Assembly: GCF_024808255.1 (NCBI RefSeq)
Contig: NZ_JANTYS010000017.1
Span: 62,001-126,000 of the forward strand
DNA from: Mucilaginibacter dorajii
GTDB lineage: Bacteria; Bacteroidota; Bacteroidia; Sphingobacteriales; Sphingobacteriaceae
DNA length: 64,000 nt
Reading direction: 5' to 3'
In this document: piece after piece, positions 1 through 64,000 of the stretch
Layout of the letters: each line of letters opens with the position of its first letter
Numbering within the stretch: position 1 is the first letter of the stretch
Notes under the pieces: model-generated
Database searches by the model: none
Seen by the model: only the letters and a program-made list of their open reading frames with translations
Told to the model about the DNA's origin: nothing
Translations under genes and position numbers: made by a program

Positions 1-2
1 TT

Positions 3-371
3 GAAGCGCGGGAACTTGTACATTCATCAAAGGATAAAGAATTTATTGATAAACTATTGGCCATCATCGACAAAGAGCTTAGCAACCCCGATCTGGATGT
101 TGACAGCCTTTGCGAATCCATTGGCATGAGCCGCACCAAACTTTACCATAAAATTAAAGAGATCTCCGGCCAGGCCCCAAACGAGTTTATCAGGAGCATC
201 CGGCTAAAAAAGGCCATTGAGATTATGACCCATGAGGATGTATTGCTTACCGAAGTGATATACCGGGTAGGCATCCAAACCCAATCATACTTTACCAAAG
301 CTTTTAAAAAGGAATTCGGAAAAACACCCACGCAGTTTTTGCAGGAGCTTTCAACAGAGAGTGGAAAATAG
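3..371 (+). CDS. AraC-type DNA-binding domain, C-terminal part of a truncated regulator
   Basis: The reading frame is open from the first bases of the window, so this is the C-terminal 122 residues of a longer protein whose start lies upstream; the internal TTG at 57 is not a credible start. The visible part is a complete AraC/XylS double helix-turn-helix (SIGMSRTKLYHKIKEISG, then IYRVGIQTQSYFTKAFKKEF and GKTP). The segment before it (DKLLAIIDKELSNPDLDVDSL) is typical of hybrid two-component sensors of Bacteroidota, where a histidine kinase, receiver and AraC domain lie in one chain. A free AraC regulator is also possible because the kinase part is not visible. The DNA-binding role is secure; the sensor architecture is inference. 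Confidence 0.85.
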   Translation, partial: EARELVHSSKDKEFIDKLLAIIDKELSNPDLDVDSLCESIGMSRTKLYHKIKEISGQAPNEFIRSIRLKKAIEIMTHEDVLLTEVIYRVGIQTQSYFTKAFKKEFGKTPTQFLQELSTESGK

Positions 372-402
372 CGGGGCAATCGCTTTTAAAGATTTGCATA
401 GC

Positions 403-566
403 AAAAGGTAGCTCCTATGGAGCAAAAAAGCATAAATTACTTGTTCTACAAATAGGTAGCCGCTATGCGGCACTCTTCCCGCTTATTAAATATTCGATGC
501 CGCATAGCGGCTACCTGTTTGTAGAAAGAAAGAACCAGGCAAGATGCCGCATAGCGGCTACCTATT
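403..566. repeat. Intergenic palindromic repeat cluster (GGTAGCCGCTATGCGGC family)
   Basis: The 372-694 gap carries no gene. It holds a near-perfect inverted repeat: positions 446-472 pair with 498-524, 26 of 27 bases, with core GGTAGCCGCTATGCGGC. A third partial copy lies at 545-566 and a diverged half copy (GGTAGCTCCTATGGAGC) at about 405-421. Copies in both orientations around a short spacer fit a dispersed REP/BIME-like element. Downstream of the regulator it could fold in RNA and protect or end a transcript. No transposase belonging to it is visible nearby. Confidence 0.75.
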
Positions 567-694
567 GCGCTCATTGAATGATGTTGCCTTATGCCAAAAT
601 GTTAAACGCGATTTCCATGCGGAAAGTAGCAGCAGATTGAAACATTAGGGAATTTTTCCTAAAAATAGCGGGAAATAACGAGTGGTAAGATATC

Positions 695-1060
695 CTATCC
701 AAAAAATTCGCCAAAATGCCACAAAATGCCCGATGGATCATGCAAAAAGCACTCTTTGCCCCATTGTTCTACCCGTATCGGGCTTAGTTTTACGTTTTTA
801 TAACGGGCGGTAAGGTTTAAGGCTCCAAGCTCTTTCCAATACCGGTCAACATCATCTACCTCTAAAAAGATCATGGTATTATCTACCCAATCTTTCACGT
901 AGGCATCCTGTAAATAAAACGCTATTGCCCCTGTTTTAAAAACCGACATATTATGCGTTAAAACAGTTTCTTCAAAACCCAGGTCGCGGTAAAAACCGCG
1001 GGAAGTTTCAAAGTCTTTAGCACCAATAAATGGCCTTATCGATTTAGCTTTATGTTTCAT
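695..1060 (-). CDS. VOC-family (glyoxalase/bleomycin-resistance fold) protein
   Basis: This is a small single-domain protein of the vicinal oxygen chelate superfamily: IRPFIGAKDFETSRGFYRDL at the N-terminus, FYLQDAYVKDW and MIFLEVDDVDRYW in the middle, and FLHDPSGILWHFGEF at the C-terminus. These give the paired beta-alpha-beta-beta-beta pattern of the fold. I chose the ATG at 1060 because the conserved domain begins right after it; an in-frame ATG at 1087 would add nine residues that fit nothing. Members bind a divalent metal or sequester small molecules, and sequence alone does not give the substrate. It stands alone, flanked by repeats. The exact biochemical role is unknown. Confidence 0.75.
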   Translation of the reverse strand: MKHKAKSIRPFIGAKDFETSRGFYRDLGFEETVLTHNMSVFKTGAIAFYLQDAYVKDWVDNTMIFLEVDDVDRYWKELGALNLTARYKNVKLSPIRVEQWGKECFLHDPSGILWHFGEFFG

Positions 1061-1146
1061 AATACTGTGTTTAGCAACTGTTGGCAAAGCCTGGGATAAG
1101 CTATGCTAATGTATATATTATTCAAAGATGCTTTTTAAATTCTTTT

Positions 1147-1279
1147 GTAGAGACGCAATATTTTGCGTCTCCCGCATGCAAATCGTATTTGCAAGTCAGA
1201 TTATTTAAATCGAATATGTAAATCGCGTTAGCAAAGCCGCCCTGTATAGCGGGAGACGCAAAATATTGCGTCTCTATAT
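1147..1279. repeat. GAGACGC palindromic repeat, copy A
   Basis: Two outward arms, each itself a palindrome (GAGACGCAATATTTTGCGTCTC), bracket an internal part with GCATGCAAATC and TTTGCAAG motifs. Positions 1147-1175 are the reverse complement of 1249-1277 with few changes. The same element recurs at about 23867, 27881, 54182 and 54881, the last two flanking a REP-type transposase gene. The small reverse-strand reading frame through it is an artefact of the repeat. Confidence 0.85.
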
Positions 1280-1374
1280 AAAACAAATTTAAACCCATTA
1301 TCATCTATTCTTCCCTACCCCTTTAAACACTAATGATAGATGTTTGTTCTTGTAGTAAACAATACCCCATCACC

Positions 1375-1728
1375 CTACATCTTTAAACTCAAAGGATTGG
1401 GGTAATTATCGCTTTGGTCTTCGGCTACATTATCAAGGCATTTAAAGTCTTTTTCAATAAGCAGGTACATCTGGCTGTTGTTGTTTTCATAGCCTACCCT
1501 ATCTGTGCTTGTCCACTCAATGGCCATAGCAGCAGGCATATACATGGTGATAGTATTATCATTAAATTCTGCCGTTAAAACGTTGGTTTTTGAACGTTGC
1601 AGTGCGTATTTAAATACCTGCGCACCAAAACAGCTGGTTTCTTCCAGGTAGCCGTCCCTGTCAAAGTTTTCCACATCGGTTTTTGTTAAGCGATAGCGTA
1701 ATGAATTGCCTTTGATCCTGATTTTCAT
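1375..1728 (-). CDS. Small uncharacterised protein next to cobA
   Basis: This is a 117-residue soluble protein with no signal peptide or membrane segment. It starts MKIRIKGNSLRYRLTKTDVE and contains FGAQVFKYALQR and YLLIEKDFKCLD. I believe it belongs to a small conserved family of unknown function in Bacteroidota, the one I recall as DUF7009; this is from memory and unchecked. It lies 8 bases downstream of cobA on the same strand, so the two are probably co-transcribed, with cobA first. That hints at a link to siroheme or nitrite metabolism, but nothing in the sequence defines an activity. A conserved C-terminal stretch rich in Asp, Asn and Pro follows LDNVAEDQ. Confidence 0.7.
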   Translation of the reverse strand: MKIRIKGNSLRYRLTKTDVENFDRDGYLEETSCFGAQVFKYALQRSKTNVLTAEFNDNTITMYMPAAMAIEWTSTDRVGYENNNSQMYLLIEKDFKCLDNVAEDQSDNYPNPLSLKM

Positions 1729-1736
1729 AGCTTTTT

Positions 1737-2465
1737 TTAATTTTTAACGTTCACCACATCGCCTATAATAATAATGGCGGGATAAGTAAGCTGATGGTCG
1801 GCAGCAATGGTAACCAGGTCTTTCGCCTTTCCCTTTGCCGATTTTTGATTAGGTAACGACGCATGTTGTATAATAGCCGCCGGGGTATCGCCTTTACCGG
1901 CTTTTACATAGGCCAGCGCAATCTCGGCCAGTTTTTTCATCCCCATATATATAACAACCGTTGCGTTGCTGTGCATGGCGCAGGTTAAATCGGCAGATAG
2001 GCTGCCGTCCTTTTTGGTACCGGTAACCATCCAAACACTTTCACTCACCAGGCGGTGCGTTAAAGGAATATCTTCCAGCCCTGATGCCTGCATGCTGGTT
2101 ACCCCCGGTATATAATGTGTGGTGATACCCTGCTGGCGGGCGTAAAGGATCTCTTCAAAGCCACGGCCAAATATAAACGGATCACCGCCTTTTAGCCTTA
2201 CCACATTACCTTTAGTAAAAGCATAATGCTTTATCATTTCATGAATGGTTTCCTGGGGGGTATAATCGCCATAGGGTTGTTTGCCAACATAAACTTTTTC
2301 GCAATCCGGGCGGCTAATGGCCAGCAACTCCTTATTGGCTAGGTTATCATATAATATCACATTTGCCTGCTGTAATACCTTATATCCCTTCATTGTCATC
2401 AGCTCAGGGTCGCCCGGACCAGCCCCAAGTACAAAAAGTTCAGGATTTTGTATGTTTTTTTGCAT
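1737..2465 (-). CDS. cobA: Uroporphyrinogen-III C-methyltransferase (SUMT)
   Basis: It methylates uroporphyrinogen III twice with S-adenosylmethionine to give precorrin-2, the branch-point precursor of siroheme and cobalamin. The N-terminal loop VLGAGPGDPELMTMKGYKVL, the conserved VILYDNL, VVRLKGGDPFIFGRG with the SAM-binding GGDP motif, and VTSMQASG and PLTHR are all present. The 242 residues match the single-domain SUMT family, without the CysG dehydrogenase/ferrochelatase domain, so siroheme synthesis must be completed by another protein. It is divergent from nirB across an AT-rich gap, which fits supply of siroheme for NirB. The ATG at 2465 is used; a small unknown gene follows 8 bases downstream. 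Confidence 0.93.
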   Translation of the reverse strand: MQKNIQNPELFVLGAGPGDPELMTMKGYKVLQQANVILYDNLANKELLAISRPDCEKVYVGKQPYGDYTPQETIHEMIKHYAFTKGNVVRLKGGDPFIFGRGFEEILYARQQGITTHYIPGVTSMQASGLEDIPLTHRLVSESVWMVTGTKKDGSLSADLTCAMHSNATVVIYMGMKKLAEIALAYVKAGKGDTPAAIIQHASLPNQKSAKGKAKDLVTIAADHQLTYPAIIIIGDVVNVKN

Positions 2466-2752
2466 ATTTTTAAAATTAACGTCAAAAAATCAAGTTATGA
2501 GTCATTTTATTTTAGTGATTTTATAAAAATGACAAAATCAATAACATTTAAACATTAAAATAATGATATAAATTATATTAATAACACTAATTTATGAAAT
2601 AAAACACCAATAAACATGATTTATTTAATATAAAACTAAAATTAAATTTTTATTTGATGTTTTTTTGAGTTATAATTGTGATATAAATGAAATCAGGGTC
2701 GCATTTGATTCATTTTAGTTTGAAATTGCTTTAACACTTAAAAAATTCCGAC
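2466..2752. other. AT-rich divergent control region between cobA and nirB
   Basis: This 287-base gap is very AT-rich and has no gene. It holds a dyad with 8-base arms, GTCATTTT at 2501-2508 and AAAATGAC at 2526-2533, near the cobA side. On the nirB side lies the hairpin-plus-block leader described separately. I found no convincing promoter of the TTTG/TAnnTTTG type for either gene, although several half matches exist. Confidence 0.55.
2685..2736 (+). promoter_or_regulatory. nirB leader: hairpin with GGTCGCAT loop plus conserved GCTTTAACA block
   Basis: Positions 2685-2696 (AAATGAAATCAG) pair with 2705-2715 through about 11 base pairs with one bulged A and a closing G-T wobble, leaving the 8-base loop GGTCGCAT at 2697-2704. 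Twelve bases after the hairpin comes GCTTTAACA (2728-2736), and the nirB start follows 16 bases later. The outer-membrane channel gene at 6825 has the same loop on a different stem, then the same block, in the same order. Conserved loop and changed stem point to an RNA element; what reads it is unknown. Confidence 0.6.
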
Positions 2753-5248
2753 ATGTCAAAACCAACCATCATTGTTGTTGGCAACGGTATGGTAGGTTAC
2801 AAGTTTTGCGAAAAACTTTTAGCCCGATCATCACAGTTCCAAATAATTGTTTTTGGCGAAGAGCCCCGTCACGCTTATGACAGGGTACATCTTAGCGAGT
2901 ATTTTAACGGCAAAACAGCCGACGATCTATCGCTTTCCACATTATCGTGGTATGCTGATAACGACATCGCGCTACACCTTGACGACCCTATCCAGGAAAT
3001 AAATCGCGGCGAAAAAACCATCCACTCCTTAAAAGGCATTACCCTTAAATACGACTACCTGGTTTTAGCCACCGGCTCATCGGCTTTTGTGCCCGATATT
3101 CCGGGGATTGAAAAAGAAGGCGTATTTGTATACCGCACCATTGAAGACCTGGAATTGATAAAAGCCTGCGCCGCCAATGCAAAATGCGGCGCGGTAATGG
3201 GCGGCGGCCTGCTTGGCCTGGAGGCCGCCAAAGCTTTAATAGATTTGGGCATTACAGAAACCCATGTAATTGAGTTTGCACCACGACTGATGCCGCGGCA
3301 AATAGATTCGGCAGGGAGCAGCATGCTGCAAATGAAACTCAGTCAGCTTGGTTTACATATCCATTTAAATAAAAGCACCGCGGCCATTGTTGGCGATAAA
3401 AAGATTAGCTCATTAAAATTCAATGACGATAGCCTGCTGACAGTTGATATGCTGGTAATATCTGCCGGCATCCGCCCGCGCGATGAACTGGCCAAACTGG
3501 CCGGCCTGCACGTAGGCACCCGCGGCGGCATTATGGTGAACGAAAAAATGCAAACCAGCGATGAGCACATTTACGCCATTGGTGAATGTGCTTTATACGA
3601 GGGAATGATATATGGTTTGATTGCGCCCGGTTATGAGATGGCTGATGTAGCAGCCGCTCATTTAACCGCGGCCGATAAAGGTTTTTACGGGTACGATATG
3701 AGCACCAAGCTAAAGCTCATTGGGGTTGATGTAGCCAGCTTTGGCGACGCGTTTATTACCGAGCCCGATTGCCGCACCATTTTATTTGAAGACACCCACA
3801 AAGGCATCTACAAACGCATTAACATTACCAATGACGGAAAAAACCTGTTAGGCGGTATTTTAATTGGTGATGCAGAAGCTTATAATATGCTACTGCAAAC
3901 CGTTAATAATAAAATTGTACTTCCGCCCGATCCTGAAGATCTGATCTTAGGGTCAAGAGGCGGCGAGGCAAGCGCCGGCGCGGGTGTAATGAGTTTGCCA
4001 GATGACGCGCTCATCTGCTCATGTGAGGCGGTTACCAAGGGGGCTATTTGCTCGGCGGTGAACGATGGTGGCGTAACCAACGTCGATGGCATGAAAAAAT
4101 GCACTAAGGCCGGTACGGGTTGTGGCGGTTGCGTGCCGTTGGTGAAGGATTTGATTGCCGGCACTATGAAGGCAAATGGCCAATATGTTAAAAATGTTAT
4201 CTGCGAACATTTTGATTACTCGCGCCAGGAGTTGTTTGACCTGGTAAAAATAGGCGGCTTAAAAAACTACGATCTGGTACTTGATCATTATGGCAAAGGC
4301 GATGGTTGCGAAGTTTGCAAGCCGGTTGTTGCCAGCATCCTATCCAGCTTATGGAATGATGTTATTGTAAAACAGGAGGTGATACAGGATAGCAACGATC
4401 GCTTTTTGGCCAATATTCAAAAAGGCGGCACCTATTCGGTAGTGCCACGTATTCCCGGGGGCGAGATTACGCCCGACAAGCTCATTGTAATTGGGCAGGT
4501 GGCCAAACGCTACGGCCTATATACCAAAATAACCGGCGGACAACGTATTGATATGTTTGGTGCGCATCTAAGCGATCTGCCTTTAATTTGGGAAGAGCTT
4601 ATTGATGCCGGCTTTGAAAGTGGCCATGCCTACGGCAAAGCGTTACGTACCGTAAAAAGTTGCGTAGGCAGCACCTGGTGCAGGTTTGGCTTACATGATA
4701 GCGTAACATTTGCCATTGAGATAGAAGACAGATACAAAGGCATCCGCGCCCCGCACAAAATAAAAGGCGGTGTTAGCGGCTGTGTACGCGAATGCGCCGA
4801 AGCGCAATCAAAAGACTTTGGCATTATAGCCACAGAAAAAGGCTGGAATTTATATGTATGCGGTAATGGCGGCTCCAAACCACAACACGCCCAGCTATTG
4901 GCTACAGATATTGACAAAGAAACACTGGTAAAATACCTGGATAGGTTCCTGATGTTTTATATTAAAACCGCCGATCAGCTAACCCGCACCGCAACCTGGC
5001 TCAACAAACTGGATGGCGGCATGAGCTACCTTAAAAACGTAATTGTAAACGATAGCCTGGGCCTGGGCGAACAACTGGAGGAAGAAATGCAAACACTGGT
5101 AAACACCTACCACTGCGAGTGGAAAGAGGCGGTAAACAACCCGGCCATGCGCAAGCGTTTTGCCCACTTCATAAACGCCCCTGAAGAAAAAGACCCTACC
5201 GCACGGTTTGAGCCAATGCGCGAGCAGGTGAAGGCCAAAGAGTGGTAG
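2753..5248 (+). CDS. nirB: NAD(P)H nitrite reductase, large subunit
   Basis: This is the cytoplasmic six-electron reduction of nitrite to ammonium. The 831 residues show, in order, an FAD/NAD(P)H oxidoreductase (VVGNGMVGYKF at the start, VMGGGLLGLEAAKAL near residue 145), a BFD-like [2Fe-2S] motif (LICSCEAV to GTGCGGC), a second BFD-like segment (GDGCEVCKP), and the nitrite/sulfite reductase ferredoxin and haem domains. The siroheme-[4Fe-4S] cysteines are intact: C637 and C643 (CVGSTWC), C677 and C681 (CVREC). Length and order match NirB of assimilatory systems. nirD follows after 91 bases, with a stable hairpin between them. It is probably controlled by its structured leader and a nitrate- or redox-responsive regulator. 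Confidence 0.96.
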   Translation: MSKPTIIVVGNGMVGYKFCEKLLARSSQFQIIVFGEEPRHAYDRVHLSEYFNGKTADDLSLSTLSWYADNDIALHLDDPIQEINRGEKTIHSLKGITLKYDYLVLATGSSAFVPDIPGIEKEGVFVYRTIEDLELIKACAANAKCGAVMGGGLLGLEAAKALIDLGITETHVIEFAPRLMPRQIDSAGSSMLQMKLSQLGLHIHLNKSTAAIVGDKKISSLKFNDDSLLTVDMLVISAGIRPRDELAKLAGLHVGTRGGIMVNEKMQTSDEHIYAIGECALYEGMIYGLIAPGYEMADVAAAHLTAADKGFYGYDMSTKLKLIGVDVASFGDAFITEPDCRTILFEDTHKGIYKRINITNDGKNLLGGILIGDAEAYNMLLQTVNNKIVLPPDPEDLILGSRGGEASAGAGVMSLPDDALICSCEAVTKGAICSAVNDGGVTNVDGMKKCTKAGTGCGGCVPLVKDLIAGTMKANGQYVKNVICEHFDYSRQELFDLVKIGGLKNYDLVLDHYGKGDGCEVCKPVVASILSSLWNDVIVKQEVIQDSNDRFLANIQKGGTYSVVPRIPGGEITPDKLIVIGQVAKRYGLYTKITGGQRIDMFGAHLSDLPLIWEELIDAGFESGHAYGKALRTVKSCVGSTWCRFGLHDSVTFAIEIEDRYKGIRAPHKIKGGVSGCVRECAEAQSKDFGIIATEKGWNLYVCGNGGSKPQHAQLLATDIDKETLVKYLDRFLMFYIKTADQLTRTATWLNKLDGGMSYLKNVIVNDSLGLGEQLEEEMQTLVNTYHCEWKEAVNNPAMRKRFAHFINAPEEKDPTARFEPMREQVKAKEW

Positions 5249-5290
5249 GTTTTAAATTCAAAAGTTAAAAATCAAAATTCAAAAAAGGAA

Positions 5291-5322
5291 CATGCGAGCT
5301 ATCTTAGAGAGGTGCTCGCATG
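5291..5322 (+). promoter_or_regulatory. Intercistronic hairpin between nirB and nirD
   Basis: CATGCGAGC (5291-5299) pairs perfectly with GCTCGCATG (5314-5322) around a 14-base loop containing AGAGAGGT. There is no U-tract after it, so it is not a classical terminator. It may stabilise the nirB 3' end or modulate nirD expression. The dyad is seen directly; the role is inference. Confidence 0.5.
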
Positions 5323-5339
5323 CTTAAATCAATTACAAC

Positions 5340-5690
5340 ATGGAAACAGTTATAGCAACAGAATGGATCATGGCATGTTATGTTGATGACGTACCTGAAA
5401 ACGGAGGCTCATGTATTAAACATGGCGATGAACAAATAGCGATATTTAATTTTGCCCGCCGTAATGAGTGGTATGCAACTCAAAACCTTTGTCCGCATAA
5501 ACAGCAAATGGCAATTTCTCGTGGGATGATAGGCAGCACCGGCGAAAATTGCGAACCAAAGGTAGCATGCCCTTTTCACAAAAAAGCATTCTCTTTACTT
5601 ACCGGTGAGTGTATTGGCGAAGAAGAACTGACCATCAAAACCTACCCCGTAAAAATAACCGACGGGATGGTGTTTATCGGTATTGCTTAA
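5340..5690 (+). CDS. nirD: Nitrite reductase small subunit, Rieske-type
   Basis: This 116-residue partner of NirB has the Rieske-like fold. Unlike E. coli NirD, which as I recall lacks cluster ligands, this protein keeps the pattern CPH (C51, H53) and CPFH (C77, H80), so it could carry a [2Fe-2S] Rieske cluster and pass electrons. The surrounding motifs RNEWYATQNLCPH, ISRGMIG and ACPFHKKAFSLLTGECI fit the family. It is transcribed in the same direction as nirB and ends 4 bases inside the 3' end of the convergent Crp/Fnr gene. Confidence 0.92.
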   Translation: METVIATEWIMACYVDDVPENGGSCIKHGDEQIAIFNFARRNEWYATQNLCPHKQQMAISRGMIGSTGENCEPKVACPFHKKAFSLLTGECIGEEELTIKTYPVKITDGMVFIGIA

Positions 5691-6385
5691 TTAAGACTGG
5701 CTTCCTGGGCAAGTGCAAATAATTTATCATTATCAACAATGCATATCTTTTTTCCATTGGTGGTAACTATATTTTCCTGTAAAAGCTCATTCACTACCCT
5801 AAAAACAGTTTCGTAGGTTGCACCGGCAAACGACGCAAGATCCTGCCGGGTAAGTTCAATATCTATATGACCTTCCTGGTTAATACCAAACTGATCTTTT
5901 AAGGCAAGCAAAGCATGAGCGACCCTGCCTTTTACCGGCATATGCGCCAGGTTGCGCATCTTATTTTCTGCTTCATGAAGCTCATCGGCAAAAAACAACA
6001 TGAGCTGATAAGTGAATTGAGGATTAACTTTTAGTGTAGCCTCAAAAAACTCCATATCTATATAGCATATAATGCCGGCCTCTAAGGCGGTGGCCGAAAT
6101 GGGATAATGCGTTGCATGCTTGCCCAATACCCGGTGACCAAATATAGCGCCCTTGTTTGCAAAACGAATGATCAACTCTTTATCCGCTCCCCATTTTTTG
6201 TGAACCTTTACGTTACCCTCATACACAAAGTAAATTCCCGTAACCGGATCGCCTTCGCTGAAAATAACCTGCCCTTTTTTAACGGAAAAGTTTTTTTTGT
6301 TGGCAGCAACGGCCGGCAACCACTCTTTAATGCAGCTTTTGCATAAAAAACAAGTCTGATTATCGCACTGAGCGTTTTTTTTCAT
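5687..6385 (-). CDS. Crp/Fnr-family regulator with N-terminal cysteine cluster
   Basis: The 232 residues comprise a cyclic-nucleotide-type beta-roll (about 30-150: FSVKKGQVIFSEGDPVTGIY, YEGNVKVHK) and a C-terminal winged helix (RQDLASFAGATYETVFRVVN) that binds DNA. The first 18 residues contain C7, C12, C15 and C18 (CDNQTC, FLCKSC), a spacing resembling the Fnr iron-sulfur region but tighter, so an Fe-S or redox/NO-sensing role is plausible. It lies inside the nitrate/nitrite cluster, convergent with nirD and divergent from the channel gene, and is the obvious candidate regulator. The effector is unproven. Confidence 0.88.
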   Translation of the reverse strand: MKKNAQCDNQTCFLCKSCIKEWLPAVAANKKNFSVKKGQVIFSEGDPVTGIYFVYEGNVKVHKKWGADKELIIRFANKGAIFGHRVLGKHATHYPISATALEAGIICYIDMEFFEATLKVNPQFTYQLMLFFADELHEAENKMRNLAHMPVKGRVAHALLALKDQFGINQEGHIDIELTRQDLASFAGATYETVFRVVNELLQENIVTTNGKKICIVDNDKLFALAQEASLN

Positions 6386-6404
6386 TTTTTAGATCCAGAT
6401 TCTC

Positions 6405-6451
6405 TGATTTTTTAATAAAATCAAAGATATAAATTATATTTTTTACTCAAT
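6405..6451 (-). promoter_or_regulatory. Probable promoter and operator dyad of the Crp/Fnr gene
   Basis: Read on the reverse strand, ATTG, 18 bases and TATCTTTG (forward 6422-6429) match the Bacteroidota -33/-7 consensus, placing the start about 30 bases before the ATG at 6385. A 19-base dyad TGATTTT-N5-AAAATCA (6405-6423) overlaps the expected start site and resembles an Fnr-type TGAT/ATCA site with wider spacing. That suggests autoregulation. Confidence 0.5.
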
Positions 6452-6608
6452 TGAGGGAATTTTTCTATTTACAATTCAATTGTTTTTGAATTTAAGCCGG
6501 CTTTATTACAAAATATTCATTTTAAATCAAGTAAAAAATTATCAAAAACATATTTTGGTAATTTTTATAGATGTAAAATTGAGTTTTTGTTAAAAAATAG
6601 AGATTTAC

Positions 6609-6679
6609 ATGATTTTAATCATAAAAATTAACTTTAAAACTACATTATTTGCACTTAATCATTAAATAAGTTATATTTA
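6609..6679 (+). promoter_or_regulatory. Probable promoter of the channel/transporter genes with Fnr-like site
   Basis: TTTG at 6648-6651, a 20-base spacer and TATATTTA at 6672-6679 resemble the TTTG-N20-TAnnTTTG promoter and predict a start near 6686. That leaves a leader of about 139 bases before the ATG at 6825. Upstream, ATGATTTTAATCAT (6609-6622) is a perfect dyad of the TGAT-N4-ATCA type recognised by Fnr-like proteins, centred about 70 bases before the predicted start. Confidence 0.5.
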
Positions 6680-6746
6680 TGGTAATTAAATGAATAATTA
6701 AATTAAAAAGATACAGCCTATGATGAAAATCAAAAAATTATAAAAA

Positions 6747-6806
6747 AAGCCCTGCCGGGAGGTCGCATTCCCAGACAGGGTTAAACAGTTTTTAATCGCT
6801 TTAACA
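6747..6806 (+). promoter_or_regulatory. Channel-gene leader: GC-rich hairpin with GGTCGCAT loop plus GCTTTAACA block
   Basis: The stem AAGCCCTG...GGGA (6747-6760) pairs with TCCC...CAGGGTT (6769-6782), with a small internal loop, and closes the 8-base loop GGTCGCAT (6761-6768). Fifteen bases later comes GCTTTAACA (6798-6806), then the ATG at 6825. The loop, the block and their order match the nirB leader, although the stem there is AT-rich. In the block, 18 of 21 bases agree between the two leaders (AAT-y-GCTTTAACA to TAAAAA). Confidence 0.6.
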
Positions 6807-6824
6807 AATAAAAAACCAACTCAA

Positions 6825-8366
6825 ATGTACAAAAATGTATGTAATCAATACACTATTGGCAAAATTCTATTAATTATATCATGTTTTGTTTCCTACAATG
6901 CTTCGGCACAGCTATCTGTAACGGGTCAGCTAAAAACCAGGGGCGAATTACGTGATGGTTATGGAACTTTAGAACCAATAGGTAACAAAAATGCCGCCTT
7001 TGTATCGCAACGAACGCGACTTACCTTCAATTACAAAAGCAGCAGGCTTATTTTCCAGGCAGCTGTACAGGATGTAAGGCTTTGGGGCCAGGATGCATCA
7101 ACTATCACCATTAATGACGGCAACCGTTTAGGTTTACATGAAGCCTGGGCCGAACTCATCTTATCAAACAAAAAAGATACTTCTTTCAAATCATCACCAG
7201 TAGATTATTTTGCTATTAAAGCCGGAAGGCAGGAAATAAGTTACGACGATGAACGCCTGCTGGGCGCAACCGACTGGATTCAGCAAGGCCGCCGTCATGA
7301 TGCTATTGTACTTAAACTAATTCAATCTGGCTGGCAGGTTGATCTTGGTTTCGCGTTTAACCAAAGTTCAGATGCCATTAATTATAATGGTACGTACTAT
7401 ACGCCTGCAAACGTACCTGCCACGATAAAAGATAGCAAAGGCAACCTGGCTAATACCCCGGCAGGCTTTATCCCACTTATTAACGCCGCCGGCATCAGTT
7501 CAAAAACTGGCAGCCCTGCATTTTTAAACCCACCCGGCACCAACGGTTTAACTCAAAACTACAAATCGCTACAGTATTTATACTTTGCTAAAAAGATCAA
7601 TAAAACAAAGATATCCGGCCTGTTCCTAGCCGATCAATTTGGCAAGTATAAACTCGACTCGGTAAAAAATGTATCGGGGACCGATGAGGGTTATATTTAT
7701 GGCCGTCATTTTAACCAACCCGGCGTAAATACCAGGTATACAACGGGATTATTGGTAAACCCAACCTTTGGCGATAAAGATCAATGGGGTATAAACGGTG
7801 GCTTTTACTACCAGGGCGGCCATGATAAAGACGGGCTTGACCTAAGCGCCTATACTTATACCGCGGCCTTATTATATAAAGGTAAAAACTGGGGCTACAC
7901 AGCAGGCTGGGATTACCTTTCAGGAAATGACGCGCTATCAACCTCAAAAACCAATCACCGGTTTGACCCTTTGTACGGCACCCCACACAAGTTTTGGGGC
8001 CTAATGGATTATTTTTATGCAAGCACCGGATCGCCAACGGGTGGCCTGAGCAATCCATACCTTAAAATTAAATATCTATCAGATAACAAACGCTTTAGCA
8101 CCGAATTGAGCAACCATTATTTTCTATTGGCTAAAGATCAAAAAGGGGCAGATGGGCAAGCTATTGACAAATACCTGGGTACCGAGTTTGATTTAACCAA
8201 CAACTATAAGCTTAACAAGTTCACCATGGTTGAGTTGGGCTTATCATACATGGCGGCAACGCACAGCATGGAATATGCCAAAGGTTTAACACTGGGAGCC
8301 AACAAGCTGCACCCCATGTGGGCATACCTTCAATTGAACATTAAACCCGAATTTTTGAATAAGTAA
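6825..8366 (+). CDS. Outer-membrane beta-barrel channel of the alginate-export/OprD type
   Basis: A signal peptide (hydrophobic stretch KILLIISCFVSYNASAQ) is followed by a 16- to 18-strand-like barrel of alternating aromatic and glycine-rich segments: QLKTRGELRDGYG, AAFVSQRTRLTFNY, FAIKAGRQEISYDDERLLGA, DWIQQGRRHDAI, YGTPHKFWGLMDYFY and ELGLSYMA. These match the alginate export family, used in Bacteroidota for diverse small solutes. Next to a nitrate/nitrite transporter and reductase, it most likely lets nitrate or nitrite cross the outer membrane; the substrate is inferred from context. Its leader carries the shared hairpin element. The ATG at 6825 is the only start that gives a full signal peptide. 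Confidence 0.85.
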   Translation: MYKNVCNQYTIGKILLIISCFVSYNASAQLSVTGQLKTRGELRDGYGTLEPIGNKNAAFVSQRTRLTFNYKSSRLIFQAAVQDVRLWGQDASTITINDGNRLGLHEAWAELILSNKKDTSFKSSPVDYFAIKAGRQEISYDDERLLGATDWIQQGRRHDAIVLKLIQSGWQVDLGFAFNQSSDAINYNGTYYTPANVPATIKDSKGNLANTPAGFIPLINAAGISSKTGSPAFLNPPGTNGLTQNYKSLQYLYFAKKINKTKISGLFLADQFGKYKLDSVKNVSGTDEGYIYGRHFNQPGVNTRYTTGLLVNPTFGDKDQWGINGGFYYQGGHDKDGLDLSAYTYTAALLYKGKNWGYTAGWDYLSGNDALSTSKTNHRFDPLYGTPHKFWGLMDYFYASTGSPTGGLSNPYLKIKYLSDNKRFSTELSNHYFLLAKDQKGADGQAIDKYLGTEFDLTNNYKLNKFTMVELGLSYMAATHSMEYAKGLTLGANKLHPMWAYLQLNIKPEFLNK

Positions 8367-8448
8367 TAGGTGAGCTAAAAGCTGAAGGCGAAAAGCCTAA
8401 AGCCATAAAAGATATTATTTAATGACCTGCTTTTAAATTAAACTGATC

Positions 8449-9732
8449 ATGGAAAAACAACTTACTAAACTCAATATATTTTCATTAAAAGGCGTGCAGA
8501 TGCGCACCTTCCATATTACCTGGCTCATGTTTTTTGTGTGCTTTTTTGGCTGGTTTGGCCTGGCACCATTGATGCCAACCATTCGCGCCGAATTGCACCT
8601 AACCAAAGGCCAGGTAGGTAATACCATCATCGCATCGGTGGCGGCAACCATTATTGCCCGCCTTATTATAGGTAAACTTTGCGATACCTGGGGGCCGCGC
8701 AAAACCGCGGTTAGGTTACTGCTGGTAGGTTCATTGCCGGTATTTTTAGTTGGGCTGGCACATGACTACACTTCGTTTTTACTTTTCCGCCTGGCTATTG
8801 GAGTAATTGGTTCGTCGTTTGTAATTACCCAATTCCATACCTCAATGATGTTTGCGCCTAATATAAAGGGGACTGCCAACGCGGTAACCGGCGGCTGGGG
8901 TAACCTGGGGGGCGGGGTAACCAACATGGTAATGCCTTTAATATTTGCTGCCATAGTAGGCGCCGGTTTTACCAAAGCCGAAGCCTGGCGCTATGCCATG
9001 ATTGTACCCGGTGTACTGATGCTGATAATTGCCTTATTATATTGGAAATATACCAAAGACACCCCCAACGGCAACTACGACGAAGTGGGCTATGCCAAAA
9101 CCAACCCATCCAAAACCGATTGGTCGATATTGGCCGACTGGCGTGTGTGGGCACTTACTATGGCCTATGCCATGTGCTTTGGCATGGAGATCACCTTTGA
9201 TAACGTGGCCTCGTTGCACTTTGTTGATACGTTTCACCTGTCACAAAGTTCCGCGGGTTTTTGGGCGGGCATATTTGGTTTCATGAACATTTTTGCCCGT
9301 GCATTGGGCGGCATTGTATCTGATAAGGTTGGTGGCAAATTTGGCATGCGGGGCAAAGGCTTGTTGCTTGCCGGCGTGCTGTTGTTAGAAGGCGCGGGGC
9401 TCATCCTGTTCGCGCAATCGGGCAACCTTACCGCGGCTATTATTTCCATGTTATCCTTCGCGCTGTTCCTTAAAATGTCAAATGGTGCGACATACGGTAT
9501 AGTTCCGTTCATCAACAGTAAGAATGTGGGTATGGTAAGCGGTATAGTAGGTGCGGGCGGTAACCTTGGCGGGATGATGTTCGGGTTTCTATTTAAATCA
9601 AGCACCATTACTTATGTGCAGGCATTTACTTATATCGGTATAACTGTTATGGTGGTATCCCTGATTGTATTGATCACCCGTTTTCAAAAACAGGCAGAAA
9701 CAAAAAAGGCAGAAGAGTTGGTGTTGGCGTAA
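8449..9732 (+). CDS. Nitrate/nitrite transporter of the NarK/NNP family (MFS)
   Basis: This 427-residue protein has about twelve membrane segments and the two signature glycine-rich motifs of nitrate porters, GGWGNLGGGVTNMVMPL in the first half and VGAGGNLGGMMFGFLF in the second. It also has the MFS loop KLCDTWGPRKTAV. It imports nitrate, or exchanges nitrate and nitrite, across the inner membrane. It follows the outer-membrane channel by 82 bases and precedes the nitrate reductase, so the three probably form one uptake-and-reduction unit. The narK or nasA symbol would depend on usage, so none is given. Confidence 0.93.
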   Translation: MEKQLTKLNIFSLKGVQMRTFHITWLMFFVCFFGWFGLAPLMPTIRAELHLTKGQVGNTIIASVAATIIARLIIGKLCDTWGPRKTAVRLLLVGSLPVFLVGLAHDYTSFLLFRLAIGVIGSSFVITQFHTSMMFAPNIKGTANAVTGGWGNLGGGVTNMVMPLIFAAIVGAGFTKAEAWRYAMIVPGVLMLIIALLYWKYTKDTPNGNYDEVGYAKTNPSKTDWSILADWRVWALTMAYAMCFGMEITFDNVASLHFVDTFHLSQSSAGFWAGIFGFMNIFARALGGIVSDKVGGKFGMRGKGLLLAGVLLLEGAGLILFAQSGNLTAAIISMLSFALFLKMSNGATYGIVPFINSKNVGMVSGIVGAGGNLGGMMFGFLFKSSTITYVQAFTYIGITVMVVSLIVLITRFQKQAETKKAEELVLA

Positions 9733-9734
9733 AA

Positions 9735-9899
9735 GCCTCACCCTGCCCTCTCCAAAGGAGAGGGTTCTGATTAGCATGGTGGTTATTCAAATGCGCTTTT
9801 CAAACAAGCAAATCAAAGTCCTCTCCTTTGGAGAGGATTTAGGTGAGGCTAAATATATAATACAAAGCCCTCTCCCCTGGAGAAGATTTAGGTGAGGCT
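9735..9899. repeat. Intergenic repeat of the CCTCTCCTTTGGAGAGG family
   Basis: AGCCTCACC...CCCTCTCCAAAGGAGAGGG (9735-9764) is mirrored by CCTCTCCTTTGGAGAGGATTTAGGTGAGGCT (9820-9850), and a further half copy ends at about 9899, just before the nitrate reductase start. It is an imperfect inverted repeat of a widespread intergenic family. A related, more C/G-rich element lies at 51673-51775 inside a coding region. Confidence 0.75.
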
Positions 9900-9908
9900 C
9901 TCTTAACA

Positions 9909-12900
9909 ATGGCTAACAAACGCGCTCAAAATACAATAAAAAGTACCTGCTGCTATTGCGGGGTGGGTTGCGGCGTGGTACTTAACAAAGAAAAGAACGG
10001 CAGCATTACACTTGAGGGCAATAAAGATTATCCTGTAAACAAGGGGATGCTGTGCAGCAAGGGTCTTAACCTGCACTACACAGCAAATGATAAAACAGAC
10101 AGGCTGCTGTACCCACAAATGCGCTATAACAAAAGCATGCCACTGCAAAGGGTAAGCTGGGATGATGCGTTGGAGCGTACAGCGGCCGTTTTTAAAACTT
10201 TCATTAATAAATACGGACCAGATTCTGTAGCGTTTTATGCTTCCGGTCAATGCCTTACCGAAGAGTATTATGTGGTAAATAAGCTGATGAAGGGCTTTAT
10301 CGGCAGCAATAATATTGATACCAACTCGCGCCTGTGCATGAGCAGCGCGGTTGCCGCGTATAAAATCGCGCTGGGCGAAGATACCGTACCGCTTTGTTAT
10401 GATGATATTGAACTGGCCGATTGCTTTTATGTTACCGGTGCCAACCCTGCCTGGTGCCACCCTATTTTATGGCGACGGGTGGAAGCGCATAAAGCAGCTA
10501 ATCCCGGGGTGAAAATTATAGTGGTTGACCCGCGGGTTACCGATACCTGTAGCAATGCCGATTTGCACCTGCAGTTAAACCCCGGTACCGATATCACCCT
10601 AAACCATGCCATTGGCAGGGTATTGATAGAAAACGGGGATATCGACATTGATTTTGTAACCAACCACGCCGATGGGTTTGAACAGTACAGCAAACTGGTA
10701 TTTGAGCGTACGCTGGCCCAGTCATCGGCTATTTGCGGTGTGAGCGAAAGTGATATCCGCCTTGCAGCCAAATACATTGGCGAAGCTAAAGGTTTTATTT
10801 CCATGTGGACGATGGGGCTTAACCAAAGTTCTGTTGGGGTAAACAAAAATTTAAGTTTGATAAACCTCAATTTAATAACCGGTAATATTGGTAAGCCGGG
10901 TGCAGGCCCGCTATCATTAACAGGGCAGCCCAATGCCATGGGCGGGCGCGAGGTGGGTGGCCTTGCCAACTTGCTGCCCGCCCATCGCAACCTGGCCAAC
11001 CCGGTACACCGGGCCGAGGTGCAAAAGTTTTGGGGCGGAACAGAAATAGCCGCCAAGCCTGGGCTTACGGCTACCGAAATGTTTGAGGCCCTGAATGATG
11101 GTCGCCTTAAAGCCATCTGGATCATGTGTACCAACCCGCTAACCAGCCTGCCCAACGTACGCCTGGCCGAAGAAGCTTTGAAAAAAGCAAAGTTTGTAGT
11201 GGTACAGGAAATTAGCAACAAACCCGAAACGTTGGCTTATGCCGATGTGATATTGCCTGCCGCGGCCTGGGCCGAAAAAGAAGGCACCATGACCAACTCC
11301 GAAAGGCGCATCAGCTACCTGGGCAAAATACTGGATGCACCCGGCGAGGCTATTCCCGATAGTGAGATCATTTGTCGCTTTGCGCAAAAAATGGGTTACA
11401 AGGGTTTCGACTTTAAAAACGCGGCCGAAATTTATGCCGAGCACGCCAAACTTACCGCCAAAACCAATATAGATATCAGCGGATTAAGTTATGAGATCAT
11501 CAAGCAGCAGGGATCGGTACAATGGCCCTATAAAAAACGGAATACAAGTATAGGCACCCCGCGTTTATTTACAGATAAGCAGTTTTATACCCAAACGGGG
11601 AATGCCCAAATAAGTGCTGTACCAGATGCGCATACCAGCGAAATTACTGATAATGATTATCCTTTTATTTTAACCACCGGCCGCATTCGCGATCAATGGC
11701 ATACCATGAGTAAAACCGGTAAGGTAAACAAACTTAATCAGCACATTAAGCAATCGTTTATGGAGATTAACCCCATTGATGCTGATAACCTGCAAATTAA
11801 GGAGGGCGATGTTACTATAATTACCTCGCGCCGGGGCGAAGTACACGTTAAGGCAAAAATTACGGAGCAGATTAAACAGGGCGTTGTTTTTGTGCCGATG
11901 CATTGGGGCAAAATCCTCAACAACGATTTACATCGCATTAATAACGTTACCAACAACGCTGTTGACCCCATATCAAAAGAGCCCGATTTTAAGTATTGCG
12001 CTGTAAGTGTTCAAAAATATAAAAAGCCTTTTCAGCGGATTATAGTGGTTGGGGCCGGCGCAGGGGCACACGGCTTTGTACGCTCATACCGGGAGTTGAA
12101 CAAAGATGACGAGATTACCATTTTTAGTAAGGAAGACCATCCTTTCTATAACCGCGTAATGCTGCCCGATTATATTAGCGGCGAACAACGCTGGGAACAA
12201 CTGGTAAAAATGACCGATGACGAAGAGCCCGAACTTAAAATAAGGCTATTACGCGGGGTAAGCATTGAAAAGATAGACCGCGCCAACAAATACGTACTGG
12301 ACAGCCGGGGTGTAAAAACGTATTATGATGTGCTGCTGCTGGCCACGGGCAGCCGGGCAGCTATCCCCAAAAATGTGCCAACGTTACAGGGCATCTTTAG
12401 CATGCGCAGCCGCAACGATGCCGATAATTTTAAAAAGCACGTCCCCAAAAACGGCCATGTGGTTATTGTGGGCGGCGGCTTACTGGGTTTAGAGATGGCG
12501 GCTTCCCTGCGCGAGATTGGGATTACCATCACTATCATTCAGCGTACATCGAGGTTTTTAAACCGGCAGCTTGATGAATTAGGCAGCAGGTTATTGCACG
12601 AAGAAATGGTTGACCAGGGGTGTGATATTTTTTATGACGACGAGGTACAGCTGTTTTATGGTCGCAGCAAACTGACCGGCATCGGCCTTAAAAGCGGGCG
12701 CAAAATTAATTGTGATGCCATGATATTGGCTATTGGTACCACGCCCAACCTGGAAATTGCCAAAGATTGCGGCCTGGATATCAAACGTGGCGTAATTGTA
12801 AATGAACGCCTGCTTACCAGCGACCCAAACATTTATGCCATTGGCGAAATTGCCGAATTTAATGGCACATTATACGGCATAACCGCCGCCGCCGAACAAC

Positions 12901-13424
12901 AGGCCGCTGTAGTTGCCGGCTATATGAACGGCGATATTGCCAGTTACTATAAGGGCAGCCTGTTCATGAACATCATTAAAATTCATGGTTTTGATTTGTG
13001 CAGCATAGGTTTATCCGATTGCCCGAATGATAAAGACTATGAAGAAATTGTATTTATAGATAAAGCCAAGCGCTATTATAAAAAATGCATCATACACCAG
13101 GATAAGCTGGTGGGCACCATTTTAATTGGCGACAAAGGCGAGTTCCAGGAGTTTAGAGAACTGATTGCCAACAAAACCGAACTAAGTGATAAGCGCCTTA
13201 AACTACTGCGCAGTGGTAAAACTGCCGAGCCTGTTTTGGGCAAACTGGTATGCAGCTGCAATAACGTAGGTGCCGATAATATCCGCAATAAAGTAGCTGG
13301 TGGCTGCACCCAACTGGCCGATGTTTGCAGCCAAACCGGTGCCGGTACAGGTTGCGGATCATGCAAGCCCGAGGTAAAACGCCTGTTGGAAGAAGTACTT
13401 CAACAGCAATTAATGAAAGTATAA
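9909..13424 (+). CDS. Assimilatory nitrate reductase fused to FAD/NAD oxidoreductase and [2Fe-2S] modules
   Basis: The 1171-residue cytoplasmic protein combines the catalytic and electron-input parts of assimilatory nitrate reduction. Residues 1-50 bind a [4Fe-4S] cluster (C14, C17, C21, C49; CCYCGVGCGVVL, MLCSKG). The bis-MGD molybdopterin domain follows, with C143 in SRLCMSSAV as probable Mo ligand, and a C-terminal dinucleotide-binding domain ends near 690. Residues 705-1080 are an FAD/NAD(P)H oxidoreductase (IIVVGAGAGAHGF, VVIVGGGLLGLEMAASL, IYAIGEIAE). C1115, C1117, C1149 and C1152 form a BFD-type [2Fe-2S] site. In other bacteria these are two proteins. It sits between the transporter and the rubredoxin-fused gene, which starts 3 bases downstream. 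Confidence 0.94.
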   Translation: MANKRAQNTIKSTCCYCGVGCGVVLNKEKNGSITLEGNKDYPVNKGMLCSKGLNLHYTANDKTDRLLYPQMRYNKSMPLQRVSWDDALERTAAVFKTFINKYGPDSVAFYASGQCLTEEYYVVNKLMKGFIGSNNIDTNSRLCMSSAVAAYKIALGEDTVPLCYDDIELADCFYVTGANPAWCHPILWRRVEAHKAANPGVKIIVVDPRVTDTCSNADLHLQLNPGTDITLNHAIGRVLIENGDIDIDFVTNHADGFEQYSKLVFERTLAQSSAICGVSESDIRLAAKYIGEAKGFISMWTMGLNQSSVGVNKNLSLINLNLITGNIGKPGAGPLSLTGQPNAMGGREVGGLANLLPAHRNLANPVHRAEVQKFWGGTEIAAKPGLTATEMFEALNDGRLKAIWIMCTNPLTSLPNVRLAEEALKKAKFVVVQEISNKPETLAYADVILPAAAWAEKEGTMTNSERRISYLGKILDAPGEAIPDSEIICRFAQKMGYKGFDFKNAAEIYAEHAKLTAKTNIDISGLSYEIIKQQGSVQWPYKKRNTSIGTPRLFTDKQFYTQTGNAQISAVPDAHTSEITDNDYPFILTTGRIRDQWHTMSKTGKVNKLNQHIKQSFMEINPIDADNLQIKEGDVTIITSRRGEVHVKAKITEQIKQGVVFVPMHWGKILNNDLHRINNVTNNAVDPISKEPDFKYCAVSVQKYKKPFQRIIVVGAGAGAHGFVRSYRELNKDDEITIFSKEDHPFYNRVMLPDYISGEQRWEQLVKMTDDEEPELKIRLLRGVSIEKIDRANKYVLDSRGVKTYYDVLLLATGSRAAIPKNVPTLQGIFSMRSRNDADNFKKHVPKNGHVVIVGGGLLGLEMAASLREIGITITIIQRTSRFLNRQLDELGSRLLHEEMVDQGCDIFYDDEVQLFYGRSKLTGIGLKSGRKINCDAMILAIGTTPNLEIAKDCGLDIKRGVIVNERLLTSDPNIYAIGEIAEFNGTLYGITAAAEQQAAVVAGYMNGDIASYYKGSLFMNIIKIHGFDLCSIGLSDCPNDKDYEEIVFIDKAKRYYKKCIIHQDKLVGTILIGDKGEFQEFRELIANKTELSDKRLKLLRSGKTAEPVLGKLVCSCNNVGADNIRNKVAGGCTQLADVCSQTGAGTGCGSCKPEVKRLLEEVLQQQLMKV

Positions 13425-13427
13425 CAG

Positions 13428-14870
13428 ATGGAAAAGAAGCAGGTTATCAAAATAAACCTTCCCGGCGGCGTAGCTTCTGCCGGTGATTTTTATGAGATGC
13501 TCATCATAGCGCAAAACGCGGGTGCCGGGCAAATCCGTTTTGGCAACAGGCAGCAGCTTTATTTTGAAATTGATGCCGGGCAACTGGAAGATCTGGAATT
13601 TGACATGTTAGGTGCCGGCATTGATCATGAGATTAACCAGAATGTTTACCCCAACATCACCAGTTCATATATAGCCGATGGTATTTTCAACCAGGAAAAC
13701 TGGCTTAAAGAAGGTGTTTATAAAGATATCTTCGACCTGTTTGCCTATCAGCCCGAACTAAAAATAAACCTGGTTGACAGCAACCAAACCTTTGCTCCTT
13801 TTTTTACGGGTAATCTTAACTATATATCTTCGCCGGTAAGTAATTACTGGTACCAGTATATCCGGTTCCCTAAAACCAATATCCTGTATTGCTGGCCGGT
13901 ACTGGTTTACTCGGATGATATCCCGACTATGAGCAAAGCTATACAACAGGTGATATTGGCCAACAAGTCGTTGTTTTATGATCAGCCTGAAGTTAATACC
14001 GATTTGCTTTACCAACTGGTTACGGCTGGCAATCAATTTGTAATACAGGAAATAGATCAGCCCCTGGCAATACCCGATTTTCAGCTACCTTATTACGAGG
14101 GCTTTAACAAACAAGGCAATAAATACTGGCTGGGTATTTACCGCCGCAACGAGCTTTTTGATATCGAATTTTTAAAAGATATTTGTAACCTGTGTATGCA
14201 AACCAGGGTAGGGCAGCTATACATCAGCCCATGGAAATCGCTACTTGTTAAAAACATCGAAGCTAAACACCGCCCATTGTGGGGTAACCTGCTCAATAAA
14301 TACCGCATCAACATCAGGCATGCCTCAAACGAACTTAACTGGCAGGTTGAAGACCTCTGCAGCCAGTGCCTTGAACTTAAGCAGCAACTGGTGCGTGAGT
14401 TTGAGGAGGCCGATTTGCGCACATACCGTTTAAGCTTCGCCATCAAGCGGTCGCCAAAATCGGGCATTTACGGTTCTGTTATGATCCGCGAACGTAAACC
14501 CAATGAGTTTGAAATTATCCATACCCGCGACTTTAATCACAACACCCGCGAATTTGTAGTTTATAAACAAGGTGTCGCCAAGGCCGATTTAAGCCGACAC
14601 CTGATAACCCTGTGCGATATGTTTTATGAGCAGCAAAGCAATAATCAACTCCCTTTAAATACTGCTAAAAGCAAAGAAGAAACCAGCGTATCTACCCCAA
14701 AAACGGTGCACCAATGCAAAAGCTGCTTCACCATTTATGATGAGCTTTATGGCGATGAATTCAATGAAATAGCCCCCGGAATATCGTTCAGTAATTTGGC
14801 CGTTTATGAATGTCCTACCTGTGGCGCTGCAAAGGAAAATTTTGATGAACTCATATTTTCGGCGGTTTAA
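13428..14870 (+). CDS. Degenerate siroheme-reductase-like protein fused to C-terminal rubredoxin
   Basis: The 480 residues begin with a nitrite/sulfite reductase ferredoxin-like half domain (INLPGGVASAGDFYEML, GAGQIRFGNRQQLYFEI), repeated around 190-270. At the place where family members have GCPNSCG, this protein reads KRSPKSG (residues 340-346), without the ligand cysteines, so siroheme/[4Fe-4S] binding there is unlikely. The C-terminus is a rubredoxin, with C430 and C433 (CKSC) and C462 and C465 (CPTC), that binds one iron. It starts 3 bases after the nitrate reductase and is surely co-transcribed. I infer an electron carrier or assembly partner for nitrate or nitrite reduction; the function is not established. 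Confidence 0.82.
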   Translation: MEKKQVIKINLPGGVASAGDFYEMLIIAQNAGAGQIRFGNRQQLYFEIDAGQLEDLEFDMLGAGIDHEINQNVYPNITSSYIADGIFNQENWLKEGVYKDIFDLFAYQPELKINLVDSNQTFAPFFTGNLNYISSPVSNYWYQYIRFPKTNILYCWPVLVYSDDIPTMSKAIQQVILANKSLFYDQPEVNTDLLYQLVTAGNQFVIQEIDQPLAIPDFQLPYYEGFNKQGNKYWLGIYRRNELFDIEFLKDICNLCMQTRVGQLYISPWKSLLVKNIEAKHRPLWGNLLNKYRINIRHASNELNWQVEDLCSQCLELKQQLVREFEEADLRTYRLSFAIKRSPKSGIYGSVMIRERKPNEFEIIHTRDFNHNTREFVVYKQGVAKADLSRHLITLCDMFYEQQSNNQLPLNTAKSKEETSVSTPKTVHQCKSCFTIYDELYGDEFNEIAPGISFSNLAVYECPTCGAAKENFDELIFSAV

Positions 14871-15058
14871 TCGGCCTTAAACATGCAACTGGGATTGATG
14901 GATATGAGCTTATTTTTATAGCTTTTAGGTCTGCTACACCCGTTAGTTGTGGGGTCAACCGTCTAATGTTGCAGAAATCATAATTTTATAGGTAAACAAC
15001 CCATAAAAAATTGATTTCCCCTTTCAAAAGTGCATTTAAAATACTATTATTGCAATAA
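14871..15058. other. Intergenic stretch after the nitrate cluster, with small-RNA promoter at its end
   Basis: No gene is seen. The stretch ends with TTTC (15022-15025), a 19-base spacer and TATTATTG (15045-15052), one mismatch each from the Bacteroidota -33 TTTG and -7 TAnnTTTG boxes. These would start a transcript at about 15059. Confidence 0.4.
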
Positions 15059-15143
15059 CATCGGTAAGATCTCTTCTTACCAATTGTGATAAGGTTTAGG
15101 TTTAAGTCCCCGGCGGCGAGCGCTTAGGGGACTTTATTTTTTT
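15059..15143 (+). ncRNA. Candidate small RNA with two hairpins and terminator
   Basis: A promoter-like pair upstream predicts a start near 15059. The transcript would fold into a perfect 7-bp hairpin (GGTAAGA 15063-15069 with TCTTACC 15075-15081, 5-base loop), then a single-stranded linker, then the terminator at 15104-15143. Total length is about 85 bases with no reading frame. It is convergent with the GH2 gene, whose 3' end lies 50 bases beyond. It could instead be the processed 3' end of the nitrate operon transcript. Identity is unknown. Confidence 0.4.
15104..15143 (+). terminator. Rho-independent terminator
   Basis: AAGTCCCC (15104-15111) pairs with GGGGACTT (15127-15134), with further GC pairing inside the loop, followed by TATTTTTTT. 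It ends the candidate small RNA and any read-through from the nitrate cluster. Confidence 0.8.
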
Positions 15144-15196
15144 AAAACCATAAATCACTAAAAATTCAAACGTCAAACAACAACAATCTTCCTGAA

Positions 15197-17956
15197 TTAA
15201 TGAGCAAAATCAAACAAAAGGGTACCTTTCACCGGCTCGCCATTGGCATGGTTTTTCTGGCTTTGAGGCCCCATTACATCTGCCGACTGGAACTTTGTAC
15301 CGATAGGACTTATCGCATTTAAAAACCCGATGCTACCTTCGGGAAATGCGGGCTCCACATTGTTATTTTTTAGCGCGTCCTGCTCCCGGGCCGGGTGCAG
15401 CATTTGCAGGTATGTGTTTTTATCGGTAGTATAAACCGTAAAAGGCGCTTCTTTATTTTCAATTGTCACCCAGTTAACTTCGGCATAGTAGCCTTTAAAT
15501 TCGGGATATCCCCAGGTTTCGCCGGTGATGGAGTTATTGTAAGCCTTATGCCAAACACCAAACTGCTGGCCTTTTAGCCTGTTTTTCCAAACCCGGTACG
15601 GGCCACGGCCAAGCCATTTCATGCCGGTAATTTTTTCTTCAGGATAATTGAACGTGATGCCGGTAAAATCAACATCGCCCGGCTGTTGATATTGGTATTC
15701 CAGCTTAACGGGATGCCCGGGGCTAAAAGTCCATTTTATGTGTAATGATCCTGCGCCTTCGTAGTCGGCCTCTACTACATATTGTTCTTTAATCGCTTTA
15801 TAAGTAAACTGTTTAAGCGTGGTGTTAACGCCCGCTAAAACAGGTCCGCCGGATAAGGAAATCGTGCCGGTTGGCTTAACTACCTTTTGAATGTAACCGG
15901 TAGTTTTATCAAAGTAGTAGCTTATGCCATCGCATTTAACGCTAATAGCGCTCCCTTCTTCATTGGCTTTTATTGCAGTTTTAGGCGATGATAGGGCTAT
16001 ATGATTAGCCGGGGCCGTTGGCGATTGGATAGCCCAGCTCCAGGTAAAAATTTCTTTTTTATCGGGGCCGTAAGCAGTTATGTACAAAGCGCCGTTTTTG
16101 CGCCATGTTGCGGGTAAGTTTAATTTAAAAATCCCCTTTTCGCCCGGTTTAAGATTGGGCACCACAGGTACACCTCTTGCCTTTACTATTGCACCTGTGG
16201 TTTTGTTTTGTGCCGATGGAAAATCGACCAGTTTCCATTTAAATGTGCATTGGCTAAGATTGGTAAACGCATACCTGTTCTCCACTGGAATTTCGCCATT
16301 AAAACCGGCACTCAACGGCTGCGGATCAATATATACCGGCGACCAAATCTCTTTTATCGCGTAAAAACTACCCTCCTTTTCGCGGTGCGGACCAACTATG
16401 CCATCCGGCGCGTGGTTGCCGTCGGAATCGTAGATCCCGTTTTTATCCGTACGGATCACAGCCTCATCCAGCAGTGCCCATATAAAACCGCCGCCGCCGT
16501 GGGGGTGCTTCATCATCTGCGCCCAAAAATCATCGAGCGCGGCACCTGCGCCGCCGTCATAAAGCCCGTGCATAAACTCGGTAGGGAAAAACACTTCCTG
16601 CCCGGTAGCAGCTGCTTTAACCATGTAATTATAATCGGGATAATGTTTGGTATCGGTGCCGTTAAACTTTTCCCAGGGATGTAATACGGTACGTTTTTGT
16701 GGATCGTATATGGCATAGTCATTATCCAGTCCCCGGTTAAAGCCGCCTTCGTTGCCATTATCCCAAAACAGGATAGATGGATGGTTTACATCCCGTACAA
16801 CCAGCTCTTTCACCAGCTTACGCCCTACCACGGTATCGTACTTAGCCTGCCATCCGGTTAGCTCATCCAACACGTATACACCCAGGGAATCGCAAACATC
16901 CAAAAAATCGGCATCGGGCGGGTAGTGCGACATCCGTACCGCGTTCATGTTCATTTCCTTCATTAACTTTACATCCATCAGGTGTACGCCGTGACTAAGC
17001 GTACGCCCACTCTCGGGCCAAAAGCTATGGCGGTTGCAGCCATTCATGATTATTTTAGCACCGTTTACGTAAAGCCCGTCGTTAGTGCGTAGCTCAACGG
17101 TACGGAAACCAAACTTTTGTTTAACCTGGTGAATGACGCCCCGCCTGCCTTTTATGCTGATCACAACCTGGTACAGGTTGGGGAATTCGGCGCTCCATAG
17201 CAGTGGGCTTTTAAAATCAGCTTTTAATTGCTGGTACTCGCGGGAGGTATCAACTTTAACAGAAAATGGTTTACCCACCTTTTCACCGCTTAGTTTTTGT
17301 ACCTGGGCTTCAATGGTTTCATTGCCTTTTAAATTGCGGGTATAAATATCGGCAGCAAAAGAGCCATCGGCTTTGGCGTTTATGGCTAACCGATCAATAA
17401 ATGTTTCGGGAACAATCTCCAGGTAAACCGGTCTGTAAATACCTCCGAAGACCCAGAAATCGCTGTTCCGGCGTTCGGCATCATTTACTGATGAATTTGC
17501 CGATGTTTTATCAACGGTAACCTCTAACAGGTTTTGCGCATTGGGTTTTATCAGCCCTGTAATATCATATTTAAAGCGATAAAAGCTTCCCTGGTGAACC
17601 GGCCCGGCTTGCTTGCCATTAATGAGCACTTTAGTATCGGTCATTGATCCTTCAAAAACGATATAAACCTTTTTACCCTGCCAGCTACCGGCAGCAAACT
17701 GGTGTTTATATAGCCCTTGTTCGTTGCCTTTAACTTTATCGTGCCCATAATTATAAATGCCAAAGCCCTGTAGCTCCCAGTTAGACGGCACAGCAATTTT
17801 TGTCCACTTGCCACTATTGCGGCCAGCGGTGCAATAAAAACCCCATTGTACGGTATGATCCTTATCAGTTCCCGATAGGTATTTAACCACAGTTTCCTGC
17901 GCAAACGCGCGGAGGCTTATCACCAGGAATAGCAGTTGAAGAAGTATTTTTTTCAT
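15197..17956 (-). CDS. Exported glycoside hydrolase family 2 (beta-galactosidase-like)
   Basis: The signal peptide MKKILLQLLFLVISLRAFAQ leads into the classical GH2 order: sugar-binding jelly roll (VPSNWELQGFGIYNYGHDK), immunoglobulin-like domain, TIM barrel, and C-terminal beta-sandwich domains typical of large beta-galactosidases. The acid/base is E403 in WDNGNEGGFNRG and the probable nucleophile is E460 in FPTEFMHG; RMSHYPPDADFLDVCDSLG is the barrel signature. At 919 residues it fits periplasmic GH2 enzymes that trim glycans. Beta-galactosidase is the default call; glucuronidase or another specificity cannot be excluded. No SusC/SusD pair adjoins it, so it stands apart from the PUL at 40-50 kb. 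Confidence 0.88.
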   Translation of the reverse strand: MKKILLQLLFLVISLRAFAQETVVKYLSGTDKDHTVQWGFYCTAGRNSGKWTKIAVPSNWELQGFGIYNYGHDKVKGNEQGLYKHQFAAGSWQGKKVYIVFEGSMTDTKVLINGKQAGPVHQGSFYRFKYDITGLIKPNAQNLLEVTVDKTSANSSVNDAERRNSDFWVFGGIYRPVYLEIVPETFIDRLAINAKADGSFAADIYTRNLKGNETIEAQVQKLSGEKVGKPFSVKVDTSREYQQLKADFKSPLLWSAEFPNLYQVVISIKGRRGVIHQVKQKFGFRTVELRTNDGLYVNGAKIIMNGCNRHSFWPESGRTLSHGVHLMDVKLMKEMNMNAVRMSHYPPDADFLDVCDSLGVYVLDELTGWQAKYDTVVGRKLVKELVVRDVNHPSILFWDNGNEGGFNRGLDNDYAIYDPQKRTVLHPWEKFNGTDTKHYPDYNYMVKAAATGQEVFFPTEFMHGLYDGGAGAALDDFWAQMMKHPHGGGGFIWALLDEAVIRTDKNGIYDSDGNHAPDGIVGPHREKEGSFYAIKEIWSPVYIDPQPLSAGFNGEIPVENRYAFTNLSQCTFKWKLVDFPSAQNKTTGAIVKARGVPVVPNLKPGEKGIFKLNLPATWRKNGALYITAYGPDKKEIFTWSWAIQSPTAPANHIALSSPKTAIKANEEGSAISVKCDGISYYFDKTTGYIQKVVKPTGTISLSGGPVLAGVNTTLKQFTYKAIKEQYVVEADYEGAGSLHIKWTFSPGHPVKLEYQYQQPGDVDFTGITFNYPEEKITGMKWLGRGPYRVWKNRLKGQQFGVWHKAYNNSITGETWGYPEFKGYYAEVNWVTIENKEAPFTVYTTDKNTYLQMLHPAREQDALKNNNVEPAFPEGSIGFLNAISPIGTKFQSADVMGPQSQKNHANGEPVKGTLLFDFAH

Positions 17957-18217
17957 AGCAGGCTTGGTTATTGGGTACCAGAAAAGGTTTAATTAACCCG
18001 TTAATACAAGATTACCTACTACAACACTACAAAAAAAGGATGTGATTAACTAAAGTTACTTCATCGTTGTAGCAAAACGGTTATACCTGATAGCCCGCAA
18101 TTAAAATAAGCAATTATTAATTCCAGCCTCTGTCACATTTTTATATCATTTCCCTGCATTAACAATTTGCTAATATCGGCAGGGTAGTTTGGCAGCAACA
18201 TTTAACTGCAACTACAA

Positions 18218-19435
18218 ATGATTACACATCAACCCCTAAAAACAATTTTCAGGAGTGCGCTAACAATACTTGTCATATTCGGCATCAGCAATAACGTCTC
18301 AGCACAATCAACGCACACCAATCCCTGGGAAGTTACGGAGCTTGGTGTATTGCCTCCTATTGCCAGCATGACCGATGGCGTATGGTTAAAAGGTGAGCTG
18401 CATGTACACTCCAGGCACAGTAAAGAATCATCAAACAACTCCATAGCCAAGATCATCGCTTTTTCAAAGGCTGTTGGGATAGATTATGTGTGCATTACCG
18501 ACCATGACAACCACGTAAACGGCGATGTAGCGCATAACACCTGGGCCGATCCGGAATTTAAATCAAATGATGTATTGCTGCTCTATGGTGGCGAATGGAC
18601 AACCACACGCGGCCACGGCAACGTATTCTCGGCTCGTCCCTATGATCACCAACGATTATATGACGTGCGCGACCAACGCGACGTGGTGATAGGCGCTGTG
18701 AAGAAGCAACTAAACATCCATTTATCGGCCAACCATCCCAGTGGTAAAGATCATTTTGGATACTCTTATGATATGGTTAACTCCATTGAGGTATGGAACT
18801 CGGCCATATGGTCAAAAAATGCCAATGCGATTATGATTTGGGACGATATGTTATCATCGGGCCGTAAGCTTACCGGCAGGGGCGGTAGCGATGCCCACCA
18901 TGGCACCCCCGAAGGCGCCGAGCAGCCAACCAAAAACACGTACCAGGCCAAGGCCAATTATGTGGGCACACCAACTACCTGGGTATTTGCCACATCCAAA
19001 ACTTCGCAGGCCGTTGTTGATGCCCTTACCAACGGCAGGGTTTCTATCAGCTCGAACCCGTATGCGCCGCGCGTTGAGTTTTATGCCGATATTAACCAGG
19101 ATGGCAAAATGGATATGATGATGGGCGATAACGTAAAGGCCACAGGCAAGCCTGTTAAATTCAGGGTGCAGCTTAGCGGTAAAACCGTTTCAGATTCTAC
19201 CTATACCATTAACGTTGTAAAAGATGGTAACCCTTTTGGCACTTACCAGGCCAAAGGCAAGCAGCCTGTGGTTGAGTTTACTGATACGCCGGCTTTAATT
19301 GGCCGTACGTATTACCGGGTAACGGTTGAAGGCCCATCAACTCCGTATCCGCAGGTGCCTTTGTCCGAAAAACTAAGTGGTAATATGGTAGGGCTTTCTA
19401 ATCCTATCTTCTTTAATTTTGATCCTAATTTTTAG
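18218..19435 (+). CDS. Exported PHP-domain (CehA/McbA-type) metallohydrolase
   Basis: The signal peptide (KTIFRSALTILVIFGISNNVSAQ) is followed by a PHP domain with the metal motifs GELHVHSRHSKES (HVH), YVCITDHDNHVNG and NHPSGKDHFGY, plus GGSDAHHG near residue 225. PHP enzymes hydrolyse phosphate or other esters with two or three metal ions; CehA-type members act on carbamates, phosphodiesters and related esters. The C-terminal part (about 280-400) is a beta-sandwich, DINQDGKMDMMMGDNV, likely carbohydrate or matrix binding. The 405-residue protein would be periplasmic or secreted. The substrate is not deducible. A 16-bp hairpin terminator follows the stop. Confidence 0.85.
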   Translation: MITHQPLKTIFRSALTILVIFGISNNVSAQSTHTNPWEVTELGVLPPIASMTDGVWLKGELHVHSRHSKESSNNSIAKIIAFSKAVGIDYVCITDHDNHVNGDVAHNTWADPEFKSNDVLLLYGGEWTTTRGHGNVFSARPYDHQRLYDVRDQRDVVIGAVKKQLNIHLSANHPSGKDHFGYSYDMVNSIEVWNSAIWSKNANAIMIWDDMLSSGRKLTGRGGSDAHHGTPEGAEQPTKNTYQAKANYVGTPTTWVFATSKTSQAVVDALTNGRVSISSNPYAPRVEFYADINQDGKMDMMMGDNVKATGKPVKFRVQLSGKTVSDSTYTINVVKDGNPFGTYQAKGKQPVVEFTDTPALIGRTYYRVTVEGPSTPYPQVPLSEKLSGNMVGLSNPIFFNFDPNF

Positions 19436-19444
19436 GGAAGACGA

Positions 19445-19479
19445 AAGACTTACGAAGTTTTTTAAACTTCGTAAGTCTT
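19445..19479. terminator. Bidirectional terminator between convergent genes
   Basis: AAGACTTACGAAGTTT (19445-19460) and AAACTTCGTAAGTCTT (19464-19479) are perfect complements of 16 bases around a TTT loop. They lie where the PHP gene and the thioredoxin-like gene converge, and overlap the last codons of the latter. T-rich and A-rich flanks are weak, but the stem is strong enough to stop or protect both transcripts. Confidence 0.7.
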
Positions 19480-20031
19480 CGGTAGTAAAGCCAACAATTC
19501 CAACTGAAAGCTTTCGCCTTTATCTTCGTTATACCATTTTTGGAGGGCAATTTTCTTTTGCTCCATCTCTACATGGTCTTGCAGCAATTGATTGCACAAC
19601 AGTTGGCAGCCGGCTGGTCGAGGGCCCCATATAACAAGGTCAGTTTGGTTTTTATCGGCAATAATCAATTTCGGGATAGATCGGCTTACACCGTTGGTCA
19701 AATATTGTTCAATCAAAAATGGCGGCGAATCGCGCAGCTGGTAATCAATAGTAATTAATGGGTTAAGTGCCGAGAGCATGTGCATAAAGGGCAGGGAGTG
19801 TGCCGCATCGCCACACCAGGGCTCGGTAATGATAGTCCATAGTTGTGGCTCATTAATATCGGCTATAGCTTTAGCTAAAGCGCTATTTAATACCCCGGTT
19901 TTAAACCATCGATGCTGGCGCGACCAGTTGAGCCGCGTGTAATTCAAATAATCGGGATTGCTGTAAAAGCCCTTGGGTTCGGGGTCATTTAAAATATCCT
20001 GAAAAGCCTGCTCATACGCCGTAAAATCCAT
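19462..20031 (-). CDS. Thioredoxin-like family protein (WCGD motif)
   Basis: This is a 189-residue cytosolic protein of the thioredoxin fold. It has the active-site-like stretch WTIITEPWCGDAAHSLPFMH, then the conserved cis-proline region SRSIPKLIIADK, and WGPRPAG near residue 140. The usual CxxC is reduced to a single cysteine (CGDA), as in the family known as thioredoxin_9, so it is not a classical disulfide reductase. It is monocistronic, and its 3' end overlaps the shared hairpin. It may act in low-molecular-weight thiol or redox homeostasis; that is family-level inference. Confidence 0.8.
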   Translation of the reverse strand: MDFTAYEQAFQDILNDPEPKGFYSNPDYLNYTRLNWSRQHRWFKTGVLNSALAKAIADINEPQLWTIITEPWCGDAAHSLPFMHMLSALNPLITIDYQLRDSPPFLIEQYLTNGVSRSIPKLIIADKNQTDLVIWGPRPAGCQLLCNQLLQDHVEMEQKKIALQKWYNEDKGESFQLELLALLPKTYEV

Positions 20032-20545
20032 AAATCAGTATTTGCCTGTTTGCTGCCCATTTACAGCGAAACCTAAAAATACAGGAACATTGGCATTTAT
20101 CCTAAATTAAATAGTGTTACAACAATAGGACGACAAATCAACGTGTTTTAGCTAAGCGTTAGGCATATCAAACCTATCAATAGTGTTCCACCGGAACGGG
20201 TGGAACGCTTGGAACACCCCGAACACCTACCCAATTGATAACCAATCAATTAAGCATTGTTAAAAAATCAACAACGTGAAACACCTTAGCGGCTGTATAC
20301 CAGCCAATTACAACAAAAAACATCATTCCTTTATCTAAATTCGCTCAATTACTGACAAAATAATGTCACCACTATTGAACACGTTTCGGGCAATATTAAA
20401 GCTTGTATCGTCCTGCAAAAAGTTTACCCTTTTATTGATTAGTCCTGCGCCTGGTTTACACTTTCTACATCCGTATTTGTAGCAGAAAATACTGTTATTT
20501 AATTCCCTCGCCATATATAAATTAAGAACCTTAATTTTGCACCCC
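20032..20545. other. Gene-free stretch with a 9-bp tandem repeat
   Basis: This 514-base region has no credible gene; the reverse-strand reading frame at 20335-20547 has no recognisable features. It contains GTTCCACC (20185-20192) facing GGTGGAAC (20199-20206), and four tandem 9-bp units of form GGAACnnnn at 20193-20228 (GGAACGGGT, GGAACGCTT, GGAACACCC, CGAACACCT). These could be an operator or iteron-like array. The right end carries TAATTTTG (20532-20539), a perfect -7 box only a few bases before the idi start. Confidence 0.55.
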
Positions 20546-21079
20546 ATGGAAGAGCAGGTAATATTGGTGGATGCCGATGATAATGTGATAGGGACGATGG
20601 AAAAGCTACAGGCGCATCAATTGGGCAGGCTGCACAGGGCATTTTCTGTATTTATTTTTGATACCAAAGGCCGGCTGCTTTTGCAGCAACGCGCCATGGA
20701 AAAATACCACTCGGGCGGTAAGTGGACCAATACCTGCTGCAGCCATCCCCGTTTACACGAAACCAATATCGACGCCGCCAACCGCCGCCTGATGGAAGAA
20801 ATGGGATTAACCTGCACATTAACCCCCGCCTTCAATTTCATTTACCGCTCAGATATCCTCCCCGGTTTAACCGAGCATGAAATTGACCACGTATTTTTCG
20901 GCATCAGCGATACCGAGCCGAAACCTAACGCCGACGAGGTAATGCATTTCAAATACATCGGCATGGCAGATTTGGCCGCCGAACTAAAAGCTAATCCCGA
21001 TACCTACTCATCATGGCTTAACATCTGCTTTGATCAACTGATGATCCATTACAATCAATTTTTTAAAGATCAGGTATAA
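20546..21079 (+). CDS. idi: Isopentenyl-diphosphate delta-isomerase, type I
   Basis: It interconverts isopentenyl and dimethylallyl diphosphate for isoprenoid synthesis. The Nudix-like type I features are seen: LLLQQRAMEKYHSGGKWTN, the catalytic-cysteine region TCCSHPR, the Nudix helix RRLMEEMGL, and HEIDHVFFG. The ATG at 20546 (MEEQVILVDADD) gives 177 residues and fits the family; an upstream in-frame TTG at 20537 would add three residues and lies inside the -7 box TAATTTTG (20532-20539). If that box works, the mRNA would start at or near the ATG, nearly leaderless, though no -33 box is visible. Monocistronic. Confidence 0.95.
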   Translation: MEEQVILVDADDNVIGTMEKLQAHQLGRLHRAFSVFIFDTKGRLLLQQRAMEKYHSGGKWTNTCCSHPRLHETNIDAANRRLMEEMGLTCTLTPAFNFIYRSDILPGLTEHEIDHVFFGISDTEPKPNADEVMHFKYIGMADLAAELKANPDTYSSWLNICFDQLMIHYNQFFKDQV

Positions 21080-21184
21080 TTGTACAACGTTTTTGGTAGA
21101 AACATGAGTTAGAAATCCTGCCTGCAATAACATAATAATTTTTAAAGATTAGGCTAATATAGATTGTGGATCTTTCATCGAAAT

Positions 21185-22867
21185 ATGAAAAAACTGATCC
21201 TCTTATCCTTACTATTGATAGCTGCCAACCTTACCCAAGCCCAGCAGGCCGACCTGGTATTAACCAACGGTAATATCATCACCCTTAAACAAAAAGGCAA
21301 CCGCGCCCAGGCCATCGCCATAAAAAACGGCAACATACTGGCCGTGGGCAGCAATGCCGAAATCTCGAAATACTTCGGCAAAACTACCCGCAAAATAGAC
21401 TTAAAGGGCAAAACCGTAATGCCGGGTTTTAACGATGTACACCAGCACCCGGCGCCCGTTTACGCTTTCAGCGCACCGTATGCAGTGCTTAAACTGGATA
21501 CGGTAAGTTCCATGAAAAACCTGTTAAGCTTACTTAAACGCAAAGCGGCCATCACCCCAAAAGGCATGCTCATCCGTGGGGTGGGCTATAACGAAACCAA
21601 ACTGGGCGGACAACCGATCAAGGACAGTTTGGATAAAGCATCTTCAAATCACCCCATCCTCATCTCGCATGTAAGCGGGCACCTATCGGCAGCAAACTCT
21701 TACCTTATGGACCATTGCGGCATCACCGAAACCACTAAAGACCCCGCCGGCGGCTTGTTTGAACGTTACCCAGGCAGCAATAAACCCGATGGTATTTGTA
21801 AAGAAACCGCGGCAAGCTACCTGCGCAAGGCCAAAAATATTTTATACCCTCCAGAGCCAACACCCACGCAGGAAATGGATGGCTACCGCTTATATTTTAA
21901 CCAGGTACTGGCAAGCGGGGTAACCAGCATTGGCGATGCCTGGACCACACCCCAAAAAGTAAAGATCTACCAAAAGCTTACTGCCGAAAAATTCCCCATG
22001 AGGCTTAACCTTATCATCGGCGTTGATTACCTTAACCAGGTTTTGAGTGGTAAAATCCCCCAAATAAATACTGATTTCCTAAGGATCTCGACCATTAAAG
22101 TGATCCATGGCAATTCGTTAAGCGGCAAAACCTGCTGGTTGTATGATCCTTATGATATGATTAACCCGCTTACCGGCAAAAAGGATTATTATGGCATTCC
22201 GCCGGCGCGCAGCCAGGCCGGCCTGGATAGTTTGTTTTTAAAAATCCATAGCGCCGGCTGGCAGATAGCCTGCCACTCCAACGGCGACCGCGAGATAGAT
22301 ATGGTAATAGCGGCTATTGAAAACGCCCAAAAAGTAGCCCCGCGCCCCGATGCGCGTCATCGTATTGAGCATTGCAGCATCACCAATCAAGGCATCCTTG
22401 ACCGCATAAAAAAGGATAGCATTATCCCTGTTTTCCATTGCTATATGTATGAGCTTGGCGAAAAGATGGCCGTTTACGGGCCTGAGCGTTTAAAAATGCT
22501 GCACCCAACCCAAACCGCGCAGCAAATGGGTATTGTTTACGCCTTACATTCCGATGCCCCTATTTCGCCATACCCGGCCATGATCAGGCTGGGGAGCGCC
22601 GTTACCCGTAAAACCAAAGAAGGGGTTGTTATTGGCGCCAACCAATGTATTGATGCCGAAGACGCCATCAAAGCCTATACCTATGGCGGTGCCTATACCA
22701 CTTTCGAGGAAAATAAAAAAGGGTCGTTATTGCCCGGCCAGTTTGCAGATATGGTAGTGCTTGATGCCGACCCGACAACTATTAACCCCGATGATATCAT
22801 GAACATCAGGGTAAATACAACCATTGTTGGCGGCAAAATTGTTTACCAGGCCGGTCGTAAAAAATAG
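21185..22867 (+). CDS. Exported amidohydrolase (YtcJ-like, metal-dependent)
   Basis: The signal peptide is MKKLILLSLLLIAANLTQAQ; I start at the ATG at 21185 because the in-frame ATG at 21164 adds seven residues before a clean signal sequence. The amidohydrolase superfamily motifs are VMPGFNDVHQHPAP (metal-binding HxH-type), a central ACHSNGDREIDMV, RHRIEHCSI, ALHSDAPISPYPAM (metal Asp) and GQFADMVVLDADP near the end. The 560-residue length matches the YtcJ/amidohydrolase_3 group, which hydrolyses cyclic amides or N-formyl compounds; the specific substrate is unknown. A terminator follows 45 bases after the stop. Confidence 0.88.
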   Translation: MKKLILLSLLLIAANLTQAQQADLVLTNGNIITLKQKGNRAQAIAIKNGNILAVGSNAEISKYFGKTTRKIDLKGKTVMPGFNDVHQHPAPVYAFSAPYAVLKLDTVSSMKNLLSLLKRKAAITPKGMLIRGVGYNETKLGGQPIKDSLDKASSNHPILISHVSGHLSAANSYLMDHCGITETTKDPAGGLFERYPGSNKPDGICKETAASYLRKAKNILYPPEPTPTQEMDGYRLYFNQVLASGVTSIGDAWTTPQKVKIYQKLTAEKFPMRLNLIIGVDYLNQVLSGKIPQINTDFLRISTIKVIHGNSLSGKTCWLYDPYDMINPLTGKKDYYGIPPARSQAGLDSLFLKIHSAGWQIACHSNGDREIDMVIAAIENAQKVAPRPDARHRIEHCSITNQGILDRIKKDSIIPVFHCYMYELGEKMAVYGPERLKMLHPTQTAQQMGIVYALHSDAPISPYPAMIRLGSAVTRKTKEGVVIGANQCIDAEDAIKAYTYGGAYTTFEENKKGSLLPGQFADMVVLDADPTTINPDDIMNIRVNTTIVGGKIVYQAGRKK

Positions 22868-22911
22868 ACACTCTTCATTCTTATTATAAAAATTGATACC
22901 TTCAACCTGTA

Positions 22912-22946
22912 TAAGCCCCTTTCGTTTTTGAATGGGGCTTAATTTT
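22912..22946 (+). terminator. Rho-independent terminator after the amidohydrolase
   Basis: TAAGCCCC (22912-22919) pairs with GGGGCTTA (22934-22941) around a T-rich loop, followed by ATTTTT. Confidence 0.85.
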
Positions 22947-22997
22947 TGTATGCTTTGCTGTATCACCGTACATTAATAACACGTAATTACACCTGCC

Positions 22998-23852
22998 ATG
23001 GATAACGAAAACATTGACGACCTGTTTGATAAGCCGCTAAGTGATGATCCCGAAGAAAACCTGAGGATGGAAAACGAGCTGCTGCACCTGAAATTGCAGG
23101 CCGAACTGGGTGTTGATCCGCAGATCATCAATCCCGTTGATCCGCAGATAGAGAACGAGTTTTTGAAAAACATTTTTGATTTTGAGCATAATTATGCCTC
23201 ATCGAAAAGAGTTAAACTGTTTGAATTACTTGGCGAACCCGATTTTATACCAGCCAATGAACTAAGCGATGACCTATTGGATATTGCTTTGGAGGAACTA
23301 CACACGCTGATGCAAAGCAAAAGCATTACGGTTGATTATAGCGGCGAATACAACAACCGCACCAAGTACACTTTTATTACCGAGGAATTGTTTGAGCAGG
23401 AAGCCAATGATTTTACCATCCCCGGCATGGTGATGCACTTTCATTACGAGGAGTTTCACCCAAACCATAAAATTGATATTGAGGATAGGGCGCAGGAGTT
23501 TTTATCAGAATGGTTTAAGCAAAGCTTTAGCGAATTAAGCTGGGAGCTGGGGCGTAGTTTTGTATCGCCAGATAGAAAAACTTATACTAAGGACGAAATT
23601 GTGGCGCAGCTTAAAAATATTTTCAGCGCATTTCCTTCTTTTAAAGATGAAGAATATACTATTCACGATATTGGCTTTGAGTTGCAGGAAGGCGGCGGCT
23701 TGGGCCATGCCGAGGGCATGGTTAAATACAACGCCGTGTTAGAAAATAACGAGGTGATTCGCTTTGAGGGTCCTTTTAAAATTTACTTATCCCTTGAGCA
23801 GGAATGGTGGAGCATTTTTCATATCGTTTTCCCTGGGTTTAGGTATCCGTAG
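22998..23852 (+). CDS. Conserved hypothetical protein, acidic
   Basis: This 284-residue soluble protein is rich in Asp and Glu at its start (MDNENIDDLFDKPLSDDPEE), with a short helical repeat (NLRMENELLHLKLQAELG) that could be a coiled coil. The middle looks helical, and the C-terminal third reads as an NTF2/SnoaL-like alpha-beta domain: GFELQEGGGLGHAEGMVKYN, VIRFEGPFKIYLSL and EWWSIFHIVFPGF. I do not recognise the family beyond occurrence in related bacteria. No catalytic motif is visible. It stands alone between a terminator and a palindromic repeat, so context gives no function. Confidence 0.75.
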   Translation: MDNENIDDLFDKPLSDDPEENLRMENELLHLKLQAELGVDPQIINPVDPQIENEFLKNIFDFEHNYASSKRVKLFELLGEPDFIPANELSDDLLDIALEELHTLMQSKSITVDYSGEYNNRTKYTFITEELFEQEANDFTIPGMVMHFHYEEFHPNHKIDIEDRAQEFLSEWFKQSFSELSWELGRSFVSPDRKTYTKDEIVAQLKNIFSAFPSFKDEEYTIHDIGFELQEGGGLGHAEGMVKYNAVLENNEVIRFEGPFKIYLSLEQEWWSIFHIVFPGFRYP

Positions 23853-23866
23853 CCAATGAGTTTTTA

Positions 23867-23962
23867 TGTAGAGACGCAACATCTTGCGTCTCCCGCATGC
23901 AAATCAAACCCGTTCAAATTCGCTCCTCTTGTTGGAGACGCAAAATATTGCGCCTCTACATA
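23867..23962. repeat. GAGACGC palindromic repeat, copy B
   Basis: The left arm TGTAGAGACGCAACATCTTG and GCGTCTCCCGCATGCAAATC are mirrored by GGAGACGCAAAATATTGCGC and CTCTACATA after about 40 bases. It is the same element as at 1147, 27881 and 54182, here with a shorter internal part and point changes. It lies just after the hypothetical gene. Confidence 0.85.
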
Positions 23963-24084
23963 AAGATTTTAAAAACCCCACCTTCATCAAGTATTTCCCG
24001 TACTTCATGTAAAATACTATAGCAAAGCATATTGTTTATTTTTTTTTGTGGTGTAATTCAAAAAATCACTAAAAAGATAACAGC

Positions 24085-25110
24085 ATGAAAAATCCTTTTC
24101 ACCATCATCATGATGATCATTTAGATAACGAAACCAGTGCCGACGGCATTGACCGCCGGGGCTTTTTGGAATGTATGGCCTGGGCCGGTACCGGGGTACT
24201 TTGGATGATGACGGGCGGTGTTTTAAAATCATATGGCATGAGCCAGGTGATAGATCAGACTACCGGCGGCATCAAAAAAGACCTGCTGGTACCCAAGTCT
24301 GATTTTGGCTTTGTGCAGATCAGCGATAGCCATATCGGCTTCAATAAGGCGGCCAATCCCGATGTTGTGGGTACGTTGAACGCCGCTATTGCCAAAATCA
24401 ACAACATGCCCACCGCCCCATCATTTGTACTCCACACCGGCGACCTTACCCACCTGGCCCAGGCCGATGAATTTGATACCCTGGAGCAATCGTTAAAGGG
24501 CGTAAAAACTGAGAAAATATTTTATGTTCCCGGCGAACATGATGTTACCGATAATGGCAAATTGTACCTGGAACGATATGGGAAAGGAACCCTTGGCGAT
24601 GGTTGGTATAGCTTTGATTCGCACGGGGTACATTTTATAGGCCTGGTAAATGTAACCAATCACGTAGATGGTGGCTTAGGTTATATCGGCGCGGCCCAGT
24701 TAAAATGGTTGGAGAATGATCTGAAACCATTAACCAACAGTACGCCGATAGTTGTTTTCGCACACATCCCGCTTTGGGCCATTTACCCGCAATGGGGCTG
24801 GGGAACCGATGATAGCGCCCAGGCTTTGGCGCTGCTAAAACGTTTTGGTTCGGTATCTGTTTTAAACGGGCACATTCACCAAACCATACAAAAGGTGGAA
24901 GGTAATATTACTTTCCATACGGCCAACTCAACCGCTTTCCCGCAGCCGGCACCGGGTGCTGCCCCATCGCCAGGCCCGATGAAAGTACCCGCCGAAAAGT
25001 TACGCGGACTATTGGGTTTAACCAGTGTAAATTATGTGGAGCATAACCACACCCTGGCCATTACTGATACGCCATTAATGGAAGCAGATAAAACAACCGG
25101 TCAGCAATAA
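24085..25110 (+). CDS. Tat-exported metallophosphoesterase with His-rich N-terminus
   Basis: A twin-arginine signal (R24, R25 in DRRGFLECMAWAG) is preceded by an unusual histidine/aspartate run (PFHHHHDDH, residues 4-12) that could bind metal before export. The calcineurin-like phosphoesterase motifs follow: QISDSHIGF (DxH), HTGDLTH (GDxxH-type), VPGEHDV (GxHD), and NGHIHQ (GHxH). It binds two metals and cleaves phosphomono- or diesters in the periplasm; the substrate is unknown. The stop overlaps the YceI start by one base (TAATG), so the two are coupled. It heads the operon that also contains a dihaem cytochrome and a LytS/LytT pair. Confidence 0.88.
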   Translation: MKNPFHHHHDDHLDNETSADGIDRRGFLECMAWAGTGVLWMMTGGVLKSYGMSQVIDQTTGGIKKDLLVPKSDFGFVQISDSHIGFNKAANPDVVGTLNAAIAKINNMPTAPSFVLHTGDLTHLAQADEFDTLEQSLKGVKTEKIFYVPGEHDVTDNGKLYLERYGKGTLGDGWYSFDSHGVHFIGLVNVTNHVDGGLGYIGAAQLKWLENDLKPLTNSTPIVVFAHIPLWAIYPQWGWGTDDSAQALALLKRFGSVSVLNGHIHQTIQKVEGNITFHTANSTAFPQPAPGAAPSPGPMKVPAEKLRGLLGLTSVNYVEHNHTLAITDTPLMEADKTTGQQ

Positions 25111-25640
25111 TGAAAAAGATCATATTACTGGCGCTCATGATTTGCGCCGTAAAATACAGCCACGCGCAGTACAAACCGGTTGAGGATGGCTCGGTACTCA
25201 AATTCACTATAAAAAATCTTGGTTTTGGGGTTGATGGTACATTCGGTGGTTTCCAAGGAAATATTAATTTCGATCCTCAAAACCCTGATAAAAGCAGTTT
25301 TGACGTAACTGTTAATGCATCTACCGTAAATACAAGTAACAGCTTACGCGATGAACATTTGCGTGCGGAGAACTATTTTGATGTAAAGAATAATCCGCGC
25401 ATCCGCCTGTATTCCACCAGGATTATCGCCAAAAATGGGGCGTATAGTTTCACGGGGGATTTAACCATCAAGGGCAAAACCCAATTCATCACCTTTCCAT
25501 TCACTGCGGCGGCTATAACAGATGGTTTCCTTTTTAAAGGATCGTTTAAAATAAAGCGTAAAGACTTTGGCGTGGGCGGCACCAGTACTATTGCCGATGA
25601 ACTGGAGGTAAGCCTGAGCGTGATCGCCAAAAAGGGATAA
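25110..25640 (+). CDS. YceI-family periplasmic lipocalin-like protein
   Basis: A signal peptide (ILLALMICAVKYSHAQ) precedes a YceI beta-barrel: FTIKNLGFGVDGTFGGFQG, DVTVNASTVNTSNSLRDEHL and NYFDVKNNPRIRLYST. YceI proteins bind polyisoprenoid or similar hydrophobic ligands, such as quinones, in a lipocalin-like pocket. It shares a base with the phosphoesterase stop codon and lies 3 bases before the cytochrome gene, so it is translated in one operon. A lipid or electron-carrier role beside a cytochrome c is plausible but unproven. At 176 residues the length is standard. Confidence 0.9.
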   Translation: MKKIILLALMICAVKYSHAQYKPVEDGSVLKFTIKNLGFGVDGTFGGFQGNINFDPQNPDKSSFDVTVNASTVNTSNSLRDEHLRAENYFDVKNNPRIRLYSTRIIAKNGAYSFTGDLTIKGKTQFITFPFTAAAITDGFLFKGSFKIKRKDFGVGGTSTIADELEVSLSVIAKKG

Positions 25641-25643
25641 ACC

Positions 25644-26057
25644 ATGAAGATCAACCGAAAACTGAAGGTGATTGTAGTGCTCGCCGCCGTTGTAAGTATC
25701 ACGGCGGGTGCCACCATCAACAAGCCCGGGCCGCGGCTTTACACCAATTTAAAAGTGCTGCCCAAAAACATCACATCGAAGGAGTTGCAGGGCATTATGG
25801 CCGATGATTTTGAGGATGGCCTGGGTGTAAGCTGCGGCTTTTGTCACGCAGCCAATAAAGACGGGCACGGACTTGATTTTGCCAGCGATGCCAAACCCGA
25901 AAAAGAGATCGCACGCGCGATGATGCGGATGACCTTAGGCATCAACAAAAAATACCTGAAGCTAAAACATCCCAAAATTGGCGATGCCACACTTGTAGTA
26001 TCCTGTACCACCTGCCACAAAGGGCAGGCATTTCCGGATGGTACCGAGCCGAAATAG
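25644..26057 (+). CDS. Small dihaem-type c-type cytochrome
   Basis: This 137-residue exported protein has an N-terminal hydrophobic segment (VIVVLAAVVSITAGA) and two haem-attachment motifs, CGFCH (C64, C67, H68) and CTTCH (C121, C124, H125). The spacing and the intervening KEIARAMMRMTLGINKKY resemble the Bacteroidota cytochromes similar to the photosynthetic-reaction-centre cytochrome subunit. It likely carries electrons in the periplasm. It follows YceI by 3 bases and precedes the LytS-type kinase by 61 bases. The partner oxidase or reductase is not in the window. Confidence 0.88.
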   Translation: MKINRKLKVIVVLAAVVSITAGATINKPGPRLYTNLKVLPKNITSKELQGIMADDFEDGLGVSCGFCHAANKDGHGLDFASDAKPEKEIARAMMRMTLGINKKYLKLKHPKIGDATLVVSCTTCHKGQAFPDGTEPK

Positions 26058-26118
26058 CTGTTAAAAAAATACTTTATCATACCTTTATGCATAATAACGG
26101 AACAATCACTCCAGATCA

Positions 26119-27135
26119 TTGAAAACCAATAAACTCATATACCATATTGCATTTTGGGCACTGGCTTACCTTTTCTGGATCTTTATTTTCAGGAACGGTA
26201 CGTTGGTTTTAACCCATGCCATCACCATACAGTTTTGTTACCTGGTGTTCATATCGGCCAATTACTATTTTAACGCGTTGTATGCCATTCCGCAACTGCT
26301 TAACAAAAAGCGTTACATAAAATTTGGCTTGTGTTTTTTAGGGGGTATTGTTGTTACCGCAGCCATGAGGGTGCCGGTATCAATGGCGGTTATTACCTAT
26401 GTTTTTAAAATTAAAAACACACAGTTTAATTACTCCGGTATTTTTTACGATTCGTTTGTCAACATTTTTTTCTGGGTTGCCTGTATATTGGCCGCGCACC
26501 TGGTTATCGAAAGAATACACTCGCAGATCTATATCGAAAAGATAGAAAAAGAGAAGGCCACCAACGAGCTTAATTTTTTAAGGGCTCAGTTTAACCCGCA
26601 TTTCCTGTTCAATTCCATCAACTCCATTTACGGGCATATTGATAAATCAAACAAGGATGCCCGCGAAATGCTGCTGGTATTTTCTGAAATGCTGCGCTAC
26701 CAGTTGTATGAATGCAATGTAGAGCAGATTAGTTTGGATAGCGAAATCAACTACATCCGCAATTACATAGCCATACAAAAAGGGCGCATTGATGATCGCA
26801 TAGCAGTCTCTTTTTGTGCCGACAATGTAAGCGGGCAAATTAATATTGCCCCACTGCTGTTCATCACCTTTGTCGAAAACGCCTTTAAATTTGTGGGTGT
26901 TAACGACTGTAAACAAAACTACGTAAGCATCAACCTTAAATATGATAATGGCAACCTGGTTTTTTATGTTTTTAATACCAAGGACTCCTTTATAAATCAA
27001 ACAGAAAAATCATCAGGCCTGGGTATTGCCAATACCAAACGCCGGCTGGAAATTTTGTACCCGGGCAAACACCTGCTCAACATTATCAATAACGATGACA
27101 ATTACCAGGTAACCTTAACCCTGTTTAACGTATGA
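26119..27135 (+). CDS. LytS-type sensor histidine kinase (His_kinase domain)
   Basis: Four membrane segments in the first 135 residues (IAFWALAYLFWIFIF, FCYLVFISANYYFNA, FGLCFLGGIVVTAAM, FFWVACILAAHLVI) precede the kinase motif FLRAQFNPHFLFNSINSIYG, with the phosphorylatable His, and the ATPase part LLFITFVENAFKF and SSGLGIANTKRRLEILYP. The start is TTG at 26119, because an in-frame stop lies 22 bases upstream and the first internal ATG is inside a membrane helix. It overlaps the response regulator by 4 bases (ATGA), so they are co-translated. The signal is unknown; it may control the phosphoesterase/YceI/cytochrome operon it belongs to. Confidence 0.9.
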   Translation: MKTNKLIYHIAFWALAYLFWIFIFRNGTLVLTHAITIQFCYLVFISANYYFNALYAIPQLLNKKRYIKFGLCFLGGIVVTAAMRVPVSMAVITYVFKIKNTQFNYSGIFYDSFVNIFFWVACILAAHLVIERIHSQIYIEKIEKEKATNELNFLRAQFNPHFLFNSINSIYGHIDKSNKDAREMLLVFSEMLRYQLYECNVEQISLDSEINYIRNYIAIQKGRIDDRIAVSFCADNVSGQINIAPLLFITFVENAFKFVGVNDCKQNYVSINLKYDNGNLVFYVFNTKDSFINQTEKSSGLGIANTKRRLEILYPGKHLLNIINNDDNYQVTLTLFNV

Positions 27136-27851
27136 TTTTGAATTGCCTTATTATAGATGATGAACCTATAGCACGCAAACTGTTGCAGGAGTATATTGAC
27201 GAAATAGATTTCCTGACCCTTGCGGGTATGGCCGAGAATCCGCTAAAGGCAACCAACCTGCTCAACGAATTGGATATTGACCTGGTATTCCTGGATATCA
27301 ATATGCCCAGGATGAATGGACTACAATTTTTACGCTCGGTAGCCAACCTGCCCATGGTGATCATGACAACAGCTTACGGCCAGTACGCGTTGGATGGCTT
27401 TGAAATGGCCGTAGTTGATTACCTGGTGAAACCTTTTTCTTTAGATCGCTTTTTAAAGGCATCGCAAAAAGCATTGGAGTTAAAAACGTTAAGATCAAAA
27501 CAAGCTGCACCTGCAGAAACATCGCCGGAATATTTTTATGTGAAGTGCGATGGTAAAATAGAACGGGTATTATATGAAGATTTGATTTACGTGGAAGCCA
27601 TGGCCAACTACGTGGTGCTTTATACCATCCCCAAAAAACTGGTGGTTTACCTCACCATTAAAGGCATCCAGGAAAAGCTACCTGCCGATAATTTTTTGCA
27701 GGTTCACAAAAGCTATATCGTGAATACAAAAATGATCAATACCATTGAGGGCAACATGCTTAACCTGGGCAGTGCCAAGATCACCATGGGTACAAGTTTT
27801 TATGATGAGGTGATGGAGAAAATTTTAAAGGGCAGATATTTTAAAAGATAA
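27132..27851 (+). CDS. LytTR-family response regulator
   Basis: The 239 residues combine an N-terminal receiver (CLIIDDEPIARKLLQEYID; phospho-acceptor Asp in LVFLDINMP; TTAYGQYALDGFE; DYLVKPFS) with a C-terminal LytTR DNA-binding domain (YFYVKCDGKIERVLYEDLIY, VEAMANYVVLYT, FLQVHKSYIVN). It is the partner of the kinase that overlaps it by 4 bases, and probably activates genes with paired LytTR-type sites. The target is inferred to be local but is not shown. Confidence 0.93.
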   Translation: MILNCLIIDDEPIARKLLQEYIDEIDFLTLAGMAENPLKATNLLNELDIDLVFLDINMPRMNGLQFLRSVANLPMVIMTTAYGQYALDGFEMAVVDYLVKPFSLDRFLKASQKALELKTLRSKQAAPAETSPEYFYVKCDGKIERVLYEDLIYVEAMANYVVLYTIPKKLVVYLTIKGIQEKLPADNFLQVHKSYIVNTKMINTIEGNMLNLGSAKITMGTSFYDEVMEKILKGRYFKR

Positions 27852-27880
27852 GGCTTTACCGGCTATTTAATTTGTTCTTT

Positions 27881-28013
27881 ATGTAGAGACGCAATATTTT
27901 GCGTCTCCCGCTATACAGAGCGGCCATATGACGCAACTTGCAGAACTCAACCTGCGTACCAATTTGCATGTTTGATTTGCATGCGGAAGACGCAAAATAT
28001 TGCGTCTCTACAT
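27881..28013. repeat. GAGACGC palindromic repeat, copy C
   Basis: Left arm ATGTAGAGACGCAATATTTTGC and GTCTCCCGCTATACAGAG, right arm GGAAGACGCAAAATATTGCG and TCTCTACAT. The internal part holds ATTTGCATG and GATTTGCATG units. At 133 bases it matches copies A and D in size and sits between the LytT regulator and the old-yellow-enzyme gene. Confidence 0.85.
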
Positions 28014-28150
28014 AAAAAATTAAATGGTTTCTTAGCGGCTTTGCGTGAAAAAAAACGACCGATACGACTATTTTTATGCCCGTTGAGGCTATTTTAAGTT
28101 CATGAGCCTGCCGACATTTGTTATGCAAAAGCAATTAAAAAAAGCATATC

Positions 28151-29230
28151 ATGAACAATATCATATTAGATCCTTACCAACAAAAAGGACTTCAACTAAA
28201 AAACCATTTAGTAATGGCCCCAATGACACGCAGCCGCGCCATTGGCAATATCCCCAACAATTTAATGGCCCAATACTATGGCCAGCGTACCGGCGCGGGC
28301 TTAATAGTTACCGAAGGTACATCACCATCGCCAAACGGCCTGGGTTATGCCCGCATTCCCGGTATTTTTAATGCCGAACAGGTTGAAGGCTGGAAAAAAA
28401 TCACAACCGCTGTACATGCCGGCAACAGCAAAATATTTGTACAATTAATGCACACCGGCCGCATAGCCCACCAGGCAAACCTGCCTCAAGGCGCCCAGGT
28501 AGTTGGTGTATCAACCATGAAAGCTGCCGGGCAAATGCATACCGATAGCATGGGCATGCAGGATTATCCCACCCCAGTTGCCTTAAGTACCGAAGCTGTT
28601 AAAACAACCATTGCCGAATATGTACAAGCGGCCAAAAATGCCGTAGCAGCAGGTTTCAACGGTGTTGAAATTCACGGAGCCAACGGGTACCTGGTTGAAC
28701 AGTTTTTAAACCCACACATAAACAACCGTACCGATCAATACGGTAGCGACTATAAAGCCCGCGCTTCTTTCGCGCTGGAGGTGGCACAACAAATTGCCGA
28801 TGCTATTGGTAAAGATAAGGTGGGCATCCGGTTTTCGCCCTTCTCAACACTGGGCGATCTGCAGGAATACGATGCTAAAGAAGTACACAACACCTACGTT
28901 TACCTTGCACAAGAGCTAAACAAAATAGGCATCACTTATATCCACATTGGTTTTTCGCCCAAAATTCCGCAACAAACATTTGATGCTATCCGGCAGGCAT
29001 TTACCGAAACCATTATTCTGTGTAACGGCAACACGGCCGAAAACGCCGCCGATACTTTGGCTAAAGGTTTTGCAGATGTACTTGCATTTGGTCGCCCGTT
29101 TTTGGCCAACCCCGATTTTGATATCCGCATCAGTCAAAACGCGCCATTAAACGAAGTTGATTTTAAAACTTTATATACACCAGATGCGCACGGCTATACC
29201 GATTATCCTGCTTTAGCCGTAGCTGTTTAA
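28151..29230 (+). CDS. Old-yellow-enzyme family alkene reductase (NADH:flavin oxidoreductase)
   Basis: This 359-residue FMN TIM-barrel enzyme reduces activated C=C bonds with NAD(P)H. The signature MAPMTRSRA at the start of strand 1, FVQLMHTGRIAH, GFNGVEIHGANGYLVEQFL with the catalytic His/Asn pair, NNRTDQYGSDYKARASFALE, and AFGRPFLANPDF near the end are all seen. The family includes NemA and xenobiotic reductases; whether it detoxifies nitro-compounds or enones cannot be read off. A cupin gene begins 52 bases downstream on the same strand. The start at 28151 matches the family N-terminus. Confidence 0.92.
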   Translation: MNNIILDPYQQKGLQLKNHLVMAPMTRSRAIGNIPNNLMAQYYGQRTGAGLIVTEGTSPSPNGLGYARIPGIFNAEQVEGWKKITTAVHAGNSKIFVQLMHTGRIAHQANLPQGAQVVGVSTMKAAGQMHTDSMGMQDYPTPVALSTEAVKTTIAEYVQAAKNAVAAGFNGVEIHGANGYLVEQFLNPHINNRTDQYGSDYKARASFALEVAQQIADAIGKDKVGIRFSPFSTLGDLQEYDAKEVHNTYVYLAQELNKIGITYIHIGFSPKIPQQTFDAIRQAFTETIILCNGNTAENAADTLAKGFADVLAFGRPFLANPDFDIRISQNAPLNEVDFKTLYTPDAHGYTDYPALAVAV

Positions 29231-29282
29231 TTATTACAAAACATTATCTTTCAATTATCTATTTAAAACTATTTAAAACATA

Positions 29283-29783
29283 ATGGAAAATTCACAGAAA
29301 ACAGCAACGTTTGTTGGTCCGGAGGATGGACAGGGTATTGCCATGGCCGGCGGCTCGTACCGGGTGGTGATATCGGGCAAACAAACCGATGGTAAATATG
29401 CCCTGATAGAAATGATGGTGCCGCCGGGTGGTGGCCCAATTCCGCATTCACATGCGGATGTGCAGGAAAGTTTTTACGTGGCAGATGGCGAGGTTGAAGT
29501 AAAATCAGAAGCAGGCAATTATACCGCCAGTAAAGGTTCATTTGTAAACATACCCTACGGGGGCCTGGTACACTGTTTTAAAAACAAAACCGACAAAACG
29601 GCCCGGCTGCTTTGTACGGTGATGCCTGCAGGCATGGAAGATTTTTTTGCTGAAGCTGGGCAGCCTGCACCTTTCGGAACTTTTTTACCGCCGCCGGTAA
29701 TGACCGATGAGCTGAAGCAAAAGATGGGTGTGCTTTCAGAAAAATATGGGCAGAAGCTTTTTCCGCCGGATTATTTGGGTTAA
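29283..29783 (+). CDS. Cupin-domain protein
   Basis: This 166-residue single-domain cupin has the two metal-binding motifs: GGGPIPHSHADVQESFYVAD (HxH with E) and GSFVNIPYGGLVHCF (His of motif 2). It lies downstream of the old-yellow-enzyme gene on the same strand, so the two may act in one detoxification or oxidation pathway. Cupins of this type act as dioxygenases, isomerases or binding proteins; the function here is unknown. Two inverted repeats follow the stop. Confidence 0.82.
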   Translation: MENSQKTATFVGPEDGQGIAMAGGSYRVVISGKQTDGKYALIEMMVPPGGGPIPHSHADVQESFYVADGEVEVKSEAGNYTASKGSFVNIPYGGLVHCFKNKTDKTARLLCTVMPAGMEDFFAEAGQPAPFGTFLPPPVMTDELKQKMGVLSEKYGQKLFPPDYLG

Positions 29784-29925
29784 CAGGGGTATATCACAAT
29801 ATAAAACCATGTTATTGCGAGTTGTAAAATCCGCGGACCGTGAAGGGGAAAATGACCTAAAAGATTTGTCATCCTGAGTTATAAAATTTCGCGAAAATCT
29901 GAAGGTGAAATGACAATATAAAGCT

Positions 29926-30010
29926 ATGTCATTGCGAGGAACGAAGCAATCGCAAACTGTGCAAATTCGCCCTGTAAAGCATGAGATTGCTTCGTTCCTC
30001 GCAATGACAT
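29926..30010. repeat. Inverted repeat (CATTGCGAGGAACGAAGCAATC family)
   Basis: Positions 29926-29951 are a perfect 26-base reverse complement of 29985-30010, with a 33-base spacer. The core ATTGCGAGGAACGAAGCAATC is a widespread bacterial intergenic repeat. A diverged relative with ATGACA ends starts at about 29866. Confidence 0.85.
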
Positions 30011-30037
30011 GTGGTGGACTTGCCATGGGTAGGAACG

Positions 30038-30090
30038 AAGGATCTTCTTCGCCCAGCCCATCGCAGACTTTTATAGCGAAGAAGATCCTT
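30038..30090. repeat. Inverted repeat (AAGGATCTTCTTCGC family)
   Basis: AAGGATCTTCTTCGC (30038-30052) is the perfect complement of GCGAAGAAGATCCTT (30076-30090), 15 bases, with GGATGACAA beyond. It is joined to the repeat at 29926 to make a composite cluster that fills the 29784-30185 gap. Reading frames through it are artefacts. Confidence 0.8.
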
Positions 30091-30185
30091 CACTATGTTC
30101 AGGATGACAAACGTTTTTTACAATACATCATAGGTGGATACGAAGCAATGACGGTCTTTTCTTCCTACATTAACATTAACCATTT

Positions 30186-31172
30186 ATGCCGATAGAATTT
30201 GAGTTTGAAATAGATAAAGGTTTTCATTTTGCTGAAGCCTTTGCCGCGCGTTTTGATGCCAATGTAGCCCACAACCGCGCTGTATTACCTAAAGCGCTTG
30301 GTGAAGGTTTTATACAGGAGGTTTTCCTGAGCAACGGCCTTTTCCTGTGTATCCACCACTACTGGCTTAACGATGAACTTATTTTACGGAGGATGCCAAC
30401 ATCTTCTTCTGCAATGCTTACCATGAAATTTGATTGCAGGCGCATCCCGGTTGATCAGGCCGAACTACCTCATGAACCTTTGTTTGCCGGTAGCAATGGC
30501 TGCGAGGTTGAACTGGGTACAGGCAACTTTTTTACCGAATTGATCGTCCCCGCAAAACAGCATATTAATTTCCTGGTGGTTGGCGCATCGCGTCAAACTA
30601 TCCTTGGGATACTGGATTTACAGGAAGAGGGATGCCCTATTGAATCATTGCTAAAGGAAAGTCCATCATTTGTACTGCACGAGGTAATGACCCAGGAAAT
30701 GGAACGCACCTTAAAGCAGTTGAGCCAGGTTGACCAAACCGCTCCATTAGCGGCTCTCCTTTACAAAAACAAAGCCGAAGAACTGATATACCTGTTATTT
30801 TCCAAACTGATGCACCGTGCCGAAACGGCCTCTATTACTGTTGACCAGGCCGATGCACAAAAGATCTATAAGCTGCGGGCGGCCATGTTAGCCGATTTGA
30901 GTTTAGCACCCGAATTATCAGAACTATCAAGCATGGTCGGCATTAGCCTTACCAAAATGAAGCAGCTTTTCAGGCAGATCTTTGGCGATAGCATTTATAA
31001 CTATTACCAATCGGCACGGATGAACGAGGCTGCCCGGTTATTGGCCGTTCAGTCCGTTTCAGAAACAGGTTACCAGTTAGGCTTTACCAACCTGAGCCAT
31101 TTTGGGCGTTTGTTTGAAAAGCATTTTAACATCAAACCCAAAAAGTATAAGGATGGGTTGGAGTTGAGGTGA
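30186..31172 (+). CDS. AraC-family transcriptional regulator
   Basis: The 328 residues have an N-terminal sensing part (residues 1-220; FIQEVFLSNGLFLCIHHYW, MKFDCRRIPVDQAE) and a C-terminal double helix-turn-helix (ELSSMVGISLTKMKQLFRQI, then ETGYQLGFTNLSHFGRLFEK and HFNIKPKKYKDG). It is a one-component activator; the effector cannot be deduced. It is on the same strand as, and downstream of, the old-yellow-enzyme and cupin genes, but the repeat cluster between them suggests a separate promoter. It ends 20 bases before the convergent response regulator gene. Confidence 0.9.
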   Translation: MPIEFEFEIDKGFHFAEAFAARFDANVAHNRAVLPKALGEGFIQEVFLSNGLFLCIHHYWLNDELILRRMPTSSSAMLTMKFDCRRIPVDQAELPHEPLFAGSNGCEVELGTGNFFTELIVPAKQHINFLVVGASRQTILGILDLQEEGCPIESLLKESPSFVLHEVMTQEMERTLKQLSQVDQTAPLAALLYKNKAEELIYLLFSKLMHRAETASITVDQADAQKIYKLRAAMLADLSLAPELSELSSMVGISLTKMKQLFRQIFGDSIYNYYQSARMNEAARLLAVQSVSETGYQLGFTNLSHFGRLFEKHFNIKPKKYKDGLELR

Positions 31173-31191
31173 AATTTGTAATCCAGTCAGC

Positions 31192-31947
31192 TTACAACTT
31201 AAACTCAGTCATTATCCGTTCCTTCACCCTATCCCGGTTTAGTTTAGATACCGGTATTTTGGTACCATCGGTAAGCAACAGTGTGCCCCCATCCTCTTTC
31301 AGTAAACTTTTAATGTAGGCGATATTTACCAGGTGCGATTGATGGGCGCGTAAAAAGCCGTAGTTGAGCAGCATATCGGCATATTCCTTTAGTGTTTTTG
31401 ATACCACCACCTGCTCGCCGTTGCTTAGCACAAAATGGGTGTAGGTATTATCTGCTACACAACGCACAATATCTTTAATATCTACATAGCGGGTTTCGCC
31501 AAATAGCGGGAGTGCTATGCGGGGCTGACTTTTGTTGCCGTCTTTAAGGTATTCGAGCATGTATGTTATACGCTCGTTATTTTGTTTCAGATCTATGGCC
31601 TTGCGGGCTTTATCAACCGCTGCTTTTAGCTCATCGGTATCAATTGGCTTAAGCAAATAATCTAATGCCGAAAACTTTACGGCCTGGATGCCATACTGGT
31701 CATAGGCTGTTACAAATATCACCTCAAAATCAACCTGCCCCAGCTGCCGCAACAGGTCAAACCCCGATTGCTGATGCAGCTGTATATCCAAAAAAACCAA
31801 CTGAGGCCGATGCTGCGTTATCGCTTTAACGGCATCAGCCACATTACCGGCGGTAGCGCAAACCTGCACATCGGGTGTGTAAACCTGCAACAGTTGTTGC
31901 AGGTTCTCCAGGTTTGATAACTCGTCATCTATTAGCAGTGCCTTCAT
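31192..31947 (-). CDS. LytTR-family response regulator
   Basis: The 251 residues have a receiver domain (ALLIDDELSNLENLQQLL; phospho-Asp in LVFLDIQLH; VTAYDQYGIQAVKFSALDYL) and a LytTR DNA-binding domain (RIALPLFGETRYVDIKDIVR, NTYTHFVLSNGEQVVVSKTL, FLRAHQSHLVNIAYIKSLL). It lies 2 bases after its kinase gene on the same strand, so the two are coupled. The operon may be controlled by the promoter-plus-terminator leader at 33897-34085. The target is unknown. Confidence 0.92.
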   Translation of the reverse strand: MKALLIDDELSNLENLQQLLQVYTPDVQVCATAGNVADAVKAITQHRPQLVFLDIQLHQQSGFDLLRQLGQVDFEVIFVTAYDQYGIQAVKFSALDYLLKPIDTDELKAAVDKARKAIDLKQNNERITYMLEYLKDGNKSQPRIALPLFGETRYVDIKDIVRCVADNTYTHFVLSNGEQVVVSKTLKEYADMLLNYGFLRAHQSHLVNIAYIKSLLKEDGGTLLLTDGTKIPVSKLNRDRVKERIMTEFKL

Positions 31948-31949
31948 TT

Positions 31950-33743
31950 TTACAACCAGTTTTTAAGCTCGATGGTAATTAAAGTACCGTTATTTTCGCG
32001 CCCTTTATGCAGCAATATAGTGGTATTTTTGTAGATGCTATTGAGCAATTGAATCCTTTTTTCGCATAGCTTAATGCCCATACCAGTAGTGGCGGCGGCT
32101 TCAAACCCATTTCCGTTATCCCAAACAGTTAACAACAGGGTGTTATCATTTTTAACAACATCTACCCTGATCATACCAGCATCCTTCATGGCAGATATGC
32201 CGTGTTTAACCGCGTTTTCTACAAAGGGCTGTAACAGCATGGCCGGTATTTCTACCTGCTGATCAACAGCAGCAGCATTGGTATTTATGCTGAAAGCAAA
32301 ACCAAAGCGCATTTGTTCCATCTCCAGGTAATCCTTTAGCAGGTCCGTTTCGTGCTGAATAGAGGTAAGCTCCTTATTCCCTTCATCCAGTACATTGCGG
32401 GTAATGCGGGCAAAACGCACCAGGTATTTGTTGGCTTTTTCCATCTCGTTTTTATTTACCAGGTTTTGGATGCCGGCCAACGCGTTAAATATAAAATGCG
32501 GATTCAACTGTGCCCTTACCGAACCTAATTGCAGGTTAATGATCTCCTTACTCTGCGCCTGCTGCAACAAGATATGCTTTTGACGGCTGCGGTAATAAAC
32601 TATTACCAGTGCGGCTATTAATAACACACTTGCCACTATGATTACAAGCCAGGTTACTGATACCACGTAGCGCCTATCAGCCGGAGGTAAAACCGTAAAA
32701 CTAATGCTTGTAGCCAGGTTTCTTAACAAATAAATGGGCTCCCCCCCATGGCGGTGTATTTTAGGTGTAAAGGTAATCTGGTATTTACCGGGAGTTTTCC
32801 AAAATTCTTTGTAGAGTTCAAAGCTACTGTTGCTTTCGCCAAGATTAATACTGTCTTTAAGTCCGGTCGCATTCCTTTTCAGTGAAACTTTATAGTTGTA
32901 TATGCGTTGGCCGTTGTCAATAACAAACGTCATCTTTTGCAGGGAATCTGCAAACCTTAACCTCAGATCCTTTGAGGAGATCGACTTAATGAAGTCTAAA
33001 GCCGGTGGAATAATAGGCACTTCCTTTCCCTTCACCAAGGCGGTATACTTTTCCATCGGGTAAAATGGTCTTGAAACCGCTCCGTTATCTGCAATAGGAA
33101 AGCCACGGCTCCAATAATCAACCGTTGCCGAAACCTTTGCAGCTACAACTTTTCGCCAGTCGATAGTTACTGCATCCTGTTCATTATACTTTTGTGTATT
33201 ATAAATCTCCACGCGTAGTATTTGCTCTGGCTGATAGGCAAATTTACCCAGCCAGGCATACTGATATTTCCCATCAGCAGTTGTTTTAAATTGCGATGGC
33301 TTCGTCCAGCCCACCAATTCGCGCTCGTTATTTTGAATAACCCTGTACAAATAATTGTTAGCATTATGGGCGTTTACCTCTTGCGCTATAAACTCCACAG
33401 ATGCTTTGCCATCAATTAATATGCTGGTAAAATCCTGGTCTGGTATTTTGTCTCTCAATCCCTCATATAATTCGCTTTTTTTATCAAAACGGACGCCCAG
33501 GTTCTGCACTCCCATATCATTTAACAAAAAGTGTTCGTGGCTTAACTGCTTAATGCGTTCAAAACGGATAAAGTAGCCTCTCATTTCGGGTGTTAAAGGC
33601 GTTTTTGTGGTGTCTATTGCTTTCTCCTTAAAAATAACAATATGAGGATACAAGTGTCTCCATTGTCCGGTTTGAGCCTGCGCCGTCATATAGGATAATA
33701 TATACAAAAGGGCTATAAAAGCTGATCTGATAAAGGTTGTCAT
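31950..33743 (-). CDS. LytS-type sensor histidine kinase with large extracytoplasmic part
   Basis: A signal sequence (TTFIRSAFIALLYILSYMTA) leads to a periplasmic region of about 330 residues that holds beta-rich segments (KYQYAWLGKFAYQPEQILRV, YQITFTPKIHRHGG). A membrane helix follows (VSVTWLVIIVASVLLIAALV), then a coiled coil, then the histidine kinase core VRAQLNPHFIFNALAGIQ with the phospho-His, and PAMLLQPFVENAVKHG and LLTVWDNGNGF of the ATPase domain. At 597 residues it is much longer than the kinase at 26119. It senses something in the periplasm, unknown which, and passes it to the adjacent regulator. It reads away from a 466-base gap containing the candidate leader. Confidence 0.9.
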   Translation of the reverse strand: MTTFIRSAFIALLYILSYMTAQAQTGQWRHLYPHIVIFKEKAIDTTKTPLTPEMRGYFIRFERIKQLSHEHFLLNDMGVQNLGVRFDKKSELYEGLRDKIPDQDFTSILIDGKASVEFIAQEVNAHNANNYLYRVIQNNERELVGWTKPSQFKTTADGKYQYAWLGKFAYQPEQILRVEIYNTQKYNEQDAVTIDWRKVVAAKVSATVDYWSRGFPIADNGAVSRPFYPMEKYTALVKGKEVPIIPPALDFIKSISSKDLRLRFADSLQKMTFVIDNGQRIYNYKVSLKRNATGLKDSINLGESNSSFELYKEFWKTPGKYQITFTPKIHRHGGEPIYLLRNLATSISFTVLPPADRRYVVSVTWLVIIVASVLLIAALVIVYYRSRQKHILLQQAQSKEIINLQLGSVRAQLNPHFIFNALAGIQNLVNKNEMEKANKYLVRFARITRNVLDEGNKELTSIQHETDLLKDYLEMEQMRFGFAFSINTNAAAVDQQVEIPAMLLQPFVENAVKHGISAMKDAGMIRVDVVKNDNTLLLTVWDNGNGFEAAATTGMGIKLCEKRIQLLNSIYKNTTILLHKGRENNGTLITIELKNWL

Positions 33744-33896
33744 GATGTTAAAATTATACTTTAAATCGGTTTATTTGATTTAAAGTTGCATCGGTTTACA
33801 TCCCTAATCAAGCATCAAACAGTAAACAGCCTTATTGGCTTAGTATGTGGATGATATTGAAGCTGGTTGAAAATATCGACATAACTGAAACAGCAT

Positions 33897-33929
33897 AAAA
33901 AACGCCGCCGGGATTCCAAACCGGCAGCG
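33897..33929 (-). terminator. Reverse-strand intrinsic terminator within a leader
   Basis: On the reverse strand CGCTGCCGG (forward 33929-33921) pairs with CCGGCGGCG (33911-33903) with one mismatch, and six T follow (forward A at 33897-33902). No gene lies upstream of it on that strand, so it must end a short transcript. Confidence 0.75.
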
Positions 33930-34047
33930 TAACCAATATATTTCAATTTTAAACAAGAAACGTTTTATCTGTAGTTCTCTTTCGAAAGACTACTTGTGGT
34001 GTTAAGAATTACTTCTTATTGAACAAATAAGTATTAACATTATATAT
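33897..34047 (-). ncRNA. Candidate small RNA or attenuated leader of the kinase operon
   Basis: A perfect Bacteroidota promoter lies on the reverse strand, starting a transcript near 34047 that runs to the terminator at 33897, about 150 bases. It includes a hairpin (GTAGT...CTTTCG and AAAG...ACTAC, about 33970-33992) before the terminator. No reading frame is convincing. If the terminator is read through, transcription reaches the kinase ATG at 33743, so this may be a regulated leader. If not, it is a small RNA. Sequence alone cannot decide. Confidence 0.45.
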
Positions 34048-34053
34048 TATGTA

Positions 34054-34085
34054 CAAACATAATATATCAATAATTAAAATGCAAA
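34054..34085 (-). promoter_or_regulatory. Perfect-consensus promoter on the reverse strand
   Basis: Read on the reverse strand: TTTG (forward 34085-34082), exactly 20 bases, then TATGTTTG (forward 34061-34054). This is an exact match to TTTG-N20-TAnnTTTG, predicting a start near 34047. Confidence 0.65.
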
Positions 34086-34209
34086 TTTTCCGGCAATTTT
34101 ATTTCAATAAAATTGTTACCATTCGAAGCAACGACCGCCACATAATTTAACCTTACGTTAACATAGCGTCATTTGCTATTCGATATCTTGGTGCTTTTAA
34201 TTAGCCCCC

Positions 34210-35187
34210 ATGAAACGCAGAGACTTTGTTAAAAACGCCACACTTACCGCTTTAGGTGCCACTCTTATTAGCCCTTTAGAGGCTTTGGCCGCCGATAAGG
34301 TAACTCATTTTGAAAGTGATGATCTGTCGCCAAGCGCATCGTTAAAAGACGATTACGCGGTGCACTTTTTAGCTATTGGCGATTGGGGCCGCAACGGCGA
34401 ATATGACCAATTGGAAGTAGGCAAACAAATGGGCCAATGGGCTGCAAGCCACCCCAACGATTTTGTGATCTCGGTAGGCGATAATTTTTACCCCCGCGGC
34501 GTGGTGAGCGAAATGGATCCGCTTTGGCATTATTCGTTCGAGAACGTTTACACCGCCCATTCACTTCAATGTGATTGGTATCCCGTTTTAGGCAATCATG
34601 ATTATGGCTCGGACCCCGACGCCCAGGTGCGTTACAGCAAAGTTAGCCGCCGCTGGAACATGCCTGCCCGTTACTACACCAAAGAGGTTGCCTTAAGCAA
34701 AAGCACTAAAGACAAGGTACTTTTTGTGATGATAGATACCGACCCTTTCCTTTTTGAAAGCCATAAAGATTACTGCGCCAAACAAATGGAATGGCTAAAC
34801 ACCACGCTAAAAAACGCATCGGCAGATGTAAAATGGAAGATTGTAGTTGGCCATCACCCATATTACACGGTTGGTCCGCGTGTTGCCAATATTGATACGC
34901 TAACCATGCGTGCTGCGTTCGGTAAAACTTTTGAGGATCATAAGGTAGACATTTATCTGTCTGGCCATGACCATTCCCTGCAGCACTTAAAGCCCGAAGG
35001 TTTTACCCACCAGTTTATTTCAGGTGCAGGGTCGGAGTTGACAGGAATAACCAAAGGCATAGCGTATAGCAAATTCGAAGCTTCGGAACACGGCTTTATG
35101 TACTTTTCGATAAACCCTGATAAGCTGAACGTTAAAGCCATTAATTTAGATGGAACGGTATTGTATGATACGGTGTTGAGTAAGTAA
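34210..35187 (+). CDS. Tat-exported metallophosphoesterase (purple-acid-phosphatase-like)
   Basis: The twin-arginine signal MKRRDFVKNATLTALGATL is followed by the metallophosphoesterase core: FLAIGDWGRNGEYDQ, SVGDNFYPRGV, LGNHDYGSDP, VGHHPYYTVG and SGHDHSLQHL, which supply the seven metal ligands of the calcineurin/purple-acid phosphatase fold. It is predicted to be a periplasmic or cell-surface acid phosphatase, 325 residues, resembling acid-phosphatase-5-type enzymes. The ATG at 34210 begins the Tat motif directly. A strong terminator lies 33 bases after the stop, so the gene is monocistronic. Confidence 0.9.
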   Translation: MKRRDFVKNATLTALGATLISPLEALAADKVTHFESDDLSPSASLKDDYAVHFLAIGDWGRNGEYDQLEVGKQMGQWAASHPNDFVISVGDNFYPRGVVSEMDPLWHYSFENVYTAHSLQCDWYPVLGNHDYGSDPDAQVRYSKVSRRWNMPARYYTKEVALSKSTKDKVLFVMIDTDPFLFESHKDYCAKQMEWLNTTLKNASADVKWKIVVGHHPYYTVGPRVANIDTLTMRAAFGKTFEDHKVDIYLSGHDHSLQHLKPEGFTHQFISGAGSELTGITKGIAYSKFEASEHGFMYFSINPDKLNVKAINLDGTVLYDTVLSK

Positions 35188-35219
35188 TTCGGCATAAATT
35201 ACTCCCTTTTCAGCGCAAT

Positions 35220-35256
35220 AAAAGCGGCAGTTTCCACACGGGGCTGCCGCTTTTTT
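35220..35256 (+). terminator. Rho-independent terminator after the phosphoesterase
   Basis: AAAAGCGGCAG (35220-35230) pairs perfectly with CTGCCGCTTTT (35244-35254), followed by further T residues. It is a strong, classical terminator. Confidence 0.9.
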
Positions 35257-35417
35257 ATTGTTAACAATTTGCATTACTTTCGCGTAAACTAAACCAGCAA
35301 TATAAATTTCAGATTTTTTGTAAGGTAATTGTCGTTCCTGCTACTAAGAAGCAAAACATAGATAGCTATTCTTTTTTTTTATATATCGATATGCTTTAAA
35401 AAACATAACCAAAATAC

Positions 35418-37613
35418 ATGTTAAAAAAACTACTCCTTTTTACTGCCGCCACGGCACCATTTTTTATTTCGGGCATTAAAGCACAGGCACAAACCAAACA
35501 AAGCATTAAAGATACCACCCTTAGTTTAGATAGTGTTGTGGTGCGCGATAGCCGCTCAAAACATTTACCAGATGTTATCGGCACCTACATTTTTGCGGGC
35601 AAAAAAACCTTTGTGATATCGCCCGATGCAGGCAAGGCCAATTTATCAAACAGTAATATCCGTACCATATTTGGCACTATACCGGGTGTTAACGTTTGGG
35701 AGCTAAGTGGAAACGGTTTCCAGGTAAATATCGGCACCAGGGGCACCGATACGCACCGCTCCAATGAAACTAACGTGCGCCAAAACGGGTACAACACCAA
35801 TTCAGATCTGTTTGGCTACCCCGAGGCCCATTATGTACCGCAGTTTGCCGCGGTAGAGCAAATCCAGATCGTTCGCGGATCGGCGGCTTTGCAATTTGGC
35901 AGCCAGTATGGCGGCATGGTAAATTATAAAGTAAAAGAAGGGGATACCAGCAAGGTATTCAGCATTCAAAGCGAGCAATCGGCAGGGTCAAACAACTATT
36001 TTAACTCGTTTAACGCTGTAGGCGGCAAAAGCGGTAAATGGACTTATTACGCTTACTTTGCCAATCGTACCGGTGATGGCTACCGTAGCAATTCGGCATT
36101 TACCGGGCAGTGGTTTTATGCCAACGTTAAATACCAGTTTAGCGCCAAAGGCAGCCTGGCCCTGCAGTTTTCGAGAGTGAATTTTAAAGAGAAAGATGCC
36201 GGCGGTTTAAACGATGCCCAGTTCAATGCCGATAGCAGGCAGGCTACCCGCACCCGTAACTATTTCGATCCGGAGATCAACATCCCCGCCCTATTGTTTA
36301 ACTATAACCTAAGCAATCGCACTAAGCTGGAAGTTACATCGCACGTAATATCCGGTCAGCGCAACAGCGTACAGTTCCTGGCCAATCCCGGCGTGGCCGA
36401 TACCGTGAATAAAAAACTCAACACTTTTAACCCACGCCAGGTTGACCGTGACTTTTATCTTGGTTTTACCACCGAAGCCCGCCTGCTTACCCGTTATAAA
36501 CTGGGCAATTTAACCAGCACCTTCACATCGGGCTTAAGGTATTTTACCGAAACCACCACCCGCGACCAGAAGGGTACCGGCTCAACAGGTTCCGATTATG
36601 ATTTGCGCCTTACTATTCCTTATGGCATCGCCCTTAAATTGCGCACCCACAACTACGCCGCCTTTGCCGAAAACTCTTTTCAAATAACGCCCAAACTGTC
36701 CATTACACCAGGGGCCAGGTATGAGATCATCAACACCAATCTTGATGGGGTTATTGATAACGCTAAAGACCATGTATCGTACGGCAACAAACGCCACTTC
36801 CCGCTTTTTGGAACGGGCATTCAATACCAGCTTACCAATAGCAGCCAGTTTTACGGCAATATTTCGCAGGCGTACAGGCCTTTTTCTTACGCCAATATTA
36901 TACCGGGCAATGATCTGGCCGTGGTTAACCCAAATTTGAAAGATAGCCGCGGTTACAGTACAGATCTGGGTTATCGTGGTAACATTAGTACTGTTTTTAA
37001 TTACGATCTCGATTTTTATTATGTTTATTATGGCAATAGGATAGGCAACTTAACAGAACTTAACTCGGCTAAGCAAACCTATATTTATACCACCAACATT
37101 GGCAATGCGTCAGCCAAGGGTATCGAGCTTTATACCGAGGTTTCGTTGCTACGGTCGTTTGATAAAACATCGGTAAGCGACATCCGGTTGTTTAACTCCT
37201 TCAGTTATGACCATGCCCGTTATACCAGCGGCTCGTTAAGCGCCGGCAATTCCAATATCAGCCTTAAAGGAAACTGGCTTGAAGGTACTCCCCAATGGAT
37301 CAACCGTACTGGCTTAAGCTATTTAAACGGCCATATAACCACTACGCTGCAATACAGTTACGTAGGCAAAAACTTTACCGATGCAAATAATACCGTTTTT
37401 AACCCAACCGGTTTAAGCGGCATTGTTCCGGCTTATCATGTGTTCGATTGGTCGCTTAATTACAGCTTTTTGAAACAGTATCATATTTTTGGCAGCATTA
37501 ACAATGTGCTGAATGCCAAGTATTTTACCAGGCGCATTACTATTTTGCCCGGCCCCGGCATATTACCTGCCGATGGCCGAACGTTTAATGTAGGTTTCGG
37601 TATTAAAATATAG
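35418..37613 (+). CDS. TonB-dependent outer-membrane receptor, FecA-like
   Basis: A signal peptide (LLLFTAATAPFFISGIKAQA) is followed directly by a TonB-box-like segment (LSLDSVVVRDSR), a plug domain (IRTIFGTIPGVNVWELSGNG, QIQIVRGSAALQFG, GGMVNYKVKEG) and a beta-barrel ending GRTFNVGFGIKI with the C-terminal aromatic. It has no CarboxypepD_reg N-terminal domain, unlike SusC proteins. The plug sequence NIGTRGTDTHRSNETNVRQN resembles ferric-citrate-type receptors, so uptake of an iron chelate is the likeliest role; siderophore identity is unknown. At 731 residues it stands alone, with no adjacent FecR or sigma gene. Confidence 0.88.
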   Translation: MLKKLLLFTAATAPFFISGIKAQAQTKQSIKDTTLSLDSVVVRDSRSKHLPDVIGTYIFAGKKTFVISPDAGKANLSNSNIRTIFGTIPGVNVWELSGNGFQVNIGTRGTDTHRSNETNVRQNGYNTNSDLFGYPEAHYVPQFAAVEQIQIVRGSAALQFGSQYGGMVNYKVKEGDTSKVFSIQSEQSAGSNNYFNSFNAVGGKSGKWTYYAYFANRTGDGYRSNSAFTGQWFYANVKYQFSAKGSLALQFSRVNFKEKDAGGLNDAQFNADSRQATRTRNYFDPEINIPALLFNYNLSNRTKLEVTSHVISGQRNSVQFLANPGVADTVNKKLNTFNPRQVDRDFYLGFTTEARLLTRYKLGNLTSTFTSGLRYFTETTTRDQKGTGSTGSDYDLRLTIPYGIALKLRTHNYAAFAENSFQITPKLSITPGARYEIINTNLDGVIDNAKDHVSYGNKRHFPLFGTGIQYQLTNSSQFYGNISQAYRPFSYANIIPGNDLAVVNPNLKDSRGYSTDLGYRGNISTVFNYDLDFYYVYYGNRIGNLTELNSAKQTYIYTTNIGNASAKGIELYTEVSLLRSFDKTSVSDIRLFNSFSYDHARYTSGSLSAGNSNISLKGNWLEGTPQWINRTGLSYLNGHITTTLQYSYVGKNFTDANNTVFNPTGLSGIVPAYHVFDWSLNYSFLKQYHIFGSINNVLNAKYFTRRITILPGPGILPADGRTFNVGFGIKI

Positions 37614-37634
37614 TTATACCCCTTTAAAGAAAAA

Positions 37635-37800
37635 TGTCATTTCGAGCGAGCATGCGTAGGGGATAGTAGGGATGCGAGGAGAAACTCTCTCTTGAGCGCA
37701 GCGAAAAATCTTCGCCGCCATGCAAGTCCGAATGTCCACTTTTACAAGATTTCTCCTCACCACCAACGCACAATCCCCTTAGGGTTCGTTCGAAATGACA
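37635..37800. repeat. Inverted repeat (TGTCATTTCGAGCGA family)
   Basis: TGTCATTTCGAGCGA (37635-37649) and TCGTTCGAAATGACA (37786-37800) match as an inverted pair with one mismatch. Inner arms GCGAGGAGAAA and TTTCTCCTC extend the symmetry. It is another dispersed family, found between convergent genes. Confidence 0.75.
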
Positions 37801-37839
37801 AACATTTTTATTTCAATTGGTTTAAAAGGATATCAAACC

Positions 37840-39081
37840 CTACGGATCTAAAGGCTCCAGCGGGTTGATCTGTAAGGATGCGATATTAGGCATTATCTCC
37901 TGCTCGGTATTTGACAAGCGCCGGCCAAGGGTATAAGGCACATAACCCAGATCGGCCTCGCAGCGTTTTTGCATGTAGGAAATATAATAGCTTTGAATTT
38001 TATTGGTTGATACGATAAATGGCTTGTTAAATGGCATCCCATATCTGAAAATGAGTCGGGCACAATTGCGCAGATTGGTGGTGGTATGTCGGGCCTGGGG
38101 TTCAATCAAAATAGCATTTTCGGGGATACCTAATTGGTTCATCAAATACTTCTTCATTTGTTCGGCCTCGCTAAAGTTAGTTTTAAAAGGATGTACCTTA
38201 CCGCCCGATGCCATCACGAAAGGAGCTACACCTTCTTTAAATTTTATCGCGGCTATTTTACACCGGGCTATGCTCCCCGGACTAATGGAAACGCCGGGTC
38301 TATCAGGCCCTTCACCAGGGATCAATATAAGGGTGTACATATACTTTTTCCAATCGATGGTTTTTATCCTATTGTAAGCGGCTTTATTGGCATTTAATTG
38401 CATCGGCTCGTCGTTACCGGCATCGTTGCGGCCATTAATATCCAGGCTGTGCAATGCGTAGCTTACCGATGGTAAAAAGAAAAGCCTGGTTGCGCCATAT
38501 CGCTTAACAATATCATTTGCCCCATCGGTAATCGCTTTGGAATACGTTTTACTGTAAATATTAAAATTGATAGAATCTATATCCGGGAAACCGGGCTTTT
38601 TTCCATCAGCATAAATTTCGATGGTATGGTTGATGGCATGGGCATCCTGCTCCCAGGCCTTTACCAATAACTTAACATTCGAAAGGTTATCGTATTGAAT
38701 ATAAAAACCCGATGGAATGAGATGTTTTGTTACTAATACACCCAGAACATTGTTAGGCTTGTACAACGAAACAAGCCGTGCACCGGCGGTTTTTATTTCT
38801 GCCGCGCTAAACTTAAGCGATCTGGTGATGCTCATGAACCCTTTGTTAGCTTTAAGCGAATCCTGTACCGTTTTCATTTTAGCTTGTGCCAGTTTTGTTA
38901 AAATAGGATCGCCGCTTACCAGTTTACTTGCAGCGGGGTAATTTTGTAGCAGGTTTAACAGGTAATAATTTTTGATGAGCACGTAGTTGTTCCCTAACTG
39001 TTGATAGCGCTGATTGGCAGTTTGTGCCCGTAAATAAAGTGTTGCAAAGCTTAAGAACAGGATAACAAGAACTCTCTTCAT
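37840..39081 (-). CDS. YdcF/SanA-family (DUF218) protein
   Basis: The 413 residues begin with a signal-like helix (VLVILFLSFATLYLRAQ) and a long N-terminal half of unknown function. The DUF218 domain lies at about 245-400: TLILIPGEGPDRPGVSISPG, FVMASGGKVHPFKTNFSEAE, MKKYLMNQLGIPENAILIEP and RHTTTNLRNCARLI. YdcF/ElyC/SanA proteins act in cell-envelope or vancomycin-barrier functions and bind a nucleotide-like ligand. The exact role is unknown. It is convergent with the TonB receptor and lies 65 bases downstream of the ModE-like gene on the same strand. Confidence 0.82.
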   Translation of the reverse strand: MKRVLVILFLSFATLYLRAQTANQRYQQLGNNYVLIKNYYLLNLLQNYPAASKLVSGDPILTKLAQAKMKTVQDSLKANKGFMSITRSLKFSAAEIKTAGARLVSLYKPNNVLGVLVTKHLIPSGFYIQYDNLSNVKLLVKAWEQDAHAINHTIEIYADGKKPGFPDIDSINFNIYSKTYSKAITDGANDIVKRYGATRLFFLPSVSYALHSLDINGRNDAGNDEPMQLNANKAAYNRIKTIDWKKYMYTLILIPGEGPDRPGVSISPGSIARCKIAAIKFKEGVAPFVMASGGKVHPFKTNFSEAEQMKKYLMNQLGIPENAILIEPQARHTTTNLRNCARLIFRYGMPFNKPFIVSTNKIQSYYISYMQKRCEADLGYVPYTLGRRLSNTEQEIMPNIASLQINPLEPLDP

Positions 39082-39146
39082 AAATAGACAATAGGGATGC
39101 GCCGGGGGTAAATTTCAAATACTGTTTTGTGCGAAGTTATTTCGGC

Positions 39147-39488
39147 TCAAATTTTGATCAATCCGCTATTCTCCTCCAAAAAACTATTAAATTTTTGCTG
39201 AAACAATTTAAACTGTTCAATGGCCTGTAATCCTTTTGGGGTAAGCTCGGCACTACCTCCTCCTTTACCCCCACGGTGCGATATTACTACCGGCGAGCTA
39301 AAATGCTCGTTCATGTAGCCCACCATATCCCAGGCTTGCCGGTATGACATTTTCATTTGCATAGCGGCCTGCCTTAATGATCCCGAATCTCTTATTCGTT
39401 CCAACAGTTCTACCCTCCCATGCCCCAATAGTTTGCCATCGGCGGTTTCAAACCAGATTCTGCCGTTTAAGTTTACCGCCTTATCCAT
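39147..39488 (-). CDS. ModE-like winged-helix DNA-binding protein
   Basis: This 113-residue LysR-type winged helix is like the N-terminal domain of ModE, with GRVELLERIRDSGSLRQAAM, SYRQAWDMVGYMNE and the basic wing VISHRGGKGGGSAELTPKG. The molybdate-binding TOBE domains of full ModE are absent, so it may not sense molybdate itself. Such short proteins often regulate molybdenum uptake or molybdoenzyme genes. A molybdoenzyme, the nitrate reductase at 9909, lies in this window, but 26 kb away. The symbol modE would overstate it. Confidence 0.85.
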   Translation of the reverse strand: MDKAVNLNGRIWFETADGKLLGHGRVELLERIRDSGSLRQAAMQMKMSYRQAWDMVGYMNEHFSSPVVISHRGGKGGGSAELTPKGLQAIEQFKLFQQKFNSFLEENSGLIKI

Positions 39489-39600
39489 TGTTTTATAATC
39501 ATATAGCTAATGATGCACAAATATATTACTAACAAGGGCTTAACGCTGCCTGTTTAAAAGGTTAGTTTCAATCATCAACATCCTCTGGCAGCTAAAAATA

Positions 39601-39654
39601 AAAAAGACGTAAATAAGCATCCCCGTATCAAATACAGGAATGTTCATTTACATC
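39601..39654 (-). terminator. Reverse-strand terminator after the small unknown gene
   Basis: Read on the reverse strand, GTAAATGAACATTCCTGTATTT and GATACGGGGATGCTTATTTAC form a long imperfect stem, then T-rich sequence follows (forward A at 39599-39605). It lies 30 bases after the stop at 39683. Confidence 0.7.
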
Positions 39655-39682
39655 GTATAATAAAGGGGGTAATGCTATAATG

Positions 39683-40012
39683 CTAAGTCCTTGGCCTTTT
39701 AGGGTTAAAGGCTACCAGGTAATTCAAATCCTCGGTTAAAGGGTTCCGTTCATCAATTCTTACCGCTTCTTTCTGAAACGATTGGTTGAGCCTTGTTTTA
39801 ATGGTATGGAATACCTGCAACAAAATTTCGGGACCAATTTTGCTGGCAATGGTTGGGAAGTAATCCCGTTGCAATTTGATCCTATCGGTATTGGTAACCA
39901 TGCTCAGTTCCCAGCTGTCTTCGGCCTTAAAACCAAACTCTTTGGCGGTGTTCAGCAGGTCGTACATATACATACGGGTTTCGGTTTCAATGGCGTCTTT
40001 TGCAGCTATCAT
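39683..40012 (-). CDS. Small conserved hypothetical protein
   Basis: This 109-residue protein is without signal or membrane segment and predicted mainly helical: IETETRMYMYDLLNTAKEFG, WELSMVTNTDRIKLQRDYFP and IGPEILLQVFHTIKTRLNQS. The codon use, the own terminator and the absence of a longer overlapping frame support a real gene. I do not recognise the family, and no catalytic motif is visible. It lies upstream of the ModE-like and YdcF genes on the same strand, but the terminator at 39601-39654 separates it from them. Confidence 0.6.
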   Translation of the reverse strand: MIAAKDAIETETRMYMYDLLNTAKEFGFKAEDSWELSMVTNTDRIKLQRDYFPTIASKIGPEILLQVFHTIKTRLNQSFQKEAVRIDERNPLTEDLNYLVAFNPKRPRT

Positions 40013-40229
40013 TTGATTGTTTTTTACGGTTGTTGCAGCCTGTAGCAGGCTGGTATTATGTTAAAGCTTAACTATCACCGTGTAAGAAAATGGCAATGCC
40101 TAAGGTATGCGGTATTGTTTTGGGATGGAATTTCTTAAAGATACCCTTAATTTACCGTAAACCACTATCTGTTAAATAATAATTAAAAACCGGTGGTGCG
40201 TTTAGTGGTAGTTGATCGCGCTTTTGCCC

Positions 40230-40261
40230 ATAAAAAATGCGCACCGGTTCTCACCCGGTGC
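40230..40261 (-). terminator. Reverse-strand terminator ending the polysaccharide-utilisation operon
   Basis: On the reverse strand GCACCGG (forward 40261-40255) pairs with CCGGTGC (40247-40241) and is followed by GCATTTTTTA. It lies 34 bases after the GH16 stop. Confidence 0.85.
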
Positions 40262-40294
40262 ACATCAGCACAATTATAATTAAAAAAAACAATA

Positions 40295-41068
40295 TTAAAG
40301 AGGTATAAACTTAAAGCTGTGGATCACTATTTCCATACCCTTACCATCTGATGGTGCCTGGCCGTTATACAACCAAAGGTTTATATACACCGGCATCGGT
40401 TCGGTACTGATAGATGATGCCGGGCTTTTAAATGTTTTGGAATCGAAAACATTATTATCATTATCAACAAAGCCGTATAAGCTTTTAAAGGTCACACTTT
40501 TTGCCTTGCGGATAAAGCGCTGGGTAGTATAAGTACCGCCGGGCATGGTAAAATTGGCTGTATAATAAGCTTTGTTCGTTCCTTTATCAACCGGCCATAT
40601 GGTGTAATTTAAATGCGGGTTATTGCTATCGCCCCATTGGGCAAATTCCATATCCATTTCATCAAACCCATCCCTGCCCGAGTAATTAAATAAGCCCAGC
40701 ACTATGTTTTTATCCAACGTTGCCAATGGCCCTTCTACCTGCCATTGGTAAGTACCTTCGCCAAATTTCTCGTTGGTTGAAACTTCGGCGCATTCCCATT
40801 TACCGGTTGCCGCGTTTTTTGACAGTTTAAGGTGCAGGGAACCTTCGTTATCTACATAAACATTAGCCGCGCTCCATACATTAGGCCCCGGTCCCTGGGG
40901 TTGTTCTGGGGCTTTAACATTCCAGGTATACCCGCTGAAAGATATGGTTGCTGCAATTTGCTTTTTTGAAATAACTATTCCCGAATCGATACGGACAGTT
41001 GCCAAACAATTGTTACTGTAAATTGCGGCAAGTGCTGTAAAAGTTATTAGGTGATAGATCTTTTTCAT
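40295..41068 (-). CDS. Exported glycoside hydrolase family 16
   Basis: The signal peptide MKKIYHLITFTALAAIYSNN is taken from the ATG at 41068; an upstream ATG at 41077 adds three residues. The GH16 jelly roll has the catalytic EMDMEF (E137, D139, E141 from this start; nucleophile, helper, acid/base), with EGTYQWQVEG and GLFNYSGRDGF around it. GH16 enzymes cut beta-1,3-, mixed beta-glucans or marine galactans, endo mode; the exact specificity cannot be read. There is no lipobox, so it is soluble or secreted. It is the last gene of the locus, after two GH18 lipoproteins. Confidence 0.88.
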   Translation of the reverse strand: MKKIYHLITFTALAAIYSNNCLATVRIDSGIVISKKQIAATISFSGYTWNVKAPEQPQGPGPNVWSAANVYVDNEGSLHLKLSKNAATGKWECAEVSTNEKFGEGTYQWQVEGPLATLDKNIVLGLFNYSGRDGFDEMDMEFAQWGDSNNPHLNYTIWPVDKGTNKAYYTANFTMPGGTYTTQRFIRKAKSVTFKSLYGFVDNDNNVFDSKTFKSPASSISTEPMPVYINLWLYNGQAPSDGKGMEIVIHSFKFIPL

Positions 41069-41179
41069 CGTTATCATTTTTTAAAGTTCAAACAATACCA
41101 TCCCCTGCCCTAATGTGTTAATCGTTTTAAACAGTTAACACATCGGGGACAAAGAATCGTATTTAAAAAAATTGATTAG

Positions 41180-42514
41180 TTATTTAAGGGTATTATAAAT
41201 GGCTGCTCCTAAAGAACTGGTACCTGTAGCATCGTAATCTGCGGCCCAAAGGTATGCGCCTTTGAAACCGTTGGCTTTAAGATAGGCAGCTTTTTTGGTT
41301 ACCAGCGGTACACCATTAAAGTATACGCCCTGGGCAATGGCAGCTTTCTCTTTGCCCGCATTTGCAGGGTCGGCGGCTATAATATCTTTGTAAGTCATGT
41401 AATCATATGACCCCCAGCTGGCGTTATTGCCTGCCGCGTTCAATGCGTTATAACGCAAGCCAAAAGCAGGCATACCAACTACCAGTTTATTGGCCGGCAG
41501 GTGAAAGTTTGTCCAGATCTGTGTACCTGCTACCATAAAATCGTAGCTCGATGACTGTCCAACCGGTGCATCCGGACCAATATGGATATTATCCTCAAAA
41601 GCGTGAATATTTACCCACGATGCGGCCGAAAGATCGGGGTATTCCCAATGCTGGTAGTTTACTGTAGCGGTTACTGTAACTAAAGCCGTGGCGGGTAAAG
41701 CCGCTTTTAACGCGGTCAAAAACGGACCAATCGCATGAATATTTGCAGGGGCATTATCTGAGTTAATATCTTCCATATAAATATCTACCCCATCCATTTT
41801 TTTGGCGGCTACATAAGCCTTCACACTTGCCACCAACGATGCCATTGCTGCCGGGGTGCGGATGGCTGTACCAAAATCATCGCTGCCATAAAGCGCCCAA
41901 CCGTCAATGCCAGATAGGTGACCTGTAAGGCCCATGATCACCGGTACGCCGGCAATGTGCGCACGGGCAACAATTTCATCGGCATGCTGGGCAACAGTTC
42001 CTTTTGAAACATCAAGGCTGCCATCGGCAGATACTTTGCCTACCTGGTATTCCAGGTGTGTAATATTACTCCAAACCACATCGGCAGCGGTACCATCTTC
42101 AGTTAAGTTAGCCAGCACCACACGAGTATAGGGTTTAAAGGTATAGGTTGATGGATTAACCAATACCTTGGTTTGCCTTGAGGTGGAATCGCCGTTGTAG
42201 GTAACATCTACTTTAATGGTGTACTCGCCACCGGCAGTTGGTTTAAAAGCAAAGGCCGTATCTGTCGACATTTCTTTCCCGTTCACTTTCCAGCTGATCT
42301 TTACTTTACTGGCCGGCGAAAACTGCAAACCATTAAAGTTTGCTGTTGCCCCTTCATTAATGATTTGCGGTGCCGATAGCTTACGCAGGTTATCAAATAT
42401 GCGCGGAAAGTACGGGTTGGCATCCTCCTGGGTTTTAACCTCATCCTTTTTACAGCCCGCAAATACCATAAGCATAACCAGCACCGGTAGTGATGTGTAT
42501 TTAATCTTTTTCAT
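41180..42514 (-). CDS. GH18-like lipoprotein with PKD-type domain and altered active site
   Basis: A lipobox (VFAGC, C21) anchors it in the outer membrane. Residues about 50-120 form an Ig/PKD-like domain (INEGATANFNGLQ, KISWKVNGKE, GGEYTIKVDVTY), and 125-440 form a TIM barrel of GH18 type. The catalytic motif DxxDxDxE here reads DGVDIYME: D241, D244, Y246, E248. The middle Asp is replaced by Tyr, while the acid Glu remains. It may be a low-activity or differently specific endo-beta-N-acetylglucosaminidase-like protein, or a glycan binder. Its stop lies 103 bases before the GH16 gene start. Confidence 0.85.
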   Translation of the reverse strand: MKKIKYTSLPVLVMLMVFAGCKKDEVKTQEDANPYFPRIFDNLRKLSAPQIINEGATANFNGLQFSPASKVKISWKVNGKEMSTDTAFAFKPTAGGEYTIKVDVTYNGDSTSRQTKVLVNPSTYTFKPYTRVVLANLTEDGTAADVVWSNITHLEYQVGKVSADGSLDVSKGTVAQHADEIVARAHIAGVPVIMGLTGHLSGIDGWALYGSDDFGTAIRTPAAMASLVASVKAYVAAKKMDGVDIYMEDINSDNAPANIHAIGPFLTALKAALPATALVTVTATVNYQHWEYPDLSAASWVNIHAFEDNIHIGPDAPVGQSSSYDFMVAGTQIWTNFHLPANKLVVGMPAFGLRYNALNAAGNNASWGSYDYMTYKDIIAADPANAGKEKAAIAQGVYFNGVPLVTKKAAYLKANGFKGAYLWAADYDATGTSSLGAAIYNTLK

Positions 42515-42543
42515 GTTTAAATATTTTAATTGTTTTCAATTGA

Positions 42544-43557
42544 TCAATTGGTATGTGATTGTATCACCGTGTTGATGGTGCCCAATAATGAGTTTGGCCC
42601 TTTGGCATCCTGGCGCAATTGCCATATCATAATGCCGCCGGCTTTTTCAAGCGCCAGCTGGGTTTTACTTTTTATTGTGGGGATGCCGTTGTAATAAACA
42701 ATACCGCCGCCGGGCACGGTCACCTGGTCCTGGTTTTCAGCCCCCGGGTAGGCCGCCACTATGGCCGAAAAGGTAAGGTCGGCAGGTGCGTTGGTACCAA
42801 AACCATAGCCATAAAAAGGTACGCCCAGGCTCAGCTTTTCTTTGGCAATGCCACGTGTACCGCTCCAATAAGCCAAGTCCTCAACCGCCATAGTATAGGG
42901 CGAATGCTGACCGGGATTCTCCGGTTTCCAAGGCCCCGTTTTATCGTACGACATTACGTTGATAAAATCAAGACTGGCCAAAGCTTTATCCGTGTAACTG
43001 GTGGCATAAACCGTGGCAATAGCAGCAGTGGTAAGTTTTCCTTTGGCTTTTAGGGCCGCAGCTAAGCCGGTAACAAATGATTCGTAATTGCTATTGATAA
43101 GGCTTTGCTCAATATCCACATCTATACCATCCAGGTAATTATCCTGTGTAAACTTTACCAGGTTGGCTATAAATTTTGCCTGCATGGCCGGCTCCATCAG
43201 CTTGCTAAAATAAGTCGGCGGTAAACCACCTGCAATAGCCGCCAGGATTTGCACTTTATGGCTGTGCGCTAATTGGGCTACCTTTTGCAGGTTGGCATCG
43301 GCAGCAAAATTGCCGTCGGCATCGGGATTGATAAAGGCCACGTTAAGGTGAGTTATTTTACTCATATCAATGGCGTTTGCCTCATCAAGCAGGTTATCTT
43401 CATAACGTAAATAACCCACCACCCTGAATTTGGCAGCTGTTGCAGTTTGCGTGCTATCAATCCCTTCGGCCTTAACCGTACTTTTTTTGCAGCCAACTAT
43501 GGTTACCAGTATAAAAACGGTAAGTGTTAACAGTGCCTTATTTTTAAAGATCTTCAT
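42544..43557 (-). CDS. GH18 chitinase/endo-beta-N-acetylglucosaminidase lipoprotein
   Basis: The lipobox TIVGC (C23) indicates surface lipidation. The barrel carries the intact GH18 motif DGIDVDIE (D143, D146, D148, E150), with YLRYEDNLLDE at strand 1 and INVMSYDKTGPW near strand 6. It is predicted to cleave beta-1,4-GlcNAc linkages, in chitin or N-glycan cores, with substrate-assisted catalysis. At 337 residues it has no binding domain. It lies between SusD and the altered GH18 gene on the same strand and is the one clearly active GH18 of the pair. Endo-acting on N-glycans is a guess from the SusD subtype. Confidence 0.9.
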   Translation of the reverse strand: MKIFKNKALLTLTVFILVTIVGCKKSTVKAEGIDSTQTATAAKFRVVGYLRYEDNLLDEANAIDMSKITHLNVAFINPDADGNFAADANLQKVAQLAHSHKVQILAAIAGGLPPTYFSKLMEPAMQAKFIANLVKFTQDNYLDGIDVDIEQSLINSNYESFVTGLAAALKAKGKLTTAAIATVYATSYTDKALASLDFINVMSYDKTGPWKPENPGQHSPYTMAVEDLAYWSGTRGIAKEKLSLGVPFYGYGFGTNAPADLTFSAIVAAYPGAENQDQVTVPGGGIVYYNGIPTIKSKTQLALEKAGGIMIWQLRQDAKGPNSLLGTINTVIQSHTN

Positions 43558-43575
43558 TTGTTATTGTATAGCTTG

Positions 43576-45159
43576 TTATTGTTTATCCCACCAAACATGT
43601 GCTGTCCAGGTATCTTTACCGCCAAGGGCCGCAATAGCTACCGCTATATTGGTCGAGTTTTGTTCGCGCTCGGTTAAAGGATACTCAAACCTGCGTGGTA
43701 TAGTTGTCACGTCCGATTCGGCAGTTACTCCCGGTACCAATACAGGAAAACCCGTACGACGCCAGGTTGAATAAGCCTCGGGGCCATTCATCAGCTGGGC
43801 AACCCATATCTGCGTATCAATTTGCTGTAACTCCTTGCCCGGTGCAAGCTGGTTATCCTGTTTAAAATTCTGTATTTCGGTTGCCGATAAAGTAGGCCCG
43901 GTTGGGTACAGTGCCAGTTGCTGGCAGGCCGCCTCCAAACCGTTCTCGTAATGTTGTTTGGCAGTACCACCAAGGGCTAAACCCCAACGGGTATTGGCTT
44001 CGGCCAATAAAAACTCTACCTCGGCGTAGGTCATGTGGAAGTATGGGGCATCGCTGCGCACTATAAAATCGGCCAGTTGCACTTTTTGCCCACCGTTTGG
44101 CACAGATAGCGTACCACGACCGGGGTAATCAATATTGATAGCGCCTAAAAAGTCATCATAATTATATTTACCCGGACCAACGCCTATTATCCCAACCTGA
44201 GCCTTTACCTGCGCGGTAACATCAAGCCTGTCGGTCAGCTTATCGGGGTTCACCCAGTAATCCCGGGCAATGTAATTTAAACGCGGATCATTAGATGCCT
44301 TCATCTGGTTAATCAACGTTGAGCAAATGCGTGGACGGCCATCATCCTGGTATTGGTTAATCCCCACCGATACACCATTGCCACGAATTTCTGCATAACC
44401 ATTGGTGATGTTGGTATAATCCAGCTTGCAGATATCGTCATTACTGGCAATCAAACCGGCGTTAAAGGCATCTGTAGCTTCGGCTTTGGCAGTAGCTTCA
44501 TCAATTTTAATTAAACGCATAGCCAGGCGCAAGCGCAAGGAGTTGGCAAACTTTTTCCACTTGGTTAAATCGCCATGGTAAAAAAGCTCGGTACTTACGG
44601 CGTCTTTTGATGCATCAAGCTGGGCAGTTGCTGCTTTTAATTCCTTAAAAAAATCGGTATAGATATCCTTCTGGGTGTCAAACTTGGGGCGTACCGTACC
44701 GGCAATGTACGCTTTACCTGCTTCTGTGTAAGGGATATCGCCATACATATCGGTAAGGCGGGCAAATACGTAAACCTTCATAATGCGGCAAATGGCATTC
44801 AGGTTGGGCTTGGCGGTGGTACGGGCAACAGCGTCAACAATGTTTAAAACATCGTTAGGGTAGCCCAGTTCCCAAAGCTCGCTCATGTATTGCCTGTCTT
44901 CAATATAAGCGCTGCCGTAGCGGGTGTAATACGCGCCGCCTATTTGCTGCGCCATAGGCATGGTGAGTATAATACTGGTACGCTCATTAATGGTTACATC
45001 GCCGCCAAAGCGTAACTCCACATAATTGAGTTGGTTAATGGGATCAAGGTTTGCCGATTTGGTTGGATCGGTGTTTACATCTCCAAACTTTTTGCACGAA
45101 AACAGCAGTAACGGCATCAGGAGTGTAACCAACTTATATTTATTTAAAGTTCTTTTCAT
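43576..45159 (-). CDS. SusD/RagB-family glycan-binding lipoprotein
   Basis: The lipobox LLFSCKK and the post-lipidation CKKFGDVNTDPTKSANLDP are typical of the SusD-like_2 group. The start at 45159 (MKRTLNKYKLVTL) gives a clean lipoprotein signal; the upstream ATG at 45183 adds eight residues. TPR-rich helical body: QDDGRPRICSTLINQM, YIARDYWVNPD and MTYAEVEFLLAEANTRWG. It captures oligosaccharide at the cell surface and caps the SusC porter. Its gene follows susC on the reverse strand after 28 bases and precedes the GH18 genes, so it is co-transcribed. The glycan is unknown. Confidence 0.93.
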   Translation of the reverse strand: MKRTLNKYKLVTLLMPLLLFSCKKFGDVNTDPTKSANLDPINQLNYVELRFGGDVTINERTSIILTMPMAQQIGGAYYTRYGSAYIEDRQYMSELWELGYPNDVLNIVDAVARTTAKPNLNAICRIMKVYVFARLTDMYGDIPYTEAGKAYIAGTVRPKFDTQKDIYTDFFKELKAATAQLDASKDAVSTELFYHGDLTKWKKFANSLRLRLAMRLIKIDEATAKAEATDAFNAGLIASNDDICKLDYTNITNGYAEIRGNGVSVGINQYQDDGRPRICSTLINQMKASNDPRLNYIARDYWVNPDKLTDRLDVTAQVKAQVGIIGVGPGKYNYDDFLGAINIDYPGRGTLSVPNGGQKVQLADFIVRSDAPYFHMTYAEVEFLLAEANTRWGLALGGTAKQHYENGLEAACQQLALYPTGPTLSATEIQNFKQDNQLAPGKELQQIDTQIWVAQLMNGPEAYSTWRRTGFPVLVPGVTAESDVTTIPRRFEYPLTEREQNSTNIAVAIAALGGKDTWTAHVWWDKQ

Positions 45160-45187
45160 CTTGTTCGTTCTAAAATTATACATCCTA

Positions 45188-48100
45188 TTAAAATCTGAAG
45201 TTTAAGTTAAAGCCCCAGCTTTTTCTTGATGGCAATGAGCCATACTCCAGTCCCTGTCCGTTACCATTGTTATAGTTGGAGTCGGGGTCAACATTCGGAA
45301 CGTTTTTGTGAATAATAAAAGGGTTACGGCTTACCACGGCAATGGTTAGGTCTTTAATCCCCAGTTTTGAGGTTGAACCTGCCGGGAAACGGTAGCTTAA
45401 AGTGATCTCACGCATTTTGATATAGCTTGCATCATAAATGAATGGGGTAGCTACACCATTACCATCGCTGTAAAACTGCGACCAATAATTTGATGGATCA
45501 ACCGCGGTTGTATTTTTTGTATAGATAGGGTTTCCGTTGGCATCAGTACCAGTCTGTACCACACCTTGTGGCGTATAACCCTGTACTTTACCGGCTGCAC
45601 GCCAGGCCTCAATAGTAGCACCAGCACTTTGGCGTTCCTCTTCAGATTTTATCCACTCGGCCCTGCCGGGTAGGGTTGATACATGGCTGCCACGGATAAT
45701 GGCAAACATATTGGTCATCGAAAACAGATCGGCACCATGTTTAATATCAATTACGGTGCTTAAGCCCCAGTTTTTGTAATGGAAGTTGTTGGTTAAACCG
45801 CCGGTCCAGCTCCAGGTACCTTTGCCTAACACGCTACGCTCTTCGGCTTGCTTTGGGGCTAAGGTTTGCGGATCAAGTACGATATTGCCCTGCGTATCGC
45901 GCTGGTAATCGAACCCTAAAATAGCGCCATATGGCGAACCTGGTTTAGCCACAACAGATACACCTAACCAGCGGGCATCTGATAGTGACAGATAAGGAAT
46001 CCCCTCGGCTAATGAAATTACCGTATTGGTATTTTTAGCAAAGTTTACGTTAACATCCCAGCCAAAATCTTTGGTTCGTAGGGGCGATCCGTTCAGTGCT
46101 ATCTCCACACCTTTGTTGCCAATTACACCGGCGTTAACCAGTTGTTGTGCAAAGCCCGATGAAAGCGGGGCAGGCACCAGGTTAATCTGGTCGCGCGATT
46201 TCGAGGTGTAGTAAGATACATCCAGGCCTAATCTTTCGCCAAAGAATTTCAACTGCGTACCAATCTCGTATGATTTGGTGCGGGTTGGCTTTAAATCTTT
46301 ATTAGGCAAAATGGTGCTGGCAATGCCGCCCACCGATGTACCGTTAAAAGTTTGCGGATACAGGTTATAGTTTAAGTTTAACAGGTATGGGTCGGTATCG
46401 TTACCAACTTCGGCGGCAGATAACCTTAATTTACCAAACGATAATATCGATGGATCGATCTTGAAAAAGTCGCTGAATACAAAGCTGGCTGCCACCGATG
46501 GATAAACATAGGTATTATTGTTTGCCGGCAGGGTTGAAGAAGCATCTTTACGCACACTTGCATCCAGGTACAAGTATGATTTATAGCCGATGCTCAACAA
46601 AGCATAAGCACCGTTATTGCGTTTGCGGTAATGGTTTTCAACTACCGATTTATCCGAAAAGCTATTTGGGCTAATTACATCCGGTACGTTCAGGTTAATA
46701 AACGTAGATGTTGTACCAGGGTTATCAACGCGCGAAAAACTGGCACCCACCCTTAAAGCTAAATTAAGCGATGGCGTTACCTGTTTTTGAGCGGTTAACA
46801 AAGCGTCGCCCTCGGTAGTGCCCAATTTTTGATCAAACTGGTCAAGTTCACCGGCTAAAGCACCCGGGGTAGTACGCGGACTGAATTTGCTATAGTTTAA
46901 GTAAGTAAAATCGGTTGAGATCCGGGCTTGCAAATTAAGCCAGCTGGTAATTACATAGTTGCCCTGTAAATTACCGATAAACCTGTTTTTACGGGTTTCG
47001 TTCTTCATTTCGTTAATTACCCAATAAGGATCTAAACGGTACTGGCCGCCGCCCCAATCAACATAATTCCCCTCCGAATCTTTGTAACCGTTTTTAAAGT
47101 AAGACTGATCAACATTATTTGCCAGGCCAACAAACGCATTACCAATGTTACCCGGATCATCGGCCAGCGCGGGGCGGTTAATCACATCCTCATTAAGGTA
47201 CATCACCTTGGCCGATATGGTAATCTTACTGCCAAATTTGGAACTGCCGTTAAAGTTGAAAGTACTGCGCCGCATGTTACTGCCCGGTACAATATCGCGG
47301 CTGCGTAAATCGCCTATGGATAAACGGAACGATGATATATCGTTTGAGCTTGCAAATGCCACATTATTGGTGGTGGTTGCTCCTGTACGAAAAAAGTTAT
47401 CGATATTGTTTTTTGCCAAGGCGTATGGGCGGTATTTACCGTCAAAGCCAATTACCTGCAAATTAGGATCAAGCCTTGGGCCAAAATTATTAAACAGGGT
47501 ATTTTTTGCCTGCGATGGATCAACCACCAATTGCTCGGCAGTACCCTGGCCGTAAATGTACTGGTAATCGTTATAGTGGGTAAGCTGGTTTTCTATCGAT
47601 GTGGTACTGTTTACCTCAATACCCAATTCCTTTTTGGCATTGCCCTTTTTAGTGGTGATCAATATTACACCGTTACCCGCACGGCTGCCATAAAGCGCCG
47701 ATGCCGAAGGGCCTTTTAGCACCGAGATCTTATCGATATCATCGGGGTTAATGGCCGATATCGCGTCACCAAAATCAAAACCGCCAGAGTATTTATCACC
47801 GCCCACCTGGCCGTAGTTGGAGTTATCAATAGGCACACCATCAACCACATAAAGCGGCTGGTTATTACCGGTAATACTGGTATTTCCCCTGATAATTACT
47901 CTTGACGAGCCGGCAGGGCCGCCCGCTGTACTATTGATAATTAAACCCGGCACTTTACCCGCCAGTGAATTGATCACATTGGTTTCGCGGGCTTTTTTAA
48001 GGTCGTTACCATCAACTTCGGCAGTGGCGTAGCCTAATGAGCGCTCTTCCCTTTTAATGCCCAAAGCAGTTACCACTACGGTATTCAGTTCAGTAGCTTT

Positions 48101-48700
48101 GGTTTTAAGAGTGATCTTTACCGTTTTGGCTTTATCTGTAGCAATGATGGAGGTAGTTTCATAACCTATCATGCTAAAGGTGATCACATCGCCATTGTTG
48201 GCTAATATTACAAAGCTGCCGGTTTCTGTAGTGGCAGCGCTACGGTTTTTGGTGGTGTTAACAATGGTTACGCCCGGCAATGGCAGGTTCTGATCATCGG
48301 TAACCTTGCCGGTAAGGTTAAAATCATCAACCACCTGTGATGTTACCTTGGCTGCCGGCTTTTGCGACTGGATCATTACCGTTTCGCCAACAATTTTGTA
48401 TTGGGCATGCAGCTCCTTGGTAATAAGGTCAATTACTTGCTGCAGGCTTTGTTTGTTAATTGTTAGACTGATCTTTTTTTGCAGGTCAAGATCCTTGGGG
48501 TTGTATGAAAAATGCACATTGGCTGCTTTTTCAATCTGGGTAAAAACAGCCGGAACCGGGGTATTTTTCCAGCTGAATGAATACACGTTGGGGGTTGATG
48601 ACTGCGCGTACCCGGATAACGACATGATCAACAATACCGACGGAATCATCCGCAGCAGTATCCATGATCGTAATCGTGAACTAAGTAATAGTTTTTGCAT
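45188..48700 (-). CDS. SusC/RagA-family TonB-dependent glycan transporter with STN domain
   Basis: The 1170 residues are: signal peptide; secretin/TonB N-terminal (STN) domain at about 45-110 (NVHFSYNPKDLDLQKKISL, QSLQQVIDLITKELH); CarboxypepD_reg-like domain (NLTGKVTDDQNLPLPGVTIV); plug with TonB box, GSSRVIIRGNTSITGNNQPL and VLKGPSASALYGSRAGNGVI; and a 22-strand barrel ending RKSWGFNLNFRF. The STN domain marks it as a transducer that contacts the adjacent FecR, relaying substrate binding to the ECF sigma factor. It imports an oligosaccharide together with SusD. The start at 48700 gives the longest hydrophobic signal. Confidence 0.95.
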   Translation of the reverse strand: MQKLLLSSRLRSWILLRMIPSVLLIMSLSGYAQSSTPNVYSFSWKNTPVPAVFTQIEKAANVHFSYNPKDLDLQKKISLTINKQSLQQVIDLITKELHAQYKIVGETVMIQSQKPAAKVTSQVVDDFNLTGKVTDDQNLPLPGVTIVNTTKNRSAATTETGSFVILANNGDVITFSMIGYETTSIIATDKAKTVKITLKTKATELNTVVVTALGIKREERSLGYATAEVDGNDLKKARETNVINSLAGKVPGLIINSTAGGPAGSSRVIIRGNTSITGNNQPLYVVDGVPIDNSNYGQVGGDKYSGGFDFGDAISAINPDDIDKISVLKGPSASALYGSRAGNGVILITTKKGNAKKELGIEVNSTTSIENQLTHYNDYQYIYGQGTAEQLVVDPSQAKNTLFNNFGPRLDPNLQVIGFDGKYRPYALAKNNIDNFFRTGATTTNNVAFASSNDISSFRLSIGDLRSRDIVPGSNMRRSTFNFNGSSKFGSKITISAKVMYLNEDVINRPALADDPGNIGNAFVGLANNVDQSYFKNGYKDSEGNYVDWGGGQYRLDPYWVINEMKNETRKNRFIGNLQGNYVITSWLNLQARISTDFTYLNYSKFSPRTTPGALAGELDQFDQKLGTTEGDALLTAQKQVTPSLNLALRVGASFSRVDNPGTTSTFINLNVPDVISPNSFSDKSVVENHYRKRNNGAYALLSIGYKSYLYLDASVRKDASSTLPANNNTYVYPSVAASFVFSDFFKIDPSILSFGKLRLSAAEVGNDTDPYLLNLNYNLYPQTFNGTSVGGIASTILPNKDLKPTRTKSYEIGTQLKFFGERLGLDVSYYTSKSRDQINLVPAPLSSGFAQQLVNAGVIGNKGVEIALNGSPLRTKDFGWDVNVNFAKNTNTVISLAEGIPYLSLSDARWLGVSVVAKPGSPYGAILGFDYQRDTQGNIVLDPQTLAPKQAEERSVLGKGTWSWTGGLTNNFHYKNWGLSTVIDIKHGADLFSMTNMFAIIRGSHVSTLPGRAEWIKSEEERQSAGATIEAWRAAGKVQGYTPQGVVQTGTDANGNPIYTKNTTAVDPSNYWSQFYSDGNGVATPFIYDASYIKMREITLSYRFPAGSTSKLGIKDLTIAVVSRNPFIIHKNVPNVDPDSNYNNGNGQGLEYGSLPSRKSWGFNLNFRF

Positions 48701-48746
48701 ATAGTTTTGGTTTTGAATAGTTTAAAAATTAGAGCCTGTTAATATT

Positions 48747-49802
48747 TTAAAATTGTAGCTGCACGGTGCTGCCGCTTTGTTTGTAAGTGAAATGATTGGT
48801 GAAGCCTATGGCATCCAACACCTCTGTAAGATCTTTTCCAATAAACTCGCCGGTAAAGGATACCTCGTCACCTGTTTTATCTTTCGGAACGATGATCACA
48901 CCATAAACTGTTTTTAGTTTAGCCGCGATCTCTTTCAGGTCGGCACCTTTGAATACCAGTTTCCGGTCTATCCAGTTTTGCAGGTCTTTGGCGTAGAAAG
49001 TGGTTTGGGTAAAGGCCTTATCGCCATTATATAAAGCCGCTTTTTGCCCGGGGATAAGCATTACGTCTTCTACCTTCAAATCGGGCTGGGTGCACTCTAC
49101 TTTAACTTTACCGGTTGAGAGCATTACACTGGCAACCTGGGCGTTGTTATAGCTTTCTACCTTAAATGAGGTACCAAGCGCCGTGGTGGCTGTTTTTCCG
49201 GTGATCACCACAAATGGTTTATGCTTGTCTTTGGTAACCGAAAAGAAAGCCTCGCCGCTTAACAACAGGTGGCGGTTGTTTTCATTATAGTCTTTAGCTA
49301 TTTTAAGGGTGCTTGATCCGTTAAGGAGTGCCAAACTACCGTCGGGCAATTTGATCAGCTTACGGTGACCAAAATCTGTTTTGCCTATCAGCTTATAATT
49401 GGCATCGGTAGCAGCACTGTACAAAGCGGCTCCGCTTGGGTTGGTATTGTTGATTTTGTAAACCGCGAAGGCCCCCGCCATGATAAGCAGCGACGCCGCG
49501 ATAGCTACCCATTTGGTGAAATAATTACGAATACTGATGATCCTGCTCTCCGGCTCAACATCACCGACAGCAGTGATGGCCTGTTTCAGCCGCTCCAGGG
49601 CGATTGCCTTTTCGGCCGGACTTACCTTGATAGCCAACAGCAGGCAAAGCTCGCGGGCTTCACTCATTTTGGGAGCCAATGCCGGGTTTTCGGCAAGGAT
49701 ATTTTCCCATTTTGTAACGGCAGCATTATCATCGTTATAGCAATAAGCAATAAAGCTGTCGTCGGTTAAAAAATCTTCTATTTGGTATGAAGAATAGTCC
49801 AT
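48747..49802 (-). CDS. FecR-family anti-sigma factor
   Basis: The 351 residues comprise an N-terminal cytoplasmic helical domain that binds the sigma factor (YSSYQIEDFLTDDSF to about residue 90), a membrane helix (WVAIAASLLIMAGAFAVYK), and a periplasmic FecR domain (TDFGHRKLIKLPDGSLALLN, HLLLSGEAFFSVTKDKHKPF) and C-terminal DUF4974-like part (WIDRKLVFKGADLKEIAAKL) that meets the STN domain of SusC. It is divergent from the ECF sigma gene and heads the susC-susD-GH operon. The glycan-triggered release of sigma is the family rule and applies here by context. Confidence 0.93.
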   Translation of the reverse strand: MDYSSYQIEDFLTDDSFIAYCYNDDNAAVTKWENILAENPALAPKMSEARELCLLLAIKVSPAEKAIALERLKQAITAVGDVEPESRIISIRNYFTKWVAIAASLLIMAGAFAVYKINNTNPSGAALYSAATDANYKLIGKTDFGHRKLIKLPDGSLALLNGSSTLKIAKDYNENNRHLLLSGEAFFSVTKDKHKPFVVITGKTATTALGTSFKVESYNNAQVASVMLSTGKVKVECTQPDLKVEDVMLIPGQKAALYNGDKAFTQTTFYAKDLQNWIDRKLVFKGADLKEIAAKLKTVYGVIIVPKDKTGDEVSFTGEFIGKDLTEVLDAIGFTNHFTYKQSGSTVQLQF

Positions 49803-49993
49803 GTTAAGTATATATTGAAACTTTTATACACAAGTGCAGTAGATTATTCTTTTTTACCAATGTTTTTCCAAATAAATTTCACTTTTTAATTTTTAACTGT
49901 ATTATTGTATAATTCAATAAGTTACAGTTAGTTTTAAAATTATTTTAAAAAGTAACCACATTTTGTAATTGCCCTATTAATTGCCAATCTTTA

Positions 49994-50617
49994 ATGGAAG
50001 TGTCAAAAACAGTATTCATGGGTCCTAAAAACAAGGACATCAATAAAAACTGGCGATTGCTTGCGGAAGGCGACAAGCAGGGACTTTACGAGTGCTTTAA
50101 TCTTTTTTATAACGACCTGTACCGCTTTGGCCTTTCGCTTTACAAAAACCCCGAGTTGGTTAAAGAAGGCATCAACAATTTATTCCTGGAGCTGTGGAAA
50201 ATAAAGCACAAACTGGCCGATGTGCAAAACGTGCAGCAGTACACGCTTACCATTTACAAACGCATCCTTTATAAAACTTACCTGCAATTATCAGAGGCCA
50301 CCCAAACCGGTGGATTGATTGATGATATTAGCGTCGGAGATACGCCTATAGAGCCCTCTTATGAGTCGATATTGATTGCCAGTCAGCATGATGAGCATAT
50401 GAAAAAGCGGCTTCAAAAGGCCCTTAACCAGCTATCGCCCCGCCAAAAAGAAATCATCCGCCTGCGCTATTTTGATACGGTGGCCTTTAAAGATATTGCC
50501 GACCAAACCGGACTGAGCGAACGCACCGTTTACAACACCCTGCACAATGCCATTAAGGTATTAAGGGATGTAATTTGCGTAACTGTATTTTTCAGGCTTT
50601 TGGGCGAGGGAAAATAA
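49994..50617 (+). CDS. ECF RNA polymerase sigma-70 factor
   Basis: This 207-residue sigma factor has region 2 (LYECFNLFYNDLYRFGLSLY, with the later KIKHKLADVQNVQQY) and region 4 (ALNQLSPRQKEIIRLRYFD, FKDIADQTGLSERTVYNTLH). It should start transcription of the divergent FecR-SusC-SusD-GH operon when released. The ATG at 49994 is used, but a second ATG at 50021 (MGPKNKDINKNWRLL) starts closer to the conserved part. The gene ends 64 bases before the exonuclease gene, so read-through is possible. Confidence 0.92.
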   Translation: MEVSKTVFMGPKNKDINKNWRLLAEGDKQGLYECFNLFYNDLYRFGLSLYKNPELVKEGINNLFLELWKIKHKLADVQNVQQYTLTIYKRILYKTYLQLSEATQTGGLIDDISVGDTPIEPSYESILIASQHDEHMKKRLQKALNQLSPRQKEIIRLRYFDTVAFKDIADQTGLSERTVYNTLHNAIKVLRDVICVTVFFRLLGEGK

Positions 50618-50681
50618 GTTTCCAATTCCCACCTATCCTATCTCTCAAACTTATTCTGTTTCAAAAGGTTTATGTATTACC

Positions 50682-51785
50682 ATGGCCAAAAAACCATTAC
50701 TTGAATTTACGGATAGGGGCATTTACTGCGCGCAGGGCAAATTTTATATTGACCCCTGGAAACCGGTAGACGACGCCGTAATTACCCATGCCCATGCAGA
50801 CCATGCCTATGTTGGCCATAAGCATTACCTGGCGCATTATTTATCCAAGGAAGTATTGCTGTACAGGCTTGGCGAGATCCAGCTGCAAACGGTAGCGTAT
50901 GGCGAAACGGTCATGAAAAATGGTGTTGCTATATCGTTGTACCCGGCCGGCCATGTAATCGGTTCGGCACAGATCCGGGTAGAATATAAGGGCGAGGTTT
51001 GGGTAGTATCCGGTGATTACAAGGTAGAGGATGACGGTATCTCCACGCCTTTTGAGCCGGTACAATGCCATCATTTTATATCAGAATGCACCTTTGGCAT
51101 GCCTGTTTATACATGGAAACCACAAGTTCAAATTTTTGAGGATATCAACAACTGGTGGCGTTCTAACCTGCACAACGGACTGGCTACTGTTTTGGTAGGC
51201 TACTCATTGGGCAAAGCGCAACGCATCCTCCAAAACCTCGATCTGTTTAACGGCAAGGTTTATACCCATGGCGTAATTGAAAACACCAATGAGGCTTTGC
51301 GCCGTAACGGGGTGATATTAAATCCCACAGAAAGGATTACCCAGGATTCTGTAAAAGAAGAAGTGCGTAAAGGCATCATTATTGCACCACCTTCATCGGT
51401 AGGTACACCCTGGATGCGCAAGTTTGGGCCGTATAGCTTTGGCTATTGCTCGGGCTGGATGGCTATCCGTGGTGCCAAACGCCGCCGCGCCGCCGACAGG
51501 GGTTTTATCCTCTCAGACCATGCCGACTGGGACGGCCTCGTCAGCGCCATTGACGCCACGGGCTGCGAAAGCGTTTACCTAACGCATGGTTACACCGCCA
51601 CCTTTGCAAGATATTTAAACGGAATTGGGTTTGACGCGCATGAAGTGCATACGCTGTATGGCGGCGAGGAAGAGGCCCCCTCCCAACCTCCCCCGGAAGG
51701 GGAGGAGTTAAAAGAAACCGAGGAGAAAATTTTTGAAGTCTCCCCTACCGGGGGAGATTTAGAGGGGGCTGGGACCACCTCATGA
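50682..51785 (+). CDS. Ligase-associated DNA exonuclease (MBL fold) with repeat-derived C-terminus
   Basis: This beta-lactamase-fold nuclease is of the bacterial ligase-associated type, related to SNM1/CPSF nucleases, with metal motif THAHADHAY (H36, H38, D40, H41), YPAGHVIGSAQIRVE, VSGDYKVEDDG, VGYSLGKAQRIL and ILSDHADWDGL. It processes DNA ends for the ATP-dependent ligase that overlaps its stop by 4 bases (ATGA). The last 37 or so residues (from APSQPPPEGEE onward) are encoded by an inverted repeat of an intergenic family (51673-51775) that has entered the reading frame. The family normally ends near LYGGEEE. Confidence 0.9.
   Translation: MAKKPLLEFTDRGIYCAQGKFYIDPWKPVDDAVITHAHADHAYVGHKHYLAHYLSKEVLLYRLGEIQLQTVAYGETVMKNGVAISLYPAGHVIGSAQIRVEYKGEVWVVSGDYKVEDDGISTPFEPVQCHHFISECTFGMPVYTWKPQVQIFEDINNWWRSNLHNGLATVLVGYSLGKAQRILQNLDLFNGKVYTHGVIENTNEALRRNGVILNPTERITQDSVKEEVRKGIIIAPPSSVGTPWMRKFGPYSFGYCSGWMAIRGAKRRRAADRGFILSDHADWDGLVSAIDATGCESVYLTHGYTATFARYLNGIGFDAHEVHTLYGGEEEAPSQPPPEGEELKETEEKIFEVSPTGGDLEGAGTTS
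51673..51775. repeat. Inverted repeat inserted in the 3' end of the exonuclease gene
   Basis: AGGCCCCCTCCCAACCTCCC and CCGGAAGGGGAG on the left are mirrored by CTCCCC and CCGGGGGAGATTTAGAGGGG and GCTGGG on the right. It belongs to the same broad family as 9735-9899. It is fully in frame without stop, so it lengthens the protein instead of breaking it. Confidence 0.8.
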
Positions 51786-53398
51786 AAGCCTTCGCCCAAC
51801 TCTTCCTTTCTTTAGATGAAACCAACAAAACCAATGAGAAGGTTAAGGTTTTAAAGGAGTATTTTAATGCCGTACCCGATACTGATAAGATGCACATGTT
51901 GGCCCTGTTTACCGGGCGCAAGCCTAAGCGGCAAATCAACTCCACGCTGGTGCGTACCTGGGCTATCGAGGCATCTACTATCCCGGCATGGCTATTTGAA
52001 GAAAGCTACCATGTAGTGGGCGACCTTGCCGAAACCATGGCCCTGCTGATGCCGCAAAGTGATGTGAGCAGCAGCAAAACTCTGACTGAATGGATAGCCG
52101 AGATCAACAACCTCAACGATAAAACCGAAGAGCAGAAAAAGGAATGGCTGTTAGCTTCATGGGCCATGTTAGATAACCAGGAACGCTTCGTTTTTAACAA
52201 ACTGCTCACCGGCAGTTTCCGAGTTGGGGTATCGCAAAATTTAGTGATTAAGGCTTTGGCCGATATTTCGGGTTTGGAAGCGGCTGTATTGACCCACCGC
52301 ATTATGGGCAGCTGGCTGCCCGAAACTTTCCAGTTTGCACAACTGATGGAGGAACAGGACGCTGCCGAAAATATTTCAAGACCATACCCTTTTTTCCTGG
52401 CCTACCCTATCCAGGAAACATCCGAGAAACAAAAAACACCTGAGGAAGTAGGTGCCACGCTTGGCAATGCTGCCGACTGGCAGGCCGAGTGGAAATGGGA
52501 TGGTATCCGTGCCCAAATGATTAAACGTAATGGCGAAATTTTTATCTGGAGCCGAGGTGAGGACCTGGCTACCGAAAAGTTCCCCGAGTTACACCCCTTT
52601 TTGAAAGCCCTGCCGGATGGTACCGTGATAGATGGCGAGATCCTGAGTTTTCAAAATGGTTTGCCCATGCCTTTTAATGTGCTGCAAACCCGCATCGGCA
52701 GAAAAAACCTGAGTAAAAAGATATTGGAAGAAAGTCCGGTTGCAGTCATCGCCTATGATTGCCTGGAATATAAAGGCCAGGACATTCGCGCCAAAACACA
52801 AAGTGAAAGGCGGCTGATATTAGAAGAGTTACAGGCCGCTACTGCTTATCCCGAAGTCTTCCGGATTTCGGCATTGATTAAATTTGATACATGGGACGAA
52901 TTAGGGCAAATCAGGGAACAATCGCGTGCTATGATAGCCGAAGGAATTATGCTTAAACGCAAAAGCGCCGCTTACCAGGTTGGCCGGAAGCGGGGCGATT
53001 GGTGGAAATGGAAAATTGACCCGCTATCGGTAGACGCCGTGATGATCTACGCCCAAAAAGGCCATGGACGCCGGGCAGATCTCTATACCGATTACACTTT
53101 CGCCGTTTGGGATGGCGATAAACTGGTACCCTTTGCCAAAGCTTACTCGGGCCTGACCGATGCCGAAATCAACAAGGTAGACTACTTTATTAAACGTAAC
53201 ACCATCGAAAAATTTGGCCCGGTGCGCACGGTAAAACCCGAACTGGTTTTTGAAATAGGGTTTGAAGGGATCAATAAATCTACCCGGCATAAATCGGGCA
53301 TAGCCTTGCGTTTCCCACGTATCCTGCGCTGGCGGCAGGACAAACCCAAAGAGGAAGCCGATACACTGGAAAGTTTGAAGGCTTTGTTGGGCGAATAA
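51782..53398 (+). CDS. ATP-dependent DNA ligase, ligase-associated module type
   Basis: The 538 residues comprise an N-terminal helical DNA-binding domain (about 1-205; NSTLVRTWAIEASTIPAWLF, FVFNKLLTGSFRVGV), the nucleotidyltransferase domain with KWDG (K238, W239, D240, G241; EWKWDGIRAQMIKRN), GTVIDGEILSFQ, AEGIMLKRKSAAYQVG and GDWWKWKID, and an OB domain ending in a GIALRFPRILRWRQDKP motif. It seals DNA using ATP. It overlaps the exonuclease by 4 bases. In most genomes this pair is followed by a DEXH helicase and a metallophosphoesterase of the same module; here the next gene is MaoC, so the module is incomplete at this site. Confidence 0.93.
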   Translation: MKAFAQLFLSLDETNKTNEKVKVLKEYFNAVPDTDKMHMLALFTGRKPKRQINSTLVRTWAIEASTIPAWLFEESYHVVGDLAETMALLMPQSDVSSSKTLTEWIAEINNLNDKTEEQKKEWLLASWAMLDNQERFVFNKLLTGSFRVGVSQNLVIKALADISGLEAAVLTHRIMGSWLPETFQFAQLMEEQDAAENISRPYPFFLAYPIQETSEKQKTPEEVGATLGNAADWQAEWKWDGIRAQMIKRNGEIFIWSRGEDLATEKFPELHPFLKALPDGTVIDGEILSFQNGLPMPFNVLQTRIGRKNLSKKILEESPVAVIAYDCLEYKGQDIRAKTQSERRLILEELQAATAYPEVFRISALIKFDTWDELGQIREQSRAMIAEGIMLKRKSAAYQVGRKRGDWWKWKIDPLSVDAVMIYAQKGHGRRADLYTDYTFAVWDGDKLVPFAKAYSGLTDAEINKVDYFIKRNTIEKFGPVRTVKPELVFEIGFEGINKSTRHKSGIALRFPRILRWRQDKPKEEADTLESLKALLGE

Positions 53399-53711
53399 GG
53401 GTAAAACATCTAAATTGGGTTAACATAACTTAACACATTTCAAACAAATAAGCATGTAAATATTTGAAAATCAATATTTTATATTTTAACATGGTTAACA
53501 CTAAACTGGTTGTTTTAGTAATTTAAATGCATCTAATATTTATGCCTGTTGTTGGCTAAATAGGTTCAGGAGAGAATTGATTTTTAACCATGGCAAAATT
53601 CCGTTTGATGTTATTTATACGCGTTTGCATTGATCGGGAGAATGAGTGCAGTAATGCTGCAAACCTAAAAAATTGTAACTTCGCCATCTTTAACAATAAA
53701 CTGACCATCAA
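53399..53711. other. Gene-free AT-rich stretch before MaoC
   Basis: This 313-base region after the ligase gene contains no reading frame and no terminator hairpin that I can see. A weak promoter-like pair (AATG, 19 bases, TAACTTCG) occurs just upstream of the MaoC start and predicts a start near 53690. Nothing else is recognisable. Confidence 0.5.
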
Positions 53712-54173
53712 ATGTTAACCATTAATAACTTCGCGGAATTTGAAGCACAGGTAGGTAATGACCTTGGCGCTTCGTCATGGTACAAAATAACCCAGGAGCA
53801 GATCAATAAATTTGCCGATGCAACTTTAGATTACCAATGGATTCACACCGACCCGGAAAGAGCTAAAACCGAAAGCCAGTTTGGTGCTACCATCGCCCAC
53901 GGCTATCTTACCCTATCGTTGGTACCCTATTTATGGAAAGAAATTGTAAAGGTTGAAAACTTGAAAATGGAGATCAATTACGGCATCGAAAACCTGCGTT
54001 TTGGCCAGGCGGTATTGGTTGATAGCGAAGTACGCCTGAAGGTAAAATTAGCCGGTCTGGTAAATTTGCGTGGCAACATTAAAGCCACCATGGCAACCAC
54101 CCTTGAAATAAAAGATCAAAAGAAACCTGCGTTTACAGGTGAGATTGTGTTTATATATAATTTTACGGCGTAA
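53712..54173 (+). CDS. MaoC-family (R)-specific enoyl-CoA hydratase-like protein
   Basis: This 153-residue hot-dog-fold hydratase has the hydratase-2 motif FADATLDYQWIHTDPERAKT (catalytic D40 and H45) and the conserved IAHGYLTLSLVPYL. It hydrates enoyl-CoA or related thioesters; a role in fatty-acid, PHA or signalling-lipid metabolism is possible. It is monocistronic. The first palindromic repeat of the REP-transposase region begins 8 bases after its stop. The single-domain length is normal. Confidence 0.88.
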   Translation: MLTINNFAEFEAQVGNDLGASSWYKITQEQINKFADATLDYQWIHTDPERAKTESQFGATIAHGYLTLSLVPYLWKEIVKVENLKMEINYGIENLRFGQAVLVDSEVRLKVKLAGLVNLRGNIKATMATTLEIKDQKKPAFTGEIVFIYNFTA

Positions 54174-54181
54174 CTCCTAAC

Positions 54182-54300
54182 GTAGAGACGCAATATTTTG
54201 CGTCTCCCACCAGACAAGCGAATTTGCAACAGCGATTTGCAAAAGTGATTTGCAAGAGTGATTTGCATGCGGGAGACGCAAAATATTGCGTCTCTACATA
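54182..54300. repeat. GAGACGC palindromic repeat, copy D, upstream of the transposase
   Basis: The left arm GTAGAGACGCAATATTTTGC and GTCTCCC, and the right arm GGGAGACGCAAAATATTGCG and TCTCTACATA, are complete. The inside has three tandem-like units of GCGATTTGCA, GTGATTTGCA, GTGATTTGCATGC. It ends 18 bases before the transposase ATG, so it is the likely origin or substrate of the RAYT protein. Confidence 0.88.
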
Positions 54301-54318
54301 GACCAAACCTTATTTTTT

Positions 54319-54864
54319 ATGGAGGAGAAATTCAATAATAAATTCCGAATTCCGGCAGCCCGCTTATCAAACTGGGATTATGGCTCTAACGGTTTATATT
54401 ATATTACCATCTGCACAAAACAAAGACTCCATTATTTTGGCGATATCGTTGCATCAGTCGACGAAAATCAAGTTTCATTAAATAAAACCACTATTGGTGA
54501 AATAGCTTATACTAATTGGATTGAAATTCCCATCCATCACCCATTCATAGAATTAGATGAATTTATATTGATGCCCAATCATCTGCACGGAATTATTTTC
54601 ATCAACAGGCCAGATAAAATTGACTGGCAGCTTAATAAATTTGGCGCGCAAAGTAAAAATTTAGCTTCGGCCATGCGCGGTTACAAAGCATCGGTAAAAA
54701 CCTATGCAACAACTAATGAAATAGAGTTTTCATGGCAGCCACGATATTTTGATCGGGTGATTCGCAATGAAAAAGAATATCAAAATGTAAGGGAATATAT
54801 CTTTAAAAATCCGGAAAACTGGCTGGCTAACGGAGATAACGAAGACAATTATTTCCCAATGTAA
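54319..54864 (+). CDS. REP-associated tyrosine transposase (RAYT), IS200-like Y1 domain
   Basis: This 181-residue single-domain Y1 transposase has the N-terminal FRIPAARLSNWDYG, YYITICTKQRLHYFGDI, the HUH metal motif in MPNHLHGIIF (H88, H90), a candidate catalytic Tyr in MRGYKASVKTYA, and the C-terminal WQPRYFDRVIRNEKEY and YIFKNPENW typical of RAYTs. I start at the ATG at 54319 because the frame opens within the repeat copy D upstream. It nicks and joins single-stranded DNA at palindromes and is not a complete insertion sequence. Copies of the GAGACGC palindrome lie 18 bases upstream and 17 bases downstream of it. Confidence 0.92.
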   Translation: MEEKFNNKFRIPAARLSNWDYGSNGLYYITICTKQRLHYFGDIVASVDENQVSLNKTTIGEIAYTNWIEIPIHHPFIELDEFILMPNHLHGIIFINRPDKIDWQLNKFGAQSKNLASAMRGYKASVKTYATTNEIEFSWQPRYFDRVIRNEKEYQNVREYIFKNPENWLANGDNEDNYFPM

Positions 54865-54880
54865 TTGGGTTTCCATAAAC

Positions 54881-55104
54881 GTAGAGACGCAACATTTTGC
54901 GTCTCCCGCTGTACAGAGTCGCTTTGCCGAGGCAATTTTTGAGGTTTTCCACAAGTAGAGACGCAACATTTTGCGTCTACTGCTGTACAGAGCGATTTTA
55001 CAGAGATGATTTAAATTTGACGGCGAAATTTGCATGGGTGATTTGCATGGGTGATTTGCATGCGGTGATTTGCATGCGGGAGACGCAAAATATTGCGTCT
55101 CTAC
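54881..55104. repeat. Compound GAGACGC palindromic repeat, copy E, downstream of the transposase
   Basis: Two left-arm copies (54881-54906 and 54955-54980, with GTAGAGACGCAACATTTTGC and related cores) share one right arm (55077-55104). The internal part contains three tandem 12-base units GGTGATTTGCAT at 55037-55048, 55050-55061 and 55064-55075. It is larger than the other copies and looks like a nested or duplicated element. Confidence 0.85.
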
Positions 55105-55117
55105 AAAAAATACTCAT

Positions 55118-55157
55118 AAAACAGCAAAGGCCTCATCACTGAGGCCTTTGCTGTTTT
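55118..55157 (-). terminator. Strong terminator after gcvP (reverse strand)
   Basis: AAAACAGCAAAGGCCTCA (55118-55135) and TGAGGCCTTTGCTGTTTT (55140-55157) are perfect complements of 18 bases with a 4-base loop. It lies just after the gcvP stop, with T residues inside the arms. It may also stop transcripts entering from the repeat side. Confidence 0.9.
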
Positions 55158-55158
55158 A

Positions 55159-58068
55159 TCATGTTCCGTATTCCGGGGTGGTTACTTCGCTTTCTTCAAA
55201 CTCGTAATCGGTTAATGGCGGGCATGAACATATCAATGTTCTATCGCCATAGGTATCATTAACCCGGCCTACTGATGGCCAGAATTTGAATGCGGCCACG
55301 TATGGTAGCGGGAATGCCGCTTTTTGGCGGGTGTATGGATGCTCCCAATCGTTGCCGGTAATTACGGTTACGGTGTGTGGTGCATTTTTTAAAGGGTTAT
55401 CTGTTTTATCTAACACACCGCTTGCCACATCAGCAATTTCATGGCGGATAGCGATCATCGCGTCGCAGAAACGGTCAAGCTCATGCTTAGGCTCAGATTC
55501 TGTTGGCTCAACCATTACGGTACCCGCAACCGGGAACGATACAGTTGGCGCGTGGAAACCATAATCCATTAAACGTTTTGCAATATCGGTAACTTCGATG
55601 CCGAATGATTTAAACGAGCGGCAATCCAGGATCATTTCGTGAGCACAACGACCATTGGCACCGGTGTATAATACCGGGAAGTGATCCTGCAAACGGGTTT
55701 TAATATAGTTGGCATTCAGGATGGCGTAACGGGTTGCATTAGTCAAACCTTCGCCGCCCATCATGGCTATATAAGCGTGTGAAATGATCAATATAGATGC
55801 CGAACCCCATGGAGCAGCAGATACCGCGTGGATAGATTTACCCCTGTCGATATCAACCACAGCATGGCCTGGCAAATAGGGAACCAGGTGCTTAGCCACA
55901 CCAATCGGCCCCATACCCGGGCCACCGCCACCGTGAGGGATACAGAAGGTTTTATGCAGGTTAAGGTGACAAACGTCGGCACCAATATTGGCCGGGCTTG
56001 TTAAACCAACCTGCGCGTTCATGTTGGCACCATCCATATAAACCTGGCCACCATTTTCATGAATGATTTCGCAAATTTCGATGATCGATTCTTCAAACAC
56101 ACCGTGGGTAGATGGGTAGGTAACCATTAAGCATGAAAGCTCATTTTTATATTGCTCTGCCTTGGCTTTCATATCGGCAACGTCGATATTGCCGTTGTCG
56201 TCGCATTTAACTACCACTATTTTCATACCGGCCATAGCTGCAGATGCAGGGTTGGTGCCGTGTGCTGATGATGGGATTAAAGCGATGTTACGGTGGGTAT
56301 CTCCCCTATCATGATGATACGCGCGGATCACCATTAAGCCCGCGTACTCGCCTTGAGCGCCTGCATTTGGCTGTAAACTCATGGCCGCAAAGCCGGTGAT
56401 CTCGCTTAACCAGTTGTTGATCTCATCAAACAGCTGCATGTAGCCACCAACCTGGTCGGTTGGTGCAAAGGGGTGAATTTTACTGAAATGGCTCCAGGTA
56501 ACCGGGACCATTTCTGTAGTGGCATTCAACTTCATGGTACATGAACCCAAAGCAATCATTGAGTGGCAAAGTGAAAGATCTTTTGCCTCTAATGATTTAA
56601 TATAACGCAGCATTTCATGCTCTGAATGGTGCGAGTTGAACAGCGCGTGTGTTAAATAAGCAGATGTACGCTGCAATTCAGTTGGAATAACAGTTTCCAA
56701 ACCGGCTTTCAATCCGTCGAAATCAACATCATTAACGCTTTTGCCCAATACTTTGGCAAAAAACCTTACTATGGTTTTGATATCCTCGGCCGAGGTGGTT
56801 TCATCAACAGAAATAGTTACAACAGAGCCATTGTAACTAAAGTTCATTTCGTTGTTTAACGCCTCTGAATGAATCGGGCCGGCTAAATGTGCTACGTCAA
56901 ACTTCAGGGTATCAAAATAGCTTTCATTCAGTTGCTCGTAACCTAATTCGCCAAGGGCTTTAGCCAATAGTATAGTTAAGCCATGAATCCTTTCGGCAAT
57001 TAGTTTAACTCCCTGCGGACCATGATACACCGCATACATACCGGCCATAATAGCCAATAAGGCCTGCGCGGTACAAATATTTGAGGTTGCTTTATCCCTG
57101 CGGATGTGTTGCTCGCGGGTTTGCAAAGCCATACGCAAAGCGTAGTTGCCCGCGCTATCAATAGTTACACCAATGATACGACCCGGGATGGAGCGTTTGT
57201 ATTCTTCTTTAGTAGCAAAAAATGCCGCGTGCGGACCGCCAAAGCCCATTGGTACACCAAAGCGCTGAGTGGAGCCAACCACAATATCGGCGCCCCACTC
57301 GCCCGGGGGCGTTAGCAGCACCAGGCTCATGATATCGGCAACAACGGTTAGTTTAATGCCTTTTTCGTGGCCCTTAGCGGCAAAATCTGTATAGTTATAA
57401 ACAGCACCATTACCGGCAGGGTATTGAACTATAGCACCAAACATACTGTCGGTGAGTTCAACAGTGCGGTGGTCGCCTATTTGAAGTTCGATGCCATAAG
57501 GCTCAGAACGGGTTTTTAAAATATCGATAGTTTGCGGGAACAGTTCTTCAGATACAAAGAACACGTTAGCAGCCGTATTTTTGCGTAAGCTGTATTGCAT
57601 AAACATAGCTTCGGCAGCGGCTGTACCCTCGTCTAATAATGATGCGTTGGCAATTTCCATACCGGTAAGGTCAATTACCATGGTTTGGAAATTTAATAAG
57701 GCCTGTAAACGTCCTTGGGCAATTTCGGCCTGGTAAGGCGTGTATTGGGTATACCATCCCGGGTTTTCGAGGATGTTACGCTGAATAACCCCAGGCACAA
57801 TCACGTCATAATAACCCTTGCCGATGAATGATTTAAAAACCTTGTTTTTTAAAGACGTTTGCTTTAAAGTAGTAAGGTAATCAAACTCGCTTTTTGCGGG
57901 AGGTAAATTGAGTGGTTTTTTAAGCCTGATCCTGTCTGGTACAGTTTGCGCTATCAATTCATCAAGTGAGTTAACACCGATGGTTTTTAACATTTTTGCC
58001 GTATCGGCCTCATTTGGAGCAATATGCCTCGATTGGAATTGTTCCTGGTAATCTGCGTTAAGCTTCAT
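55159..58068 (-). CDS. gcvP: Glycine dehydrogenase (decarboxylating), P-protein of glycine cleavage
   Basis: The 969 residues form a homodimer-type fused P-protein, with N- and C-terminal PLP-fold halves. The PLP lysine is K706 in [19 protein letters not shown], and [34 protein letters not shown] and [15 protein letters not shown] are typical. It decarboxylates glycine, transferring aminomethyl to the H-protein. gcvT and gcvH are not adjacent, as is common in Bacteroidota. The start at 58068 follows a promoter that matches the consensus at 58096-58127; a strong terminator ends the gene. Confidence 0.97.
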
Positions 58069-58095
58069 GAAGTAGTCGTCCCCTTAAATTTACCG

Positions 58096-58127
58096 CAAAG
58101 GTACGGTTTTACAATATGAGTAACAAT
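58096..58127 (-). promoter_or_regulatory. Probable gcvP promoter
   Basis: Read on the reverse strand: ATTG (forward 58127-58124), exactly 20 bases, TACCTTTG (forward 58103-58096). It matches the -33 core TTG and the -7 TAnnTTTG perfectly. The predicted start is about 58089, leaving a leader of about 20 bases. Confidence 0.65.
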
Positions 58128-58189
58128 TGCGTAATATGATATTGACAAAGCGTTTACAGGAAAAAAATGTATTTTAGTTGCTAACTATT

Positions 58190-61100
58190 ATGTACCGTTC
58201 ACTACTGCTGGCCTTATCCCTATTATTTATCATAACTACCACAAAGGCAGCTGTGTTTGTAGTAACCAGTAATGCCGATAGCGGGCTGGGCACTTTACGA
58301 GAGGCTTTGACTTTGGCTGCGGCTAATGGTAGTGCAGAGAAAGATTATATCAACTTTAATTTACCGGATTTAAGTGAGACGGGAAGGACAATAACAATAT
58401 TGACAGACCTACCGGAACTTTCATCTAATTTAATTATAGACGGAAGCACACAGCCCGGTGAAAAAATAGGAGTTAGTGATGCCAAAATCACCTTAAAAAC
58501 GTACCGCAGCACGCAAAAATTAATTTTATTTAAAGGCAGCGGGTTAAAACAGGTGGAGTTTTATGGATTTTACTTTTTTGACACCACAGATCCTTGCATT
58601 TCAGACCCTGATGGTGCTGAAAAAATTGGGATACAAATCACTAATTCAGAAGATATAATATTTGGAGCCTTTGGCAAAGGCAATATAGACAATGGATACA
58701 AAAATAATTTTATAGACTTTGACAATGTAAAGCGGGTTACTATTGCTGGCAACATATTTGGGCAATTCCCAAAACTTTTAGAGCCAGTTTGTAGCGGTTT
58801 CATATCGTTAACTAATGCCATTGATGTTACTTTAGGAAATGCAGCGGCAGGTAATACATTTTTCTCGGGCATTGAGATAAGAGTTGCCGATGGAGATCAA
58901 CCTAACACTATTACTGTAACAAATAATAATTTTGCGGTTGCAACCGATGGCGTAACAGTAATCCATTATATTTCAGGCAACCATTTAACAATACTTTCAA
59001 ATGCCACTGATCCTTCATCGCCCAAGCCCAAACCCAAGATCACGTTAAATATTTCCGACAATTTGTTTTCTCATTATGGCGAATCATTTGGGGGATTGAT
59101 TATTTCTTCAATTGCCGGCGCAGTCAACATTAAGCATAATTGGTTTGGAACCGACAGAGCAGAAACCCTTGCACTAAATTTGAAGCAGGCACATCCTGGA
59201 GATGGTACATGTATATATCTTGAAAACATTACCGGCGATGTAGTTGTGGGCGATGCCGACCCTGCACTCGGCAATAAATTTGCTTACTCAACAACTGGAA
59301 TTTCTGCAAACGGCTGTCAAAATGTTAAAGTTATCAGGAACTCTTTTAAGTGTATTAGCAGTAAAGAATTCACAACTAATTCGTCTATTCCTCAAATTGC
59401 CGTAAATTCAACAACCACGCAGTATATTCAAGGCACTTCTACACCTAAAGCGCTTGTTGATTTATTTGTGAGCGACGATTGCGTAAACTGTTCTCCGCAA
59501 ACCTATATAGGTTCAACAAATTCAGACGAAAACGGCAACTGGAAGTATACGTTTACCAAGCAATATACAAATAGTATTATTGCAAATGCGCATGTTGGCA
59601 AACAATCATCTGATTTTACCAAACCTCAAATTAATTTATCAAACCTTCAGGTAATGGGCGTTGATTGCGGTCATGGCGGAAAAATATCCGGGGTAACTGT
59701 TATAAATACGGAAACTTTCAAATGGGTAGATGATCAAGGCAATATTGTATCTACCGAATTAGAATTAAAGGATGCAAAACCGGGGAGATATAAACTAATA
59801 GTTGGTAAGTATTGCACTGTCGAATCTGATTTTATAAGTTTAGACGATCTCAGTCCGCATATTTACGATGACTCTAAGAATATAATTAATCCATCATGTA
59901 ATGAAAGCAATGGCAGTATATCTAACTTATTTGCTTACACTTTAAATAATCAAAGTTTAACTTATTTATGGACGGATCAGAATCAAAAAGATGCAGGTCA
60001 TTCAATCAATGTAACGGGTTTACCGCCTGGAAAATACACTTTAAAAGTGACGTCAACTTCGGGTTGCTCTGCTTATTATGGTCCAATAAGTTTAGCAAGT
60101 GCAGCCAGCCCTAAAATAGATGATTCAAAACCAGCTATCACCAATACCACCTGTGCCCAGTCAACGGGCTCTATAAAAAATATCATAATTACCGGCGGCA
60201 CTGGCACACGCCACTTTACCTGGAAAAATGAGCAGCAACAGGAAGTAGCCTACACACAAGATTTAACCGGGCAGCCAGCCGGCAAATACACCCTACAGGT
60301 AACCGATGATACACAATGCGGACCTGTTTACAGCAAAGAAATTGAAATAGCGGAAGTTAACGGCATAACCCTTACAGAATCTACCACGCCCACAACACCG
60401 GCCAGTTGCGGCAAAGCAAATGGAGCAGTAAGCGGCGTTACAGCAACCGGAGGTGTTAAATACGAATGGCGCGATGTTAACGGCAACGTGGTGGGTAACA
60501 ACATTGATTTAACAGGTGTGCCGGGTGGTGGCTACCAGCTAACGGTATCCAATGCTTTTTGCCAAAAGCAATCGAAGGTTTACCAGGTTTTGGAGCAATC
60601 GGGCACCGTGTTCCCATCAACCTATACGGTCAATCACATAGATGCCTGCTATGGGGTACCCGATGGCGCATTACAGGTAAACCAGGATGTACTCATCAAA
60701 GCTGTACGCTGGGTAAATAGCGCAGGTGTGGATGTAGGTATGCACAACGGGATAACCGGTTTACCGGTGGGCAGTTATAAACTCTATTTAACAGATCAAA
60801 ACGGTTGCGAAAGCTATTATAACACCTACCAGGTTGCACAACTGCCTGAGTATACCGTTGCAGACCGGGGCCAAATTAACGATGAAACATGTGGCCTCAA
60901 AAATGGCTATGTACATAATGCAACCATTACCGGCGGCCTGCCGCCCTATACCTATAAATGGCTTAACGCCAACGGGGAACAGATAGGATCAACCAACAGT
61001 ATCTCAAACCTTGCCGCCGGCGATTATACATTAAACGTTGTTGATAGTCGTTGTGGCGACGTTTATATACCTTATACCATTCAAAATATCCCCCAGGACC

Positions 61101-61612
61101 TGCCCACGCCATCGGTAAGCGACCTGCAGGTTTGCAGTCCGGGCGATGCTTTGTTTTTTGTGAATAGCCCGGTATCCAACGGGACTTACCGTTTATATGA
61201 CCAACTAAACAGCCCATCCCCATTGGCAGAACAAGCCGGCGGCAGTTTCAAAATTGGCGTAACCAGTAACCGAAGCTTTTTTGTAAGCCAGGTAAACGGC
61301 ACTTGTGAAAGTGCCCGAAGCGAGGTAAAAGTATCCGTAGGTTTATCTGCCATCAACATAGCCAACACCTTTAGCCCCAATGGAGATGGGCATAATGATT
61401 ACTGGAAAATTGATGGGATAGAAAGCTATCCGCAAGCCGTGGTGCAAATTTTTAACCGCAATGGGCAAAAGCTTTTTGAATCAAAGGGGTACGGTACACC
61501 TTTCAACGGCACGTATAAAGGAAAGCCCCTGCCAACAGGCACTTATTTTTATATCATAAATCTTAACAAAAATTGTAACTTGCTATCGGGCAGTTTAACT
61601 ATCATCAGATAA
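58190..61612 (+). CDS. Secreted beta-helix/SprB-like repeat protein with type IX sorting domain
   Basis: A signal peptide (MYRSLLLALSLLFIITTTKA; the ATG at 58190 is preferred over 58178) is followed by a CSLREA-like start (VTSNADSGLGTLREAL), a parallel beta-helix (about 100-400), a short Ig-like segment (GSTNSDENGNWKYTF), then about five repeats of some 80 residues (form C...NGSI...Y.W...G.YTL.VT...C, at about 570-1010) resembling SprB repeats. The end is a gliding-motility-type C-terminal domain (NTFSPNGDGHNDYWKIDGIE, VQIFNRNGQKLFES, PTGTYFYIINL) that targets it to the type IX system. It is a large surface or released adhesin. Its neighbour at 61670 is a paralog. Confidence 0.9.
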   Translation: MYRSLLLALSLLFIITTTKAAVFVVTSNADSGLGTLREALTLAAANGSAEKDYINFNLPDLSETGRTITILTDLPELSSNLIIDGSTQPGEKIGVSDAKITLKTYRSTQKLILFKGSGLKQVEFYGFYFFDTTDPCISDPDGAEKIGIQITNSEDIIFGAFGKGNIDNGYKNNFIDFDNVKRVTIAGNIFGQFPKLLEPVCSGFISLTNAIDVTLGNAAAGNTFFSGIEIRVADGDQPNTITVTNNNFAVATDGVTVIHYISGNHLTILSNATDPSSPKPKPKITLNISDNLFSHYGESFGGLIISSIAGAVNIKHNWFGTDRAETLALNLKQAHPGDGTCIYLENITGDVVVGDADPALGNKFAYSTTGISANGCQNVKVIRNSFKCISSKEFTTNSSIPQIAVNSTTTQYIQGTSTPKALVDLFVSDDCVNCSPQTYIGSTNSDENGNWKYTFTKQYTNSIIANAHVGKQSSDFTKPQINLSNLQVMGVDCGHGGKISGVTVINTETFKWVDDQGNIVSTELELKDAKPGRYKLIVGKYCTVESDFISLDDLSPHIYDDSKNIINPSCNESNGSISNLFAYTLNNQSLTYLWTDQNQKDAGHSINVTGLPPGKYTLKVTSTSGCSAYYGPISLASAASPKIDDSKPAITNTTCAQSTGSIKNIIITGGTGTRHFTWKNEQQQEVAYTQDLTGQPAGKYTLQVTDDTQCGPVYSKEIEIAEVNGITLTESTTPTTPASCGKANGAVSGVTATGGVKYEWRDVNGNVVGNNIDLTGVPGGGYQLTVSNAFCQKQSKVYQVLEQSGTVFPSTYTVNHIDACYGVPDGALQVNQDVLIKAVRWVNSAGVDVGMHNGITGLPVGSYKLYLTDQNGCESYYNTYQVAQLPEYTVADRGQINDETCGLKNGYVHNATITGGLPPYTYKWLNANGEQIGSTNSISNLAAGDYTLNVVDSRCGDVYIPYTIQNIPQDLPTPSVSDLQVCSPGDALFFVNSPVSNGTYRLYDQLNSPSPLAEQAGGSFKIGVTSNRSFFVSQVNGTCESARSEVKVSVGLSAINIANTFSPNGDGHNDYWKIDGIESYPQAVVQIFNRNGQKLFESKGYGTPFNGTYKGKPLPTGTYFYIINLNKNCNLLSGSLTIIR

Positions 61613-61669
61613 TACCAATTAGCTGCGCCAAATATTCATTTTACTATTCTTCAAAGCAATTGATGAGCC

Positions 61670-64000
61670 ATGTGGTGCAGGCAATTTATGCTTACTTTGT
61701 TTTTGGCGTTAGCCTGTTGCTTAAAGGCCTTGCCCGCGGTATTTGTGGTAAGCAGTAATGCCGATAGCGGCAACGGCACCTTGCGCGATGCTTTGACCCA
61801 GGCGGCAGCCAATGGTAGTGCCACCCAGGATGTTATCAATTTTAACTTGCCCGGCTCGGGTACACAGGCGCTCACTATAAAACTATTTACCCAACTGCCC
61901 GAGGTTACCTCAAACTTAATTATAGATGGCAGCAGTCAACCGGGGCCAAAACTGGGCAACAGCGATGCTAAGGTTTATATCATCCCCGATGTAAGCTACA
62001 CCTTCCCTGGCACAAAGGCAGCCGCCCTACTCATGACCGAAACATCAAATGTTGATATTTATGGGCTTTGCATTAAGGGGTACGATAGTAAGCTTGCCAA
62101 CTTTAACGGCAACCTGCTTTTTACAGCTATATCGGCCTATGATTGTGTTAATGTTACTATTGGCAGTCCAGGCAAAGGCAACGTTTTTGCTGATAACATT
62201 TATGGCATTTACGGGGGTACAGCCTCGTTAACCGATTCAAAAAACAACACAAATTTTATCATCGAGTCGAATTTTATAGGGTACGATGAATCGGGTACCA
62301 ATGTAGTTGAATTGGGTTATGCCATTGATCTTACAGCCGATAATTCTTTTATAGGAGGCCCTGATCCGCTCGACAGGAACTATTTCGCAAAAAACATCAC
62401 CATCACAGGATCGGGCAACAGCCTCGTAAACAATTCATTATCGCTCGATATTCATCAACATGATATGAGGGAAAGCGGGGCATCGGTGTTAGTAAAATTC
62501 AACGGCTCAAATGCGCAGGTAAGAAACAATGATTTTTGCGCTACATTATTCCAATTCATTTCGGTAAGCCAATTTTCCTTTACCGGCAACAGGCAAAGTA
62601 CCATACCCGGTAGTTGTTCTCTATATATTTCAAATTGCAGTTCGGGCTATATTGGTGGTGATAACGATGCTGATATGAATTATTTCAACAATGATGGCGG
62701 AGCGATATATTCCACAGAGTCATCAGGTATCCGGGTTCTAAAAAACAGTATAGCTTGTAATAACAAAGCTTATACCATATCAAACGGCTTTGGCTTACCG
62801 GATATTAATGTGTTAGTTAACACCAGTACCGAATTTTCGGGTACAGGATCGCCGGGGGCTAAAGTTTATATCTACAACGATAATACCGGTTGCTCAATTT
62901 GTAACCCGGTGGAGTTTTTGGGCACCTTAACTATTGACCCTACCGGAAACTGGAAAATAACAGGAGATTTCAGCAATAAAAAACTGGTAGCTAATGCCTT
63001 GTTAAATGGCTACTCATCAGAGTATACCCAACCTGTTATATCATCAGAGGAGGCCGATCATGATATTGTGCAACCCAGTTGCAACCTTAACAACGGATCT
63101 ATCACACTTAAAAACCTGAAGAATATAAACCAGGTATCCTGGTACAACAACAACGACCAGTTTATAAAAAATGGCAATAGCTTAGATGGTGTAGGTCCGG
63201 GTGTATATTATGCAAAATGCTTTAGCGGCTCGTGCAGCGCGCGATCAATGAATTTTACACTGACCAATTTCGACCTGGAAATTTCTGATTATAACCTTAG
63301 CAAAAAAAATGCCCATTGTGGTTTAAAAAATGGCAGTATTAAAGGCCTTGCGGTACCTAATGTTCCTGGTGCCACTTTTAACCCGGTATGGACTAATCAG
63401 GATGGAACTATAGTAGGCAACACCATGGATTTGGATAACCTTGGCCCCGGCACCTATATGCTATCGCTTAATGTAAACCAGTGCAAAATCCCTTACGGAC
63501 CCGTTGTAATTACAGATGCCCCTCTTGTAATTCCCACACCATCAATAAATAACACCAGGTTATGCGCACCCGGCGAGGCAAGTATCGTAGTTAAAAACCC
63601 TTCTGCCGAAGGCGTTTACCGGCTTTATGACAGTGAAAACACGATGAGTCCGCTACAGGAGCAAGCGGGTGGAATATTCAAGGTAGAACTAACTAAAAAC
63701 ACAAGTTTTTATATAAGTCAATACATTGACGGCTGTGAAAGCGATCTCACAAAAATTGATATAACCGTTGGCTTATCGACCCTGAATATTGCCAATGCAA
63801 TTACGCCAAACGCCGACGGAGTTAATGACTACTGGCAAATTACCGGCATAGAGAATTACCCGAAAGCTGCAGTATCCATATTTAACCGCAACGGGCAGTT
63901 GGTTTTTGAATCAAAAGGGTACGCCAAGCCATTTAACGGCACGTACAATAACCAAAAGTTAGCCTCGGGCGTATATTATTACATCATCAGCCTTATTGCC
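61670..64000 (+). CDS. Paralogous secreted beta-helix protein with type IX sorting domain, cut by the window end
   Basis: The frame is open from the ATG at 61670 (alternative 61688) to the last base, with no stop in 777 codons, and the final part already reads as the type IX C-terminal domain (NAITPNADGVNDYWQITGIE, VSIFNRNGQLVFES), so only about 10 residues are probably missing. N-terminal VFVVSSNADSGNGTLRDALT, a beta-helix, Ig-like GSPGAKVYIYNDNTGC, one SprB-like repeat region, then the sorting domain. It is shorter than its neighbour at 58190, which has more repeats. Both ends are very similar to that neighbour at DNA level, so tandem duplication is likely. Confidence 0.88.
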   Translation, partial: MWCRQFMLTLFLALACCLKALPAVFVVSSNADSGNGTLRDALTQAAANGSATQDVINFNLPGSGTQALTIKLFTQLPEVTSNLIIDGSSQPGPKLGNSDAKVYIIPDVSYTFPGTKAAALLMTETSNVDIYGLCIKGYDSKLANFNGNLLFTAISAYDCVNVTIGSPGKGNVFADNIYGIYGGTASLTDSKNNTNFIIESNFIGYDESGTNVVELGYAIDLTADNSFIGGPDPLDRNYFAKNITITGSGNSLVNNSLSLDIHQHDMRESGASVLVKFNGSNAQVRNNDFCATLFQFISVSQFSFTGNRQSTIPGSCSLYISNCSSGYIGGDNDADMNYFNNDGGAIYSTESSGIRVLKNSIACNNKAYTISNGFGLPDINVLVNTSTEFSGTGSPGAKVYIYNDNTGCSICNPVEFLGTLTIDPTGNWKITGDFSNKKLVANALLNGYSSEYTQPVISSEEADHDIVQPSCNLNNGSITLKNLKNINQVSWYNNNDQFIKNGNSLDGVGPGVYYAKCFSGSCSARSMNFTLTNFDLEISDYNLSKKNAHCGLKNGSIKGLAVPNVPGATFNPVWTNQDGTIVGNTMDLDNLGPGTYMLSLNVNQCKIPYGPVVITDAPLVIPTPSINNTRLCAPGEASIVVKNPSAEGVYRLYDSENTMSPLQEQAGGIFKVELTKNTSFYISQYIDGCESDLTKIDITVGLSTLNIANAITPNADGVNDYWQITGIENYPKAAVSIFNRNGQLVFESKGYAKPFNGTYNNQKLASGVYYYIISLIA

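Follow-up and report, generated by a model that had tools for sequence, protein, structure and literature searches.

A putative cis-acting RNA element in the nirB and porin leaders of the Mucilaginibacter assimilatory nitrate/nitrite cluster

Introduction

In Proteobacteria, ANTAR systems offer a known case of nitrate assimilation being controlled at the RNA level. ANTAR targets consist of two hairpins, whose hexaloops carry A1 and G4, together with an overlapping terminator (PMC3369931). The DNA analyzed here, a stretch of 64,000 nucleotides from Mucilaginibacter dorajii (hereafter the window), contains two leaders that resemble the ANTAR target leaders (NasR/nasF, NasT, EutV) in that both are nitrate-assimilation leader RNAs with invariant loop letters on exchangeable stems. 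The Mucilaginibacter element nevertheless differs from them in having one hairpin, a G1 loop, no overlapping terminator, and a single-stranded 9-mer near the AUG. Three features of ANTAR targets accordingly fail: two tandem small hairpins are not found, with only the first hairpin being supported by the exchange of stem arms between genomes (see below); the loop, either GUCGCA, if a G-U pair closes it, or GGUCGC, has G at position 1 in all leaders instead of A1 with G4; and no terminator-like site, let alone one overlapping a second hairpin, lies between hairpin and start codon. A preliminary description of this DNA had already considered the element unlike the ANTAR/NasR target, and this comparison bears it out. 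The ANTAR domain itself (PF03861) has no match in the M. dorajii genome, and none in any control genome either.

Other described systems share some features with this element. The rrn boxB-boxA and lambda nut sites also combine a hairpin with a short conserved single-stranded box, and the CUUUAACA core of the 9-mer (GCUUUAACA in the mRNA) is one that we take to be shared with E. coli rrn boxA. In contrast to these sites, the element stands at a fixed distance before start codons and in two genes only. In addition, rrn leaders of the genus carry GTTCTTTTAAGA as boxA, and not GCTTTAACA, so that a likeness between the 9-mer and E. coli boxA carries no weight, and the reading of the 9-mer as a boxA was rejected. 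Protein-binding translational operators, such as the phage coat-protein operator, ribosomal-protein leaders, or CsrA/RsmA sites, likewise have a short hairpin with a fixed loop on a free stem near the start codon; we know of none that matches the GGUCGC loop and its partner 9-mer. Lastly, Rfam 15 holds other short structured leaders of metabolic operons, but no family reached its gathering threshold in a scan of the window, and none matched positions 2500-6900 even at E values up to 5, in agreement with the earlier view that this does not look like a molybdenum-cofactor riboswitch. No description of the element for Bacteroidota was found in Rfam 15 or in the open literature searched and, as judged from these two sources, it is undescribed.

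Two leaders of one cluster share a hairpin and a 9-mer

The window carries an assimilatory nitrate/nitrite cluster, in the order DUF7009 and cobA (minus strand), nirB, nirD, a Crp/FNR-type regulator gene (minus strand), a porin gene, a NarK-type transporter gene, and genes for a fusion of a NasC-type nitrate reductase with a NirB-like part and for a rubredoxin-containing protein. The closest match of its NirB is that of M. flavus (97%). The features discussed below are the following:

1375-1728, minus strand: DUF7009 gene, behind cobA
2671-2678, plus strand: TATAATTG, TAnnTTTG-like sequence a short distance (a few nt) 5' of the hairpin, putative Bacteroidetes-type -7 box of nirB
2685-2715, plus strand: nirB leader hairpin with AT-rich stem, from sequence reading and folding; the stem covaries across the genus
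2697-2702, plus strand: loop hexamer GGTCGC of nirB (52 of 53 nirB leaders; GGTCGT in the remaining one)
2728-2736, plus strand: single-stranded 9-mer GCTTTAACA of nirB (52 of 53 nirB leaders), with no conserved pairing around it
2753-5248, plus strand: nirB, large subunit of assimilatory nitrite reductase (NCBIfam TIGR02374)
6720-6743, plus strand: possible micro-ORF MMKIKKL, 5' of the porin hairpin
6749-6782, plus strand: porin leader hairpin with GC-rich stem, from sequence reading, folding and pair counts in 21 porin leaders
6761-6766, plus strand: loop hexamer GGTCGC of the porin gene (41 of 41 porin leaders)
6798-6806, plus strand: single-stranded 9-mer GCTTTAACA of the porin gene (41 of 41 porin leaders)
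6825-8366, plus strand: outer-membrane channel (porin) of the Alginate_exp family (Pfam PF13372), first gene of the porin-narK-nasC run

Direct reading of the sequence gives the same order in both leaders: a hairpin whose loop has GGTCGC on its 5' side, then GCTTTAACA, then the start codon, with 16 nt separating the 9-mer from the nirB ATG at 2753 and 18 nt separating it from the porin ATG at 6825. Folding of the two hairpins reproduces the structures drawn for them. The preliminary description had proposed an exact loop of eight bases, GGTCGCAT, common to both hairpins. This 8-mer is indeed present in both (2697-2704 and 6761-6768), but the invariant core is limited to the hexamer GGTCGC and, in the porin hairpin, the G and T at the two ends of this 8-mer may form a G-U pair. 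Similarly, the proposed block of 21 bases does agree at 18 of 21 positions between 2725-2745 and 6795-6815, but only the 9-mer within it is invariant. That an 8-mer alone would occur about twice in the window by chance was a sound estimate: GGTCGCAT is found three times for 1.8 expected, the third copy, at 32865, being unrelated, and GCTTTAACA alone has 5 occurrences. The combination of loop and 9-mer is found at exactly 2 sites in the 7.16 Mb of the M. dorajii genome, for zero sites with a reversed control pattern.

Loop and 9-mer letters are kept across leaders

The anatomy of the element was tallied in 53 nirB leaders and 41 porin leaders (94 in all). The 9-mer reads GCTTTAACA in 93 of the 94 and GCTTAAACA in the remaining one; one GCTTTAACG variant was met among leaders read beyond this set. 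The base 3' of the hexamer is A in 92 of 94 leaders, T and G also being found; the hexamer sits close behind the 5' arm, while the 3' side of the loop is variable. Spacing is confined to narrow ranges, with 24-32 nt (3' arm and linker) between hexamer and 9-mer, and 12-17 nt (nirB) or 16-20 nt (porin) between the end of the 9-mer and the ATG. In two loci (L013, the G180 porin leader, and L047), an extra GGTCGCAAA is present upstream of the porin hairpin, near the presumed transcript start and with no clear stem.

Among 236 leaders with open upstream gaps (460 kb of the M. dorajii genome), only 3 have GCTTTAACA at 60 nt or less from the start, two of which are those of nirB and the porin gene; a third GCTTTAACA in this genome was seen directly behind an apparent intrinsic terminator. 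A role for the 9-mer as a general translation signal was rejected on this near-confinement to nirB and the porin gene. Pairing of loop or 9-mer with 16S rRNA was rejected as well, as none of four 16S rRNA sequences examined contains a complement of GGTCGC or of GCTTTAACA.

Stems covary while the loop hexamer is nearly constant

The pairing of the two stem arms was evaluated in all leaders by arm swapping, with the hexamer forced to be unpaired. The nirB arms of a given genome fold together with a mean energy of -7.8 kcal/mol (sd 2.3), versus -4.1 when arms are swapped between genomes and -3.6 when nirB arms are combined with porin arms. Swapping has no effect within the porin set (-17.4 versus -17.1 kcal/mol) because porin stems resemble one another. 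Pair counts in 21 porin leaders nonetheless give 97.6% of paired cells and 8 double-change cells for 1.2 expected. For nirB, 22 in-register leaders (A4) give 95.7% of paired cells, a figure that leans towards the structure since this subset was picked for common geometry, and 12 double-change cells, with 0 of 500 shuffles as high; sliding the partner by one column lowers pairing to about 35% in these leaders. A set of 38 nirB leaders (A1) behaves in the same way, and paired cells, double-change cells, and covariation score all exceed 500 of 500 shuffles for nirB (A1 and A4) and for the 21 porin leaders. RNAalifold found nothing on the sequence-based nirB alignment because MAFFT sets arms of different geometry out of register, a problem that was met by the in-register subset and by arm swapping.

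Since own arms outperform swapped ones in nirB and shuffles are beaten in both leaders, complementarity is kept while stem letters change, and loop letters are kept while the stem changes. The preliminary proposal of a constant loop and spacing on a changed stem thus holds for the leaders of the genus, where loop letters are near-invariant, stems covary, and 9-mer and spacing are maintained. A covarying stem accompanied by conserved unpaired letters is also what is generally seen in cis-regulatory leader RNAs. A second hairpin, whose loop would hold the 9-mer, seemed plausible on inspection of several leaders but was rejected by arm swapping, own arms scoring above the swapped mean in only 12 of 53 nirB and 9 of 41 porin leaders; the 9-mer is for this reason treated as single-stranded. 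No conserved alternative structure masking the start codon was found in the leaders, so that no switch by refolding is visible. Conserved long-range pairing of loop or block was not found either, and by inspection the two are not complementary.

The element is found in Mucilaginibacter

A search of 150 Mucilaginibacter genomes for GGTCGCA followed by GCTTTAACA within 8-38 nt returned, for most of those that bear nirB, a pair of sites separated by about 4 kb, while the reversed control pattern gave only a handful of matches; most other single matches correspond to one recurring coding-like sequence. NirB is present in 78 of the 150 genomes, 3 of which end before the leader. When leaders were read singly or found by covariance model, with one-letter variants allowed, the element was present before nirB in 74 of the 75 readable leaders, and again before the porin gene of the same cluster. 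The sole exception (G141) has a divergent NirB of 70% identity. Both the pattern search and the model searches give two copies in each genome, one linked to nirB and one to the porin gene, and related genomes retain the element before genes that belong to a single pathway.

When loci were retrieved by NirB similarity, those of Mucilaginibacter carry the element, with the exception of M. arboris (L054), and it is absent from those of Pedobacter, Arcticibacter, Hymenobacter, Pontibacter, and Chitinophaga. In 400 genomes of the order, the nirB-leader model gave no convincing match beyond Mucilaginibacter; a match in another genus of the family, before a thioesterase-like gene (G048; E 0.0066, one genome of 400), was rejected as being at chance level. 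The comparison with leaders of relatives that the preliminary description had called for thus yields, for nirB and porin genes, an invariant loop, a covarying stem, and a conserved 9-mer and spacing, and the loss of loop and block that it had named as refuting occurs outside the genus but not within it. In the NirB tree, carriers form one side of a single branch, which is weakly supported. The element is judged to have a single origin in one clade, so that the many copies of either site did not arise independently of one another, and to be restricted to Mucilaginibacter as far as found. Two nirB leaders from sister clades contain possible degenerate versions, both with chance-level scores: GCTTTAACA with a hairpin that has CGCA in its loop in Desertivirga (L063, 7917-7991), and a AAUCGCAU loop in Arcticibacter (L067, 2739-2803).

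The element is not tied to a promoter

In 48 of 52 nirB leaders, a TAnn(A/T)TTG box is located 17-19 nt before the hexamer GGTCGC and, from the known consensus, would be the nirB promoter; the nirB hairpin would therefore begin at about +1, the presumed 5' end of the mRNA. The same box is present in only 1 of 41 porin leaders. In seven genomes, the porin hexamer lies in the gap between nirD and the porin gene, 34, 53, 64, 76, 79, 119, and 128 nt behind the nirD stop, and in the 34-nt case no promoter could fit between the two genes. With the porin element inside an operon and the nirB element at about +1, the element is not tied to a promoter, and its occurrence in two such settings argues for an action on the RNA adjoining the start codon.

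Other signals are present around the porin leader. An FNR/CRP-type palindrome, ATGATTTTAATCAT, is located upstream at 6609-6622, suggesting that the cluster is probably also under DNA-level control; similar palindromes are seen in many members of the genus that have the divergent Crp/FNR-type gene. On the minus strand, the GC-rich porin hairpin and the directly preceding A run, conserved in porin leaders, read as an intrinsic terminator (6742-6783). A short ORF, in most cases of 4-10 codons and often starting GCCTATG, begins about 40-50 nt before the hexamer in 38 of 41 porin leaders. Its sequence varies, the three leaders that lack it have a very short nirD-porin gap, and it may represent either a leader peptide or chance.

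Possible mode of action and alternatives

Taken together, the near-invariant loop and 9-mer, the covarying stem, the fixed place before the AUG, the two copies, and the independence from promoter distance point, with high confidence at the sequence level, to a real cis-acting RNA element of one bacterial genus. How it functions is less certain: the explanation that we favor, at a probability of roughly one half, is that this element beside the start codon acts on translation or mRNA stability via a trans-acting factor. Located in the leaders of two transcription or translation units of the cluster, it presents the hexamer GGUCGC at the 5' side of the apical loop of a free-sequence stem, followed 24-32 nt later by unpaired GCUUUAACA and, 12-20 nt further on, by the AUG. 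The factor, most likely an RNA-binding protein, would read loop and 9-mer together on the mRNA and set ribosome access to the start codon, or mRNA stability, in response to the nitrate, nitrogen, or oxygen state. Nitrite reductase and nitrate uptake and reduction would in this way be switched together, beneath transcriptional control by the Crp/FNR-type regulator of the cluster. The 9-mer lies within or just upstream of the footprint of an initiating 30S subunit, which would make steric control the simplest form of this mechanism.

Several alternatives to a trans-acting factor can be weighed against the same observations. A constitutive leader, whose hairpin and 9-mer would enhance the translation of highly expressed genes or shield their mRNA with no regulator involved, is consistent with a position adjoining the start codon and with a hairpin at the presumed 5' end of the nirB mRNA; it is unlikely, given that the element is present in only two genes per genome, that the 9-mer is no feature of the 236 other leaders, that a merely stabilizing hairpin has no need of an invariant loop, and that the 16S rRNA sequences examined offer no complement to hexamer or 9-mer. 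Slightly less probable still is pairing of a small RNA with loop and 9-mer. A conserved antisense RNA would also select for invariant unpaired letters on a variable stem, but no complementary stretch with both sites was found besides the elements themselves, on both strands and in linear order, in the M. dorajii genome and the 150 genomes of the genus; it also counts against this possibility that Bacteroidetes are not known to have the common RNA chaperones. A very small riboswitch, with loop and 9-mer forming the ligand pocket, would account for a helix flanked by conserved unpaired letters before genes of one pathway, yet it is a doubtful candidate in view of a pairing core reduced to a single short helix, the failure to find conserved long-range pairing of loop or block, and the lack of a matching Rfam family.

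Transcription-level readings fare worse. Processive antitermination of the rrn/nut type, in which the hairpin would be a boxB and the 9-mer a boxA for NusB-S10, draws on the hairpin-then-boxA order of rrn leaders and on the CUUUAACA letters presumably shared with E. coli; the different boxA-like sequence of the genus and an AUG spacing that would not be expected of a nut site make it improbable. Very little weight can be given to antitermination by an ANTAR protein of the NasR/NasT kind: the pathway is the same, a conserved loop sits on a variable stem, and the possible hexaloop GUCGCA has G at position 4, but this loop starts with G and not A, and the hairpin is single and has no terminator between it and the start. 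Equally slight is the chance that a transcription factor reads the element as a DNA operator and that the hairpin is incidental; the palindrome upstream of the porin gene would be in line with such control, but the free change of stem letters with complementarity kept, and the presence of the same element at about +1 in nirB and within an operon before the porin gene, speak against it.

Returning to the trans-acting factor, a more tentative extension is that the element founds a new regulatory RNA family with a dedicated RNA-binding reader, which would link the reduction of nitrite with the entry and reduction of nitrate at the level of translation or mRNA. If true, such a family would match ANTAR control in function while sharing none of its parts, and would give access to post-transcriptional nitrogen control in a phylum with few regulatory RNAs mapped. 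As the element is compact, with two sites of near-invariant letters and exchangeable stems, and belongs to a culturable genus, a 60-nt RNA bait could capture its reader.

Neighboring genes

The DUF7009 gene is the sole gene of the cluster whose presence tracks the element: nearly every locus with the hairpin has it next to nirB, and no locus lacking the hairpin does. Elsewhere in Bacteroidota, it is often found between fdhD and the gene of an FdhF-type molybdoenzyme, a location that suggests an accessory role in molybdenum-cofactor metabolism. Its predicted model has no recognizable RNA-binding fold and no clear fold match, the best one (Z 5.9, to Suppressor of Fused) not being meaningful. DUF7009 as the factor reading the element was rejected on the basis of this absence of a fold match, the single origin of the element, the link to fdhD and formate dehydrogenase, and one genome (L060/G226) in which both hairpins are kept with DUF7009 absent beside nirB.

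At the other end of the cluster, the protein encoded at 13428-14870 combines an N-terminal nitrite/sulfite-reductase ferredoxin-like half domain, below cut-off, with a C-terminal rubredoxin domain, and proteins of this type stand behind nasC in many nitrate clusters of Bacteroidota.
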